DNA of 61,050 nucleotides from Bartonella koehlerae C-29. Lineage in GTDB: Bacteria > Pseudomonadota > Alphaproteobacteria > Rhizobiales > Rhizobiaceae. Every line of letters begins with the position of its first letter. Within the stretch, counting starts at the first letter, position 1. Made by a program: the position numbers and the translations under genes. Positions 1-61,050 of this stretch are shown here, in pieces. The stretch lies in contig NZ_KL407334.1 in the NCBI RefSeq assembly GCF_000706625.1, positions 1,601,316-1,662,365 on the forward strand. The letters are read 5' to 3'. The notes beneath the pieces were generated by a model. It ran no database searches, had not been told where the DNA came from, and saw nothing but the letters and a program-made list of their open reading frames with translations.

Positions 1-323
1 GCGCCTATGCGATTCTTGATCGTTTGCGCGAAGAAGGATTTCGCGCTCCTTTACAGGTGTATCGTGCACTAGAAGGGCTTCTTCAATTAAAGTGTATTCA
101 CCGCCTTGAAAGTGCAAATGCTTTTATGGCCTGCTTATACCCTGAAAATTGTCAATATGAACTAACGACTTTCACAATTTGTGATAACTGTGGTACAGTA
201 AACGAAGTACAGAGCCCACTCATGACATATGGTGTTAGACAAATGACACAAGAAATTGGTTTTCACGCCAACAAGAGTACTATAGAAGTGCGAGGTGTCT
301 GCGAAAAATGTATGGCGAAATAA
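1..323 (+). CDS. zur: Zur/Fur-family metal-responsive transcriptional repressor, 5' end outside window
   Basis: The reading frame is open from the first base and ends at 323, so only the C-terminal ~106 residues are present. The text AYAILDRLREEGFRAPLQVY matches the end of the winged-helix domain of the Fur superfamily, where 'R-A-P-x-x-V-Y-R-A-L' is the recognition helix. HRLES-NAF-AC follows, as usual in Zur proteins. Two cysteine pairs, CDNCG and CEKC, would form the structural zinc site of the dimerisation domain. Zur proteins bind zinc and repress zinc-uptake genes; Fur or Mur would be the alternatives, but the HRLESxNAF segment favours Zur. The next gene begins 163 bp downstream and is probably a separate unit. 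The Fur-superfamily call is firm; the Zur subtype is inference. Confidence 0.82.
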   Translation, partial: AYAILDRLREEGFRAPLQVYRALEGLLQLKCIHRLESANAFMACLYPENCQYELTTFTICDNCGTVNEVQSPLMTYGVRQMTQEIGFHANKSTIEVRGVCEKCMAK

Positions 324-486
324 TTTGTCTGCATTTGCAAGTTCGTATTGAGTATTATGTCATTTTTATAATATCATGGTGGTTTAATTTATTGTTATTT
401 GAAAAGATCATAGTATTTTCTAGTGGCCTGGTGATTTATTTTATTTGCTTACACATTAAATTTCTTGAATTGAAAGTATAAAATCT

Positions 487-1593
487 ATGTCCACGTCGGA
501 AACAGCTCTTCCCCCAAATATGTATTTAAAAAAAATAAAACAGATAAAAATAATCCGTCTTCTCCTCATTCTTCTTGCACTTTTTATGCTCTGGTTTGGC
601 TATCAGTGGATAACACATTGGCGTTATATTCTCTCCACCGAAGATGCCTATGTGCAAGGAGATATTGCTGCCATTGCTTCTAAATTAAACGGATATATTA
701 AGAAAATTGCTATTAAAGCCAATCAAGTTGTCAAAAAAGACGATATTTTATTCTGTTTAGACAATGGTGATTACCAAATAGCTTTAGATCAGACAGAATC
801 TCGTCTCAACACTCAACAAAAAACTCTTCTACGCATTGATGCGCAAATTGTAGCGGCTCACAGTGCTTTAGATGATGCACAAGCACAAAAAGCGGCCGCT
901 TCAGCCATAGCAACCAATGCACAACTAACCTTAAAACGCACCACAGAACTTAAAGCTGATCGTTATGCTCCCCAATCCGATGTTGATGACGCCCAATCAG
1001 CTTATGAACAAGCCATTGCTAATGTGAACCGTGCAGATGCGCAAATAGCCGCAGCGCGCGCGAACATCCAAGTCCTAGAAGCACAACGCAATGAAACAGA
1101 AAGTCAAACAAAGAGCTTAGAACTCACACGTGATAAAGCAAAACGTGATCTTGATTCAACCATTATACGGGCTCCATTCGATGGAGTTATCGGAAATTTA
1201 ACAGCGAAAACTGGGGATTTTGTTGTAAATGGTCAACGCCTTGCGGCACTCGTCCCTATACAGGAACTTTATATTGAAGCCAACTATAAAGAAACACAGT
1301 TGCAAAATATTTATGCTGGACAAACGGCTTATATTACTTTTGATGCCTTCAAAAAAGATGTTTTTACAGGGACAGTACTTTCTATTGCACCGGCAACAGG
1401 AGCTGTTTTTTCTCTCCTACCACCACAAAATGCCACTGGCAATTTTACTAAAATTGTCCAACGCATCCCAGTACGTATCTCTATTCCAAAAGAAGCATTA
1501 AAAAATGAGCGTATCCGAGCGGGAATGAGCGTTTCAGTACAAATTGACACACGTATAAAATTGCCCCCCCCTTATAATTCAAAAGAAAAATGA
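487..1593 (+). CDS. emrA: HlyD/EmrA-type membrane fusion protein of a multidrug efflux pump
   Basis: A 368-residue periplasmic adaptor. One N-terminal membrane anchor (about residues 23-43, hydrophobic IIRLLLILLALFMLWFG) is followed by the barrel-sandwich half-motif 'DAYVQGDIAAIASKLNGYI'. A long Ala/Gln-rich helical hairpin spans about 100-220, and the second lipoyl half-motif 'IIRAPFDGVIGNL' lies near 225. Length and order match EmrA. EmrA-type proteins link an inner-membrane MFS pump to an outer-membrane channel and export hydrophobic toxicants. The pump gene starts 8 bp after the stop, so the two form an operon. No TolC-type gene lies in the window. Substrate cannot be read from sequence. 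Confidence 0.92.
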   Translation: MSTSETALPPNMYLKKIKQIKIIRLLLILLALFMLWFGYQWITHWRYILSTEDAYVQGDIAAIASKLNGYIKKIAIKANQVVKKDDILFCLDNGDYQIALDQTESRLNTQQKTLLRIDAQIVAAHSALDDAQAQKAAASAIATNAQLTLKRTTELKADRYAPQSDVDDAQSAYEQAIANVNRADAQIAAARANIQVLEAQRNETESQTKSLELTRDKAKRDLDSTIIRAPFDGVIGNLTAKTGDFVVNGQRLAALVPIQELYIEANYKETQLQNIYAGQTAYITFDAFKKDVFTGTVLSIAPATGAVFSLLPPQNATGNFTKIVQRIPVRISIPKEALKNERIRAGMSVSVQIDTRIKLPPPYNSKEK

Positions 1594-1600
1594 TCTGTCC

Positions 1601-3172
1601 ATGACATCTACTATACCAGAAGTTGACCATTCTCAAAAACACGTGGGAATCCGTGAAATGGTAGTTTTTATTGCTATGGCTTTTGGTATGTTCATGGCTA
1701 TTTTGGATATCCAAATCGTTTCCTCATCTTTGGCTGAAATTCAAGCTGGTCTTTCAGCAAGTTCTGAAGAAATTTCATGGGTTCAAACCTCCTATCTCAT
1801 TGCTGAAGTCATCATGTTGCCCCTTTCTGGATTTTTGGGAAGGTTGCTTTCAACACGAATTTTCTTTAGCATTTCAGCTATCGGTTTTACTGTTACATCT
1901 ATTCTTTGTGCAACAGCGACATCTATTGAAGAGATGATTCTTTACCGAGCAATTCAGGGCTTTATCGGTGGTGGTATCATCCCCAGTGTTTTTGTCGCTT
2001 CTTATACACTTTTTCCTCCTTCAAAACGCCCCATTGTTACCCCTATCGTTGGACTGGTAGCAACATTAGCACCCACCATAGGTCCAACTGTAGGAGGCTA
2101 TCTTTGTAATATCTTATCATGGCATTGGCTCTTTCTTATTAATGTGCCCTTCGGAATAATTATCTCAATTCTCGCTTGGAAATTAATTGATTTTGATCAA
2201 GCTGACTTCTCTTTAATGGCTAAATTTGACTGGTTAGGTCTTATCTCTATGGCAACTTTTCTAGGAACTTTGGAATATATTCTAGAAGAAGGTGCACGTC
2301 ATGATTGGCTACAGGATACTCTAGTATTTAATTTTTTTATTATCATGGTTTTGTCTGCTGGCATATTCTTCTGGCGCGTTTTTACGACAAAAGAGCCAAT
2401 TGTTGATCTCTCTGCTTTTTCTAATTTTAATTTTTCAACCGCAGCAATTTTTTCTTTTATGCTTGGAATAGGTCTTTATGGACTCACCTACCTTTATCCG
2501 GTCTATTTAAGCCAAATCCGCCATTATGATGCTCTCATGATTGGCAAAACATTATTTATTTCAGGTTTTGTTATGTTTTTGACTGCTCCTCTTGCGGGTT
2601 TTCTTTCAGCACGAATTGATGCACGTCTTATGATAGCGATAGGTTTTTCTGGCTTTGCATTAGGAACCTGGTTGGCTAGTTCTATCACAGATGATTGGGA
2701 TTTTTGGGAACTCTTTTGGCCTCAAGTTCTTCGCGGTGCCTCGATTATGTTATGCATGGTGCCTATTAATGATATTGCTTTTGGATCACTCTCACAAGAA
2801 CATATGAAAAACGCTTCTGGACTTTTTAATCTTACACGTAACCTCGGTGGTGCAGTGGGACTTGCTGTTATAAGTACTCTTATGACAAAGCGCGCAGACT
2901 TCCATTATGAACGGATAGCTGAGAATATCCAACAAGGGAATACCCAAGCAACTGAAATGCTTTCAAAGCTCACTATGTACTTCAAATTTGCAACTTTTGA
3001 TTCACAGACTCTTGCACTCTTCCAATTTTTGAATATGGCTCGTACACAAGCATTGGTGATGGCGTTTAGCGATATCTTCTTTATAATAACCATCATCTTT
3101 TGCATCTTAACATTTTTAACCGTTTTTCTCCAAAAAACACCACCATCCACTGATATCCCTCCTAGTCATTAG
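1601..3172 (+). CDS. emrB: EmrB/QacA (DHA2) family MFS drug:H+ antiporter
   Basis: A 523-residue, very hydrophobic protein with about 14 predicted membrane segments, the size and topology of the DHA2 family. Recognisable family motifs are 'AILDIQIVSSSLAEIQ' in TM1, 'SWVQTSYLIAEVIMLPLSGFL' nearby, the Gly-rich 'GFIGGGIIPS', and motif C 'GPTVGGYL' in TM5. It would use the proton gradient to expel drugs or host-derived amphiphiles through the EmrA adaptor encoded 8 bp upstream. The start ATG follows the emrA stop closely, giving translational coupling. The 1.2 kb downstream holds no gene, so this is the end of the operon. Confidence 0.93.
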   Translation: MTSTIPEVDHSQKHVGIREMVVFIAMAFGMFMAILDIQIVSSSLAEIQAGLSASSEEISWVQTSYLIAEVIMLPLSGFLGRLLSTRIFFSISAIGFTVTSILCATATSIEEMILYRAIQGFIGGGIIPSVFVASYTLFPPSKRPIVTPIVGLVATLAPTIGPTVGGYLCNILSWHWLFLINVPFGIIISILAWKLIDFDQADFSLMAKFDWLGLISMATFLGTLEYILEEGARHDWLQDTLVFNFFIIMVLSAGIFFWRVFTTKEPIVDLSAFSNFNFSTAAIFSFMLGIGLYGLTYLYPVYLSQIRHYDALMIGKTLFISGFVMFLTAPLAGFLSARIDARLMIAIGFSGFALGTWLASSITDDWDFWELFWPQVLRGASIMLCMVPINDIAFGSLSQEHMKNASGLFNLTRNLGGAVGLAVISTLMTKRADFHYERIAENIQQGNTQATEMLSKLTMYFKFATFDSQTLALFQFLNMARTQALVMAFSDIFFIITIIFCILTFLTVFLQKTPPSTDIPPSH

Positions 3173-4351
3173 GTTATGATTTAAAGCCAAAGAAACATGA
3201 AACATAAGTCAGAAATACTATAAAAGAAAAAGCTTTTTTATCTAATGCCTAAGAAATACCTAAAGCTTTTGAATTTATTAAAGAAGCTTTCGATAAAGTG
3301 ATGTTTTTATTCTTTATAAAAATGTTCATTATTGTCGTATGATCTTTTCGTCATTGCGCAGAAAGGAATAAGAGAAATGCAGTCTTAATTTCTTTAAGCG
3401 TTTTCTTTGTGCCTACAAATATAACTTTTATCAGCAATAATTTGTGTATTTTCATTCCCCCATCAAGATGCTAAGTAATGTGAATAAGAGTATTCCAGCC
3501 TCTGGAGTGAAGAGAAAACATAAATTTGATTCCTACACATACTCCAATATGACTCTTCGACATTAAATCTTGGCTTATTTTTGCCAAAATCTCCCTCTCA
3601 TTCCTGGCCGTATCTATAGTCTGCCGCACAATCTATAGCTTCCAGCATAATTCATGGGTTCGCATCACAGAGATAAGCGTAGAAGGTCACAATGATCCTT
3701 ACAGGTGCACAATCACACTCCTTGGCAAGCTCTTCTAAAACTTGATACCAATGGCCTTTATTCACAACTTTTATGAATGAATGTTACAGAATTGCCTAAG
3801 AGCAATAAAACTCTCACCATTAAGTCGCCATTTAAAATAACATAAATTTTTTCAAAAAAAATGACGAGTAAGATTTTAATCCTCTCACACATTGAAGAAA
3901 CTTTCCTCTCCACAAACGGCCAATCTTTACACTTAAGAGCATATTTCTTCCTAGTAAAACGCCTGCTCTTTTACTAATAGAACATTACCAATCGGGCTTT
4001 TTCTCTCTATCAACACATATATCCTGTAAAAATATTTACATGCTTAAAATCTTATACTGAACGATTATTACAAATTACATCTTACTAAACATAAAACGTA
4101 AGTACACTTCCAATGATTATCCATCACAAATTTTGTTCAAAGCCATTTTAGAACTATGCAAAATCTTCTTATATTACCCATTTATCAACAAAAATTACTA
4201 AAGAAGATAAAGTTTACAGCAAAGAGAAACCATACTCTGAAATAAAATTATCTCAAACTTTGCGCCTGAAAAAATAATAAACCACCAACACAATAAACAC
4301 CTAAACTTCCCACAGAAAGTATCGCAGAAAAAAATTAAATGAATAGATTCT
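3173..4351. other. 1.2-kb gene-free, AT-rich decayed stretch
   Basis: No reading frame here looks like a real protein. On the minus strand around 3400-3760, short stretches in shifting frames look like former coding sequence, for example a frame reading ELAKECDCAPVRIIVTFYAYL, broken by several stops. I could not assign a family. No convincing terminator for emrB is visible. Confidence 0.5.
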
Positions 4352-4936
4352 TTAAGCGACTTTATGGTGCTGAAAAGAATTCCAATCCTCTAACTCTCCG
4401 CTTGGGGTCAAAATACCATGACACGAAGTGAGATAATGAGGAATCAATTCTAGCGCTTGAAAACGATGTTTTTCATAAGGACCAGGCATTGCTAAATTTT
4501 TTGTGAGTCTGTGTGAAAAACCAAAACGCTGATAAAATGCACAATCACCAACAAGAAAAATAGCACCATAACCCATTTTTTTTGCTGTTGCAATCGCATG
4601 CCGCATAAGAACAGATCCTATGCCGATACCAGAGCATTCCGCTGAAACAGCCAGAGGTCCCAAAAGTAAAGCATGCTGTATTTCATTTTGCCCTTTATTA
4701 AATTGCACATGCCAAAGACGCACACTGCCCACAAGTTCTCCAAATACATTTTTGACGACAAAGGAAAGTCCACAGGCAGCCAACCGGCCACGACGTAAAA
4801 CCTCTGACGATTTACGCTTATGCCCCTTTCCTAGAGTCAGATTAAGTAAGTGTTCCCGATAAGGTTTATCGGATTCCTGCTCCGATGCGAGTGTAAAAAA
4901 TGCACCATCTTTTGTCTGAAAATAAATCATATTCAT
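4352..4936 (-). CDS. GNAT-family N-acetyltransferase (YhbS-like)
   Basis: About 194 residues. The acetyl-CoA pyrophosphate loop is visible as 'SGIGIGSVLMRHAIATAKK' (Q/RxxGxG/A-like motif A), followed by 'GYGAIFLVGDCAFYQRFGF', the motif B signature of YhbS-type GNAT enzymes. 'LLGPLAVSAECSGIGIG' precedes it as in that group. I prefer the ATG at 4936, which sits about 12 nt behind a strong AGGGGG Shine-Dalgarno, over two upstream GTG codons; an ATG six bases further in is also possible. The acceptor is unknown. It lies 49 bp downstream of the ornithine decarboxylase gene on the same strand, so it may be cotranscribed. An acetylated polyamine or amino-acid substrate is a guess from context only. 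Confidence 0.85.
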   Translation of the reverse strand: MNMIYFQTKDGAFFTLASEQESDKPYREHLLNLTLGKGHKRKSSEVLRRGRLAACGLSFVVKNVFGELVGSVRLWHVQFNKGQNEIQHALLLGPLAVSAECSGIGIGSVLMRHAIATAKKMGYGAIFLVGDCAFYQRFGFSHRLTKNLAMPGPYEKHRFQALELIPHYLTSCHGILTPSGELEDWNSFQHHKVA

Positions 4937-4984
4937 GTTTATCACCACCCCCTATAACTCTCGACCATCTCATAAAAGAAAAAT

Positions 4985-6118
4985 TCAAATCACGTAGAAT
5001 GGCAAAGGCTCAAAACCATTAAATGCAACAGATGCGTAAGTCGCCGTATAAGCACCAGTTCCATGAATTAACAACTCATCTCCTACTGTGAGGGATAAAG
5101 GCAACAGATAAGGTGTTTTTTCATAGAGAACATCCGCCGAATCACAGGTTGGTCCTGCTAAAATACAAGGCTCCATTGCCTTATCATCATGAGGTGTCTC
5201 AATGGGATAGCGAATAGCTTCATCCATAGTCTCGGTAAGACCGTTAAATTTCCCAACATCTAGATAAACCCATCGGACATTATCATTGTCTGCTTTTTTG
5301 GATATAAGAACAACCTCTGTACGAATAACACCAGCGTTGCCAACCATCCCGCGCCCTGGCTCAATGATCGTTTCAGGAATACGATTGCCAAAATATTTTT
5401 TTAATGAATCAAAGACAACTGTGCCATAAGCTTGTGTTGTAGGAACATCTTCCAAATAACGGGTTGGAAAACCACCCCCCATATTAACTAATTTTAACGA
5501 AATTCCTTCATGCTCCAAGTTTCGAAAAACCGTAGCTGCATCTGACAAAGCGCGATCCCACGCGTCAAGATCTGTCTGCTGAGACCCAACATGAAAAGAA
5601 ACACCATACGCTTGCAAACCCAATTGATGTGCGCGACGCAATACATCAACCGCCATAGCAGGAACACAACCAAACTTACGTGACAATGGCCACTCTGCAC
5701 CCCTTCCATCCGTAAGAACTCGACAAAACACGCGAACTCCTGGAGCAGCCCGAGCAATCTTTTCCACTTCTTCAATACAATCAACCGCATAAAGCGAAAT
5801 ACCCAAGGCATATGCCCGTGCAATATCACGCTCTTTTTTAATAGTATTACCAAAAGAAATACGATCAGAGGTTGCTCCTGCTTTTAAAGCCATTTCAATT
5901 TCCGCAATAGAAGCAGCATCAAAAGAAGATCCTAAAGAAACAAGCAAACTTAAAATTTCAGGAGCTGGATTCGCCTTTATCGCATAAAAGATACGGGACT
6001 GCGGAAGAGCTTTTTCAAAATTTAAATAATTTTCACGAACAACATCAAGGTCAACAATTAAGCAGGGACCTTCAGAAAGATGTTTTGCAAGAAAATCGCG
6101 AATACGTTGCGTCGCCAT
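4985..6118 (-). CDS. odc: Ornithine/lysine decarboxylase, PLP fold type III
   Basis: A 377-residue eukaryotic-type (alanine-racemase-fold) decarboxylase. PLP would form a Schiff base with Lys48 in 'FYAIKANPAP'. 'EPGRGMVGNAG' is the phosphate-binding region, and Cys325 in 'GPTCDSADVL' is the catalytic cysteine contributed across the dimer. The size and the short C-terminus fit the alphaproteobacterial ornithine or dual lysine/ornithine decarboxylases that make putrescine for polyamines. A Shine-Dalgarno GGGAG lies 9 nt before the ATG. A promoter about 430 nt upstream leaves room for the speF-type leader RNA, so expression is probably leader-controlled. Ornithine versus lysine preference cannot be settled here. 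Confidence 0.93.
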   Translation of the reverse strand: MATQRIRDFLAKHLSEGPCLIVDLDVVRENYLNFEKALPQSRIFYAIKANPAPEILSLLVSLGSSFDAASIAEIEMALKAGATSDRISFGNTIKKERDIARAYALGISLYAVDCIEEVEKIARAAPGVRVFCRVLTDGRGAEWPLSRKFGCVPAMAVDVLRRAHQLGLQAYGVSFHVGSQQTDLDAWDRALSDAATVFRNLEHEGISLKLVNMGGGFPTRYLEDVPTTQAYGTVVFDSLKKYFGNRIPETIIEPGRGMVGNAGVIRTEVVLISKKADNDNVRWVYLDVGKFNGLTETMDEAIRYPIETPHDDKAMEPCILAGPTCDSADVLYEKTPYLLPLSLTVGDELLIHGTGAYTATYASVAFNGFEPLPFYVI

Positions 6119-6546
6119 TTGTCAATTCTCCCAGGGGATAAACCCACCCACGCTACGGTTGGACAGCACAAAGCTGCTATAGCCAAAGGACAAAACACAC
6201 AAAAACGCCCCACATCCCGATTCCTTAAATAACCAGGAAGAAAGCAGCATTGTATGCAGCGAAAAAACAGCGCGAAAACCGCGTTGTTCTACTTTATTCT
6301 GCCTTTTTGATTGGAGTTGAGAAAACCACTTCCGCACTGAAGGCAATGAGGTGTGCCTCTATAGTTATCCCAGCATTTGGACAGCTGGAAGACACCAGAA
6401 AGGCCCGCACCGTCGTTGCTTCAAGATGTCCTCATTCTTTCGGTTGGCCGTAAGAACGACTGGAGCGGTTAGTTCCAGGTACCGTACCGGTTAATCTCAC
6501 CATTTGAGAACCAGCGGACACCCACAGGCACGTGCGACTTTGGGCA
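6119..6546 (-). ncRNA. Probable speF leader RNA (cis-regulatory 5' UTR of the decarboxylase gene)
   Basis: The ~430 nt between a good promoter and the decarboxylase ATG are clearly richer in G+C than the flanks and rich in short inverted repeats, for example GGTACGGTACC near 6475-6490, and CCAGCTGTCC and CTGGGATAAC around 6370-6385. A conserved RNA called the speF motif is known from alphaproteobacteria directly upstream of ornithine-decarboxylase genes and has this size. Position, length and composition fit; I did not fold it. A same-strand frame of ~74 codons (6122-6346) overlaps the leader, but its composition does not look like a protein. Confidence 0.68.
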
Positions 6547-6552
6547 AGGATC

Positions 6553-6581
6553 CATATAGAACGAATTCTGATTCATTTCAA
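6553..6581 (-). promoter_or_regulatory. Sigma-70-type promoter of odc and its leader
   Basis: Reading the minus strand: -35 TTGAAA (6576-6581), a 17-nt spacer, and -10 TATATG (6553-6558). The start point would fall near 6546, giving the long leader described above. Confidence 0.55.
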
Positions 6582-6832
6582 TCATTTTTTAAATTTTAAA
6601 TGTTTTTTAATCTTTAAAGAAAAATTGATGTAAAAAAGCAACAGCTCTCTCAAACAAATAAGTCACATATCCCCTTTAATAGAAATCGCAACTTTCACAA
6701 AAAAAACATATCATTGTAATACAAATGCATAATCTTTTCTTTAAAAAAATCTCTTTACTTGGCTTCTTAATCCCCTCTGTCTACAATCATTCATGAAAGG
6801 TATAACGCTACAAAAAATTGATTTATAAAGAC

Positions 6833-7560
6833 AATTTATTGTTTTGCAACTTGAATGAGAACATCAAATATCGTAAGATTCTCTCCTCTCAAACCCTCTC
6901 ATAGTAAATAACTCAAATTCATTCGCTTGCACATCACAAGCGGGATTGGCGTGTAGGTGCACACTCTTCAAGAAAGGAGTAAAAATGTTCCTTATAACCC
7001 GTCTCAATACAAAAGCTGGCAAAGAGAATGACGGAGCTGGCGTGCACCTTCATAAACGTAAAGAGGGTAGTGTACAATAGTTTTTATGGTATACCTTGTC
7101 ACAGGCGCCATCGTGAAAGAGGCTTTTATGCACTGACAGATATCTCTTTAAAACAAGCGCGTGAATGTGCAACAACAGTGGCATTCCGTTTTGCATGATG
7201 GGTGTGACTGCATGATCCTATTAAGAAAGGTGAGAAACAAAAGCGTGAGACACTGCGCAATCTCCATTATTTAAAAGACATTGCTCCTAGATACTTTTAA
7301 AAGCCGTAAAACCAAATTAACAGAAGATAGTAAGGTTGGAAACTGATTTCTATATTTACAACTTCATATTCTCCCCCAATTAGGCTGTTTTCTTGTTTCA
7401 GAGATTACACAAACAGATATACACAATATTCTTGCCCCCACCTGCATAAAAAAGCTGCAACAGCAGACCAAGCACTTATCCATCTTAATATTTGTTGCAA
7501 ACATGCAGCTGCATTAGAATTGGATGTTGATTTACAAGCAAGAGCCACAGAAAACACCAT
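6833..7560 (+). pseudogene. Integrase relic A: leader plus N-terminal and central part of a P4-type tyrosine integrase
   Basis: The first ~130 bp are a leader found five times in the window ('ATCGTAAGATTCTCTCCTCT', then a CACATCACAAGCGGGAT block and AGAAAGGAGTAAAAATG). The start ATG is at 6984. In changing frames the following DNA encodes pieces of an Arm-DNA-binding (DUF4102-like) integrase domain: 'DGAGVHLHKRKEGS', then 'LFKTSA', 'LRNLHYLKDI'. From ~7330 it matches the core-binding region of the fuller relic B ('ISIFTTS', 'CLFSCF', 'LDVDLQ'). Several frameshifts and stops make it non-functional. The catalytic C-terminal half is missing. Confidence 0.75.
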
Positions 7561-7935
7561 CTCTATGTTTATGAAATCATATGCCATGGCCATCAATGTC
7601 TTTATCATCCCCTTTACCAATTCTTGCATTTAAACAGTTTATCAATCGGCCTGTCGTATTCATTCCAAAACTGCTTTTCAAAGTCATATACTCTTCCATT
7701 GAGCTGTCTCCTCAATTGAAACATCATAAAGCAATTTTTACTGATTAAAAATTAAAAACTGAAACAACCAAAGACTATACAATCAGAGATATCTCATTCA
7801 AAATGTATAGCTCTAATTTCCGGGTGATAGCCAATCTTATAAAATTCTTGTCTACTCAAAACGAAAATTCTTTTCTTGAAATAACCAAAAAAAGCAAAAG
7901 CCTTAAACACCAAAGTACGATAGCTTGTATCACTC
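7561..7935. other. Gene-free stretch
   Basis: Between integrase relic A and the 3' end of trhO. No coding sequence, repeat or hairpin that I can support. Confidence 0.4.
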
Positions 7936-8844
7936 TTAATGAGAATGCATTGCACGCAATTTTGATAATTGGAACTGCCTATGACGTTCGCGAAATCGTT
8001 CCCTATCATCTTCACTGCGCATATTATAACAAGCATTACACGAAACACCTTCTTCATAATGAGGCGATAATTTGCTTTCAGCATTAAGAGGAAAACGACA
8101 CGCACGACATAATTCGCGCCCACATTCTTCAAGACCATGTTTAACAGAGACACGCTCATCAAAAACGAAACACTCACCCCACCACAGACTCTCTTCTTTT
8201 GGAATTGTTTCCAAATATTTAAGAATCCCACCTTTTAAATGGTAAACCTGTTCATAACCAAGTTTACGAATATAAGCTGTTGATTTTTCACACCGAATAC
8301 CGCCCGTACAAAACATAGCAATTTTCTTTTTCTTTTTTAAATCAGCTTCATGCTTAAGCACCCATGCGGGAAATTCACGAAATGTTTTGATCTGTGGATC
8401 AACCGCTCCTTGAAAGCTGCCAATTGCATATTCATAATCGTTACGCGTATCAATGAGAAGTGTTTCTTCATCTTGAATAAAGGCATTCCAATCTTTAGGG
8501 TCGACATAAGTACCAACAACTTTTAACGGATTAATACCCTCAACGCCCATTGTTACAATTTCTTTTTTCAATCGTACTTTCATACGATGAAAAGGCATCT
8601 TCGATGCCCATGAATATTTAATCTCAGGCGTTCGAAATGTTGATTCAGCAGTAATAAAATTCACTAATGTTTCAATAGCAACACAAGATCCCGCAACAGT
8701 TCCATTAATTCCCTCTTGTGCCAAAAGGAGAGTACCTTTGATATCCTTTGCCTGACATAAATTCAGCAAAGGTTTTTGTAATTGACGATAATGCTTCAAA
8801 TCTGCAAAGCAATAAAGAGCAGCAACTTTAAAATTCTTTTCCAT
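7936..8844 (-). CDS. trhO: tRNA uridine(34) hydroxylase, rhodanese-domain protein (TrhO/YceA)
   Basis: A 302-residue protein of the UPF0176/YceA family. The N-terminal domain starts '[12 protein letters not shown]' and contains '[14 protein letters not shown]', diagnostic for the family. The rhodanese domain follows, with '[19 protein letters not shown]' and the active-site loop '[12 protein letters not shown]' (reactive Cys near residue 179). The C-terminal part has the cysteine pairs CRAC and CNAC, a likely zinc ribbon. TrhO hydroxylates U34 of some tRNAs to form ho5U, which helps decoding of wobble codons. The gene stands alone between relics on both sides, so its retention suggests selection. 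Confidence 0.93.
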
Positions 8845-8950
8845 AGTTTTGGCATAACGCGGGTTTCATATAATTTCAAGATCTATTCATTTACTCTTTA
8901 AGATATTGTACTTAATCAACACCATCATTTTTTGGAGAAAGAACACCATA

Positions 8951-9599
8951 TGCCAAAAAATAGAGAAGCTTTTATCACTGCTCCAGAAACAAGCTATTAT
9001 ATCTGCTTTGCACATTGATACTCTACACAATGCCGTGCCTTTAGCGCTTACCTTTTAAAGGAGAATTGAAAACAATTGAAGTTACATTGCAAACAGAAAA
9101 TGCACTCGACGCAATTAAAGCCATTACACAATAGGTACTCGAATCAACTGTTGGAGCAGGAACAATTTTGAGCACCCTGCATTATGAACAAACAGAACAT
9201 GCAAGAGCAAAATTTATCGTAAACCCTCGCTTCTCAAACAAATTGATCGATTGTGTAAAAACAGTGCTCCCTTTCTCGAGGACCGTTACACCAAGTAACT
9301 TAATGAAAGCACTGGACAAAGGCTATTTATATCTTAAATTTTTCCAGCTGAAACGGCAGGGAGTACTGCCTTTGTACCAGCTTTAGCCGCTCTCTTCTTT
9401 AAAATCCGATTTCACCCAACAGCGGCATAACACAAAAAAATGCTGCTCAATGGTTCCAGTTTTCTAATGTTTTCTGTATTGGTGGTTCTTGGATAGCTCT
9501 TAGAAATCTTATCACAGAGAAGAATTGTAATGTGATTAGCGAATTAGCACAAACTGCAGTACAACTCTCCTCTTATCCTACAAAAGCGTGTCCCATAAT
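8951..9599 (+). pseudogene. eda: Decayed KDPG aldolase gene (2-dehydro-3-deoxyphosphogluconate aldolase)
   Basis: Three frames must be joined to recover the product: 'MPKNREAF', 'DTLHNAVPLALTLLKGELK', 'TIEVTLQTENALDAIKAIT', 'VGAGTILSTLHYEQTEHA', 'AKFIVNPRFSNKLIDCVKT', 'TVTPSNLMKALDKGYLYLKF', 'SNVFCIGGSWIA', and a tail 'VISELAQTAVQLSSYPTKA'. The order, the VGAGTIL motif and the KFFPAE-like substrate-Lys segment (here KFFQLK) match Eda of the Entner-Doudoroff pathway. Stops and frameshifts occur at about 9019, 9055, 9132, 9280 and 9345. The end overlaps the duplicated end of the convergent fpr gene. Confidence 0.8.
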
Positions 9600-9760
9600 A
9601 TAAGGTGCCGATGCATTATCGGAACCTTCAACAAGACCAAAGGCTTCACACACTCTCGTACAATATCCCATATTGCCATAGAACCACAAATCACCATAAG
9701 GTCTTCATCAGCATCAATCTTCAACAAACCAGTCATTTCAAAAAAAGCACCGCTCCCCAG
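9571..9760. repeat. Upstream copy of a ~190-bp tandem duplication of the eda/fpr 3' junction
   Basis: This segment aligns with 9783-9972 at a constant offset of 212 bp, starting TCTTATCCTACAAAAGCG here and TCTTACCCTACAAAAGCG there. It contains the end of eda (plus strand) and a degenerate copy of the last ~60 codons of fpr (minus strand), for example 'FNKTKGFTHS' seen antisense. The working fpr gene uses the downstream copy. Confidence 0.85.
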
Positions 9761-9782
9761 AAAAGCAACAGCACAACACCTC

Positions 9783-9972
9783 TCTTACCCTACAAAAGCG
9801 CGCTCCACAACATACGTAGCCGGTGCATTATTGGCACCTTCAACAAGACCAAAGGCTTCACACATTCTTGCACAATCTTTCAGCATTGACATGGAACCAC
9901 AAATCATCACCCGATCTTCATCAGCATTAATCTTTGGCAAACCAGTCATTTCAAAAAAAACACCACTCTCCA
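9783..9972. repeat. Downstream copy of the tandem duplication, forming the functional fpr 3' end
   Basis: Partner of 9571-9760. This copy keeps the intact fpr C-terminus ('VVERAFVG' and stop at 9785-9787), whereas the other copy has diverged. Confidence 0.85.
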
Positions 9973-10615
9973 TAACAGCCGTAATGCGCCCCATATACTC
10001 AGAAGATTCCCTAGTCGTCATGGGATAAAATTTTAACTGTGGTGCATATTCACCAATCAGTGGATCTTGTTGTAAAGAAATGACAAGATCTCTTGCATAA
10101 TTAAGCTCATCCCGCTCACGGGTTGTTTGAATAAGAACCACTTCTGAAAATTTTTCATAAGTTTCAGGATCACGGATAAGACTCGCAAAGGGAGCAACCC
10201 CCGTTCCTGTTGACAAAAGATAAAGGCGCTTTCCAGGAATAAGAGCATCAAGAACCAGTGTTCCAGTAGATTTTTTACGCATGAGAACGATATCACCAAT
10301 TTTAATTTTTTGGAGATATTCGGTTAATGATCCTCCTGGAACTTTGATCGAAAAAAACTCAAGCTGTTCATCCCAAAATGGGCTTGCAACAGAATAAGCG
10401 CGATAAATTGGCTTTTCTGCATTTGGCAAACCAATCATAACAAATTCACCAGAACGAAAACGAAAACTTTCAGGACGATTCAAGCGAAATTTAAACAAAC
10501 GGTCTGTGTAGTGATAAACTTCCTGTACAGTAAGTGCGAACACATTTTCAGGAATAGGAAAGTTTGACGCAACGCCGCTGATATTTGACTGAACATTGCT
10601 AGCAGACGTATTCAT
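9785..10615 (-). CDS. fpr: Ferredoxin/flavodoxin--NADP+ reductase
   Basis: A 276-residue plant-type FNR of the short bacterial (Fpr) subclass. The FAD-binding signature is 'PIYRAYSVASP' (RxYS). 'LYLLSTGTGVAPFASLIRDP' is the NADP+-binding Gly-rich loop, and 'VMICGSMSMLKDC' supplies the second nucleotide-binding region (CGSxxM). The C-terminus VERAFVG is typical of alphaproteobacterial Fpr, where residues after the aromatic site control NADP access. It moves electrons between NADP(H) and ferredoxin or flavodoxin and supports oxidative-stress defence and Fe-S enzymes. The N-terminal ~20 residues before 'FPIPENVFALTVQEV' are longer and polar. The 3' end lies inside a tandem duplication shared with the dead eda gene. 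Confidence 0.94.
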   Translation of the reverse strand: MNTSASNVQSNISGVASNFPIPENVFALTVQEVYHYTDRLFKFRLNRPESFRFRSGEFVMIGLPNAEKPIYRAYSVASPFWDEQLEFFSIKVPGGSLTEYLQKIKIGDIVLMRKKSTGTLVLDALIPGKRLYLLSTGTGVAPFASLIRDPETYEKFSEVVLIQTTRERDELNYARDLVISLQQDPLIGEYAPQLKFYPMTTRESSEYMGRITAVMESGVFFEMTGLPKINADEDRVMICGSMSMLKDCARMCEAFGLVEGANNAPATYVVERAFVG

Positions 10616-10744
10616 AAAATTTTTCCCTTATCTTCATTCAACATTAAACCTTAAATCTTCAAAGTGATATAATACGTGCATCGCCATCTGCCAATATTTT
10701 TCTTAAAAAACAAACCACAAGATCAACACTCTTATATCAAAATT

Positions 10745-11310
10745 AGCTGAAAAAACTGAAATACATAATAAAGAAAAATCACATTCATTAGGAAAATTTC
10801 TTTTTACAGCTCGTGTTATTCTTTATCGTGGTTCTTGGCTTGATATTGAGTTTGATGCTAAAGACATCATTTATGCTCGTATTGACCGACAACGTAAAAT
10901 TCCTGTTATAAATATTTTGATGGCATTAGAGATGGATACGTCAGATATTTTATCGACTTTTTATAATACAGTTACCTATGAGCGAGGTGGAAATGGATGG
11001 CATATTCCATTTTTTTGAGCGCTTTAAAGACATGAAGCCTGTTTCTAATCTTATATATAAGTGCAGAAAGTAGTGAAGTTGTTGCAAAAGCTTTTAAAAA
11101 ACCAACGGTTCGTGCAGCGAAGGCTTTGGCAGAAAAAGGTCTCAAGGCAGTTAAAGTCAGTGAAAACGATTTATGAGGATCTTATCTCATAGAAGATATA
11201 GTTAATTACCAGACAGATGAAATTTATCTTGAAGCTGGTGATGAAATTGACGAAAAACTACTTTTGCTTGATGTTAATGCACACCCTACAAACAAATATC
11301 AAAGCATTTA
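10745..11310 (+). pseudogene. rpoB: Fragment of rpoB (RNA polymerase beta subunit), degenerate
   Basis: A piece of the RpoB N-terminal third. In frame it reads '[20 protein letters not shown]', then '[20 protein letters not shown]', then [20 protein letters not shown]. After shifts at about 11018 and 11060 it reads 'KPTVRAAKALAEKGLKAVK', '[20 protein letters not shown]', then '[16 protein letters not shown]'. These strings follow the order of alphaproteobacterial RpoB at roughly residues 190-340. Neither the start nor the catalytic region is present, and no rpoC neighbours it, so it is a dispersed partial copy rather than the working gene. Confidence 0.85.
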
Positions 11311-12065
11311 ACCTTAAATAAACTTATTACCCTGATAAGTTGTAACACGTAATGAGTATCAAACATTGTCTATAAATAGAGAAACACTCTCTAATTTTTT
11401 AAAATTTATAATCAAAAACTTTAAGAGAGGTAAAATTTGTGGCCCTTTAATAATAATCTTACAATTTCTCCACAAAATCTTCAATGAATTAGCTTTTTTG
11501 ATAATTAATGGACAATCACTCTACAATCCTTTAGAAGACTCTCTATCATTTCACTGCTCTGACAGTTAATCTACCACCATAAACATTAAACTTCTTCCCC
11601 AAGAATTTTTCAACCTATCAAAAACTATAAAAATATCCCTCTTAACGATATCTGTGTCGTAAATGAAACAAGAAGAGCTCTCGCAATCTAGACAAAAACC
11701 AAAGAAAAAACCGGCAAAAGAATACCACAGTGCATTCTCATTGTCAGTGAAGATATGTAAATGCAACACAAGCATTTTAAAAGAATCATTCAAACAATGA
11801 ACATAATATTCATTGAACGATCTACTCCAACTTAATAAAATCTCAAATGCAATCAAGTCCACGAAACTGGAACGGCAATTTTACAACCTTCGACATAATA
11901 CAGAATACCCTCTGTCATTCGTATCTTTATCAAAACAATAGAGAAGGTTTCAGAATAAATTTTCAATCATAAAATTATTGATAATCATACCGCTAAATTT
12001 ATGCTTGTTCTTTTATGGGAGACACAAATGTTAGCGGTATGAGAAAACAGATCAATAACTGGTTC
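11311..12065. other. 755-bp gene-free AT-rich stretch
   Basis: Only unconvincing frames occur, for example 98 codons on the minus strand at 11566-11862, rich in Phe, Leu and Cys with no family resemblance. A minus-strand phrase 'TEGILYYVEGCKIAVPVSW' near 11880-11930 hints at former coding DNA, perhaps another piece of the secreted-protein relic next door. Nothing firmer can be supported. Confidence 0.4.
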
Positions 12066-13101
12066 TTAGTGCATTTTTATAATTTTCCAGCGATGACCAT
12101 CAAACATGTACATCAGTTGTGTTCTGCTATCGACCTTCGTCATATCAGTATTAACATGAATAGATGAGCTGTAACTTGCTTTGTGATCAACAAAAATTGA
12201 TTTTCATTTAAATAAACGAGGTTTTGGGAAATAAATATGAGATGCCCAATAACCATCCTGGGAACGAATAACGATCAAGCTAACTGCTCTCAACGCATCA
12301 GAAATAGTTTGTGCACTCAAATCTTTCCCATTTTAACAAGAAAAACTTTAGATGCACGAGGTAAGGCTCTCTCTCCAAGATAGTTTACAGTATTAATGCA
12401 AGCATCATCATTACAGGCAGCTTGAACCATATAAGAATCATTGCAATTTCATAAGTATCAGTACTTTGTTTCGCTTCGACTGTATTATTGCCTATAAGAG
12501 CTTTAAAGATTGAACTTTGCATCCCCATCACAAAACAAGATGAAAATTGCTCATCCCCTTGAGAATATTTTAAAGAGAATATATTTTCAACAAAGTCAAG
12601 AAAAGCATAAAATTTACCAAATGTTTTTGGAACGTCAATAAAACCCACAATTGTTTTTGTGCTATCCATTAAATCCATCAGAAATCCAACAACTAAATTT
12701 CTACTTTTTGAAATATCTAATTTGTACTGAGGCTCCATCTTCCACGGAATTTCAATACGATATTACATCCCAGAGCCTTCATAATTAAAATATGATACCG
12801 ATCACTCTTCCAACCAACAGCCTTCTATATAGAGTAATTAACGAAATGATTACCTCCACTATTTTGTAAACCAATATATCCACTATCACCGTTTTTAAAG
12901 AAAAACTGCTTTGCTCAATAATAATGAAAATTCACTCCATCATCGTTACTGATCTCCTGGAAAAACGTCCATTGGTTAAATTCTGATTGAGCAGGCCACG
13001 CATGTCCAATAGAAACAATCCCATCCGCAACAATAGCGTAATTTGGGAAACTCACGAAAAACAATAAAAACGAATAATATTTTTTTGATTCTGTAATTCA
13101 T
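12066..13101 (-). pseudogene. Broken gene for a secreted protein resembling the DUF3472 family
   Basis: A Shine-Dalgarno AAGGGGGG precedes the ATG at 13099-13101. One early frameshift restores a signal-peptide-like N-terminus ('YSFLLFFVSFPNYAIVADG'). The body reads 'SIGHAWPAQSEFNQWTFFQE', 'FFFKNGDSGYIGLQNSGG', 'KAVGWKSDRYHIL', 'YRIEIPWKMEPQYKLDIS', 'TIVGFIDVPKTFGKFYAF', ending 'DGHRWKIIKMH' before the stop at 12066. Two in-frame stops (TGA in HYY*AKQ, TAG in YSI*KA) each sit where tryptophan is expected, so single G-to-A changes of TGG explain both. The nGDsGYiGLQ...YSIWka pattern is what suggests DUF3472; that family call is tentative. The 12385-12738 segment is only its longest open piece. 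Confidence 0.55.
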
Positions 13102-13547
13102 AACTAATCCCCCCTTAATTTATTAAATATAAAGTTAATTTGATCAAACTCAGACTCTATAATCAATGTCGCCAAAAGAACTTTAATTTACTATTGATCT
13201 TAAAGTTTTTTCTGATTTCACTATGAAAAACGATATAACGCAGCAGATGAGCCTTTAATTTTTTTAATATCTTTACCCAAGGAGAGAGAATGAAGTCTAT
13301 GCCTTTCCGACTGTCAGTACATTACGTGTTCATAAAAATACAAAGAGAATAAATTACTCTATTGATGATACTCAAAGTACGCATCTTACCTTAAAAGGTT
13401 GCTTTGATGACACATAATTCAGTATGAACTGCTTATGATTTTGATAAGAACAAACAGTACAGGCATCCTTTTCATATATCATAGAAAACTATATGAAAGA
13501 ATCAAAGGGAATTTATGTCTCATTGACTCGAGAGAGGATTTTTAAAA
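13102..13547. other. Intergenic region upstream of alr
   Basis: No supported gene. A frame near 13290-13410 ('LRVHKNTKRINYSIDDTQST') looks like former coding sequence but matches nothing I know. The segment presumably contains the alr promoter; I could not choose a convincing one. Confidence 0.35.
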
Positions 13548-14666
13548 ATGAACAAATCCGCTAAGGATACAACAAACCTATTATTTCCTGCTACAGCGAT
13601 AGCAACCATCGATGTGCGTGCTATTGTTGCAAATTATGTAACTTTAGCCCAACATGTTGCCCCAACTGAGTGTTCAGCGGTTGTGAAAGCCAATGCCTAT
13701 GGGTTGGGTGCTAATAAAATTGCCCCTGCGCTTTATCAGGCTGGCTGCCGCACTTTTTTTGTTGCTCAAATCGAAGAAGCGCTTCAATTAAAAACCGTTT
13801 TACCAGAAAATGTCATGATTGCCCTTCTGAATGGGTTTCCACATAAAGCAGAAGAATTTGTTGCACAATCGGGTATTGTCCCTCTTCTGAACTCTTGGTC
13901 TGCTATTGAAGATTGGCAAACACTCTGCCAAAAAAAGAATAAAAAATTTCCCGCAATCATTCAGGTCGATACAAATATGAGCCGATTAGGGCTTGATAAA
14001 AAAGAATTACAAAAACTTATAAAACACCCTACAATTTTCGAAAAAGCAGAAATAAAATATATTCTCAGTCACCTTGCGAATGGAGAGGACGCCTCTCATT
14101 CATCCAATAACAAACAATTAGCTGCTTTCAAGAGAGTACTTGCACAGTTACCTACCTGTAAAGTCTCATTTGCCAATTCTGGAGGCATTTTTCTTGGTTC
14201 AGATTTTTATTTTGATCTTGTTCGCCCCGGCATAGCACTTTACGGTGTTGATCCCCATGGCAAACATCCAACACCTCTTAAAGCTGTTGTAAAACTTGAA
14301 GCCCAAGTCCTTCAAAGCCGCTTTATTGACGCAGGAATACCTGTTGGTTATGGGGAAAGCTTTATGACCCACAGGCCAAGTACTCTTGCAACCATTTCTA
14401 TCGGCTATGCAGATGGTTGGCCACGCATTCTTTCGAATAAAGGTACCGTTTATTTCAATGGACACAAACTCCCTATTGTTGGACATATTTCTATGGATTC
14501 TATCATAGTCGATGCTACTGATCTCGATAAAAAACCTCAAAGAGGTGATTGGGTAGAGCTCATTGGCCCTCATCAACCCCTTGAAAAAGTATCTATAGAT
14601 ACCAATACTATTCCTCATGAAATTCTCACTTCTCTAGGAAAACGCTATAAACGCATTTACATTTAA
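13548..14666 (+). CDS. alr: Alanine racemase
   Basis: A 372-residue PLP enzyme that interconverts L- and D-alanine for peptidoglycan. The PLP lysine is Lys47 in 'SAVVKANAYGLG', and the opposite-face catalytic tyrosine is Tyr287 in 'SIGYADGWPR'. 'ANSGGIFL', 'RPGIALYG' and 'VGHISMDSI' are the other family blocks. The ATG is preceded by GAGAGAGGAT, a good ribosome site. It stands alone, convergent with gcvP. There is only one alanine-racemase gene in view, so it is probably the biosynthetic enzyme. Confidence 0.96.
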   Translation: MNKSAKDTTNLLFPATAIATIDVRAIVANYVTLAQHVAPTECSAVVKANAYGLGANKIAPALYQAGCRTFFVAQIEEALQLKTVLPENVMIALLNGFPHKAEEFVAQSGIVPLLNSWSAIEDWQTLCQKKNKKFPAIIQVDTNMSRLGLDKKELQKLIKHPTIFEKAEIKYILSHLANGEDASHSSNNKQLAAFKRVLAQLPTCKVSFANSGGIFLGSDFYFDLVRPGIALYGVDPHGKHPTPLKAVVKLEAQVLQSRFIDAGIPVGYGESFMTHRPSTLATISIGYADGWPRILSNKGTVYFNGHKLPIVGHISMDSIIVDATDLDKKPQRGDWVELIGPHQPLEKVSIDTNTIPHEILTSLGKRYKRIYI

Positions 14667-14941
14667 AACTCTCTCAAGAAATTAAAGTGAAGAAAATTAC
14701 CCTCTCAGTAAAAAAAATCTCAGAGCTTCTAGACATGGTTTTAAACAGCTAAATGTACAGACTATCCATCAATACGCCTTCTTCCATATCCTGTTCATCA
14801 ATATTTTCATCAAAATGCTTAAGCAAATAATGACAATGAAAATCATCAATTTATTTTAAGATTATTTTAGATGACCATCAGGAAAACAAAAATCTATACG
14901 CACCAAGAAAAATAATATGATCAAATTCATGAATAAGTGAC
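14667..14941. other. Short intergenic region between convergent alr and gcvP
   Basis: No gene. It leads into the bidirectional terminator at 14942-14974. Confidence 0.4.
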
Positions 14942-14974
14942 AAAAAAGCCCACAAATTCTGTAGAGGCTTTTTT
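14942..14974 (-). terminator. Rho-independent terminator, usable in both directions
   Basis: AAAAAAGCC and GGCTTTTTT form a 9-bp stem around a loop of about 14 nt, with T runs on either strand. It lies 21 bp beyond the gcvP stop and downstream of alr, so it can end both transcripts. Confidence 0.8.
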
Positions 14975-14994
14975 TATTAATGCAAACAAAAAAT

Positions 14995-17799
14995 TTAATA
15001 GGTGTTTTCCAAAGGCGGACAAGAACAAATAAGCATTCTATCTCCTGTAACATTATCAATACGTGAAACAGGCGGCCAATATTTATTTGCGGGATCAAGA
15101 GAGCAATTGGGGAAAGCCGCTTCTTGTCGTGAATAAGGCCGCGCCCAAGCATCATCTATTGTATCGGCCAATGTATGTGGTGCATGAACCAATGGATTAT
15201 TGTCTTTTGGCCAAACACCGCTACCAACTTTCTTAGCTTCTTCAGCAATAGAGAGCAAAGCATCACAAAAACGGTCAATCTCTGCCTTTGGTTCTGATTC
15301 GGTTGGCTCAATCATCAAAGTTCCAGGAACAGGGAAAGACATCGTGGGCGCATGAAATCCGTAATCAATGAGACGTTTTGCAATATCATCAACACTCACC
15401 CCACACTGCTCTTTCAACACACGTGTATCCACGATACATTCATGAGCAACACGTCCCTGCCTACCTCGATAAAGAATGGAATAAGCCTGTGAAAGACGCA
15501 CAGCAATATAATTGGCATTCAAAATTGCTGTTTGTGTTGCATATTTCAAACCCTCAGCGCCCATCATCCGAATATACATCCAAGTAATAACAAGAATAGA
15601 TGCGCTTCCATACGGCGCTGCTGAAACTGCATATCTTGTCCCCTCTTGTTCATGACCTGGCAAAAATGGCTTGAGATGTTCTGCCACTCCAATCGGCCCC
15701 ACACCAGGACCACCACCACCATGGGGAATGGCAAATGTTTTATGAAGGTTCATATGACAAACATCTGCCCCAATATCTGCCGGACGAGCAAGGCCAACAA
15801 GCGCATTCAGATTAGCACCATCAAAATAAACTTGCCCTCTATTTTCATGAATAAAAGAACAAATATCCTTAATACTTTCCTCATAAACACCATGTGTTGA
15901 AGGATAAGTGATCATGAGAGCAGCTAAACGCTCCTTATGCAATTGTGCTTTCATTTTAAGATCATCAAAATCCACATTACCATCATTCAAGCATTTCACC
16001 ACAACAACTTCCATACCGGCCATATGAGCTGAAGCTGGATTGGTGCCATGCGCAGATTCAGGAATAAGACAAAGCGTGCGTTGATGTTCACCCCGCGATT
16101 GGTGATACCGACGAATTGCCAAAAGCCCAGCATATTCACCTTGAGCACCAGAGTTTGGCTGAAAAGAAACTTGTGCAAACCCTGTAATTTCACACAACCA
16201 GGCATTTAACTGATTGATCATTTCCTGATAACCTACCGCATCCTCTTGCGGAACAAAGGGATGTATATTGGCCACCGTAGGCCAGCTTATAGGCATTAGT
16301 TCAGCTGCTGCATTAAGTTTCATCGTACAAGAGCCAAGAGGTATCATTGTCCGATCTAATGCCAAATCCTTATCCGATAAACGACGCAAAAAGCGCATCA
16401 TGTCCGTCTCTGAATGAACCGCATGAAAAAAGGGCTGTGAAAGAAAAGTAGCATCACGCCCTTTACCCATAAGTCTTGGAGAAACCTCATCAACTAACCC
16501 CGCACCGAAAAGCTGTGCTAAAGTACAAGCATCCTCTTGTGTTGACAATTCATCAAAATTGATCGCAACTCTGTCATCATCAAGAATACGAACAAGGCGT
16601 CCACCTGCTTTCGCTTGGCGTGCAATCTCTCGTGCTCTTCCCTTCACAACAACGCTTACACAATCAAAAAAATATTCTCCTTCACAAAAGATACCTACTG
16701 CCTCTAAACCACCAACGAAACGGCATGTTAAATGATGAACGCGCTGAGCAATTTCCTGTAAGCCTTTCGGACCATGCCAAACAGCATAAGCCGTTGCCAT
16801 ATTTGCCAGCAGAGCCTGTGCTGTACAAATATTTGATGTCGCTTTATCGCGCCGGATATGTTGTTCACGTGTTTGCAATGCTAAACGAAAACCAACACGG
16901 CCTTTCGTATCCACTGATTGACCAACAATACGCCCGGGAATAAGACGTGTGAGCGCATCGCTGACCGCAAGATAACCAGCATGAGGACCTCCAAATCCCA
17001 TTGGAACGCCATAACGCTGCATCGAGCCGACAACAATATCAGCTCCCCACTTCGCTGGTGCTTCCATAAGGGTAAGTGCCAAAGGATCAGCAACCACAAT
17101 CACCAGTGCTCCTTTTGCTTTTGCCTCCTTAATGACTTCACTATGATCATTAAAAGAGCCTTTTGTATCTGGCCAGGACAAAACAATCGCAGCGGTATCA
17201 GAACAAATTTCGCTATTTTGGCTAACCCGAAGACCTTGTGTTTCAGAACGCGTTTGTACAACACTCAAGATCTGGGGATGCAAAAAACTCTGAAGAGAAA
17301 TCTTCGTTTTTTTCTCACGCGCAAAGCGGAAAGCCACTGCAATAGCTTCAGCCAAAGCAGTTGCTTCATCAAGAAGTGAAGCAGCTGCAACAGGCAAACC
17401 TGTGAGTTCACTAATCAATGTCTGAAAATAAAATAAAAGCTCTAAACGACCTTGGCTAATTTCTGCCTGATAAGGCGTATAAGCAGTATACCAAGCTGGA
17501 TTTTCAAAAAGATTCCGCAAAATAACAGACGGCACAGATGTTCCATGATACCCCTGCCCAATAAAACTTTTGTGCAGATGATTACGCCCCATCATCTTGG
17601 AGAGTTCTTCCAGAGCTTTCTCTTCACTAACTGCCTTTGGGAGATTAAGCGGCCGTCCCAAATGAATAGAGCAAGGAAGAGCTTGAGAAACCAGTGTATC
17701 AACAGAATCTACTGCTAAAACATCAAGCATTTTTTGTTTTTCATCAGGACAAAGCCCAATATGGCGAGAAAAAAAAGGACGCTCTAACATAGCAGTCAT
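14995..17799 (-). CDS. gcvP: Glycine dehydrogenase (decarboxylating), P-protein
   Basis: A 934-residue single-chain P-protein (N and C halves fused). It is the PLP-dependent subunit that decarboxylates glycine and loads the aminomethyl group on the lipoyl arm of GcvH. The PLP lysine lies near residue 685 in '[19 protein letters not shown]', just before the glycine-rich loop. '[14 protein letters not shown]' at the N-terminus, '[17 protein letters not shown]' and '[19 protein letters not shown]' are strong family blocks. The start overlaps the gcvH stop by 4 nt (ATGA), giving translational coupling. It is last in gcvT-gcvH-gcvP, followed by a terminator. Length is normal for the family. Confidence 0.97.
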
Positions 17800-18164
17800 C
17801 CGATCAGTTCTTGATAAGCAACCTTATCTAGCAACCCGTCAAGTTGCGTTTCGTCCTGCAAGGTCATTTTCCAGAGCCAACCTTCTGTTTCAGCTTTTTT
17901 GTTTACCAGTTCTGGACTATCTGCCAGAGCTTCATTCATTTCGACCACTTCACCATTCAAAGGTGCATAAACATCTGAAGCTGCTTTCACCGATTCGACA
18001 ACAGCAGCAGCGTCTCCCTTAGAAAGTTTTGTCCCATTTTGTGGCAAATCAATAAAAACCAAATCACCTAACTGCTCTTGAGCATAATTGGTGATCCCGA
18101 CAGTAACCACTTGTCCTTCAACACTAAGCCATTCATGATCTTGTGTAAAATAAGTTTTAGACAT
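17796..18164 (-). CDS. gcvH: Glycine cleavage system H protein
   Basis: A 122-residue lipoyl carrier. The lipoate attachment site is Lys60 in '[20 protein letters not shown]'. The start '[20 protein letters not shown]' and the tail 'LWKMTLQD' are typical. It shuttles the aminomethyl group between the P and T proteins and electrons to the L protein. It sits 6 nt after gcvT and overlaps gcvP by 4 nt. The L protein (lipoamide dehydrogenase) is not encoded here and is usually shared with other complexes. Confidence 0.97.
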
Positions 18165-18170
18165 AAAAAA

Positions 18171-19289
18171 TTATCCTTTAAAATAATGTTGTGCAACAAA
18201 AGGAAGTGAATGAACAGACAGTGCAATCTTTTTGCCACGCAGCTCTGTAAATATCTCTGTTCCTTCCACTTTCCAACCAATAGGAACATATCCCATCGCT
18301 ACAGGACCATCAAAAGAAGGGCCAAAACCACCTGATGTTACCAATCCAATCCGATTGCCCTCATCATCGAAAAGCAAAGCACCAGCACGAATAGGTTGAC
18401 GTGTTTGTGGTTTTAAACCAACACGACAACGAGAGGGACCTTTTTTAAGAGCTTCCAGAAAAGCCTTTGCTCCATAAAATTGCGCTTTTTCTCGAACATT
18501 TTTGGGAACGGCCCATGTCAGTGCAGCATCAATGGGCGTAGTATCAGGAGTAATATCACTGCCATGCAAGCATAATCCTGCTTCCAATCGAAGACTGTCG
18601 CGCGCCGCAAGACCGATCCACTCAACACGAGAATCCCTAAGCAATTTTTCAGCCAATTCGCGTGCATGCCCTATGGGAAGAGCAATTTCAAAACCATCTT
18701 CTCCCGTATAACCAGAACGGGCAATAAACCAATCTTGTTGTGGTTCGAATCCTTGCATAAATAACAGTTCATTGCCCGGTAAACCAGCATCAACTAGAAC
18801 AGCAGCTGCTTGTGGACCTTGAAGAGCAAGCAATACCCTTTCAAGAGCAATGACTTGACATTCAAAGCCAACAGCACGTTTTTCAAGTTCAGCAAAATCG
18901 GCTTGTGCATTACCAGCATTAGCAACCAGCATAAAACGACACTCTGCCAAGCGGGTAAGGATAAGATCATCAAGAATGCCAGCCTGTTCATTAAGTAAAT
19001 AGCTATAGCGCGAATGACCAATCTTTAACAGTGCCGCATCAACAGGAAGAGCATAGGATAAAAATTCCACTGCTTGCGACCCCTCAACAGTAATCAATTT
19101 CATATGAGAAATATCAAAAAGGCCTGCATGCGCACGCGTATGAAGATGCTCTTTCAAAACCCCAAGAGGATAAGTCAAAGGCATTTGCCAACCCGCAAAA
19201 GCACCAAATTTCGCTCCAGATTTTTCATGCAATTCATATAAAGGAAGTGTTTTTAAAGAAGATGTTTCAAATTCTCGTGATGTCCCCAT
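18171..19289 (-). CDS. gcvT: Aminomethyltransferase, glycine cleavage T protein
   Basis: A 372-residue tetrahydrofolate-dependent enzyme that releases ammonia and passes the methylene group to THF. 'LPLYELHEKSGAKFGAFAGW', 'HTRAHAGLFDISHMKLITVE', 'RSGYTGEDGFEIALP', 'LEAGLCLHGSDI' and 'VGLVTSGGFGPSF'-like text are diagnostic. It is first in the operon; its leader carries the tandem glycine riboswitch. The N-terminal ~10 residues before LPLYELH vary in the family, so the exact start could be slightly internal. Confidence 0.96.
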   Translation of the reverse strand: MGTSREFETSSLKTLPLYELHEKSGAKFGAFAGWQMPLTYPLGVLKEHLHTRAHAGLFDISHMKLITVEGSQAVEFLSYALPVDAALLKIGHSRYSYLLNEQAGILDDLILTRLAECRFMLVANAGNAQADFAELEKRAVGFECQVIALERVLLALQGPQAAAVLVDAGLPGNELLFMQGFEPQQDWFIARSGYTGEDGFEIALPIGHARELAEKLLRDSRVEWIGLAARDSLRLEAGLCLHGSDITPDTTPIDAALTWAVPKNVREKAQFYGAKAFLEALKKGPSRCRVGLKPQTRQPIRAGALLFDDEGNRIGLVTSGGFGPSFDGPVAMGYVPIGWKVEGTEIFTELRGKKIALSVHSLPFVAQHYFKG

Positions 19290-19332
19290 AATATCTCCAA
19301 AGCCGTGCTAACGCTCACACAATGTGTTCGTT

Positions 19333-19520
19333 TCTGCACCCCTCTGTTACAAACCTGAGAGACTCGCGAAAAAAGCTTTCGCTTACACCTTTGGTGTAGC
19401 CCCTCCCGACTTTCCAGATCTGCCTTTCTCCTTTTACGGTCCTTAGAGCCTGAGAGATTACGGGCTATTTTCCCCTTCGGCGGCAGACACAAAAACTTGC
19501 AGCCTGCACTCTCCCGCACA
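19333..19520 (-). ncRNA. Tandem glycine riboswitch controlling gcvTHP
   Basis: Read on the minus strand, the first aptamer opens GCGGGAGAGTGCAG and contains CCGCCGAAGGGG and AATCTCTCAGGC. After a short linker the second opens CTGGAAAGTCGGGAGG and ends GAGTCTCTCAGG before AGAGGGGTGCAG. These are the conserved glycine-aptamer elements, in the usual cooperative two-aptamer layout. It ends about 45 nt before gcvT. In this class glycine binding normally switches the cleavage genes on. Confidence 0.95.
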
Positions 19521-19563
19521 AGAATGAAAGAAATGACAACGTTCTTTCCGACATATCTCTAAG

Positions 19564-19592
19564 TCTATAGCCTATCTCTATCATACTGTCAT
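19564..19592 (-). promoter_or_regulatory. Likely promoter of the gcvTHP operon
   Basis: Minus strand: -35 ATGACA (19587-19592), 17-nt spacer, -10 TATAGA (19564-19569). This places the start just upstream of the glycine riboswitch. Confidence 0.5.
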
Positions 19593-20031
19593 CAGCAAAA
19601 TGATTAGTATGCCCTAATTTTATACTTGCATAGGTTATTTTAAAGAGCTTATAATGTTAGATCTCGTGTATTTTAAAAATCATAGGTGTTTACAGTTTAG
19701 TAAAGTAAGGAGAATCAGCTTATACATTACCGGCATGAGCTACCAACATAAAAAGGAAATTGCGAAAGGCCAAGACCAAAAACACCAATCAAAAACTAAA
19801 AAAACAAATTGAAGACAATATAAAATTTCACGGACTAAAAAGAGTGTCCCCTTTTGTATAGTCCTATTATAGCCGCAAAGTTTATTCTCTCTAAACTACA
19901 TACTCTAAGAATATCAGGAAATATGATCTTAACATTCAAGGGGGGGTAGTCTCTATTATCGATAAGTAGTATCATAAACTGTGGGGCTCTTTATGCACCA
20001 AACCTCACTATACAAAGGTTTTAAAATACGA
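19593..20031. other. Intergenic region between divergent gcvT and the Lon-domain gene
   Basis: No gene is supported. The segment must carry the promoter of the rightward operon; ATAGTCCTATTATAGCC near 19856 contains a -10-like TATTAT but no matching -35. Confidence 0.35.
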
Positions 20032-20694
20032 ATGAAAGCTGGCAATATTCATTATAATTGCGAAAATGATCTCCCAAAGAAAATTGCTCTTTTTCCTTTA
20101 GAAGGTGCGCTCTTATTGCCAGGAGGTTTTTTATCGCTCAACATTTTTGAACCAGAAGCTCTCGAAATGGTTGAAGACGTTATGGCATCCAACCGTTTGT
20201 TAGGTATTATTCAACCACTTTCTTCAGGAACAGACTATTTCCCCATACAGCTTTATAAAATGGGCTGTATAGGTCGCATCACACACTACAACGAAACAGG
20301 AAATGGGCAGCTTTTCATTATCCTACAAGGTGTTTGCCGCTTTACTTTAGAACAAGAACTCGTGAACACAAAATCCTATCGGATTGCTCTCGTCCAATCA
20401 AACATACAAGACCTACAAGAAGCAGAATTTTCAGAAAGCATTAATCGAGAAAACTTACTCAACATTGTTGAGCAATATCTCATCATACATGAAATAGAAT
20501 ATAATTGGAGCAATATCATACAAACGCCTACGCCTATATTGGTGAATGCTTTTTCATCGCTTATTCCTTTTACACCCGCAGAAAAACAAGCTCTGTTAGA
20601 AGCTCCTGATATTGGAAGCCGTGCCCAGACTCTTCTCGCTTTAACTGAACGCTCTCTTATAAAACAAACAGGAGCATATCACTATTTAAACTAA
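20032..20694 (+). CDS. Lon-substrate-binding (LON N-terminal) domain protein
   Basis: About 220 residues consisting of the LON N-terminal domain without ATPase or protease parts. Family text: 'KKIALFPLEGALLLPGGFLS', 'LNIFEPEALEMVEDVM', 'LLGIIQPLS', 'MGCIGRITHYNETGNGQLF', 'LQGVCRFTL'. I chose the ATG at 20032 (product starting MKAGNIHYNCENDL) because homologous proteins start close to this point. A GTG at 19981 or ATG at 19993 would add 17 or 13 residues. Stand-alone LON-domain proteins are common in Rhizobiales, next to a Trm112-like gene as here (13-bp gap). Function is unknown; a role in presenting substrates to proteases is inferred from the domain only. Confidence 0.85.
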   Translation: MKAGNIHYNCENDLPKKIALFPLEGALLLPGGFLSLNIFEPEALEMVEDVMASNRLLGIIQPLSSGTDYFPIQLYKMGCIGRITHYNETGNGQLFIILQGVCRFTLEQELVNTKSYRIALVQSNIQDLQEAEFSESINRENLLNIVEQYLIIHEIEYNWSNIIQTPTPILVNAFSSLIPFTPAEKQALLEAPDIGSRAQTLLALTERSLIKQTGAYHYLN

Positions 20695-20707
20695 TGGATG
20701 TTAAAAC

Positions 20708-20914
20708 ATGAAGAAAATGATCACTGATCCCAAAATGCTCGAATTGCTGGTTTGCCCAATTACAGGAGGAACTCTCTCTTTGAACCGAAAAACACAGGAA
20801 TTAATTTCGCTTAAAGCAAAACTCGCCTATCCTATTCGCGACGGTGTTCCCGTTATGCTTGCCTCCGAAGCCCGTCCTTTGCAAAATAATGAAAAAGAAC
20901 TCTATAAAAAATAA
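20708..20914 (+). CDS. Trm112-family small protein (UPF0434)
   Basis: 68 residues. '[20 protein letters not shown]' followed by '[20 protein letters not shown]' is the whole-length signature of UPF0434/Trm112-like proteins. They are zinc-ribbon-like partners of methyltransferases in other lineages. Here only one of the expected cysteines (VCPITGG) is present, as in many alphaproteobacterial members. It is cotranscribed with the preceding LON-domain gene and followed by a strong terminator. The start could be the second methionine (MITDPK). Confidence 0.88.
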
Positions 20915-20965
20915 GAAAGTTCTATTCAATTTTCCTTTTACAATAAACTGTTATCAATCTAGTTT

Positions 20966-21004
20966 TCCATAAAGAAATATTCTTTATGGACGTAGTTTTT
21001 TTTT
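20966..21004 (+). terminator. Rho-independent terminator of the LON-domain/Trm112 operon
   Basis: An 11-bp perfect inverted repeat, TCCATAAAGAA (20966-20976) and TTCTTTATGGA (20980-20990), separated by 3 nt and followed by CGTAG and a run of ten T. Confidence 0.8.
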
Positions 21005-22840
21005 CAATAGTTAGCACTTTTAAAAAAGTAGTTTCATAACAAATCAACACATTATTTTTTATTTACCACTAATGTTACGCTGTTTTTGTATGAAGACAGT
21101 TCATAAAAAAGTATATTGAGTTCTTTCTCAAAAAATTTTTGATTCTGAATGTGCAGAGATACCCTCATTTTTTATAAAGAAGAGAAGATTTAGATAAAAC
21201 GAAGGATAAAGGATGGAATAAAACCATAGGATTTCAAATTTATAATGTAACGAAGATGCACATAGAAAATGATATCACATTGATCACCAACAGGAGTGGT
21301 TTAAAAAACTTTATTGCCCATGTCGTAAAGCTTAGTCTCCTTCTCACTCTCAAGGATAAAAACTTAATCCTTACTCATTCGATTACATGATTGATTTCTC
21401 TCAACGTATTCCACTTGGTGCCCACTAATATCATTCACTCCATAAGCTCACTGGACAAGCCCTGCCCTAAATATTATGTTCAACTTTAGATTTCTACATT
21501 TTAAGTTGGTGAAAAAAAAACTAAAACAAGACAGAGACAACGTTATATTTTTAATATACATAAATGCGCCTTATATGACCATACAACAAGACAATGTTTA
21601 CAATACTACCGACCCTGTTTTTGAAAAGAAATCAATTGTAATCGTTCAAAATGCGATGACAATCTTGGCAACAAGTAATTTAAATGCATAAACTACAAAA
21701 CATTATCTTAGCGTCTCATTTTAATTTTTAAAATTTACGTTTTGTCAATCAAACAGAATTTGCAAAGAAATAATATATCCCAAGCAACATTTTAATCACA
21801 ATATAAAGCGTTTAATTATCATGAGTAGTTTTTTGGAAAATCTATGTAAAGTTCTATGCATTTGGATCAATAAATCTGACCATCTGAACCAAAAGGCAGT
21901 ACAAAAATCCCAAATAAGCACTTAAAAATAATCTCAAATGCCGCCTCAAAACCGCTGTTCTTCGTAGTATTTTTGAAACCAACGAAACACGAGAAAAAGC
22001 GCAAGAAGAATATCTTTAAAAATAATGAAAGCTCTCTGCCGCTTTTAAAAACCAAATTGAAAGACACTTCAAGCTCTTAAACTCTTCTGAAAGTGCACAT
22101 CAAAAACAAGATCTTAAAAACACTCCTTCTATCGATATAAAATGACGCCAAAGAGTACCTTCAATGGCGATAAATAAATTGTAAACAAAAAAAACTGAAA
22201 GCCTTAACAGATAGATTTTTAAGATAAATACATAAAACCACGAGTCAAAAATCTAAACTGTTTATCTTTTAAAATCAAAATCATTTCGGCATGCATGATT
22301 TTTACAAACGAAAACGGCATTTATACTTAACCTCACTTTCTTTTTTCCTTTTTTCACAGCTGAATTTTTCCAATTTGTTAAAACCCATTTGAGCCCCCCT
22401 GAAATGTCTTGCTCTGCAAAATTTTTTGAAAACGCCACTGCAGATTTTATTTTAAAATATCCTATTGATTAAAAACGATGCATAGAAAAAAAATGATATA
22501 AATTCCATTAAAATAGAGAGACACATTGCAATGGTTGCGTTTAAATTTTGAAAAAAAGCAACCAAAACAACTGTTGTATTGTAACTCTGATTGATGATTT
22601 AAGGAAATTATCCTATGAATAAGTTTGTAGTTTTGATCGTATACGCAGCGATCAATAGGACCTGGAGGCTCTAACATCGAACATAGAATAAATCTGCTTT
22701 GCGGGTATCCTAGAATTTCCAAGGTTTTTGTTATATACAAGTGCTATAAGTACTATAAAGTAAGAAGCTGATTTGATGCCAGTACTTCTAGACCCCAGAA
22801 GACCAACGCGAAGGCGTTCACTATCGGTGGGCGGCTTTCA
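21005..22840. other. 1.8-kb gene-free debris
   Basis: Highly AT-rich with short broken frames. A plus-strand frame at 21476-21691 ('NAPYMTIQQDNVYNTTDPVF') and phrases near 21380 ('YMIDFSQRIPLGAH') and 21980 ('TNETREKAQEEYL') suggest old coding DNA. None can be assigned. No hairpin, tRNA or mobile element is recognisable. Confidence 0.4.
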
Positions 22841-23195
22841 AAGTGCGAACCCAAAATTCACATTTTAATGATATCTCTGTAGGCAAAAAAATCGCTTCAG
22901 AAGAAGCATCATAGGATTTTTTCAAAAACAATTAGGTTGTCATTTAAGCGCCATTTTCCAACAAATTCAAAAGTATGAAAAAGGAATAAATCGCGTAAGT
23001 GCAGAACACTTGCAGGAAATTGCCGATAGACTGAATGTTACTGTTTTTTTCTTTTATGCTGATATTTCAACAAAAGCAGATATTCTCTACCATGATAACG
23101 ACAAAGTATCAAACAAAGTAGAACACTTTCTTTTGAAAAATTTCAGAGGGCTTAACTCCAAAAAAACAAACGGCAATCTTGCGGTTGATTTCTGA
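22841..23195 (+). pseudogene. Broken XRE-family helix-turn-helix regulator gene
   Basis: Joining two frames gives 'HFNDISVGKKIAS', a damaged stretch, then 'GFFQKQLGCHLSAIFQQIQK', 'YEKGINRVSAEHLQEIADRL' and 'NVTVFFFYADIS'. VGkrIr..R...g.sQe.LG..l....QQiQKYEkG.NRvsa is the classic XRE/Cro domain used by many Rhizobiales regulators. The N-terminal third has lost its frame (stop near 22912) and no start codon is available in frame. The C-terminal part 'EHFLLKNFRGLNSKKTNG' remains open to 23195. It probably makes no product. Confidence 0.75.
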
Positions 23196-23723
23196 TTAAG
23201 AAGACATCTTCTTATTTTCATGATTTGCATGAACGTTTCTTCAATAAACGCCTTTATCACATGAAAAGAACTTATGAAATAAGAATAAACATCACAAAAT
23301 AAAATAGGGAACAGCACAGAAGAAAATCAGATCACAAACCTCCATTTTAACCTGCACATAAAAAACATTTATCATAAGGCAATATAAAAAACTTTACCAG
23401 CACAAGGCATGATACAATCGTTACAAAATTCAAACTTCTCAAGCTAAACAATTGACAGAAGATAAGCAATTCACTAGATTGCGGTGCTGTCAAGGAGATA
23501 TTCATGCAGCTTGGCATAAAATATTCAGGCTTTCTTAGCTCTTAAAAACCAGCAGGATGATACATTCGAAATCAACCAACCTGTGTTGGTGTGGGTTGTG
23601 ATTGACATGCACAAAAATGAGGCCTTTTAAAAGCCTACAATATTATGATTTAATTCCTGGCCAACTCGCCCTCTCCTGGGTATAGCCCAGGGAAGAAAAA
23701 TAGAGAGAACAGGAGTATGGAAA
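23196..23723. other. Leader region of asd with a short hairpin
   Basis: No gene. TTGACA at 23602-23607, followed 17 nt later by a weak TTTTAA, is a possible promoter. CCTGGG (23675-23680) and CCCAGG (23686-23691) form a tight 6-bp hairpin with a 5-nt loop, about 33 nt before the asd ATG; the ribosome site AGGAG follows at 23711. The hairpin could affect translation or mRNA stability, but no known motif matches. Confidence 0.4.
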
Positions 23724-24755
23724 ATGAGTTTTAAAGTTGCAATTGTCGGCGCAACTGGAAATGTTGGTCGTGAAATGCTAACAATTCTCGAGGAACGTGG
23801 TTTTCCTACTCATGAAATCGTTCCTTTAGCTTCACGCCGCTCCCTAGGGCAAAGTGTTTCTTATGGTGACAAAACTTTAAAAGTCAAAGCGCTTGATACG
23901 TACGATTTTTCCGATACAGACCTATGCCTCATGTCTGCTGGAGGGAGTATTTCCAAAGAATATGCTCCTAAAATCGCGGGGGCTGGCTGTGTGGTAATCG
24001 ACAATTCATCTACTTGGCGCTATGATAGCAATATTCCGTTGATTGTACCTGAAGTGAATGCACAAGCCATTGATCAATTTTCCAAGCGCAATATTATAGC
24101 TAACCCAAATTGTTCAACAATTCAACTTGTCTTAGCTTTAAAACCTCTCCATGAGGCAGCACACATTAAACGTGTTGTTGTGTCCACTTATCAATCGGTT
24201 TCCGGAGCCGGTAAAAAAGGGATGGATGAGCTCTTTGAACAATCACGAGCAGTTTTTGTTGCAGACCCAATCACATCAAAAAAATTCACCAAACGTATTG
24301 CCTTTAACGTCATTCCCCATATCGATGTTTTCATGGAAGATGGTTATACAAAAGAAGAGTGGAAAATGGCCGTTGAGACGAAGAAAATTCTTGATTCTAA
24401 GATCAAATTAACAGCAACAGCTGTTCGGGTTCCCGTCTTTATTGGTCATGCGGAAGCTGTTCATGTTGAATTTGAAAAACCACTAAGCGCCCCTGAAGCA
24501 CAGAAGCTTCTACGCAATGCACCAAGCTGTCAGCTTATCGATAAACATGAAGATGGCGGCTATATAACGCCTTATGAAAGCACTGGTGAAAATGACACCT
24601 TTATTAGCCGTGTTCGTGAAGATATCACCGTTGAAAATGGCTTAGCTTTTTGGATTGTAGCTGACAATTTAAGAAAAGGAGCCGCATTGAACGCAGTTCA
24701 AATTGCTGAACTACTCATTTCTCATAATTTGATAAAACCAAAATCAGCAAACTAA
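23724..24755 (+). CDS. asd: Aspartate-semialdehyde dehydrogenase
   Basis: A 343-residue NADP-dependent enzyme that converts aspartyl phosphate to the semialdehyde for lysine/diaminopimelate, threonine and methionine. The Rossmann start is 'KVAIVGATGNVGREML', the catalytic cysteine is Cys130 in 'NPNCSTIQLVLALKPL', and 'GAGKKGMDEL' and 'VPVFIGHAEAVHVEFE' are family blocks. Length is normal. The gene is monocistronic, with a terminator just after the stop. It is essential in most bacteria because it feeds diaminopimelate into the wall. Confidence 0.97.
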   Translation: MSFKVAIVGATGNVGREMLTILEERGFPTHEIVPLASRRSLGQSVSYGDKTLKVKALDTYDFSDTDLCLMSAGGSISKEYAPKIAGAGCVVIDNSSTWRYDSNIPLIVPEVNAQAIDQFSKRNIIANPNCSTIQLVLALKPLHEAAHIKRVVVSTYQSVSGAGKKGMDELFEQSRAVFVADPITSKKFTKRIAFNVIPHIDVFMEDGYTKEEWKMAVETKKILDSKIKLTATAVRVPVFIGHAEAVHVEFEKPLSAPEAQKLLRNAPSCQLIDKHEDGGYITPYESTGENDTFISRVREDITVENGLAFWIVADNLRKGAALNAVQIAELLISHNLIKPKSAN

Positions 24756-24762
24756 ACAAAAA

Positions 24763-24808
24763 CGGCAGCATGAAGCAAAAACGCCTTATACTGCTGTATT
24801 TTTTTCCT
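24763..24808 (+). terminator. Terminator after asd
   Basis: CGGCAGCA (24763-24770) pairs with TGCTGT (24791-24796 region) around a loop, followed by seven T. The stem has one G-U pair. Confidence 0.6.
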
Positions 24809-24841
24809 ATCACCGCAATAACAGTTGGATTTTCTGTATCC

Positions 24842-25468
24842 TTATGGCACGGGATAGGTCACAACACGGTAACGCGTTTCATTGCGTTCAAAATTTCTGT
24901 AATTGACATCATACGGGAAAAAGGGATTATAAGCGCTCACACGCTTTACAGATACACCTTGTGCCTTTTTGGAGGGATTTAAAACTGTCCTTTCATCCCT
25001 TTTTTTGACAGTTGTAGAATCAATGACTATATCTTTTCTGTAAAATTTTTGTAGATTTTTTCGTGTTTTTTGAGGTACCGTAAGATTTTTAAAACTGGAA
25101 ACAACCTGTTTTACTTTTTGCTTTTGTGCTTTTATCGTAGAATTTGGCTTCATGCGCATATGTGTAAAAGAGATCGTAGGAACATTATTAACATTTAAAT
25201 AACGTGCAGATACCCAACCGACCTTTCTATTATAGGAAAGTAAGCACCAAGATTTATTGGAAAGACAACCATTAATTTGCACTTTTGCTCCTGTTGAAGC
25301 AGTTGTAGTAACTTTGTAAGTTGTCGCTGGACCTATGCGTAGAACTGCCTGACCTGATGCGACGCGAGCAACTGTTGAAACTGCCGCATGAGAAGCAGTC
25401 ATTTCAAACCCCGATCCCCCCAAAATCAACAAAATCATTGTGATTGATAAAAAATCCTTTTTTAACAT
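24842..25468 (-). CDS. Exported SH3-domain protein
   Basis: 208 residues from the ATG at 25468, chosen because GGAGAGGAAG lies just upstream; an earlier in-frame ATG at 25552 lacks such a site. The N-terminus 'KKDFLSITMILLILGGSG' to SHAAVS is a signal peptide. The bacterial SH3 part follows: 'VASGQAVLRIGPATTYKVTT', then CLSNKSWCLL and 'RKVGWVSARYLNV', with paired cysteines that may form a disulfide. The C-terminal half is basic and low-complexity, ending 'YDVNYRNFERNETRYRVVTY'. Such periplasmic SH3 proteins are thought to bind peptidoglycan. Function in this organism is unknown. Confidence 0.8.
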   Translation of the reverse strand: MLKKDFLSITMILLILGGSGFEMTASHAAVSTVARVASGQAVLRIGPATTYKVTTTASTGAKVQINGCLSNKSWCLLSYNRKVGWVSARYLNVNNVPTISFTHMRMKPNSTIKAQKQKVKQVVSSFKNLTVPQKTRKNLQKFYRKDIVIDSTTVKKRDERTVLNPSKKAQGVSVKRVSAYNPFFPYDVNYRNFERNETRYRVVTYPVP

Positions 25469-25552
25469 TATTTTTCTTCCTCTCCAAAGTGTGAAGGACA
25501 AAATATAGACTTTTGCAAAAATGTACCCTGTTTCAATTTTGCCCTGTTTCAA

Positions 25553-26002
25553 TCAAGTGGTGATCGATTTTTGATCTCCTTAAAGAGATGCAGCACATTT
25601 CGAAAAAAGCTCTCTTAACTCTATCCCCTAAGCCATACACACGGCCTATTATCTTGATTGCGCAATATTCTCCTCATGAATTTACTGATAAAAACCCATT
25701 TGATTGCTTAGCGATTTAGCCAATCGTTACTTTAAAAAAGTTTTGAAATTGCCTTTGGTTCCAAAAAAAGAATTATAATAGAAGAATTTATTGCCAGAAT
25801 TTTGGAGAAAGACTGCCCATTCATCATATTATTTTTCAAGAATGCTTACAGTATTAGAAAAAAATAATATTATTTTTTGAATAAAAATGATTGAATATTC
25901 TATAAAGCTTTTATAGTCTCAAACCTCCCTAAAATAGTACAGAGTACATTGAATCTTCTCTCGAAGAATCTCTTAAGAAAAGAACAAGAAAGATAAAAGC
26001 AC
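25553..26002. other. Intergenic region upstream of metQ
   Basis: No gene. No SAM-II riboswitch or other known methionine element could be recognised. The AT-rich segment 25850-25915 may hold the promoter. A ribosome site (AAGAAAGATAAAAG) precedes the metQ ATG. Confidence 0.35.
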
Positions 26003-26821
26003 ATGAAATTCAAGCAATTATCCCGAAATGCTATAATTGGATTACTTTTTTCTCTTTTTGCACTTTTATTGTCTCCTGTCTTTTCTATGGCAGCAAATAA
26101 ATCAAACATTAAGCTCGGTGTTATGGAAGGACAGGAAGCGACTATTTGGAAAACCGCTGCAAAACAAGCTAAAAGAGCTGGTTTAAATATTGAACTTGTT
26201 TATTTTTCTGACTACACCCTACCTAACGATGCTGTTCACGCTGGAGAGATTGATGCGAATGCTTTTCAGCACACTCCTTATCTTAATAATCAAATTAAAC
26301 AACGTGGTTACAAACTTTCAATTGCTGGATATACGTTTCTTACTCCGATAGGTGTTTATTCTCACAAAATCAAAGAGTTAAAAGAACTGCGTGATGGAGC
26401 ACATATTGGCATTCCTAACGATCCCTCAAACGGTGGAAGAGCCTTATTGCTTCTCAATTCTCTAGGTCTCATTAAGTTAAAAGATCCTCACGATATTCTC
26501 GCATCTCCACTTGATATTGTTGAAAACCCTAAAAACTTGCAAATCCGTGAATTAGATGCCGGTATGTTAGGACGAGCGATCGATGATTTCGATATTGCGA
26601 TTATAAACACAAACTGGGCTTTGATCTCTGGACTAAACTTACAAACAGATGCTATTGCATGGGAGAAAGCAGAAAATAACCCTTATAATAATATTATTGT
26701 TGTGCGCACTATCGACAAAGATGAACCGTGGGTCAAACAATTAGTTTCTGCCTACAATAGTGAACCTGTCCGAGTAAAAATCAAAGAAGTTTTTGGCATG
26801 GCAGCCCAAACATCTTGGTAA
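26003..26821 (+). CDS. metQ: D/L-methionine ABC transporter substrate-binding protein (NlpA/MetQ family)
   Basis: 272 residues. A signal peptide (about 1-30, 'GLLFSLFALLLSPVFSMAAN') has no lipobox cysteine, so this is a soluble periplasmic binding protein rather than a lipoprotein. 'IKLGVMEGQEATIWKTAAK', 'DYTLPNDAVHAGEIDANAFQ', 'HTPYLNNQI', 'HIGIPNDPSNGGRALLLL' and 'DIAIINTNWAL' match the NlpA family closely. It delivers methionine to MetNI. The metN ATG lies 6 nt after the stop, so the three genes form one operon in the order Q-N-I. Confidence 0.94.
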   Translation: MKFKQLSRNAIIGLLFSLFALLLSPVFSMAANKSNIKLGVMEGQEATIWKTAAKQAKRAGLNIELVYFSDYTLPNDAVHAGEIDANAFQHTPYLNNQIKQRGYKLSIAGYTFLTPIGVYSHKIKELKELRDGAHIGIPNDPSNGGRALLLLNSLGLIKLKDPHDILASPLDIVENPKNLQIRELDAGMLGRAIDDFDIAIINTNWALISGLNLQTDAIAWEKAENNPYNNIIVVRTIDKDEPWVKQLVSAYNSEPVRVKIKEVFGMAAQTSW

Positions 26822-26827
26822 TTGTGA

Positions 26828-27862
26828 ATGGAGAATCCTAGCCTTATCTTTCTAAAAAATATCAGCCGTTGTTTTAGCACAACGGCTGATGTTCGTGCTA
26901 TTGATAATTTATCTTTGAATATCCATGCAGGTGAAATTCTTGGAATTATCGGACGTAGTGGAGCAGGAAAATCAACACTTATTCGTTGTTTAAATGGATT
27001 AGAGCGAATTGACGCGGGGTCCATTTTTTTTGAAGGTGTGAATGTTTCAAATCTGTCAGAAACAGAATGGGCACCTTATCGTCAACGCATTGGCATGATT
27101 TTTCAACATTTTAATCTTTTATCATCGCAAAATGTTCTTAATAACATTGCATTACCCCTTAAGTTAACCGGTATAAATAAAAAACAGCGCCACAAACGTG
27201 CCCTTGAGTTGATTGAATTAGTAGGGTTATGTGGTAAGGAATACTGTTATCCAGTAGAACTTTCAGGGGGACAAAAACAACGTGTTGGTATTGCACGCGC
27301 TCTAGCCGCTAATCCCAAAATATTGTTATCAGATGAAGCAACCTCTGCTCTTGATCCTGAAACAACGCAATCTATTTTAGAACTTCTTGCCGATATTAAC
27401 AAACGCCTCAATCTTACTATTGTGCTCATTACCCATGAAATGGAAGTTGTGCGCGCTATTGCGCATCGTGTTATTGTCCTCAATCAAGGACGCATTGTGG
27501 AAGAAGGGCATGTGAAAGATATTTTTACATCACCGCAAGATGATACGACTATTGCCATGCTTAAACTTGTCACTCCACAACTTCCTGAGAAATTTGCAAA
27601 AAATCTTAAACCAAGAGGCCAAGAAGCTGTTATTGAAATCAATATTGCAGGTGAAATTGCCCAACAACCTTTTCTCAATCTTCTGGAAAATGAAATCGGT
27701 TTAAGAGCACGTATTTTGCATGGTGGTATTGATACAGTCCAAGGTGAAACCATTGGGCGTCTCTTCTTAGGTCTTCCTGCACAAGATCAAGAAACTTTTA
27801 AAAAAGCCGTTCAGTGGTTAACCAGAAAAGGGCGATATTGTGAGGTTTTAGGTTATGTTTAA
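26828..27862 (+). CDS. metN: Methionine ABC transporter ATP-binding protein
   Basis: 344 residues. Walker A is GRSGAGKST (42-50), the signature LSGGQKQR, Walker B ILLSDEATSALDP, and the switch histidine is in LITHEM. A C-terminal NIL domain from about residue 260 ('PFLNLLENEIGLRARILHGG') senses methionine and inhibits transport when the pool is full. 'SRCFSTTADVRAIDNLSLNI' at the N-terminus is typical. Its end overlaps the metI start by 8 nt. Confidence 0.96.
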   Translation: MENPSLIFLKNISRCFSTTADVRAIDNLSLNIHAGEILGIIGRSGAGKSTLIRCLNGLERIDAGSIFFEGVNVSNLSETEWAPYRQRIGMIFQHFNLLSSQNVLNNIALPLKLTGINKKQRHKRALELIELVGLCGKEYCYPVELSGGQKQRVGIARALAANPKILLSDEATSALDPETTQSILELLADINKRLNLTIVLITHEMEVVRAIAHRVIVLNQGRIVEEGHVKDIFTSPQDDTTIAMLKLVTPQLPEKFAKNLKPRGQEAVIEINIAGEIAQQPFLNLLENEIGLRARILHGGIDTVQGETIGRLFLGLPAQDQETFKKAVQWLTRKGRYCEVLGYV

Positions 27863-28514
27863 TGTTCTCTCTCAGGAACTTCCCCAAGCCGTTTTCGATA
27901 CAGTATTGATGACGATAAGTGCTTCTGTGATGGCATTTATTATAGGGCTTCCACTTGGTCTGCTTCTTTATACAACCGCACGTGGAGGAATTTTTGCCTC
28001 ATATCTCATCAATCGCCCTCTGAGCATTATGATTGACAGTATTCGTGCCATTCCCTTTATTATTCTTGCATTTTATCTTCTACCCCTTACCCGTATAGTT
28101 GTAGGAAGAGGTGTAGGAATGCCTTCGGTGATTTTTGTTCTTACCATTTCAGCTATTCCTTTTTATGCAAGAATGGCGGAACTCTCTTTTAAAACTGTCG
28201 AGAATGGCCTGATTGAAGCTGCGCGTTCCATGGGAGCAAATCAACTTCAAATTATCAGACATGTTCTCATCCCTGAAGCACTCCCTAGTCTGATTACAGG
28301 TTTTACTGTTATGGTGATTTCTCTTATCGGAGCCACTTCACTTGCTGGATATCTCGGCGGAGGCGGTTTAGGGGATATGGCAATCCGCTATGGCTATCAG
28401 CGTTATAATACCTCCATTATGACAATAGTTATTATTCTTTTGATCATTCTGAATGTTATTACCCAATGGTCTTCTGATAAAATTGTACAAAAATTAGATA
28501 AAAAAAAGCATTAA
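27855..28514 (+). CDS. metI: Methionine ABC transporter permease
   Basis: A 219-residue integral membrane protein with five predicted membrane segments. The EAA loop that contacts MetN is 'GLIEAARSMGANQLQIIRHV', and 'LGGGGLGDMAIRYGYQRYN' is characteristic of MetI. It is the last intact gene of metQNI. A decayed second copy of its 3' half follows, split by an integrase relic. The functional metI copy is the upstream one. Confidence 0.96.
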   Translation: MFNVLSQELPQAVFDTVLMTISASVMAFIIGLPLGLLLYTTARGGIFASYLINRPLSIMIDSIRAIPFIILAFYLLPLTRIVVGRGVGMPSVIFVLTISAIPFYARMAELSFKTVENGLIEAARSMGANQLQIIRHVLIPEALPSLITGFTVMVISLIGATSLAGYLGGGGLGDMAIRYGYQRYNTSIMTIVIILLIILNVITQWSSDKIVQKLDKKKH

Positions 28515-28557
28515 AACAATTGAGAAATTTTTTTACTTCTCACCAACCATAGCAACT
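28514..28557. repeat. Duplicated maoC 3' end attached to intact metI
   Basis: These 44 bp (starting AAAACAATTGAGAAATTT, ending CCAACCATAGCAAC) match 30452-30495, which is the real end of the convergent maoC gene. The original order was evidently metI followed by convergent maoC; a tandem duplication of the junction explains the extra copy here. Confidence 0.8.
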
Positions 28558-28841
28558 TTCTTTCTTACTCTTGCATTTTACCTTTCTCCCCTTATCCCTA
28601 CAGTTACGATCGTAGAAAGAGATGTAGGAATACTGTAAAGTGATTTTTGTTCTCACCATTTCAGCCATTCCTTTTTATGCACAAATAGCATAACTCTCTT
28701 TTAAAACTGTCGAGAATGGCCTGATTGAAGCTGCATGTTCCATGGGAGCAAGCCAACTTAAAATTATCACAGGCATGTTCTCGTTCCTGAAGCGTTCTCT
28801 AGTCTGATTACCGGTTTTACTGTTATGGTGATTTCTCTTAT
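28558..28841 (+). pseudogene. metI: Second metI copy, left part (decayed)
   Basis: Matches metI from about 28056 to 28337. The shared text includes 'AAAACTGTCGAGAATGGCCT', GATTGAAGCTGC and GTTATGGTGATTTCTCTTAT. Translation gives broken pieces such as 'VIFVLTISAIPFYAQ' and 'SFKTVENGLIEAACSMGASQ'. Several stops and shifts are present. The rest of the copy resumes at 30262. Confidence 0.85.
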
Positions 28842-30261
28842 AAGTCTTGTAGAGAATGGATGAGAAAAAAGAGAGAGAAAATTATCCAGAGGTAATGGGG
28901 AACTTCAACCTATATCTTAGCTTTGACCGGAGACATAAAAAGCCTATTTTTCTATAAAGATACAGTGCTGTTCTAAATTAGTTTGTACAACAATAAGCAC
29001 ATTCTCCTTTACCTCCCCCTATGCCCTAGAATAGTCTCTGCTACCTCATAAGGGACATCCATCATTTCAGCTAGCTAATCACATAAACCAGAACGAAAAC
29101 CATGTGGACATGCACCAAGATCAATTTGTTGCAATGAATTGTGACAAGAAATTTGCAGCAAAGGAGTTATGACCGGTTGCAGAAAGAAATCATTGCGAGA
29201 TAAAAATAAAAAAAGCGCGTGTCCCAGAATTTTCAGAGCTTCTAATGATAAAGGAACGCAAAACTCTGTTGTCGCATCACGCTTTCCTTTCATAGTTTTA
29301 ACAGGAATTGTCCAATATAGCGCCGTCAATCTGCTCTTTATGAATATGACGCAAAGAATCTGTACTTCTCCCTGTAAGAATAAGAAAACGCGAAGCCAGA
29401 TGTGTTATGCTTGTTGTTTCGCAAAGTATTTTATAAAAAGCCGAGATATTTCTCCAATCCATAGCCGGTCTATTAGTGGTTCTATAGCGTTGTTTTCCCA
29501 ATAAAGCTTTTGCTGTTACCTGTAAATCAACATCTAAACTTAGCACAGCAGCATGTTTGAAACAAAGGTTAAAGCGATTTAGTATTTTCTCTGCTGATGC
29601 AGCTTTTGTATGCCCGATTGGAGCAAGAAACATTGCGCATATCTGTTTGTGTAATCTCTGAAAGGGATAAACAACCTAATTTAGGGGAAATATGAAGTTG
29701 TAAATATAGAAATCAGTTATCCAGCCTTACCATCACCCTTTAATTCTTCAGTTTTACAGCTTTCAAAAGCATTGAAAAGCAATATCTTTTAAATAATAGA
29801 GAACGCGCAGTACCTCACGCTTTTGTTTCTCACGCTCTTAATAGGGTTACACTCCTCGCAAAACAGAACGCTATTGTGTTGCCAATATAACACACTTGTT
29901 TTAAAAAGATGTCTATCAGTGCGCAAAAACTCATTTCATGATGGCGCCCGTGAAGGATATAATAGTAAAGTCATTGGGCACCACCCTCTTTACACTTGTG
30001 AAGGAGTAAGCTAGCATTGCTATTCTCTTTGTCAGCTCAAAATGTTGCGATAACCCTTACCTTGAGACGATTCATCTGAAGCATTCTTACTCCTTTCTTC
30101 AAGTGTTTTTCACCCATACGCGAACCCTATTTGTGACGTACAAGCGAATGGCTTTGAATGATTCACTACGAGAGAGTTTGAAAGGAGAGAATCTTATGAT
30201 ATTCGGATCTCTCATTCAAATTGAAAAACGATTAAATTATCTTTATAAAGCAATGTTTTTT
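28842..30261 (-). mobile_element. Integrase-bearing insertion splitting the second metI copy (relic B)
   Basis: The second metI copy is interrupted after GTGATTTCTCTTAT and resumes with TCTTAATCAGAGCC, so the ~1.4 kb between came in afterwards or by rearrangement. It holds a nearly full-length integrase pseudogene and, to its right, the shared leader repeat (30085-30240, minus strand). No clear terminal inverted repeats or target duplication beyond a possible shared CTTA are visible. Confidence 0.65.
28905..30084 (-). pseudogene. Tyrosine integrase gene, full length but multiply frameshifted
   Basis: Minus strand from ATG 30082-30084 after AAAGGAGTAAGA. Pieces in order: a DUF4102-type Arm-binding region (CKEGGAQ-like, 'KCKEGGAQ' with stops), 'YLKDIAF', 'FSILTTSYFP'-like core-binding text, 'SAEKILNRFNLCFKHAAVLS', 'MDWRNISAFYKILCETTSIT', 'ASRFLILTGRSTDSLRHIHK' (catalytic Arg region), 'WTIPVKTMKGKRDATTEFCV', 'PHGFRSGLCD' (HxxR box), and 'AEMMDVPYEVAETILGH' (the distal His box). 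This matches P4-type phage/island integrases of about 400 residues. At least five stops or frameshifts make it dead. Confidence 0.85.
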
Positions 30262-30451
30262 TCTTAATCAGAGCCATTTCGCGTGCTGGATATCTCGGCT
30301 GAGACGATTTGGGGAATACGGCGATCTGCATGGCTATCAGTGTTATAATATCTCCATTATAACAATAGTTATTATTCTTTTGATCACTCTTTATGTTACG
30401 CTCCAAGAGTCTTCTGATAAAATTGCACAGAAAGTGAACAAAACAAAGCAC
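30262..30451 (+). pseudogene. metI: Second metI copy, right part (decayed)
   Basis: Matches metI 28330-28514: 'GCTGGATATCTCGGC', 'CAATAGTTATTATTCTTTTG', TCTTCTGATAAAATTG. It continues the left part at 28558-28841, with the integrase insertion between. It carries frame breaks and its 5' half is missing. Confidence 0.85.
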
Positions 30452-30460
30452 TAAAACAAT

Positions 30461-30940
30461 TTAAGAATTTATATACTTCTCTCCAACCATAGCAACAACA
30501 AGCCATTGAGCAGTAAGAGCTGGTTTTTTAAACTGTTCAATTTCCATCGTAGCTCCATAATGAAAAACCACCCGTCCAGAAGAACGAATCTCAGCATTAT
30601 TTAAAACAAAACGCGCACGGACCCTTTTGCCTGTTTTAACGGGACTCATAAAGCGTACTTTATCAAAACCATAATTAATGCCCATTGTTACACCTTCCAA
30701 CTCTGGCAGGGCCTCATAAGCTAGAGTAGACAAAAGTGATAATGTTAAAAAGCCATGAGCAATAGTGCCACCAAAATGCGTTTTTTTAGCCTTTTCCTCA
30801 TCTACGTGGATCCATTGATGATCATCTGTTGCGCATGCAAATTGATTAATCATATCCTGTGTAACAAGGCGCCACTGCGATAATCCTATTTCTTTCCCAA
30901 TAAAATTGGCTACATCTTGTACTGCTATTTTTTGCTGCAT
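30461..30940 (-). CDS. MaoC-family (hot-dog fold) enoyl-CoA hydratase-like protein
   Basis: 159 residues forming a single hot-dog domain. The hydratase motif is 'FACATDDHQWIHVDEEKA'; the usual Asp and His are there, although the common ATGDHQ reads ATDDHQ. 'FGGTIAHGFLTLSLLSTLAY' follows as in (R)-specific enoyl-CoA hydratases and NodN-like proteins. Such enzymes hydrate trans-2-enoyl-CoA. The substrate is unknown. The 3' end is part of a tandem duplication with metI; a second copy of its last 44 bp lies at 28514-28557. The start has a GGAAAAGGCGTT ribosome site upstream. Confidence 0.88.
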   Translation of the reverse strand: MQQKIAVQDVANFIGKEIGLSQWRLVTQDMINQFACATDDHQWIHVDEEKAKKTHFGGTIAHGFLTLSLLSTLAYEALPELEGVTMGINYGFDKVRFMSPVKTGKRVRARFVLNNAEIRSSGRVVFHYGATMEIEQFKKPALTAQWLVVAMVGEKYINS

Positions 30941-31105
30941 AACGCCTTTTCCTGTTTTATTTGATAAAACTCCCCAAAATCTCTTGCTTTTATAAAACCC
31001 ATTGATTAGAGCATCAAGAGTAAAAGATGAACTGTTTTAAAAGCAAATGGGGCTTATGAATAAGAAAACATCTCTTTTAGTAAAGTAATTTTCAAATAGG
31101 AAAAA

Positions 31106-32446
31106 ATGATGGCAAGCAATGTGAGCCTAACAGGTTTGGCGCGTGATTTAAAGCAGCATGCAGAAAACCATCCCCCCATCCGTATTGGATTGATTGGTTG
31201 TGGTGAAATGGGAACAGATTTTCTCTCAAGTATTGCGCATATGAATGGTATAACGGTTGCAGCTGTTGCTACCCGAACACCCTCTCGTATTTTTGATGCT
31301 GCTAGATTAGCCTATGGCGAAGAAGGGCATGTACGTGAAGTTGAAAATGCCAGCGCTCTAACCCGAACTATCGAAAAAGGTTTGATTGCAGCCACAAATG
31401 ATATTGATCTTGTTTTAGGCCATGAGCAAATTGATATTATCGTTGATGCAACAGGCTATCCTGAAGCTGGAGCAGAAATTGGCTTCAAAGCGCTTGAAAA
31501 CAACAAAAACCTTGTCATGATGAATGTTGAAGCGGATGTTACCATTGGTGCTTATCTAAAACATGAAGCAGAAAAACGAGGTCTCGTTTATACACTTGGT
31601 GCTGGTGATGAACCTACCTCTTGCATGGAACTCATTGAATTTATTTCAGCCCTTGGACATAAGATTGTTGCAGCTGGAAAAGGCAAAAACAATCCACTTA
31701 TCTTTGATGCCACACCTGATGCTTATGAAGAAGAAGCACTAAAACGTAATATGAATGTGCGCATGTTAGTTGAATTTATTGATGGTTCCAAAACGATGGT
31801 TGAAATGGCAGCAATTGCCAATGCAACGGGGCTTCTCCCTGATTGCCCAGGAATGCATGGCCCACAAGCGGCACTACAAGATTTAAGCAAAATACTTATC
31901 CCTAAACAAGATGGTGGTATTTTAGAGCAGTGTGGCGTTGTGGATTATTCAATAGGTTCAGGCATTTCCCCAGGTGTTTTTGTCATTGCAGAAATAGCAC
32001 ACCCACGACTAAGGGAACGTATGGAAGATTTAAAAATGGGTCAAGGACCTTACTTTACCTTTCATCGCCCCTATCATCTAACAGCAATGGAAGTTCCTCT
32101 CACCTGTGCACGCGTTATGCTTTATGGTAGAAAAGATATGGCACCACTAAACCACCCTGTAGTGGAAGTTTGTGCCGTTGCTAAGAAAGATTTGTATCCT
32201 GGTGATCAGTTAGACTTTATCGGTCTTTATAGTTATCGCGCTTGGATAATGAATATTGCAGAAGCACGCATGCGCCAAGCCATTCCTTGTGGACTACTGG
32301 AAAACGCAACAGTTACAGCTGAAATTAAAAAGAATGAACTTATTACGATTCATAATACCGCTATTCGCGAAGATCAGTGGATTGCACGTCTTCGCACCAA
32401 ACAAGACCTTTTACTTAATGTTCACCCTTTCCTCGCTCATGCATAA
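31106..32446 (+). CDS. NAD(P)-binding oxidoreductase with C-terminal SAF domain
   Basis: 446 residues. An N-terminal Rossmann fold starts 'IRIGLIGCGEMGTDFLSSIA' (GxGxxG near residue 32) and continues 'AVATRTPSRIFDAA', 'IDIIVDATGYPEAGAEIG' and 'ENNKNLVMMNVEADVTIG', in the style of homoserine dehydrogenase. The C-terminal ~90 residues ('EVCAVAKKDLYPGDQLDFIG') form an SAF domain, which is often mis-annotated as FlgA. Related proteins act on sugar acids or erythrose-type substrates, but I would not assign a reaction. The start could be the second Met. It stands alone between maoC and a long relic region. Confidence 0.8.
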   Translation: MMASNVSLTGLARDLKQHAENHPPIRIGLIGCGEMGTDFLSSIAHMNGITVAAVATRTPSRIFDAARLAYGEEGHVREVENASALTRTIEKGLIAATNDIDLVLGHEQIDIIVDATGYPEAGAEIGFKALENNKNLVMMNVEADVTIGAYLKHEAEKRGLVYTLGAGDEPTSCMELIEFISALGHKIVAAGKGKNNPLIFDATPDAYEEEALKRNMNVRMLVEFIDGSKTMVEMAAIANATGLLPDCPGMHGPQAALQDLSKILIPKQDGGILEQCGVVDYSIGSGISPGVFVIAEIAHPRLRERMEDLKMGQGPYFTFHRPYHLTAMEVPLTCARVMLYGRKDMAPLNHPVVEVCAVAKKDLYPGDQLDFIGLYSYRAWIMNIAEARMRQAIPCGLLENATVTAEIKKNELITIHNTAIREDQWIARLRTKQDLLLNVHPFLAHA

Positions 32447-32639
32447 GCAAAACCTTCTTATCTTTATAAACCAAAACATTGACTTATAAGAACAATTCAT
32501 CACTTTTCCTCTTGAAGTCAGAGCACCAAAGAGCAAAAATTCTTGTTATTGCATCCCTCTGATTCAAAATTATAAAAACTATTTGAAAAAGAATTCAAGA
32601 CACCTCTTATTACAAACCATCTCAAGACAAGAGCAGACA
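32447..32639. other. Short gene-free segment
   Basis: No gene or terminator that I can support between the oxidoreductase and integrase relic C. Confidence 0.35.
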
Positions 32640-33200
32640 GACAACATTGGAAAGGTGCTCGCTTAACTTTATAAGCGTAAAGGTGATATTGCCCAAGAAA
32701 TCCTGTGTTATACTCTCCACGATCGCCGCCAAGAAAATAAAGTGTTTCTCTCAAAAAGAATCATAAAGGTGCAAACCTGCACTATCATGCTCTTTACCAA
32801 CTCAAAATGTTGTGGCGTTACAGCCTTTACATTGAGACGGTTCATGAGAGGCATTTTTACTCCTTTCTTTAAATATTTTTATCCACACACCAAACCACGC
32901 TTGTGACGTGTAAACAAATAATTTTGATTGATTCAATATAAACAAATTTAAAATGACAGAACTTTACGATATTCGTAGTTCTAATTCAAGTTGCAAAACA
33001 ATAAATTATTATTATAAAATAAAGTGTTGGTTTGAACAGTGTAATGGTGCGTTCTTCTTCATGAATTGCCTTAAAAGAATACCACAAACATAGGCTTGAG
33101 AAACCGCGCAATTCCTACAATTAAAAAATATTGCTTTCTCTCTGCTTTTGCAAGCCATAAAGCTGAACTTAAAAAGAAACAGTGAAATAGATAAGGATTT
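32640..33200 (+). pseudogene. Integrase relic C, internally rearranged
   Basis: At 32640-32760 the plus strand carries the Arm-domain segment (frames reading 'YKRKGDIAQ', 'CYTLHDRRQE'). At 32765-33010 the leader repeat and integrase start appear on the minus strand, with ATTTTTACTCCTTTC as the complement of the usual GAAAGGAGTAAAAAT. From 33015 to 33200 the plus strand continues downstream integrase text (HELP, 'LRNRAIPTIKKYCF'-like, parallel to LRNLHYLKDI of relic A). A leader segment is therefore inverted inside an integrase relic. It is non-functional. Confidence 0.6.
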
Positions 33201-33626
33201 GTACCTTCTCCTGTTTTTCAGTTATTGGAAAACAGGAACAAGCTTTTTAAAGAGCTATCAGCTTTAAAAGAAAGCACTCTGAAGCTTACTTTTTAGGAAA
33301 AATATTATTAGAGTTTACTGAAGCATATCAAGAAAATATTTTATACGTTTTCAATAATCCCAACCAACATCTCTTTCCCCTTATCGGATTCAGCATGACT
33401 GATTTAGATATTGATTCTTCAAAAATAATGAAGTGATACGGAACATACAAACAAAAGAGAGATCTCCTACCAAATTTAACAGAACAAAGTCATAATAGAT
33501 ACTATAACATCACGCACATTTGCCATAACCAAAGAAGCTAACAATGAAACAAAACCAATAGCGCCCCAAAGTATATCAAATAAAGAGTCTTTCTCGACTT
33601 TCCTCAAAGAGAATTAACTTATTTCT
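33201..33626. other. Gene-free debris
   Basis: No recognisable gene. AT-rich, with many stops in all frames. Confidence 0.35.
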
Positions 33627-33804
33627 CACGTCCCCTAGCATCCTCGATAACAAGCACATCTACCGACCTCATACCTGCATTTTTCTCTAATACAACAACA
33701 ACCCCTCTTTATTGAATACGCATATTACTTTCTACGGTTTATACAAAAAGAATAAATACTGTATAAAAACATAAGTATACACAATTTTAAAATATTTTGA
33801 ACAT
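33627..33804 (-). pseudogene. Remnant of a small secreted-protein gene, copy 1
   Basis: Minus strand: AGAGGAGCAAAAGAAAGCT then ATG (33802-33804). With stops ignored it reads 'MFKIF*NCVYLCFYTVFILF' then 'V*TVESNM'. Copy 2 at 35035-35345 has the same ribosome site and start ('MFKGFKNRLFLYI', 'VFIFFFSQTLESYAK'). The shared hydrophobic N-terminus looks like a signal peptide. The promoter 33928-33956 lies upstream. The left end is arbitrary because the coding pattern fades. Confidence 0.45.
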
Positions 33805-33927
33805 AGCTTTCTTTTGCTCCTCTTTTTCTTCACTGAAGAAGTGAAAACTATTCAAATATATAAAAACATAATTTTCATTTAAGCATTTAATTTTAATATA
33901 TAACACAGTTTGATATATTATATTATA

Positions 33928-33956
33928 TGTATAATACATTATGTGTTATATGTAAA
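33928..33956 (-). promoter_or_regulatory. Promoter-like element shared with autotransporter 1
   Basis: Minus strand: TTTACA (33951-33956), a 17-nt spacer ending AATGTAT, and TATACA (33928-33933). The same -35, spacer end and -10 occur upstream of the autotransporter gene at 45005-45033, and a weaker copy (TTTACA, ending AATGTAA, with a lost -10) near 35490-35515. Confidence 0.5.
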
Positions 33957-35034
33957 GACATATAAAATAAAATAATTAAAATTTTCAAAAAAAATTTATT
34001 CATCAAAGATAGAAATTACAAATAATTAATAAATGCATCAGAAAAATTCTTTCCTTAAAGAGAAATACAGGACGATCTATCTGAAATTCGTAATATCATA
34101 GAAACCAATATTGGTAAAAAAATTAATCATAAATCAAATGCGTTATTATAGATTTAATCAGCTATTACTAAAAATCACACCTCAAAAAATCAAATTCTAT
34201 TGCTAATATGTAGCGAATTATCATTAGAAAAATCTTTACAAAGATATCTTTTATAAAAAGAAGTAATGATACACTTATCAAACGCTTTTATATGCGAATT
34301 GCAAATTAAAGAATAAAATACTTTTCTTATTTTCCTTAAGATCAAAAGAGTCTATTCATTTAAAAAAATCATAAATTGACTACAACTCTCATTAATCATT
34401 CTTCATATTCAATGAAAACAGCTAATAAATGGAGTTTTTCTCATTTTATCCTCTCTGATTCAGAATCATTAAAAAAAAATTTGGCTTACACTTCATAAAA
34501 TAAAGTAATGTGGAGTGGAAAATCTATTAAGAAAGGAATTAAGATTTCTATTATGATTTTTTTTAATAGAAAATCAGTGTAACATTAAAAAATGTGAATA
34601 TAGTAATAGCCTTTGTCTATTATTTCACTTATCTGTTATTTCATCAACGTAAACTAAAATGTTGTTTAGTGGATTTTTCACTCTATCATTCAGAGACAAA
34701 ACTGAGAAATGAGCTTTCTGATAAATAAAGAAATGACGCTAAAACAAATCCATATCCATGAAGAGCATCAACCATGGACTGCTATTCTTCTACAAAACAG
34801 CTATAAACTATAAAAGAAAACTGAAGATCTCTATTTTCAAACAAAAAGACATCAATCGATATATTTTCAGCAATATATATTCAGAAAACACCCTATAATG
34901 ACTTTAGTAAAACAATACAACAACACTCTTATTTGATTACAATGTAAACCGCTCAAGAGATTGCTTTTCAAAAATAACAAAATACCAATAAAATAAGGAA
35001 ATTAACTAGATTTACAACAACAGCACGAAAAACA
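33957..35034. other. 1.1-kb AT-rich gene-free stretch
   Basis: Very AT-rich with no credible coding sequence. Isolated phrases such as 'QDDLSEIRNIIETNIGKKIN' (plus strand, near 34070) suggest former coding DNA without a recognisable family. Confidence 0.4.
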
Positions 35035-35345
35035 TTAAAGTGCTAGGCACACTAGTTGCAACCCAATAAAAAGAACATCATAAAAAATGAGATGAGCCCC
35101 CAAACTGCTGAAAAGATTTTTTTGCTTCACTTTCATAAAAGTTAATCTCTTTTTCTCTTCAAGAGTGCAGATCATCAGCATATCGATCATTTCAGTAACT
35201 CTATTTTCCTCCGGAGCAATAAGAAACATTACCTTTTGAAAGAAATCTTTCTCAATCTTTGCATAACTCTCTAAAGTTTGTGAAAAAAAGAAAATAAACA
35301 CTGTGAAATATATAAAAACAAACGATTTTTAAATCCTTTAAACAT
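35035..35345 (-). pseudogene. Remnant of a small secreted-protein gene, copy 2
   Basis: Minus strand: AGAGGAGCAAAGAAGCT before ATG (35343-35345). A single frameshift near 35305 joins 'MFKGFKNRLFLYI' to 'VFIFFFSQTLESYAKIEKDF', followed by 'MFLIAPEENRVTEMIDMLMI' and 'FSSLGAHLIFYDVLFIGLQL'. The product would be about 100 residues with a signal peptide and a hydrophobic C-terminus. I do not recognise the family. It is a diverged duplicate of copy 1 (start at 33804). Both carry the same ribosome site and promoter-like upstream DNA. Confidence 0.5.
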
Positions 35346-36089
35346 AGCTTCTTTGCTCCTCTTTATTCTTTACCGAAAAAGTGCAAGACTATTCACAGTT
35401 ATAAAAACCAAAATCGTATTTAAGCAGCTATTTCAAAATATAAAGTATAATACGATATATTACAAAAGGGATGCTTTTTCATAGAGTGATTACATTATGT
35501 ATCCAATGTAAAGACATAATTAAAATTTTAAAAAAACAATTGATCAAAGACATGAAGGAGAATTGCTGGAAAAAGCAACCAGGAAACTGCGTTTTGAAGT
35601 ATCCTCTTAAGTAAGTTTGCCGAAAAGTCAGCGCACCATGAAAAGCGATATTGAAAATATCAATGCACATAAAAAACAAAACACACTATTTTATTAAAAG
35701 ACTACAAGTTAAACTCTATCGCTCATCTCTACCAAAACATCATCGCTAAAAACCTTGAGAAAATTCATTTTAGTACAAGAGAAAACAATACATTATTAAG
35801 CACTTTCAAACATAAATCAAAAAACTCAATAATTCACTCCTTTTAGTCAATAACAAAAAGACTCTCTTTCTTATAATGACGCAGACGCAAGAGAAATTTT
35901 TATAGATAAAAAGAAATATACTATGCTTGCATTTCTTTATTATTTTTTTCATTCTTCATATTTTCATCAGTTTTGGTAAGTGTAATAACAGCTAAAACGA
36001 AAAATTTTCCTCACTTTCAAATAAAGTGTATCATTCTTCGGAACATCCAGCGATAGACCTGTTAACAGAATTGATATAAATATTGATTT
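35346..36089. other. Gene-free region with sequence shared downstream of autotransporters
   Basis: No intact gene. The frame 'LYQNIIAKNLEKIHFSTREN' then 'NTLLSTFKHKSKNS' (plus strand, 35725-35850) has a diverged counterpart near 41425-41530 ('NVFNHKLKKS' region) and a weaker one near 45270-45360, so an old repeated element recurs around the autotransporter locus. Confidence 0.35.
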
Positions 36090-36480
36090 ATAAAAATAAT
36101 TTATCGTTTTCTCACCTTAAATAAGAGCTCTGAATATCGTAAGATTCTCCCATCTCGCCCCCTCTCATGGTAAATCAATAAAAACCCTTCGTTTGCATCT
36201 CACAAGCAGGATTGGAGTGTGAATAAAAACACTTCAAGAAAGGAGTAAAAATGCCTCTCATGAACTATCTCAATACAAAGGTTGTCGAAACATTGTGAGC
36301 TTAACAAAGTAAAGAATGGTGCCAGCTTGTACTTTCGTAAGTATAAAGAGGGAGGTGCCAAATGGTTTTACCATTATACCCTCCACGAACACTGTTGTAA
36401 AATAAGATCGGGTGCATTAAGAGATGTTTCTATAAAAAAGCGCGTAAAGGTGCAACACAATGGCATGCACCCTACAATAA
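36090..36480 (+). pseudogene. Integrase relic D: leader plus Arm-binding domain
   Basis: The leader (ATATCGTAAGATTCTCCCAT, then 'TTTGCATCTCACAAGCAGGA', then AGAAAGGAGTAAAAATG at ~36237-36253) is followed by 'MPLMNYLNTKVV', a frame break, and the best-preserved Arm domain of the five: 'NGASLYFRKYKEGGAKWFYH' then 'YTLHEHCCKIRSGALRDVSI'. The similarity ends near 36480. No core or catalytic domain follows, so it is only a remnant even though a 93-codon stretch is open. Confidence 0.75.
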
Positions 36481-37245
36481 TGCAAAGTATCTATGCTTTT
36501 AGCCCCCATTTTAATTCCCATCTTAATCATTTTATCAGCTGTTCAACGGTATTTATTCTTTAGCACGCTAGAGCGCATCAAGCTCTCTCTGATTACGTGA
36601 CTTCATCTAATGCAGGTTCTACGCATTACTTTATAATCATTTTTCCTCATGAACATTAAAATCTGTTAATGCACTATATAAAATTGGCAAAAATAAACTT
36701 GTGCAACGAACGCTTTCTATCCTTTTGTCACATTGATACAATCCCCCTGATAAAGGAGAGCAAGAATCTTGATTTAAAAAAGTCTGTATAGCCACAATCT
36801 TCGCAATAATTTGTGTCTTTTCTTCAGACACTTCAACAAAAATACTCTAATTATTCTCTCTCCATAGAACAAAAAGAAGAATATTCGCAACTTTATCTCA
36901 ACTTGAATTTTTAAGAGACAGATGAGAAAAATTTATTTTTTATAATATGATCATCTAGAATATTTGATAGCTTTGAGACTCATTTTACAAAAACAAAAGC
37001 ACTCATCAAAAAGTCTCACCAAAATACCCACTCTTTGAATATTTCATCTTGTATCAAAAATTGAGGTGATTTTTTAAAAAATATTTCCATTCTTTTTGAC
37101 AAAGCTCTTCCTCTTTATCACAAAGATATTTGCTGTGAAAATGCCCTTATTTGCTTTTCTCTGTCATATAAATTAGAATTGATAAAAGAGACTCCAGAAT
37201 CTTTGACCATTCGGCATCTGGTGACTTTTTTTGTGTAATAAATTC
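36481..37245. other. Gene-free stretch upstream of the creatininase gene
   Basis: No gene. The last 60 bp probably once encoded the extreme N-terminus of the creatininase-family protein ('PESLTIRHLVTFF') but are out of frame now. Confidence 0.35.
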
Positions 37246-37986
37246 ATGATATCTGATATGCCTTTTCTTGCTCTTTTACCCTTGGGCGCCCATGAATATC
37301 ATGGAGATCATCTCCCCTTTGAAACCGACTGGATTATTGCCAAAGCTTTTGCAAAAGCGCTTACTGTCCAAACGAAAAAGCAGTTTGATATCGCGCTCTT
37401 ACCGGTTGAAAAGATTGGCTATTCGATAGAACATATGGATATCTCTGGTACACAAACACTCACCTTTTCTGAGGCTATCGAACGATGGATAAACATTGGT
37501 GAGAACTGCTATCGTAAAGGTATCAAGCGTTTTCTTCTTCTCAACGCTCATGGAGGTAATTCACCTTTAATGAGCATTGTGATCACTGAATTACGAAGAC
37601 GTTTTTCCATGCTAGCGGTAGCGACAAGCTGGACCCGTTTTGGATTGCCGCACGGTTTAATGCATCCGTCTAAACACCATCTTGATATCCATGGAGGGTT
37701 TATTGAAACCTCCTTAATGCTCTATTTAGCACCAGAAAAAGTGCATATGGAAAAAGCCAAAAATTTTTATAATAAGCAGGCTGATATGATTGCCAATTAT
37801 CAGTACTTACGCGCCTATGGTCCCCATGCCTTTGGATGGACAATGCGTGATCTTAACCTACAGGGAGCAGCAGGCAATGCACGTGAAGCAACATCACAAG
37901 CAGGAGAAGCAATTTTTTCTCATGTACTTGGTGGGCTTCGTGGTTTACTTGATGATATTAATCGATTTAAAATAGACGCATTATGA
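37246..37986 (+). CDS. Creatininase-family metal-dependent amidohydrolase
   Basis: About 246 residues from the ATG at 37246; a TTG at 37231 is also in frame. 'LLPLGAHEYHGDHLPFETDW' is the N-terminal metal-binding block (Glu, His, Asp ligands) and 'RFLLLNAHGGNSPLMSIVI' the central one. 'DIHGGFIETSLMLYLAP' follows as in creatininase and related formamide hydrolases (MftE and FAPy deformylase groups). Family members usually have ~15 more residues before this block, and in-phase text is missing upstream, so the N-terminus may be truncated or frameshifted. It is followed 15 bp later by a broken COG0523 gene. Substrate unknown. Confidence 0.8.
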   Translation: MISDMPFLALLPLGAHEYHGDHLPFETDWIIAKAFAKALTVQTKKQFDIALLPVEKIGYSIEHMDISGTQTLTFSEAIERWINIGENCYRKGIKRFLLLNAHGGNSPLMSIVITELRRRFSMLAVATSWTRFGLPHGLMHPSKHHLDIHGGFIETSLMLYLAPEKVHMEKAKNFYNKQADMIANYQYLRAYGPHAFGWTMRDLNLQGAAGNAREATSQAGEAIFSHVLGGLRGLLDDINRFKIDAL

Positions 37987-38001
37987 TAAAAAGGCGCAAC
38001 C

Positions 38002-39029
38002 ATGGAAAAGACGCAAAATACGCCTGATAAACTTCCTGGTACAGTTCTCACAGGTTATCTTGGCTCAGGGAAAACCACTCTTCTCAATCGCATTCTCAGT
38101 GAAAACTACGGCAGACGTTATGCAGTCATTGTCAATGAATTTGGTGAAATTGGCATTGACAATGACCTTATCGTTGAATCGGATGAAGAAATTTATGAAA
38201 TGAATAATGGCTGTGTTTGCTATACCGTACGCGGCGATCTTATTCGCATTTTAGAAAGTCTGATGCAAAGCTCTCATCGATTTGATGCTATCATTATAGA
38301 AACAACAGGGCTTGCTGACCCAGTTCCTGTTGCACAAACTTTTTTTATGGATGATACTGTACATGAAAAAACAGCACTCGACAGTGTCATAGCAGTCGTT
38401 GATGCGAAGCAGCTTGCGCTCCAACTTAAAAAAAGCCGAGAAGCTGAAGAGCAAATTGCCTTTGCTGATATTATTCTTTTAAATAAGATTGATCTTGTGA
38501 GTGCAAAAGAACGTATACAGGCTGAATCACTCATTTTGGCAATTAATCCACGGGCCGTAATTTATACAACAAAGCGTGCAAACATCCCCTTTGAGAAACT
38601 CCTCGATCGTGGTTCATTTGATCTACAACGTGTTTTAGAGAATGATCACCATTTTCTTGATCACCAACATTCCAACCATATATGTGGTCCCGATTGCCAT
38701 CATGATCATGCACATCATCCCATATCTGCCCTTCACAATATTACGATAACTTCTGTAAGTTTAAAAACAGGTGCCCTTCAACCAGAAAAGTTTTCCCATG
38801 GATCCAACAAGTTACTCAGCAAAAAGGTCCTGATATTTTGCGTTTAAAGGGGATTATCGCTTTTCAAGGAGATAATGATCGTTATGTTATTCAAGGCATA
38901 CACATGATCCTTGAAGGACAGCACCAGCGTCCATGGCGTGAAGATGAAAAACGTGAAAGCCGACTTGTTTTTATTGGCCTTACCCTTGATGCTGAACAAC
39001 TTAAAACTGGTTTTGAAAATTGTGCGTAA
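38002..39029 (+). pseudogene. Frameshifted COG0523/CobW-type GTPase (metal chaperone) gene
   Basis: The first 265 codons are intact: Walker A GYLGSGKTT (18-26), 'NEFGEIGIDNDLI', 'FDAIIIETTGLADPVPVAQ', 'ADIILLNKIDLVSA' (NKxD), then a His-rich segment 'HHFLDHQHSNHICGPDCHHD' typical of zinc-handling members. Near 38791 one T appears to be lost in AAAGTTTTCCC; after it the correct frame resumes ('LRLKGIIAFQGDNDRYVIQG', 'GQHQRPWREDEKRESRLVFI') to the stop at 39029. The conserved CxCC motif reads C-V-C-Y at 38212-38223. Frameshift plus loss of a metal-binding cysteine imply loss of function. A truncated 281-residue GTPase could still be made. Confidence 0.85.
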
Positions 39030-39040
39030 GTGAATAATAA

Positions 39041-40012
39041 TGCCAAGAATTACCAATTACGATCTCCAAAGTTATTGCCTTTCCTGTGGTTTTATAGGCA
39101 ATAAACCAGCTTTCGTTTCAGTTGAAGGTTTCATTGTTTTTTTAAAAGCCAACCCCTCAAAGCATTGAAATTCACCAGGGAATAATTTCTAGCCATTTTT
39201 CTCATGATAACACTGCTATCATTACAGGTGGAGAAGATGGAAAGGTATGCCACACAACAGCAGATAGTCATACACAAGTGCTAAGCAAACAAGAACGTAA
39301 ATGGATAAACAATGTTGCTTTTGGACCACAAAAAGTTTGTGCCTTTGCCTCTTCACACACTGCATGGGCAAATCCCGGCCAAGGATTCCAAGAGCTTCTT
39401 CATAAACGCAATGTAGAAGGTCTTGCTTTCGCTCCCAAAGGTTTACGACTCGCCGTTGCCCATTACAACGGTATTACCCTGCATTGGTTATCAACGCAAA
39501 CATCTCCCACCATATTGGCATGGAAAGGAGCACATTGTGGCGTTATCTTCTCACCAGACAATCGCTATGTCATTTCTACTATGCAAGAAAATTCCCTCCA
39601 TGGTTGGCGCCTCACAAATCATCAGCATTTACGCATGAAGTGGTTACCCAAGCAAAGTCAAAAGTTGGTCTTGGAGCCAAAAAGGAAAATGGTTAGCAAC
39701 ATCAGGTGCATCAGCAGCAATTGTGTGGCCGTTTCATACAAAAGATGGCCCCATAGGAAAAGCACCACTAGAACTCGGCGCACGAGCAAATGTACTTGTC
39801 AGCAGCGTTGCATGCCACCCAAGCGAAGAAATTGTAGCAATAGGCTTCAATGATGGAATGATTTTGTGCGCACATTTTCGCGATGAAAAAGAAATCCTCT
39901 TAAAAGATTGTGGGAAAAGCGCTATTTCAGTGCTAAATTGGGACAAAACAGGACACAACCTAGCCTTTGGTAGTGAAAGTGGTGAATGTGGTGTTATAAA
40001 TATCTCGTCTTA
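39041..40012 (+). pseudogene. Frameshifted WD40-repeat-like protein gene
   Basis: The recoverable product starts 'MPRITNYDLQSYCLSCGFIG' (39041), shifts near 39150-39170, and runs 'TAIITGGEDGKVCHTTADSH', 'NVEGLAFAPKGLRLAVAHYN', 'GVIFSPDNRYVISTMQENSL'. It shifts again near 39637 (an extra A in CGCATGAAGTGG) and ends 'SVACHPSEEIVAIGFNDGMI', 'KSAISVLNWDKTGHNLAFGS'. Repeated 'FSPDnryv' and 'F.P.g..lA..' blades are WD40-like. About 320 residues when repaired. It directly follows the broken GTPase gene, and both appear to have decayed together. Confidence 0.82.
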
Positions 40013-40589
40013 AGAAAAGCATCAGCAATAACAATCGTTGCAGATAAAAACAATCACTCGGCCTCCGAAAGATGATTGAGCAACAAAATCCCCTTCCTCT
40101 CTCAAGAAAAACCAAACGCCTCAAACAAGAAAAGACCTTTAAAATATCTGAGCTATTTACCTTTGAATATTGCTGTCTTCCCTCCCAGATGGGTGAAAGC
40201 ATCCCTCCCTTAAGAGGCTATAAAATAACACCCAACCCCTACATAAACTTGTGCTATGCTACAGACTTTCATAAAAGCACTATCCCCTAAAAACTTCTGA
40301 AAATCGTGTCTTTACCATTGGTAATATCCCTATACATAATATCAGAGGAATGAAACTCTGTATTGTTTCTTTAAATTTTTTGATAATTTAAAAGAAAATC
40401 TGATCATACTTGAAAAAACTGAATCAAAAATGGCGTAAAATTTCTTTCTAAAAAAACCTTGAATCAACGGAAAACATCATTTTAATCATAACCCTTGTTT
40501 TATGCAAAATCCTAGTATGTAGTTTTTCAAGCTTTCTGCTTATCCCCTCTTTCTCTTTTCAGCACTCTCATTGAGAAATCAATATATTG
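40013..40589. other. Gene-free stretch
   Basis: No credible gene, RNA or hairpin between the WD40 pseudogene and integrase relic E. Confidence 0.4.
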
Positions 40590-40912
40590 ATTTACAAAGA
40601 TAATTCAGAATTATTCAACTTGAATATAAAACCCGAATATCGTAAGATTCTCTCCTCTCAAACCCTCTCATAGTGAATCACTCAAAACCATTCGTTTGCA
40701 CATCACAAGTGGGATGAACATGTGAATAAAAACTCTTCAGAAAAAGGAGAGAAAATGTTTCTCATGAACCGTCTCAAGTGCCGAGGGTTATCGCAACATT
40801 TTGAGCTGGCAAAGAGAATGATAGTGCCGGTTTATACCTTTATAAGCGTAAAGAGGGTGGTGAGTGGCTTTAATACCTTCTTACGCTACCGTAGTCATGA
40901 AGATAATGTATA
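40590..40912 (+). pseudogene. Integrase relic E: leader and start of the Arm-binding domain
   Basis: The leader copy is very close to relic A ('ATCGTAAGATTCTCTCCTCT', TCAAACCCTCTCATAGTGAAT, CACATCACAAGTGGGAT) and ends AAAGGAGAGAAAATG at 40754. It then reads 'MFLMNRLKCRGLSQHFELAK', equivalent to the integrase N-terminus of relic B before its first frame break, and fades after 'YKRKEGGEWL'-like text near 40880. It is followed by nothing integrase-like. Confidence 0.72.
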
Positions 40913-41572
40913 GAGATCTACCTGTTTCAAAAGGCACATTGGCATTTATAACGTGCAAAAAATCATAACCTTTAAAATATAGTAAAGCACATTTTTAAAA
41001 TATTTCCGTCACTATTTTACCTCAAACACCCTTCTCCTTTCTTTAAAGTATCAGTATTTCTTAAATAAAGATCCAAAGAAATATCTTATAAAAGAAGAAA
41101 GTAGAATGGCGCATTGACCGTCTATAAAAATTAGCACATTTTGTACTTTTATAGTACTTTTATAAAAGAAAAATTAAAACAAACCATAAACAATAAGCTC
41201 ACAACGAAAACTCATGAGTTTACACCAAAACTGGTAAAGAGAGAGTCAAAAAAGAACAGGAAAGCTCCCTAAGAAACAATTCTGATCACTTATCTTGACA
41301 TAAAAAAGATCAAAACAAACAACCTTTTACAACATTACACAATGAGCATCACGCATACAATCTTGCAAGATGCATAAAACCAAAATGGAATTGCTAATCC
41401 CATGTCATCATTATAAATGATAAAAATCTTTAAAAGACCTATTGTAGCGTAGAAGAAACCATACAATTACTAAACGTTTTCAATCATAAACTAAAGAAAT
41501 CACATAATGTGGGTTCTTTCATCAATAAACAGAGAAGCATTTAGATAAAGTAATAGAGATTTGAAGAAATTA
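40913..41572. other. Gene-free AT-rich stretch downstream of autotransporter 1
   Basis: No gene. The segment 41425-41530 has weak similarity to 35740-35850. The terminator of autotransporter 1 begins at 41573. Confidence 0.4.
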
Positions 41573-41600
41573 AAAGGCAGCACATTGTGCTGCCTTTTAT
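41573..41600 (-). terminator. Terminator of autotransporter 1
   Basis: AAAAGGCAGCACA and TGTGCTGCCTTTT form a long near-perfect stem with a short loop, starting about 25 bp beyond the stop. It is almost identical to the terminator of autotransporter 2 at 45446-45473. Confidence 0.85.
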
Positions 41601-41625
41601 ATCATAATACATATTGTCTCATATC

Positions 41626-44600
41626 CTAGAACTGATACCGCAGTCCACCCGAAAAACTAGTTCCAGAAAAACCCGCCTTAGTAAGCTTCTGCTGATAAAC
41701 CAAATCACCATGAAGAGAAAACTTTGAAGATAACCGGGCATTAAAGCCTAATCCTGCTTCTACAGAAGAACCAAAGCCACCCAACTGAAAAGCATCTTTA
41801 AAATAAACAAATTGTTTTTCCCCAAAACTATGTGCAAGATGAAGCTTGCCATAAAAGGAAACAACACGCGCCTCTTCGGTTGCAGCTAGGGCCTTTGTTA
41901 AACGTCCACCAACACGCATCGTCCATTGATCCAATTTCCCCAGTGCAATCTCAAAATCGTCAATATCACGGGCCTTATCAAACTGAATATGCTGATAAAT
42001 AGCTTGAACCTGCGGATCAAAAATAAAACCTTCCTCTCCTACCACAAACGCTTTACCAGTAGTCACTGAAACACTGAGAGGCTTGCCCTTTAATGTTGCC
42101 GTCTTGCCACGGGCAAGAGTATGGACATCACCCTTAAACACACCATAGGATAAAAGTCCATCTACATAAAAGCCCGCATCATGCTGCAAAGTGCTATATG
42201 CTGTTACAGACCATTTATCAAAGACACTTTTTTGACTTTGTTCTACATCTAAAGGTTGCAGAGAAAGTTTTCCATAAGTCCCCATAACTCCAAAAGAGGT
42301 ATTACTATGTTCACCCTCGATTGTTTTCAGTAAAATACCAGCTTCGATTGCATTATAGCCAAGCTCACCCCCATAACCATATTCCAACGCAGAAAGATTT
42401 GAGGCATAACGATGACTTCCACCGTAACTGCGCACAAAAAAGGCAGGATTTTCCTCATTTTGCAAGTATCCACCAGAAACAGTGCGTAAAACTTCTAACC
42501 GCTTACCTTGATTGCTAACATCTATCAAACCAGCATGAAACAGGGCATTTGGCAAAAGCAAATAGGTCGGAACTTGCGGAACAACTGCTTTAACTCCCGG
42601 TTCAAGACGAGGCGGCGGAGTTGGTTCCGGAAATGGTCCAGGAGAAGGGCCTAGCTCTGGACGAGGTCCTGGTTCAGGAATAGGTTTTGGAACAGGTCCA
42701 GGAGCCGGCGCTGGCCCAGGTTTATGATCATCAATATACCTATTTTCGAGGCGAAAATCCCAAAATTTTCCCTCGCCTTTAACTAATCTTTGATTGGAAT
42801 GCGCCTCTCCTAAATCAGATTCTGGACCATAAGCATAAAGCATATACTGATAAGGTGAGTGCTGCGCAGTGACATAACCGCCATCTAACTGAAAAGAATT
42901 TTTATTTGCCTTTCCAGAAACCTGAATGATTGAAATCCCTTGTTCATTTCCACCACTACCCGTAGATTCCCCTGAACTTCCTGGCATACCGCGTACATGG
43001 ACTACCGTTGTACCAGAAACATCACCATGTATCAAAACACGATCAGTCTTTTGCTTTTCACGATCTCCTCCCTCATTCAGATATGTGTTAAGGTAAATAT
43101 TCCCCCCATCCTGCACCTTATAAACTGTGTTCATCCCATTCCCAATATTGAGTGTTTGATAATGATAAGTCGAAGCAGATTTCAGTTTTTTAAAATTAAC
43201 GGAACTATCATTCATAAGAAGCAGAAATGAAACAGATGAATGATTTGTAAAATCAGATTCACGCGAATCCGTCTCTTGTGTTTGTTTTAAAATCCATGTC
43301 GAACCAGCACCTAAATAGAGCTCAGCGGTAGAACGATCATCAACAGAGGCTTTCCCTTCAAGGGTAGAAGCACTGGCTAAAACTTTCACCAAGGCCCCCC
43401 TCTCAGCCCTTAACAATGACCGCCCTGAAAGGGTACTTTGCATTAAATTAACAACACCATAAGTACTATCGATACTATAAAGAGCCACACTGTCTGGAAC
43501 AGAAAACATTGTCTGTCTCAAATTAATAGCTTCCAATCTAGGTAGCTTTTTTTCCTCCTCTAGATTTTCTCTATTCTCGAATCTTTCGCTCAGCTTTTCT
43601 CCCCGAAAATATATACCGTATGATGCCTCTCCATTCACTGTAACAGAAGCAGATGTGAGATTAACCTCAGTCACAGAAATTTTCGGCCTAGAATCTTCAG
43701 CTCCAAACTGCAAAATGGAATTTGAAGTACGAACTGTGTTTTCTGATAAGATTCCATGAACATTCATAGCATTAATAGTCGTACCATCTAAATTAATAGG
43801 ACCACCTAAATCCGTATGCAAAACCGCATAATTATTTGAATTTTTTTCTTTACTATTTCCAGTAATCTTAACAGCATCGAGATTAATCTTTCCACCTAGT
43901 GTCGAAGAAACCCCATGACTATTCATGAAATCAACTGATCCGCCTGCCATCCAAACTTCTGAACGGTCATAACTCAAAAGGCCCGCCTTTCCATTACCCG
44001 TCTTAATTTCTGTATCCTCTAAAACAACAAACGAGTTCCCTATTGCCTCAACTGCCTTATGATTTGCCTCAATAGTCCCCTGACGTACCTCAATTATCCC
44101 ATCACTAGCATAAAAGGCTACATGTACATTCTTGAGAGTTGGATTTGTCAAAACAATCTTGCCATCCTCTGATACAGAGACACCACGTGTAAAAGGTTTA
44201 TCATAAACTTGACTGTGAACAGTTACATTCTCCCCATCAACTCTACTATCTCTCCCCTTTACTGTTATCGCAGTATTAGAGGAAAATTTAGCATTCTCAT
44301 GCGTAATCTCATAATACTGATACCCAATTTTTTCCGTTCCGCAATCATTGCACATATAATATAATCCATCATATATCATAAGCCTGCTCGGCTGATCACC
44401 AACCTTTTCATCTTTAACATAAACATATCTGCTAACACTTTTATCCCCACCCTCTCCACTAAGAATGTGTCCAGCGTTATTCCCACTAAGATGTCCACTA
44501 GAATTGCTACTACCAGATCCGCTATCACCTCTACTAGCACCAAGATTATCACTGCTAAGACCATTAAGGCTACTAATTCTCCTCCCAGAAAGGTTAAGAG

Positions 44601-44796
44601 TGGACATATAGGAGACACCATTTTGCACAGGGGTAACACTGATCTCATAAAACTGTCCAGGATATATAGAGCTAACACTAATCTTATAATCATCACCCTG
44701 AGCACTAGCACCAATTCCTATTCCATTTTGTAGGAAAGAAAGAATAGCGGTCGTGACAGTACATAAACACACATGATTTCTAAACACTTTAATCAT
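41626..44796 (-). CDS. Autotransporter 1, type Va secretion protein with pectin-lyase-like passenger
   Basis: 1056 residues. A signal peptide (about 1-33, 'CLCTVTTAILSFLQNGIGIG') leads to a passenger of short beta-strand repeats. These include 'EVRQGTIEANHKAVEAIGNS', 'INLDAVKITGNSKE' and 'INLDGTTINAMNVHGILSEN', as in right-handed beta-helix adhesins. A module ending 'KFWDFRLENRYI' closes it near residue 685. A Pro-rich linker (about 690-732, repeats of PGP, EPGP) joins it to the autotransporter barrel, about 738-1056, from 'QVPTYLLLPNALFHAGLIDV' to the C-terminal 'GTSFSGGLRYQF' with terminal Phe. GAGGGAAC precedes the ATG. The promoter lies ~210 nt upstream, giving a long leader. It resembles Bartonella inducible or CAMP-like autotransporters; which one cannot be decided here. 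Confidence 0.93.
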   Translation of the reverse strand: MIKVFRNHVCLCTVTTAILSFLQNGIGIGASAQGDDYKISVSSIYPGQFYEISVTPVQNGVSYMSTLNLSGRRISSLNGLSSDNLGASRGDSGSGSSNSSGHLSGNNAGHILSGEGGDKSVSRYVYVKDEKVGDQPSRLMIYDGLYYMCNDCGTEKIGYQYYEITHENAKFSSNTAITVKGRDSRVDGENVTVHSQVYDKPFTRGVSVSEDGKIVLTNPTLKNVHVAFYASDGIIEVRQGTIEANHKAVEAIGNSFVVLEDTEIKTGNGKAGLLSYDRSEVWMAGGSVDFMNSHGVSSTLGGKINLDAVKITGNSKEKNSNNYAVLHTDLGGPINLDGTTINAMNVHGILSENTVRTSNSILQFGAEDSRPKISVTEVNLTSASVTVNGEASYGIYFRGEKLSERFENRENLEEEKKLPRLEAINLRQTMFSVPDSVALYSIDSTYGVVNLMQSTLSGRSLLRAERGALVKVLASASTLEGKASVDDRSTAELYLGAGSTWILKQTQETDSRESDFTNHSSVSFLLLMNDSSVNFKKLKSASTYHYQTLNIGNGMNTVYKVQDGGNIYLNTYLNEGGDREKQKTDRVLIHGDVSGTTVVHVRGMPGSSGESTGSGGNEQGISIIQVSGKANKNSFQLDGGYVTAQHSPYQYMLYAYGPESDLGEAHSNQRLVKGEGKFWDFRLENRYIDDHKPGPAPAPGPVPKPIPEPGPRPELGPSPGPFPEPTPPPRLEPGVKAVVPQVPTYLLLPNALFHAGLIDVSNQGKRLEVLRTVSGGYLQNEENPAFFVRSYGGSHRYASNLSALEYGYGGELGYNAIEAGILLKTIEGEHSNTSFGVMGTYGKLSLQPLDVEQSQKSVFDKWSVTAYSTLQHDAGFYVDGLLSYGVFKGDVHTLARGKTATLKGKPLSVSVTTGKAFVVGEEGFIFDPQVQAIYQHIQFDKARDIDDFEIALGKLDQWTMRVGGRLTKALAATEEARVVSFYGKLHLAHSFGEKQFVYFKDAFQLGGFGSSVEAGLGFNARLSSKFSLHGDLVYQQKLTKAGFSGTSFSGGLRYQF

Positions 44797-45004
44797 AGTT
44801 CCCTCGAAACTTTTCTTCCCCTCTCATTAAAAATAAAAGCATTCGTAAAAACATCCCGCTTACTCCTTCAACACTCTCACCCAAAGGATGCATCTACGGC
44901 TCATTTGACTGGCGCAACGCATTATTCAAATGAATTAAACGGAAGACTTCCTTGCAACACAAAAACTACTAATAAGAGAATAATTTATATACGCAATCTT
45001 TAGG
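44797..45004 (-). promoter_or_regulatory. ~200-nt 5' leader of autotransporter 1
   Basis: Between the putative start point and the ATG. No gene. Such a long leader could hold post-transcriptional control, but I see no known motif. Confidence 0.4.
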
Positions 45005-45033
45005 TGTATAATACATTCCGTATTTGGTGTAAA
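45005..45033 (-). promoter_or_regulatory. Promoter of autotransporter 1
   Basis: Minus strand: -35 TTTACA (45028-45033), 17-nt spacer ending GAATGTAT, -10 TATACA (45005-45010). It closely matches the element at 33928-33956. Confidence 0.6.
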
Positions 45034-45445
45034 GCAAAAATAAAATCATTAGGTGCAATTAATTGCATAAACAATCTATCGTTGTGAAACTAAAAAGAAT
45101 TACCAAAAAATATGAAATGAAAAAGATTGCTAAAATCAATAAAAAGACAAACTCTAGAAAACCTAGCTTAAGTAACTATAGGGCAGAGACATCAAATACC
45201 ATATAAAGTAGGATATTACACACCCACACAGGAACCTATTCAAAATGTCCTCGAATAAAATCAGACACTTCGGCATCGTATCATGACTAGCAAAGATCTT
45301 AAGAAAATTCACTCATTGTAGCATGAAAAGAAAATGCTACGGTCTTTAGCTGCTTTTACGTGAAAAACAAAAAAATATTATGATTTTTTGATGAATATCA
45401 AAAGAATAAGAATCTTTTAAGAAATCAACGTAAGTTTTATAAATC
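45034..45445. other. Gene-free segment between the two autotransporters
   Basis: No coding sequence. A short stretch near 45270-45360 resembles sequence downstream of autotransporter 1 and at 35740. Confidence 0.35.
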
Positions 45446-45473
45446 AAAAAGGCAGCACACTGTGCTGCCTCTT
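45446..45473 (-). terminator. Terminator of autotransporter 2
   Basis: AAAGGCAGCACA and TGTGCTGCCTCTT form a strong hairpin about 29 bp beyond the stop. It is nearly the same sequence as 41573-41600. Confidence 0.85.
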
Positions 45474-45501
45474 ATATCAAAGTATATATTTGCTCGGTAG
45501 C

Positions 45502-48500
45502 CTAAAACTGATAACGCAGTCCCCCAGAAAAACTCGCTCCTGAAAAGCCAGCCTTCGTAAGCTTCTGCTGATAAACAACATCACCGTGAAGTACAAACTT
45601 TGGAGACAACCGAGCATTAAAGCCTAATCCAGCTTCTAAGGAAGAACCAAAGGCACCTAACCGGAAAGCATCTTTGAAATGCACAGATTGTTTTTTTCTA
45701 AAACCATGGACAAGATAAAGCTTACCATAGAAGGAAGTAGCGTTTATCCCCTCAGATCCTGTCGGAGCCTTGCTTAAACGTCCACCAACACGTGCAACCC
45801 ATTGATCAAGCTTTCCCATCTCAATATCAAAGTTATCGATATCACGGGCCTTATCAAACTGGAGATTTTGATAAACAACCTGAACTTGCGGATCAACAAC
45901 AAAACCTTCATATCCTGTTGCAAATGACTGACCACCTGTCAATGAAACACTAAGAGGTTTGCTCTTTAATGTTGCTGTCTTGCCACGGGCAAGAGTGACC
46001 ACATCTCCTTTGAACAGACCATAAGATAAAAGTCCATCTACATAAAAACCCGCATCATGCTGCAAAGTGCTATATGCTGTTACAGACCATTTATCAAAGG
46101 CACTTTCCTCACTATGTTTAACATTTTTAGGTTGTAGAGAAAGCTTTCCATAAGAACCCATAACCCCAAAAGATACCACATTATCTGCACTCTCGAGTGT
46201 TTTTAGCAAAATGCCAGCCTTAACAGCGTTATAACGAAGATATCCCCCATAGCCATATTCAAGTGCAGACAGATCTGAGGCATAACGGTAATGACCACCA
46301 TAACCACGCAAGAACAAAGCAGGATTTTCATGAATTTCCAACATTCCACCGGCATTCATCCGCAATGTCTCCAACTGCTTATTTTGATTGCCAATATCCA
46401 TCAAACCAACATGGAATAAGCTATTGGGTAAGAGAAGATAAGTCGGTACTTGCGGAACAACAGACCTGACAATGCGTTCAGGGAGAATAAATCCATCAGA
46501 TCGTTCAGGGAAATCAAATCCATCAGTAGGAACTGTAGGCTTAACATATTGATTCTCTAGACGAAAATCCCAAAAATCTCCACCGTCCTTCATAAATTTC
46601 TGTTCAATATTCTCCTGTTTTGCAGTTACCTCTGGACCATAAGAACGAAGAACATATTTGTAAGGCGAATTCTCTAATGCAACATAATTACCATCCAATT
46701 GGAAAGAATCTTTCTCCGCCTGTCCATAAACCTGAATAATTGAAACACTGTGAGCAATCCGGCTGTTATCGTTACCTTCTCCTACAGTACCCGAAACACC
46801 TCGTACCTGTACTCTTGTTTTACCAGAAACATCACCATGAATGACAAATCTATCAGTTACTTGCTTATTACTAGGATCATTGGGGTTTAAACGTGCATTG
46901 AGATAAATTGTAACATCGCCCTCCGCCTCATAAACCTTGCCATTCCCAGTTCCAATGTGGACAGTCTGATACAGATCGTCAGATTCCGGAGGCACAAAAT
47001 CAATAACACTATTTACAAGTCTTATAGAAGAAACACACGAATCCACACACTCTGAATCCGGAGTTACAAAATTTCTCTGTACACCTCTTTTTAGAATCCA
47101 GTCTGATTTATTGATCAAGTCCAATTTGGCATAAGAACCTTTATCAACGCGCGCACCACCTTCAATAATAGAGTTATCAACTGAAATCGATATATTAGAA
47201 TTATTCTCAGCACTCAACAACAAACCACCAGAAAGAATTGTGTCCTGTTCTAATAAAATCTGACCACCAGAATTATTACCATAAATAGCTGTACCATTCG
47301 GGACTTCAAATCTAGTTTTTTTCAATGAAACCACCCCTGTTATACCTATAGGTGTCTTCTCGTTTTGAAATACAGTACTTCGTTTAACAACACTTACTTC
47401 CTCAACAGTCCTTTCTTTTCTAGATAATTCTGCAACAGATTCCTCTAGAACTTTATTTCGATTCTGCTGATTATCTTCTCTTCGTTTGCCCCCATCAAAG
47501 TATATGCCATATAACCCATCACCCTCCACTTTAATACTAGCGAATTCGATATGAGCACGATTCAGAGAAGGACGAACATCAGAAGATCTTTTTCTTCTGG
47601 AAGTAACAGTATCAAAAGCACCGTCTTCAACGGAAACATCACTATTCCTCAACCACAAACCATTAGCATCAGTAAAAACATAACCATTAGCGAATTCAAT
47701 AGAACCACGATCATTCAACAAGAAAGCCGCACGCCCAAAGATCTCTGTTGTATCCGACTGCTCTTTCTCTTTTACCGCAATAATATTAACGTTGTCTAAT
47801 TGAACACTTCCACCCGATTCCGACCTAACTGCCACTCCCCCTGTAAGAGTAATCGACCCAGAATTCATGGTTATTTCACCAGCATTACTAGCAAGACCAG
47901 CTACAGCCAAATCCCCCATTACACTAATTTCCGTATTACTTAAATTAATAAACGACTCGGAACCTGCCAAAGCCCCTACATAAAGAGTTCTGACCGTCCC
48001 ATCGATCATCTCAATTTTCCCACCTCTTTGCGCTTCAAGCCCAATCATAGAAGATTGTACTTCGGAGTCTTGTTGCAAAATAATCTCTGCCCCATTTTCC
48101 GCAAGCACAGCACTTGCAACCTGTAATTTAGTAAAATCAACATTATCTTCATCAAAAGAATCCGCACCAATAATGGTAGCATCATTTAGATTAATAATCG
48201 TATTCTGACCTTCTGCATACATAGGATGCTGAGTTGCATCACTTGCCTTCAGTGTAAGACCTGTCACTTCATGTGTTCGACCATCATTGCATGAATAAGC
48301 AGTTTGCGAATTCCCTACACCATTATTTTCTATATCACTACACGCACCAGAAACAGTTCCCCTATCAACATTATTAAGCAGAAAAACACGTCCAACAGGT
48401 TCACCAGGTTTTGCGAAAACCGGCTGTGCGGAGACAGTAGGCGCTAAAGCAACTGAATTTATAGGTGCTGGCACCTTAGACACAAAAAAAACAGAACTCT

Positions 48501-51500
48501 GAGGTGATTCAGAAGATTGAACAGCTGATATAGGAATCCTAGATTGATTCAAACTAGACGAATCAAGAGAAGGTCTAGACACTACAGATTCAGATTTTTC
48601 AATCTCTGCAGATTTTCCAAGTTCTGCAGAATTATCAGCCTCAGCGGAAGCAGTAGAAGTCTCAACGGAGGAAAGATTAGAAACTACAAAAACCTCATCT
48701 CCTGGTTCAGATCTCCCAAGTGAAGAAGACTGAGTATTTACTACAGATATAGAATTATCAGATACATCACTCACACTAGAACTACATTGAAGTTTATCAG
48801 TAGGAGATGATAAATTTAAAAAACGCCCATCAGGACAAGGCCGCCTGAAAGTCCCATCACGTTTTTGTATGATAGCCCCCGCATTAATAACGGTATTTTT
48901 AGGATCGTATAATTCTTCAGGTATTACCTTCACTACAACAGGTTCAGATGTCTTAGATCCCCTAATATTATCAGACATATAATCCGCTCGATTACACTTC
49001 GCATTACTAGTAGGAGATGATAAGGCAAGCATACTTATAGAATCACCCCGAGAACACACCCTATAAAACGTGCCGTTACTCCTTTGGAAGACATAATCCT
49101 TATCCCTAGGATATTCGAAAGGTCTGGATTCGTACAATACCGCAGGCACTACAAGCACTGCATTAGGTTTAGATCTCTCAAATTCATTAGACACCACAGG
49201 CACAGAACTCTGAGGTAAAGCATTAGTTTCAGATCTTCCAAGTATAGAAGATACTACAGACACAGAATCTTCAGAAGGATCTGCAATAGGAGGCATCACA
49301 AACTCAGCAGCATTGGATTCACTCCTAGCAACGGATTCACTCCTAGCAACACTAGCATCAGGTTTAACAGTAGAAGCAAGTAAAACACGCGATCTAGGCT
49401 TAAAAATAGGTTGAAAATTAGTCGCAGTAGTATACCCAGAAACAAGAGGTATAACATATTGGTTTTCTAAACGAAAATCCCAAACTTCACTACTCTTAAT
49501 CAATTTCCTATCGAAATACTGCATCTTTGGAGGTGTAGTTGGACCATAAGCACGAAGAACATACTGATAAGGCAATCCTTCTCGTGTAATATAATCACCG
49601 TTCAGCTTAAAAGAATCCTTCTCTGCATCCCCAAAAACCTGAATCATTGAAATACTATGAGGCACATCTTGACTTTGTTGAGTACTATCATCTGAAGTGT
49701 CTGTTACATATACCGTTGTTTTTCCATCAACATTACCATGAATCAGCAATCTATCAGATACTTGAGAACTCTCCGTATCACTAGGCATTAGATTAGCATT
49801 AAAGTAAATTTTAGAATCACCAGAAGCACTGTAAACTGTCCCTTCCCCATTTCCAATACGAAGGGTTCGATACTCAATTCCTCCAACTTTATGTGTATTC
49901 TCATTTTTTAAAGAAAATCTAATATTACTATTAGTAAGTTTTATAGACGAAATACATGAATCCACGCAACCTATATCTGAATTTTCCAAACGATTATATA
50001 AATTCTCTGTTAAGTACCACTCCGATCCCCCAGATAAAAAAAGCTTCGCATGAGAATCTTTATCGGTGCGAGCAGCCCCCATAATTATAGAATCATCAAC
50101 AAAAACAGACAGATTTGAACCAGCCTCAGCTCTTAAGAATAAACCACCAGAAAGAGTTGATTCATCTTTTACAACGACGTAACCATCCAAATTATCACCA
50201 TAAACAGCCACACCATCAGGAACTCTGAAAGCAGTATTTTTTAAAAGAACTGCATGCAATCTATCTTCATTACCTCCTCCTTGCTGATTCTCTAAAACCT
50301 GTTGTTCACCCTGAACTGAATTTGATGTATCCGCTATTTCATCCTTATTAAAATATATACCATAAGAATTACCATTCACTTTAATAGTTGAATTTTGAAT
50401 ATCAGAAACTGTTAAGTTAAAATTCTTAGGTTCTTCTTCTTCCTCTTCCTCTTCATCTTCCTCATCATAATCTTCAAGAATTTCTTTACTCTTTAAAGCT
50501 TGCCCTATAGAATTTGCAACTTCAATATGTTTAGATTCACTACTATCATAGATAACGTCATCATAGACAGCATCATATTTCGATCCAATCGGAATTACCT
50601 CAGCAAAAACCCCACTATCGAAAACACTACCACTAATGCCATACTGATTGATATCCACTCCCTTTTGGTCAGAAACTTCAAAGATATTACCGTTAAAGTC
50701 ATCACTTACCCACAATGCAACATTATTAAAGCCTTCAAATTTTCCATTATTAAAGGAAACACTGCCCCCACGTGATAATAATCCAATACTTATTTCCTTA
50801 GAATCACGGCCCTCTTCTCCACCAGCCTGAACAGTAACTCCATCTAATTGAACAACTCCTCCTTTTTCTGATATAATTCCTATTCCACCCTCTTCTACAG
50901 TAATTATTCCAGACTTCATCCCTATAACAGATGGTCCAGAGCTCAATAGACCAATTGCTGTAGCATTAATATCTACATCCCCTAAAAAGATCTCTCCACC
51001 CTCGCTAGCGACAGCACCTACATAAACATCCTCAATAGCCCCCTCTGTCATATAGATCTTCCCAAACCCTTTAGCTTGAAGACCAATAAAAAAGCCTTGA
51101 ATATTTGAGTTATTTAAGTCAACTTTTGTAATTTTACCTTCTTTAACACCTTCTACTCGTACGGCAACATACCCCACTTCGTTATTATCATAATCATCAT
51201 CAGAATTAATGAAAGCTAAATTAACAATATTTTTCAAATTAACTTGAGACAAACTATCAGTAAGATGTTCTCTGATACCTTTAATGGATACATTATCCAA
51301 ATTAACAACTATATCTTGATTCAAGTCAGCAACACCTTGTATCTTATCTGCAAACGCATCTCCCTTTATAGATACGGCAGTCTCCCCCTCCTCCGCCATA
51401 ATCGTCCCCCCTGTTATTTTGTATACTCCACCTCGATCACAAGAAATAGGCCTATATATTCGCTCACCACTATTGAAAAAATCTGCTAACCCAGCTCTTG

Positions 51501-52401
51501 TTAAAACATCTACAGCTCCTACACCTTTACCAACTGGTGCACTTACACTGACACCAGGCATTACACCACCTGGTAAAATCTCTGACATAGTATCTAGTAC
51601 ACTATTCGGTATGCCATCAACACCACCTTGCGCAGCTCCTTTCAAATCATCTCGCACTAACAGCATACCATCTGGCACTTCTCCTAAACCACCATTTCGC
51701 GCTATCGCAGGCACCGCCATTCCTGCCCCTGGAATACCGCCCGATACCATCCTATCACTTGATAAAGTATCCAGCGTAGTAGCCAGCTCTCCATTTGCAA
51801 AACTAGGCACAGCAGATCTTGCTGCTCTTGCTGTTCTACTTGGAACACCCAAACTAATAGATGGCATACCACCTGGCACACCTGCTAAACCATCTGATAC
51901 ACCTGCTACACCACCTGGCACACCTGCTACACCACCTGGCACACCTGCTACACCACCTGGCACACCTGCTACACCACCTGGCACACCTACTCGATTCCGC
52001 ACATCACCCCGTATAGTACCAGGAACAGCGGGAGCATTTTCATTACTAGAATTACAAGCATAAATAGATTGATTCAAAACAGGGGTAATTCCAACAGATT
52101 TGGAACTCATAACACCACTTACTCTATATCCCCCTCTAGAATTAATTACAGGTTCACTAGATATAGGTAAAGAAGGACTTACAGACCCAGATACGGATAC
52201 GGAATCAGAGAGCTCAGGTACAGGATAGGCAGATTGCCCTCCAAAAGGTAAGGACAATGATGAGAATGAAGGAAGAGAGAATGAGGGAAAAGAGAACGTC
52301 CACCAACCAGCTCCCATAGAAACATCTGCACTTTGTAAAAAGAAGAGAGCACTCGTTGTAAGAGCACACAAACGGGTACGATTTTTCAATACATTAATCA
52401 T
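45502..52401 (-). CDS. Autotransporter 2, giant protein with two serial passenger modules
   Basis: 2299 residues. A signal peptide (about 1-31) leads to a Ser/Pro/Phe-rich segment and the heptad repeat VAGVPGG (about 140-175). Passenger module 1 (about 320-975) has beta-helix strands, an acidic run of Asp/Glu near 645, and a closing 'SEVWDFRLENQYV'. A Ser-rich linker (about 980-1440) contains two related Cys blocks ('GTFYRVCSRGDS', 'GTFRRPCPDGRF'). Passenger module 2 (about 1450-1950) closes with 'GDFWDFRLENQYV'. One autotransporter barrel (about 1985-2299, 'QVPTYLLLPNSLFHVGLMDI' to GGLRYQF) ends the protein. Both modules share blocks such as 'AVYGDNLDGYVVV' and 'AIYGNNSGGQILL'. It looks like a tandem fusion in which the first barrel was lost. 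There is no frameshift along 6.9 kb. Confidence 0.93.
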   Translation of the reverse strand: MINVLKNRTRLCALTTSALFFLQSADVSMGAGWWTFSFPSFSLPSFSSLSLPFGGQSAYPVPELSDSVSVSGSVSPSLPISSEPVINSRGGYRVSGVMSSKSVGITPVLNQSIYACNSSNENAPAVPGTIRGDVRNRVGVPGGVAGVPGGVAGVPGGVAGVPGGVAGVSDGLAGVPGGMPSISLGVPSRTARAARSAVPSFANGELATTLDTLSSDRMVSGGIPGAGMAVPAIARNGGLGEVPDGMLLVRDDLKGAAQGGVDGIPNSVLDTMSEILPGGVMPGVSVSAPVGKGVGAVDVLTRAGLADFFNSGERIYRPISCDRGGVYKITGGTIMAEEGETAVSIKGDAFADKIQGVADLNQDIVVNLDNVSIKGIREHLTDSLSQVNLKNIVNLAFINSDDDYDNNEVGYVAVRVEGVKEGKITKVDLNNSNIQGFFIGLQAKGFGKIYMTEGAIEDVYVGAVASEGGEIFLGDVDINATAIGLLSSGPSVIGMKSGIITVEEGGIGIISEKGGVVQLDGVTVQAGGEEGRDSKEISIGLLSRGGSVSFNNGKFEGFNNVALWVSDDFNGNIFEVSDQKGVDINQYGISGSVFDSGVFAEVIPIGSKYDAVYDDVIYDSSESKHIEVANSIGQALKSKEILEDYDEEDEEEEEEEEPKNFNLTVSDIQNSTIKVNGNSYGIYFNKDEIADTSNSVQGEQQVLENQQGGGNEDRLHAVLLKNTAFRVPDGVAVYGDNLDGYVVVKDESTLSGGLFLRAEAGSNLSVFVDDSIIMGAARTDKDSHAKLFLSGGSEWYLTENLYNRLENSDIGCVDSCISSIKLTNSNIRFSLKNENTHKVGGIEYRTLRIGNGEGTVYSASGDSKIYFNANLMPSDTESSQVSDRLLIHGNVDGKTTVYVTDTSDDSTQQSQDVPHSISMIQVFGDAEKDSFKLNGDYITREGLPYQYVLRAYGPTTPPKMQYFDRKLIKSSEVWDFRLENQYVIPLVSGYTTATNFQPIFKPRSRVLLASTVKPDASVARSESVARSESNAAEFVMPPIADPSEDSVSVVSSILGRSETNALPQSSVPVVSNEFERSKPNAVLVVPAVLYESRPFEYPRDKDYVFQRSNGTFYRVCSRGDSISMLALSSPTSNAKCNRADYMSDNIRGSKTSEPVVVKVIPEELYDPKNTVINAGAIIQKRDGTFRRPCPDGRFLNLSSPTDKLQCSSSVSDVSDNSISVVNTQSSSLGRSEPGDEVFVVSNLSSVETSTASAEADNSAELGKSAEIEKSESVVSRPSLDSSSLNQSRIPISAVQSSESPQSSVFFVSKVPAPINSVALAPTVSAQPVFAKPGEPVGRVFLLNNVDRGTVSGACSDIENNGVGNSQTAYSCNDGRTHEVTGLTLKASDATQHPMYAEGQNTIINLNDATIIGADSFDEDNVDFTKLQVASAVLAENGAEIILQQDSEVQSSMIGLEAQRGGKIEMIDGTVRTLYVGALAGSESFINLSNTEISVMGDLAVAGLASNAGEITMNSGSITLTGGVAVRSESGGSVQLDNVNIIAVKEKEQSDTTEIFGRAAFLLNDRGSIEFANGYVFTDANGLWLRNSDVSVEDGAFDTVTSRRKRSSDVRPSLNRAHIEFASIKVEGDGLYGIYFDGGKRREDNQQNRNKVLEESVAELSRKERTVEEVSVVKRSTVFQNEKTPIGITGVVSLKKTRFEVPNGTAIYGNNSGGQILLEQDTILSGGLLLSAENNSNISISVDNSIIEGGARVDKGSYAKLDLINKSDWILKRGVQRNFVTPDSECVDSCVSSIRLVNSVIDFVPPESDDLYQTVHIGTGNGKVYEAEGDVTIYLNARLNPNDPSNKQVTDRFVIHGDVSGKTRVQVRGVSGTVGEGNDNSRIAHSVSIIQVYGQAEKDSFQLDGNYVALENSPYKYVLRSYGPEVTAKQENIEQKFMKDGGDFWDFRLENQYVKPTVPTDGFDFPERSDGFILPERIVRSVVPQVPTYLLLPNSLFHVGLMDIGNQNKQLETLRMNAGGMLEIHENPALFLRGYGGHYRYASDLSALEYGYGGYLRYNAVKAGILLKTLESADNVVSFGVMGSYGKLSLQPKNVKHSEESAFDKWSVTAYSTLQHDAGFYVDGLLSYGLFKGDVVTLARGKTATLKSKPLSVSLTGGQSFATGYEGFVVDPQVQVVYQNLQFDKARDIDNFDIEMGKLDQWVARVGGRLSKAPTGSEGINATSFYGKLYLVHGFRKKQSVHFKDAFRLGAFGSSLEAGLGFNARLSPKFVLHGDVVYQQKLTKAGFSGASFSGGLRYQF
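51880..51984 (-). repeat. 21-bp tandem repeat encoding VAGVPGG
   Basis: Four perfect copies of ACCTGCTACACCACCTGGCAC (plus strand, 51901-51984) and one diverged copy (51880-51900). Each unit is exactly seven codons, so a change in copy number alters length without shifting frame. It lies in the exposed N-terminal part of autotransporter 2. Confidence 0.95.
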
Positions 52402-52622
52402 ATATCCAACTTTCTAAATTAAGACATCTTGTAAAAACACTAGATTTAGTTAAAATTTCTAGAATTGAGTAAAAAATGAGATGAGCGGCTGGTTTTTAAC
52501 ATATGTTAGATAGATTTACAACATAATGTTTTTTATTAATTTATCATTTTGTGCATAAATAGCCTAAATTAAACTTTTTAACTCAATAGCTGCTTTAAGT
52601 ATTAACAGGATAAAAGGATGAA
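52402..52622. promoter_or_regulatory. Divergent promoter region between autotransporter 2 and the iron importer
   Basis: 220 AT-rich bases with start codons on both sides. No convincing Fur, RirA or Irr box could be read with confidence, although iron control of the rightward operon is expected. Confidence 0.35.
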
Positions 52623-53570
52623 ATGATGCTGATAAAATATCTAAAACGAGTAACTTCTCTCTTGGTTGTAGCAATCAGCTGTGCAACATATTCATGGGCA
52701 AGTGTGAATGCACATGTAACCATTAATCATGCTTCAGGCACCACTGCTGTTCCTACTTCTCCTAAAAAGGTTATCGTATTTGACCTTGCAACGCTTGATA
52801 ATATGAATCATCTTGGAATCAAAGCAATTGTCGGCGTTCCTGAAGGGAGAAAACCTACTTATTTGCAACAATTTAATAATGCAGAATATGAAAAAATTGG
52901 TTCTCTATTCGAGCCAAATTATGAGAAGATTGCTACCCTTCAACCCGATCTCATTATTATTTCCTCACGCACTCAAGCCAAGTATAAAGACTTATCCAAA
53001 ATCGCTCCAACTATTGATCTAACATTAGGGAATCAGAACGCTCTCGAAGAGATTGAACGGAATGTGTCTATTCTTGGGAAGATTTTCGGCAAAGAAAAGG
53101 AAGCTGAACAAGAAATTGTGAAACTCAATGAAAATTTAGCCGAAGTCCGTAAAAACACTCAAAAGAAGGGTACAGGGCTTATACTTATGACCTCTGGTGG
53201 AAAAATCAGTGCTTTAGGTCTAAAATCACGTTTTGATATTTTCCATTCCGCATTTGGAATTGCTCCTGCAACCGATAAAATTACTGTACAAAAACATGGA
53301 CAGCTCATTTCTCCTGAGTTTATTCTCGAAACTAATCCTGACTGGCTATTGGTTATTGATCGAGATGCAGCGATCGGACGAGAAGGACAATCTGCACAAC
53401 AACTGCTCAACAATGAACTTGTTCAACAGACAACAGCTGGCAAAAAAAACCAAATTATTTATTTAGACTCTTGGAGCTGGTATCTTGCAAGTGGTGGTCT
53501 AACTGGACTGAATGAAACAGTACAACAAATCAATGAAGCCTTTACAAAAGCAAATAAAACACACAAATAG
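52623..53570 (+). CDS. fatB: Ferric-siderophore ABC transporter substrate-binding protein (FatB/CeuE/YclQ type)
   Basis: 315 residues. A signal peptide (about 1-27, 'LLVVAISCATYSWASV') leads to a class III periplasmic binding fold: 'PKKVIVFDLATLDNMNHLGI', 'YEKIGSLFEPNYEKIATLQP', 'DLIIISSRTQAKY', 'GKISALGLKSRFDIFHSAFG' and 'NPDWLLVIDRDAAIGREGQS'. This matches catecholate-siderophore binders of the FatB/CeuE group, as in petrobactin or anguibactin uptake. No lipobox cysteine is evident, although a Cys lies at ~20. No siderophore synthesis or TonB receptor gene is in the window, so scavenging of foreign siderophores is likely. ATG at 52626 is an alternative start. Confidence 0.9.
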   Translation: MMLIKYLKRVTSLLVVAISCATYSWASVNAHVTINHASGTTAVPTSPKKVIVFDLATLDNMNHLGIKAIVGVPEGRKPTYLQQFNNAEYEKIGSLFEPNYEKIATLQPDLIIISSRTQAKYKDLSKIAPTIDLTLGNQNALEEIERNVSILGKIFGKEKEAEQEIVKLNENLAEVRKNTQKKGTGLILMTSGGKISALGLKSRFDIFHSAFGIAPATDKITVQKHGQLISPEFILETNPDWLLVIDRDAAIGREGQSAQQLLNNELVQQTTAGKKNQIIYLDSWSWYLASGGLTGLNETVQQINEAFTKANKTHK

Positions 53571-53596
53571 CTTGATTGCTGTAGAAATAAAACTTA

Positions 53597-53637
53597 AAAG
53601 CAGAGGTTGTCTACAAGCAGCCTTTGCTTTTTTTGGA
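53597..53637 (+). terminator. Intra-operon terminator/attenuator between fatB and fatD
   Basis: AAAGCAGAGG (53597-53606) pairs with CCTTTGCTTT (53621-53630), 10 bp with one G-U pair; the loop itself can pair TTGT with ACAA, and seven T end the stem. It lies between the binding-protein gene and the permease genes, so it likely lets the binding protein be made in excess. Confidence 0.75.
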
Positions 53638-53649
53638 AAATGATTCAAC

Positions 53650-54606
53650 GTGAAAAATTACTGGATAACCATAACAATTCTTATTTTCCTATCTATTCTT
53701 AGCATTTTTGTTGGTTATTCAAATGTAACACCTTCTGATCTATTATCAAGAAATCCGCATGCCTGGCTTATTTTCTGGCAAACACGCCTTCCTCGTACAA
53801 TTGCAGCACTTTTGGTAGGCGCAGCACTTGCACTCTCAGGTATGATTATGCAACTGCTGGCGCGCAATCATTTTGTCGAGCCATCAACCACTGGAACCGT
53901 TGAGTCAGCATCCCTTGGCATTCTTTTGGTTATGATTTTTCTGCCTGATATCCCTGTCTTAGGAAAAATGATTGTTGCTACAATTTTTGCTATGATTGGC
54001 ACACTATTTTTTATGTTTTTATTACGCCAAATCTTTCTAAAATCTGCCCTCATTGTACCACTGACAGGGATTATGTTGGGCTATGTTATTGGTTCCTTAA
54101 CCAACGCCATTGCTGATTATGAAATGTTGCTCCCCTCTCTTCAAGCATATTTATTTGGCAGTTTTGCGATGATTCTTGAGGGAAAGTACGAACTCTTATG
54201 GTTCTCTCTTCCCCTTTGCATTCTTGCCTATTTGACCGCTGACCGCTTTACAGTAGCGAGTCTGGGAGAAGATTTAACTAACAATCTTGGGCTGAATTAT
54301 CGTACTGTCATGCTCTTTGGCCTTTTTATTGTAGCATCAATCACTGCTGTTGTCGTCTGTACAGTTGGCCGAATCCCTTTCGTTGGACTGATTATTCCCA
54401 ATCTTGTTTCAAATTTTATGGGTGATAATATGCGCCATACTGCTCCTTGGGTAGCAATCAGTGGTGGAGCAATAGTCTTGATCTGTGATTTGTTAGGACG
54501 AATAATTCATCCTTCTTTTGAAATTCCTATCAGCACTATAATGGGAGTTGTTGGTAGTTTTATTTTCATGATAATGCTTTTACGCTGGAGAAAGCGTTTT
54601 GGATAA
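53650..54606 (+). CDS. fatD: Ferric-siderophore ABC permease (FatD/YclN type)
   Basis: 318 residues with about nine membrane segments. 'LIFWQTRLPRTIAALLVGAA', 'LALSGMIMQLLARNHFVEPS' and 'GLIIPNLVSNFMGDNMRHTA' are FecCD-family blocks. The start is GTG at 53650 with GGAAAA upstream. It overlaps the next permease gene by 8 nt. It presumably forms a heterodimeric channel with the next product. Confidence 0.93.
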   Translation: MKNYWITITILIFLSILSIFVGYSNVTPSDLLSRNPHAWLIFWQTRLPRTIAALLVGAALALSGMIMQLLARNHFVEPSTTGTVESASLGILLVMIFLPDIPVLGKMIVATIFAMIGTLFFMFLLRQIFLKSALIVPLTGIMLGYVIGSLTNAIADYEMLLPSLQAYLFGSFAMILEGKYELLWFSLPLCILAYLTADRFTVASLGEDLTNNLGLNYRTVMLFGLFIVASITAVVVCTVGRIPFVGLIIPNLVSNFMGDNMRHTAPWVAISGGAIVLICDLLGRIIHPSFEIPISTIMGVVGSFIFMIMLLRWRKRFG

Positions 54607-55543
54607 AAAAAAAGCAACAACACTAATACTGACAATGCTTATTGTAATGATGTGCATCGTCATTAGTCTTTACATGACATGGAATATTAATATTTATACG
54701 TGGCCATTTCGGCTTACAAAGCTTATCTCTCTTCTTCTCATTTCTTATACAATTACTGTCTCTACTATTTTATTTCAAACAGTTGTTAATAATCATCTTC
54801 TTACCCCTTCTATTATGGGATTTGATCAACTTTATATTTTAATCAAAACCATCATGATTTATTTTTTAGGATCTCTTTCTTTGCCGCTTTTAAATGAAGA
54901 AGGACAGTTAATTTTTGAATCTTTGATCCTAACTCTCTTTTCAATAAGCCTTTTCCACTGGCTATTTTCAGGAAATTTAAAAGGACTTCACTTTACACTC
55001 TTAGTTAGCGTTATTTTGAGCGGCTTTTTTTTCAGCTTACGCATGTTCATGCAATTGCAACTCAATCCAGACCAAATGGTGAATTTAACGGATATTATGT
55101 TTGCAAATTTTAATAAATTCAATACGTCATTAATGAACTTTGCCACCATCGTTGTTTTCATTGTAAGTTTAATTGGTTGGCGTTTACATCACCTGCTTGA
55201 TATTCTTGCTCTGGGACGTGAGAACGCGCTCAACCTTGGAGTGAATTATCATAAAAGCGCTATAGCTATTCTTATATTTGTTTCTATTCTCGTATCCATT
55301 TCCACAGCACTGATAGGGCCTGTCACCTTTTTTGGTCTGTTAGTTTCTAACCTTGCTTATGAACTTTCTCCTCAAGCAAAACACAGTGTTGTTGTGCCGA
55401 TTGCAATATTATTGGCTATTATTGGTCTAGTTGGTGGACAATTTATTTTAGAACAAATTTTCCATATGGCAGGACGCTTAAGTTTTATTATTGAATTTTG
55501 TGGTGGAATTGTCTTTTTAACATTACTGTTGAAGGGAAAATGA
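54599..55543 (+). CDS. fatC: Ferric-siderophore ABC permease (FatC/YclO type)
   Basis: 314 residues, FecCD family. TTG at 54599 is the likely start ('MDKKKATTLILTMLIVMMCI') inside the end of fatD. 'LLTPSIMGFDQLYILIKTIM' and 'ALNLGVNYHKSAIAILIF', with 'LIGPVTFFGLLVSNLAYEL', are characteristic of the YclO/FatC partner. Its stop TGA overlaps the ATG of the ATPase gene (ATGA). Confidence 0.92.
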   Translation: MDKKKATTLILTMLIVMMCIVISLYMTWNINIYTWPFRLTKLISLLLISYTITVSTILFQTVVNNHLLTPSIMGFDQLYILIKTIMIYFLGSLSLPLLNEEGQLIFESLILTLFSISLFHWLFSGNLKGLHFTLLVSVILSGFFFSLRMFMQLQLNPDQMVNLTDIMFANFNKFNTSLMNFATIVVFIVSLIGWRLHHLLDILALGRENALNLGVNYHKSAIAILIFVSILVSISTALIGPVTFFGLLVSNLAYELSPQAKHSVVVPIAILLAIIGLVGGQFILEQIFHMAGRLSFIIEFCGGIVFLTLLLKGK

Positions 55544-56304
55544 TAATGATTGAAATCAATCATCTTTCCAAAAATTATGGAACAAGGTTGATTATCGATA
55601 ATTTATGTCTTCATCTCCCCAAAGGAGGAATTATTTCTCTCATTGGCCCTAATGGTTCTGGCAAATCAACGCTTTTAATGCTGATAAGACGTCTTTTACC
55701 CCGCCACAAAGGTACAATTCATATCGACGGCTTTGATATTGATAAAATGCCCCACGATCTTTTAGCAAAAAAGCTTTCAATCCTGCGTCAAGATAACTCT
55801 TTATCCTTTCGCCTTACCGTATATGATTTAGTAAGTTTCGGACGCTATCCTTACTCAAAAGGCTGGTATAATAAAGAAGATAAACAATTTATTGACAGTG
55901 CAATCCGATATCTCGGTCTACAAGATCTGAAAGACCGCTTTTTAGATGAACTTTCTGGCGGACAACGCCAGCGTGCTTTTATTGCAATGGTAATCTGTCA
56001 AGATACTGATTATCTTCTGTTAGATGAACCATTAAATAATCTGGATATAAAACATGCCGTTTGTATGATGAAGCAATTACGCCGCATAGCTGATGAACTC
56101 AAAAAAACCATTCTTGTTGTTATGCACGATATTAATTTTGCGTCATCTTATTCTGATATGATTGTTGCAATGAAAAATGGTAAAGCAGCTTACTGTGGAA
56201 CCCCAAAAGAGATTATACAGCCAAAACTTCTTAAAGACATTTATGATGTGGATATTCAAGTCAAAACAATCAATGACGTACCTATCGCCCTTCATTATCG
56301 ATAA
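55540..56304 (+). CDS. fatE: Ferric-siderophore ABC transporter ATP-binding protein (FatE/YclP type)
   Basis: 254 residues from the ATG at 55540, overlapping the previous stop; an upstream extension to 55498 would run inside fatC and is not needed. Walker A GPNGSGKST (36-44), 'FRLTVYDLVSFGRYPYSKGW', signature LSGGQRQR, Walker B DYLLLDEPLNNLD, and switch His in VVMHDINFAS are all intact. It powers uptake through the two permeases. It is the last gene of the operon, 88 bp before tRNA-Gln. Confidence 0.95.
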   Translation: MIMIEINHLSKNYGTRLIIDNLCLHLPKGGIISLIGPNGSGKSTLLMLIRRLLPRHKGTIHIDGFDIDKMPHDLLAKKLSILRQDNSLSFRLTVYDLVSFGRYPYSKGWYNKEDKQFIDSAIRYLGLQDLKDRFLDELSGGQRQRAFIAMVICQDTDYLLLDEPLNNLDIKHAVCMMKQLRRIADELKKTILVVMHDINFASSYSDMIVAMKNGKAAYCGTPKEIIQPKLLKDIYDVDIQVKTINDVPIALHYR

Positions 56305-56392
56305 ATTGCTCTTATTGATCAATCATTATAAAAATCCTTTTTTGCCCTTGTGTGCACCATAAAATCTGCTAAAAGTGACAGCATCTGCATGC

Positions 56393-56466
56393 TGGGGAAT
56401 AGTTTAATGGTAGAACAGCGGACTCTGACTCCGTTAATCTTGGTTCGAATCCAGGTTCCCCAGCCA
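56393..56466 (+). tRNA. tRNA-Gln (anticodon CTG)
   Basis: A complete cloverleaf can be drawn. The acceptor is TGGGGAA with TTCCCCA, discriminator G and encoded CCA. The D arm is GTTT/GAAC, the anticodon stem GCGGA/TCCGT with loop CTCTGAC (CTG at 56425-56427), and the T arm has loop TTCGAAT. It reads CAG codons. Confidence 0.95.
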
Positions 56467-57974
56467 AATTCGATGTAAATTGTCACCGGGTTTTGTATAT
56501 TTTGACACTAGGTTTTGTACCAATTTATTTCTTTTCAAATGATTTTTAAGGGGGTGTTTACAGGGTCTTCAAAGGCGATTCTCTGAGCTTTCACAGACTT
56601 TTTAAAAATCTTCAAAGGATTTTCAGAGACCTTTCAAAACCTTCTCTGATTTTTACCATTTTCTGCTCCTTTTTGGATTTTTAGGTGTCAAAATCCATTT
56701 TGACAAACAACGCACTTAATGGTAAAAATAACTATAAAATAATGAATTATAACGTATTCATACCTAATTCCATCTCTTCCCATTTAGTAGAAAACATAGT
56801 GTCAAGCTACAATCAATATATGAATATGAGAAAAAACTAGCGTAATATATGCAAAACAAGTTTGGAAATTTGAATTTCGTTTATTCGATTGATTTTATTT
56901 TTCCCTTAACACTTTGAAGTTTTTTGTTTGATGGTACGGCGTATCTTTTAATCTACATAGCGTAAGAGACAAAAAGTATTATATTACTCTTTTATCTTTA
57001 AATCGCCTTCATTTTCAAAACTATAGCGCATACATCGGCTACACATGTTTCTTCTATTGTCCCAAACCATTTGCTGATTTTTTTAACAACACCCTCATAA
57101 TTAAAAAAACAGAACAAAGCTCTCAACAAAAGCTCTGTCTGCTAATCAAAACCAAAGCTTCTTTCCATATAAAAAGTTAAGAAATTCTTTTTTTATGATG
57201 AGAAAAAACACTCACATGTTGAAAAATATAGCGTATTAAAAAAGCTTTTTAAAAGTAAGTATTTTGAAGATTTTTTAAAGTGCTACGTTATCCTGCTCTC
57301 AAAGCAAGTGCTCTCCCCAACACATGCTGTACGAGTCATAGAATGTAGAGGACAAAATTATAAGCCAATATAAATACCCTTCACAGATACTTCATAGCGG
57401 ATATCTTGCAAAAGAAAAAATGCACATATACTGAATATCAAACTGTTAAGAATGATAAAAACAAAAAGTACTTAACAGCTTAACGAAAAACACCCTTCTT
57501 AACATCTCAATTTCCCATTATGAATGGAAAAAACTGTCAAAACCAACAACTTCTCCCATAAAAAGATCAGAAATCACCTACTCACAGATGTCATTCACTG
57601 TAGCTAATCGCATCACTTGAATAACGATATCATAGAAAAGAATCCATTAGCAATTCCAAAGAAAATGTATGAACAAAAGGGGCAACGTTCTACACACACT
57701 CTCCCCTCTTAAAGACAAAAATTCGTGAAAAAGAAAATAAGCAACCAAACTACTCTTCATAATTCGGTTTGCGCTGAACCCTACCTTACATCAAACCTTG
57801 CATTTATGATATACATCTTTAAGATCTCAATAGCTTTTTTAAAAAGAGGTAAAAACAAAATGTCTAATTCTTTTCATTCATACCTTAAACGATAACAAAA
57901 CCCCTCATCCCCCTTCAAATTCGCGTGCGCACTCCCCTTTTTCTTTTATGTTTTAAGAAAAGAAAAAAATCCTA
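56467..57974. other. 1.5-kb gene-free region after tRNA-Gln with short repeats
   Basis: No gene. The first 250 bp hold short repeats: GGGTTTTGTA and AGGTTTTGTA 30 bp apart; a TCAGAGA/TCTCTGA stem (56623-56649) followed by five T that could end the tRNA transcript; and a perfect 8-bp inverted repeat TGTCAAAA (56686-56693) / TTTTGACA (56698-56705). No integrase and no second copy of the tRNA 3' end were found, so an attachment site is not supported. The rest is AT-rich without features. Confidence 0.45.
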
Positions 57975-59105
57975 TTAGAGATGACTGCAACTTGCAGAGA
58001 ATTCGGTATCTTTTCCTATAATGCCGAGATCCTTAATCAAAAGAGGTTTCCCTATCTCTCCATTATAGGCTTTAACGTGAATACTCTTCCCCTTCACATC
58101 TATAAAGTAATAATCCCCATTAAAGAGTGCACCAGCTGTATAAACAGGAATATTTCCAAAGACCTTATCATTTTTTGCGCGGCAATAGGATTGATAATGT
58201 GTATGCCCCACAAATATTGCTTTGACATTATGAGAAGTGATAATTGACTTAAACAGCGATAAATCTTTAGCATTCTTTTTACGAATAAAGAAGGATTCAC
58301 CATCAATGGAAGCCGCACGACCATCATGAAAATTAATAATTGTAACTTTACCCCTCGCATCAGCAGCAGCCAAATCTTCTTTAAGCCAATCCAAAGATGC
58401 ATTGATGTGCACCTCCATAGACCGTCCCTTCAAATGAACTCTATAGCTTGGATAATTGTGAAGCTGCACATAGTGAACGTCTCCATAATCCCAAGAATAA
58501 CTCAAACTCCCTTTGATGACATACATATCTCCGCTTGGCATAGGAATCGAATTTTCAGCAATATCTGCATTAAAATGAGATAATTGACTGCGATATTTTT
58601 TGATTTCTGAGACCATTCTTGAAACTGCACTTACAGCGCACGCATCTTTATAAAAATTGAATGCTTCAGGTATTGTACAATTTCCAACATTATTCGCATA
58701 ATCATGGTTACCCAATCCCTCATAAACAGGAGAAGCAAAATTTTTATAGACATTTTTATAATCGTCATAATTCTTTTGCTGACCAAATTCGGTCAAATCA
58801 CCATTAACAATATGGAAAGCAGCCTTATGCATCTTTATGACACTGGCAACCTGCTCATTTATCTTTAGCCAAGGCTTCCTGTTCGACAGACCATTGGCAT
58901 CACCAGAATTCAAACGCCACGGTTGCGGATCAGCCATAATGATCGCGGTATAATTTTTTGCAAGAGACTTCTCTCTCATGGCCCAATCAATGAATGCACT
59001 ATGAAGCTCTTCCTCTCTTTTTATTTTTTCAGAAGAAAAATTAAAACAACCAGACAGAGCAAGAGCAGCCATAATGACTACCATATATTCAATCTTATAT
59101 TTCAT
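57975..59105 (-). CDS. Calcineurin-like metallophosphoesterase, predicted lipoprotein
   Basis: 376 residues from the ATG at 59105; an upstream in-frame start (59183) would bury the signal peptide. A lipoprotein signal ends in the lipobox LALSGC (Cys20). The phosphoesterase metal motifs appear in order: 'IIMADPQPWRLN' (DxQ instead of the usual DxH), 'FHIVNGDLTEFG' (GD), 'YEGLGNHDYA' (GNHD), 'TIINFHDGRA', and 'AIFVGHTHYQSYC' (GHTH). The mature domain is about 350 residues and should be attached to the cell envelope. The substrate is unknown; related bacterial enzymes cleave phosphodiesters of nucleotides or lipids. A promoter was not assigned. Confidence 0.87.
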   Translation of the reverse strand: MKYKIEYMVVIMAALALSGCFNFSSEKIKREEELHSAFIDWAMREKSLAKNYTAIIMADPQPWRLNSGDANGLSNRKPWLKINEQVASVIKMHKAAFHIVNGDLTEFGQQKNYDDYKNVYKNFASPVYEGLGNHDYANNVGNCTIPEAFNFYKDACAVSAVSRMVSEIKKYRSQLSHFNADIAENSIPMPSGDMYVIKGSLSYSWDYGDVHYVQLHNYPSYRVHLKGRSMEVHINASLDWLKEDLAAADARGKVTIINFHDGRAASIDGESFFIRKKNAKDLSLFKSIITSHNVKAIFVGHTHYQSYCRAKNDKVFGNIPVYTAGALFNGDYYFIDVKGKSIHVKAYNGEIGKPLLIKDLGIIGKDTEFSASCSHL

Positions 59106-59183
59106 AGAAGTATCACCAAAAAATAACTCTGTATTTGTGTTGTACAAATCCCACCGGACCGTTCTCTTAAACTTTTTTGTCAA

Positions 59184-59636
59184 TAATGTGTCAAAAGTTC
59201 AAAATAATGAAAACAAGAAGGCTTCAATGAGGGCATAATTTGATGACAGCAAAGCATCGTTGATTTCAGACTTTTACCTTGAAGCATTTCATTGGTTAAG
59301 TTTTTTAACTTGAGATATACCGATCTTAAATGCTCTCGATAAGACAACCACTTATCAAAAACCTTTCTCTTATAAAAAATCTTGGAAGTATTGTAGATAT
59401 TCTACATATCCCCAATAGAGAAAAGCGTAAAAAAACTAGCATTTTGCCATATGTTTTAAAGAACAGACTCCTTTTTGCATAAAGATCAAGCACCTTTAAT
59501 AAAAGACTTCTTACAAATAATGCAGAAACAATGAAAAGCATAAGCGTCATATTATCTATTACAATAGCTTAAAATATTATAATATTAACTTAAATAATAT
59601 TATACATAAATTTATAAATATATTATGTAATTAAAT
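59184..59636. other. AT-rich intergenic region
   Basis: No gene. Divergent upstream regions of the phosphoesterase and autotransporter 3. Confidence 0.35.
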
Positions 59637-59665
59637 TTGACAGAAAAAGTAAAATAACTTATCAA
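59637..59665 (+). promoter_or_regulatory. Promoter-like element upstream of autotransporter 3
   Basis: TTGACA (59637-59642), 17-nt spacer, TATCAA (59660-59665), about 100 nt upstream of the coding start. The -35 matches consensus fully. Confidence 0.55.
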
Positions 59666-59763
59666 AATGCTTAACTGTTGAAACTAAAAACAATATCTAT
59701 TTTTTATTCTTCTTTTTAAAGAGTGCAAAGAAATGAATATGGGGGACTTTAAAAGGAGAGTAC

Positions 59764-61050
59764 TTGTGTATAAAATCCATTCTGTTATATATGGCAACAG
59801 TAACTATCGTACTGTTTAATATCCAATTCAATGCATATGGTGAATCTCTAGAAGTTTCTATGGAAAAACTAGAAGTATCTAAAAAAACCTATGAAACTCT
59901 TCATGCAAAAGACAATGGAACAATCATTGGTAAAGATTTAAATATAACCGGAAATAAAGATATAAACTCGAATCCTATCGTTATAACACCTGTTGTAAAA
60001 GTTGAAGGTGCTAATAGTGTCATTGAATTAATAGGCTCAACCATTAAAGGAGAGAGTTCTGATATTACTGTTGATCTTGAAGCAAAAGACAGCGGCACGC
60101 TCAAAATAAGCAATGGAACCATTACAGTCTCTAAAATTGGTGCTTCTTTCAGCAACAGTGATAAAAACACACTAGAGAACGTGAAAATATCGAGCAACGC
60201 AGGTAATGCCCCTATGGACAAGGGAATAAGTGCTAATAAAAGCAACATCACTTTGAACAATGTAACCATTACACAAGCAAAAAACAGCATATTTGCAGAT
60301 GACCAATCTCAAATCACGATATTAGGAGGATCATTTGATGGAGAAACCGATGGGATATATGCGACATAAGGCAGTTCCATTACTTTAGACAATCCTAAAA
60401 TCACATCATCTGATGGTAATGGGCTCCATGCAGATGGTTCAGGATCAAAAATTACAATGATAGGAGGAACAGCAATAGTAAAGAATAAAAATGCTGCACT
60501 ACTTGCGGCAAACAATGGACTGATCGATGCCACGAATATTACTCTAACAACAAATGATAAGGGAACTGGTACAATCGCACTTGGTTCTGATAGCAGAATT
60601 GAATTGCATGGTAATACAACGATTAACAATACTTTAAACGGTCTTAGAACAGTTGGTGGTGGCAAAATCATCAGCGAAGATCTAATTGTTATCGGTGGAA
60701 AACCAATCAATTCGGACCACGACAAAAAACGCACTGGTGTGTGGACAGAGAACTCTGGTAGCGAAATTAAGTTAACGGGTACAACAACCATTCAAAATGT
60801 TGATGTGGCTCTCTCTGCATTTGAAGATGCTACAATTAAAATAGGCAATAGCACTATTGCTAAAAATTCCGATAGCCTAGATACTAAATCCAAAACATCA
60901 AAAAATGTGATAAAAGATGAAATAAAAGCAAAAAAAGTCGCACTAGCCATAATAAATGGTTGACATATTGATCTAACAAATATTTCTGCAACAACAGGAG
61001 TTTCTGGCTTACAGTTTGCAACTTATTTAAATAATGATCCAGACAACCAA
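59764..61050 (+). pseudogene. Autotransporter 3 passenger gene with two in-frame stops, 3' end outside window
   Basis: One frame is coding throughout. A TTG start at 59764 follows AAAGGAG, and the signal peptide is 'YMATVTIVLFNIQFNAYG'. The passenger consists of short beta-helix repeats: 'EGANSVIELIGSTIKGESSD', 'GTLKISNGTITVSKIGASFS', 'NKSNITLNNVTITQAKNSIF', 'QSQITILGGSFDGETDGIYA', 'GSDSRIELHGNTTINNTLNG'. TAA at 60367-60369 and TGA at 60961-60963 interrupt it without any change of frame; coding text continues after each ('GSSITLDNPKITSS', 'HIDLTNISATTGVSGLQFAT'). Both stops are one base from sense codons. The barrel is expected beyond the window. As it stands the protein would stop after 201 residues. 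Confidence 0.82.

What the first reader, a model, noticed from the sequence alone, without database searches (positions are those of the whole stretch)
45502..52401. Giant autotransporter built from two serial passenger modules on one barrel
Each half carries the same set of blocks in the same order (beta-helix strands, 'AVYGDNLDGY' versus 'AIYGNNSGGQ', an 'SGG' block, and a closing 'WDFRLENQYV'). In autotransporter 1 next door, the closing block leads straight to the linker and barrel. Here the first closing block (near residue 974) is followed by a ~460-residue Ser-rich linker and a second full passenger. The simplest reading is a fusion of two tandem autotransporter genes with loss of the first barrel. 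The 6.9-kb frame is intact, so it is probably expressed. I know of no standard description of such a two-passenger layout.
Basis: partly seen in the sequence, partly recalled or inferred. Interest (0 to 1): 0.7.

Follow-up and report, generated by a model that had tools for sequence, protein, structure and literature searches.

The report
Two-headed autotransporter on one barrel
This gene, very likely from a Bartonella, encodes one giant protein with two related modules in a row on a single membrane anchor, a layout found in many Bartonella species; the far module is hypervariable and the near one conserved, so it likely works as a changing head on a steady stalk.

Summary
The 2,299-residue frame (window 45502-52401, minus strand) has two passenger modules, each a predicted beta-helix closed by an autochaperone (AC) domain, and one barrel. 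The modules are 42% identical over 352 columns (E 2e-70). It is no local fusion: 95 of 103 homologues have two AC domains, among them B. henselae, B. quintana and B. taylorii proteins. AC trees put both modules together, apart from the other autotransporters (100/100); a Cys-xxx-Cys mark agrees. So the passenger was likely duplicated once, long ago; no barrel remnant is seen. The distal module is hypervariable (median identity: helix 27%, AC 45%), the proximal part conserved (59%, 69%; barrel 81%). I read it as a variable head on a conserved stalk, probably of the CFA type (CFA papers not held). The closing block WDFRLENQYV looks like a recombination seam: a second contig of the same assembly joins this giant's exact barrel to a different single passenger there, and some relatives show tracts with like borders. 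In 398 sampled genomes of the phylum, only this frame held two AC_1 matches.

The parts
45502..52401 (-). giant two-module autotransporter, 2,299 aa
   Evidence: frame; domains
52309..52401 (-). N-terminal hydrophobic leader, residues 1-31, similar to that of AT1 (signal peptide inferred, no program run)
51502..52308 (-). low-complexity N-region, residues 32-300, with VPGGVAG heptapeptide repeats
50257..51489 (-). module 1 (distal) predicted beta-helix, residues 305-715
   Evidence: AlphaFold2; fold matches
49450..50256 (-). autochaperone domain 1 (AC1), residues 716-984, CVDSC at 812-816
49462..49482 (-). closing block WDFRLEN of module 1, residues 974-980
48232..49449 (-). Ser-rich linker, residues 985-1390
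47335..48231 (-). module 2 (proximal) predicted beta-helix, residues 1391-1689
   Evidence: AlphaFold2; fold matches
46540..47334 (-). autochaperone domain 2 (AC2), residues 1690-1954, CVDSC at 1785-1789
46552..46581 (-). closing block of module 2 (WDFRLEN 46552-46572) and the joint where contig C2 departs from the window (46581, residue 1940)
45505..46506 (-). single C-terminal barrel, residues 1966-2299
41404..46581 (.). 5,178-bp stretch (giant barrel plus AT1) also present, 100% identical, on contig C2
41626..44796 (-). AT1, single-passenger neighbour, 1,056 aa; second gene of the array

Best explanation
This gene encodes one autotransporter with two related passenger modules in series on a single barrel, an arrangement that likely arose once by duplication of the passenger in an ancestor of these Bartonella and that probably works as a conserved, membrane-proximal stalk displaying a hypervariable distal head. 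Shown: two AC domains, one barrel, the kinship of the modules, the spread of the layout, and the gradient of variation from the far end (least alike) to the barrel (most alike). Predicted: both modules fold as pertactin-like beta-helices. Inferred: during export the barrel-side AC2 would seed folding of module 2, the disordered linker would follow, and AC1 would seed a second, separate round of folding for module 1. Inferred: the closing block WDFRLENQYV and the DNA after it serve as a homologous-recombination seam, so that passengers, module 1 or barrels are exchanged or duplicated inside the tandem array. The probable role is that of the CFA locus, a surface antigen needed for erythrocyte infection in B. 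taylorii according to a review passage (PMC10288214).
For: Module kinship 42% over 352 columns, E 2e-70. 95 of 103 homologues have two AC domains, 89 with one full barrel and 6 with the barrel cut short or missing. Of 36 same-genus relatives searched, 29 had a match; I read arrays of 23 of those 29: a full double frame in 15 genomes (16 frames), a split frame in 2, a module-1-type single in 1, none in 5. 27 of 53 named loci hold a full double frame (L097 and L099 are the same sequence). Tree of 69 AC domains: modules 1 and 2, with three p3-like rows, stand apart from all 34 other rows at 100/100, module 1 one clade at 100/99. CxxxC in 19 of 26 module-1, 23 of 26 module-2 and 4 of 86 other AC rows, those four being a giant without module 2 and pieces of split giants; in the 90 doubles, 72 AC1 and 81 AC2. 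Median identity among 90 doubles: helix1 27% (86 rows), AC1 45%, helix2 59%, AC2 69%, barrel 81%; within eight named species, 22 pairs: helix1 28%, AC1 41%, linker 20%, helix2 58%, AC2 91%, barrel 97%. Predicted folds. Seam: contig C2 is 100% identical over 5,178 bp and departs at residue 1940; its AC groups with third- and fourth-gene relatives while its barrel is the giant's. Two giants in G013 share helix2, AC2 and barrel (3,366 bp, 99.1%) with unlike module 1; G024 shares a barrel tract (1,046 bp, 97.6%). In G019 a module-1-type AC runs through WDFRLENQYV to the barrel.
Against: No expression, surface or function data. The homologue set leans towards long, similar, intact proteins (length limits, capped candidates). 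Module 2 rows are not one clade (two changes); in the larger quick tree module 1 needs two changes and module 2 four, with CB60 and B30 module 1 falling with module 2. The p3-like AC rows that group with module 2 lack CxxxC, so their origin is unsure; 7 of 26 module-1 and 3 of 26 module-2 rows also lack it. Within some species helix1 varies little (B. quintana 57-62%, B. doshiae 78%, one B. taylorii pair 78%). High variation could reflect weak constraint; no selection test was run. Not all shared tracts end at the seam: those in G010 (253 bp), G013 (1,283 bp) and G020 (970 bp) have other borders, and the window's own two genes share none at 90% or more. Whether C2 is a tandem copy, a variant in the culture or an assembly by-product cannot be settled without reads. 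The link to CFA rests on review passages and a B. quintana annotation, not on a comparison with Cfa.
Confidence: 0.72

Rival explanations
1. One reading: two different tandem autotransporter genes fused and the first barrel was lost.
For: The array is tandem, module borders match those of single autotransporters, and each module follows a low-complexity stretch, as the start of a whole gene would.
Against: Both AC domains are closer to each other than to the neighbour types sampled (100/100); CxxxC is shared by most modules and absent from the 82 remaining single-AC rows; one barrel only in each complete double.
Confidence: 0.13
2. Both modules are independent adhesins of equal standing (a bivalent adhesin), and the variation of module 1 reflects relaxed constraint rather than a head exposed to immunity.
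For: Both modules are predicted to be complete passengers that match the same known folds, pertactin and Vag8.
Against: Within species AC2 and barrel stay at 91% and 97% while helix1 falls to 28%, yet two AC domains are kept in 95 of the 103 homologues found, a set that favours intact genes.
Confidence: 0.2
3. Assembly artefact: the giant frame or contig C2 is a false join.
For: C2's ends overlap by 95 bp and it shares 5,178 bp with the window, as an unresolved repeat would. The giant itself was not listed at 100% in the protein collection.
Against: The double layout recurs in 89 other complete proteins. C2's 978-aa protein is recorded on two contigs, the longest 68,709 bp, and AT1 on three.
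Confidence: 0.04

Closest known systems
Bartonella CFA (CAMP-like factor autotransporter) locus
   Same: Hypervariable autotransporter locus in Bartonella; review passages describe a hypervariable antigen needed for erythrocyte infection (PMC10288214; PMC10936683). Adjacent B. quintana genes BQ10280/BQ10290 are annotated as CAMP-like factor autotransporters (PMC3595295 passages), and B. quintana and B. henselae proteins are in the giant's family.
   Different: The two primary papers were not held, so I could not compare the sequence or see whether a two-module layout was described. No passage I saw mentions it.
Pertactin and Vag8 of Bordetella (monomeric T5aSS autotransporters)
   Different: They have one helix and one AC per barrel (recalled); this protein has two in series with a linker of about 406 residues.
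Antigen 43 of E. coli
   Same: Among the top Foldseek matches of both models, with pertactin, at low TM-scores.
   Different: One passenger module (recalled); no sequence match in the PDB (0 at E 0.01).
Inducible Bartonella autotransporters (iba) and autoA/autoB
   Same: Tandem, fast-evolving Bartonella autotransporter genes with copy-number change (PMC3610622 passages; PMC2697382 passages).
   Different: iba genes are described inside the flagellar cluster; the six neighbours tested here are not flagellar. I could not map the array onto these names.

Membership tests
Monomeric autotransporter (T5aSS) | C-terminal barrel PF03797 at the end of the protein | tested here: met
   74.9 bits, cut-off 26; TIGR01414
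Monomeric autotransporter (T5aSS) | beta-helical passenger closed by an autochaperone domain | tested here: met
   AC_1 61.5 bits, cut-off 27.1; helices are predictions
Monomeric autotransporter (T5aSS) | N-terminal Sec signal peptide | not tested
   hydrophobic leader seen in the sequence; no signal-peptide program run
Monomeric autotransporter (T5aSS) | one passenger module per barrel (usual plan, recalled; not a strict criterion) | tested here: not met
   two AC and helix modules, one barrel; hence a variant
Bartonella CFA | sequence orthology to B. henselae Cfa or B. taylorii CFA | not tested
   reference sequences not compared, primary papers not held
Bartonella CFA | hypervariable region between strains of a species | tested here: met
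   22 within-species pairs from eight species; shown for the family, not for this species, and surface position is untested
Inducible Bartonella autotransporter (iba) | location inside the flagellar gene cluster (PMC3610622 passages) | tested here: inconclusive
   six neighbours are not flagellar, but this lineage may have lost its flagella (recalled)
Trimeric autotransporter adhesin (BadA/Vomp) | short YadA-type trimeric anchor | tested here: not met
   (E up to 1) show a full PF03797 barrel and no trimeric anchor family

The most novel reading that the evidence does not exclude
A class of autotransporter that folds in two acts on one barrel: AC2 seeds a conserved stalk helix, a disordered linker passes, and a second autochaperone re-seeds a separate hypervariable head. 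Both modules end in one recurring closing block, which turns the tandem array into a natural store of interchangeable surface modules, caught in the act here by two contigs of one assembly that carry different passengers on the same barrel.
Probability: 0.35. Interest if true: 0.75.

Novelty: new variant of a known kind. Interest (0 to 1): 0.52.

Why it matters
It gives a concrete anatomy for a protein of a locus type known for hypervariability: which half varies, which half is constant, and where recombination seems to join them. That makes the source of the variation testable and says which part of the protein would be a steady target for detection or vaccination. It also poses a clean folding question, whether a second autochaperone restarts folding after a disordered linker.

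Tried and rejected
Double-barrel fusions as intermediates: several relatives seemed to have two barrels in one open frame; reading the frames stop to stop showed separate genes, so I dropped the idea. Barrel remnant in the linker: the barrel profile (E 1e-5, domain E 1e-3) finds one barrel in each complete double; a remnant decayed beyond that is not excluded. Trimeric adhesin: no support. Sequence relatives in the PDB: 0 at E 0.01. First genome-contig scan with the whole giant found nothing; the second, with the module 2 alignment, gave 53 loci, from the best 80 of 95 matches. Contig C3 has no match with the window at E 1e-5. The stretch upstream of the C2 gene gave no match to relatives in the part of the output I printed (cut at 5,000 characters).

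Searches for a printed two-module description: 'autochaperone', 'two passenger', 'autotransporter': 1 paper, on intimin; 'autotransporter', 'two autochaperone': 0; 'Bartonella', 'autotransporter', 'autochaperone': 8 listed, seen as a listing; for Bartonella autotransporters in general. PMC5767081, on autochaperone domains, was read only through a term search, which gave 0 hits for 'two AC', 'more than one', 'several AC', 'multiple AC' and 'duplicat'. All other papers were seen as passages or listings, none whole. This is no proof of absence, since the primary CFA papers are not held.

Unexplained: the giant itself was not listed at 100% by the protein search, although AT1 and the C2 protein were.

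Full report
What is there. The frame 45502-52401 (minus strand) is open from ATG to stop, 2,299 residues. Pfam finds one autotransporter barrel and the autochaperone family AC_1 in two stretches. My own profiles, built from this protein, AT1 and the contig C2 protein, place AC domains at 716-984 and 1690-1954 and the barrel at 1966-2299. The halves align at 42% identity over 352 columns, E 2e-70, and AT1 aligns with each half. The block WDFRLEN ends both modules, at 974-980 and 1944-1950.

How common it is. The window lies in a 1.75-Mb genome of three contigs. That it is a Bartonella is inferred: the close homologues carry that name, and the nearest module 2 is from B. henselae (82%). Of 103 homologous proteins, 95 have two AC domains (89 with one full barrel, 6 with the barrel cut short or missing), 5 have one (P0096-P0100, named B. 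schoenbuchensis, B. bovis and two strains WD) and 3 (Luteibacter, Dyella, one unnamed) have no full-length AC match to my profile. The search favours long proteins like the query, so this is no census. Of 36 same-genus relatives searched, 29 had a match and 7 none. I read arrays of 23 of the 29: a full double frame in 15 genomes (16 frames), a split one in 2, a module-1-type single in 1, none in 5. Of 53 named loci, 27 hold a full double frame, 3 fragmentary or overlapping frames (L101, L110, L111), 1 a single (L113), 2 only single-AC frames on short contigs (L114, L115), and 20 are another autotransporter gene of about 900 residues (L097 and L099 are the same sequence).

Beyond the genus the layout looks rare in what was sampled. 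In 398 genomes drawn from the phylum, AC_1 gave 125 matches in 47 genomes, and only the window's giant frame held two (read from the listed frames). In 190 genomes of the class, six others gave one match each. A diverged second AC could be missed by this profile.

Where it came from. In a careful tree of a hand-picked 69 AC domains, modules 1 and 2, with three p3-like rows, are split from the 34 other rows by a branch with support 100/100; module 1 is one clade at 100/99, module 2 is not. A quick tree of all 138 rows also keeps the modules apart from the other genes (96), but there module 1 needs two changes and module 2 four. A CxxxC pair is in 19 of 26 module-1 rows, 23 of 26 module-2 rows and 4 of 86 other rows, and those four are a giant without module 2 and pieces of split giants; the p3-like rows lack it. 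This points to one old duplication of a passenger, within a gene or between sister copies, not to a fusion with a present neighbour. One barrel only is found in each complete double.

How it changes. Contig C2 of the same assembly (7,346 bp) is identical to window 41404-46581 over 5,178 bp, then departs at giant residue 1940, just before WDFRLENQYV. Beyond the joint it encodes a different single passenger, giving a 978-residue protein on the giant's own barrel. The first part of that passenger (C2 5800-7346 searched) is nowhere else in the genome apart from the 95-bp end repeat. Its AC groups with third- and fourth-gene relatives, while its barrel is the giant's. C2's last 95 bp repeat its start, which lies 222 bp past the AT1 stop. 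The simplest reading is an extra tandem unit, giant, AT1, C2 gene, AT1, produced by unequal recombination at the seam; a variant in the culture or an assembly by-product is not excluded. The 978-residue protein is recorded on two contigs, the longest 68,709 bp.

In relatives, (23 arrays, the window and C2; tracts of 250 bp or more at 90% or more) shows: two giants in G013 that share helix2, AC2 and barrel (3,366 bp, 99.1%) but not module 1; in G024 a barrel tract of 1,046 bp (97.6%) between the giant's second part and a p3-type gene; in G004 barrel tracts of 1,268 bp at 98.5 and 97.0%. Those of G024 and G004 end within about 40 bp of the barrel profile's start. Tracts in G010, G013 (1,283 bp) and G020 have other borders. 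In G019 module 2 is missing and a module-1-type AC runs through WDFRLENQYV to the barrel. Downstream of AT1 the window has the flank that follows the array in nine of the 23 relatives.

How it likely works. Inferred from the anatomy and from the C-to-N folding of autotransporter passengers (recalled): AC2 would seed module 2 next to the barrel, the linker would pass unfolded, and AC1 would seed module 1 as a second unit. The outcome would be a stalk and a head. Review passages state that a B. taylorii mutant without the cfa locus gave no bacteremia and that CFA has a hypervariable antigenic region (PMC10288214; PMC10936683), and adjacent B. quintana genes annotated as CAMP-like factor autotransporters rise at 28 C (PMC3595295 passages). 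I judge the giant to be of that kind, but the primary papers were not held, so orthology to Cfa is untested here.

Verdict. A new variant of a known kind: an autotransporter with two serial helix-plus-autochaperone modules, kept in many Bartonella species, with a variable far module and a steadier near one.

Noticed in passing
L009 (contig C2, 7,346 bp) against window 41404-46581: Second contig of the same assembly carries the giant's barrel and AT1 unchanged but another single passenger, and its two ends overlap by 95 bp.
   Followed up: yes
window 51868-51988: 21-bp in-frame tandem repeat (5.8 copies, VPGGVAG heptapeptides) in the giant's N-region; its length could change without a frame shift.
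   Followed up: no
window 45447-45473: Terminator-like stem of 12 pairs between the giant and AT1, so they may be transcribed apart (pattern match only).
   Followed up: no
window 40585-40860: Non-coding stretch similar to DNA between or behind autotransporter genes of relatives, perhaps a scar of lost genes.
   Followed up: partly
L059 and L060 (G013 array): Two giants in one array share module 2 and barrel almost exactly but have unlike module 1.
   Followed up: partly
L113 4357-7869 and L077 4357-7869: Giant that lacks module 2; the module-1-type AC leads straight to the barrel.
   Followed up: partly
P0090, P0091, P0093: Homologues of 3,568-3,745 residues with more than 2,000 residues ahead of AC1.
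   Followed up: no
residues 1116, 1136, 1189, 1206 of the giant (linker): Two short look-alike stretches, each with two Cys, in the Ser-rich linker.
   Followed up: no
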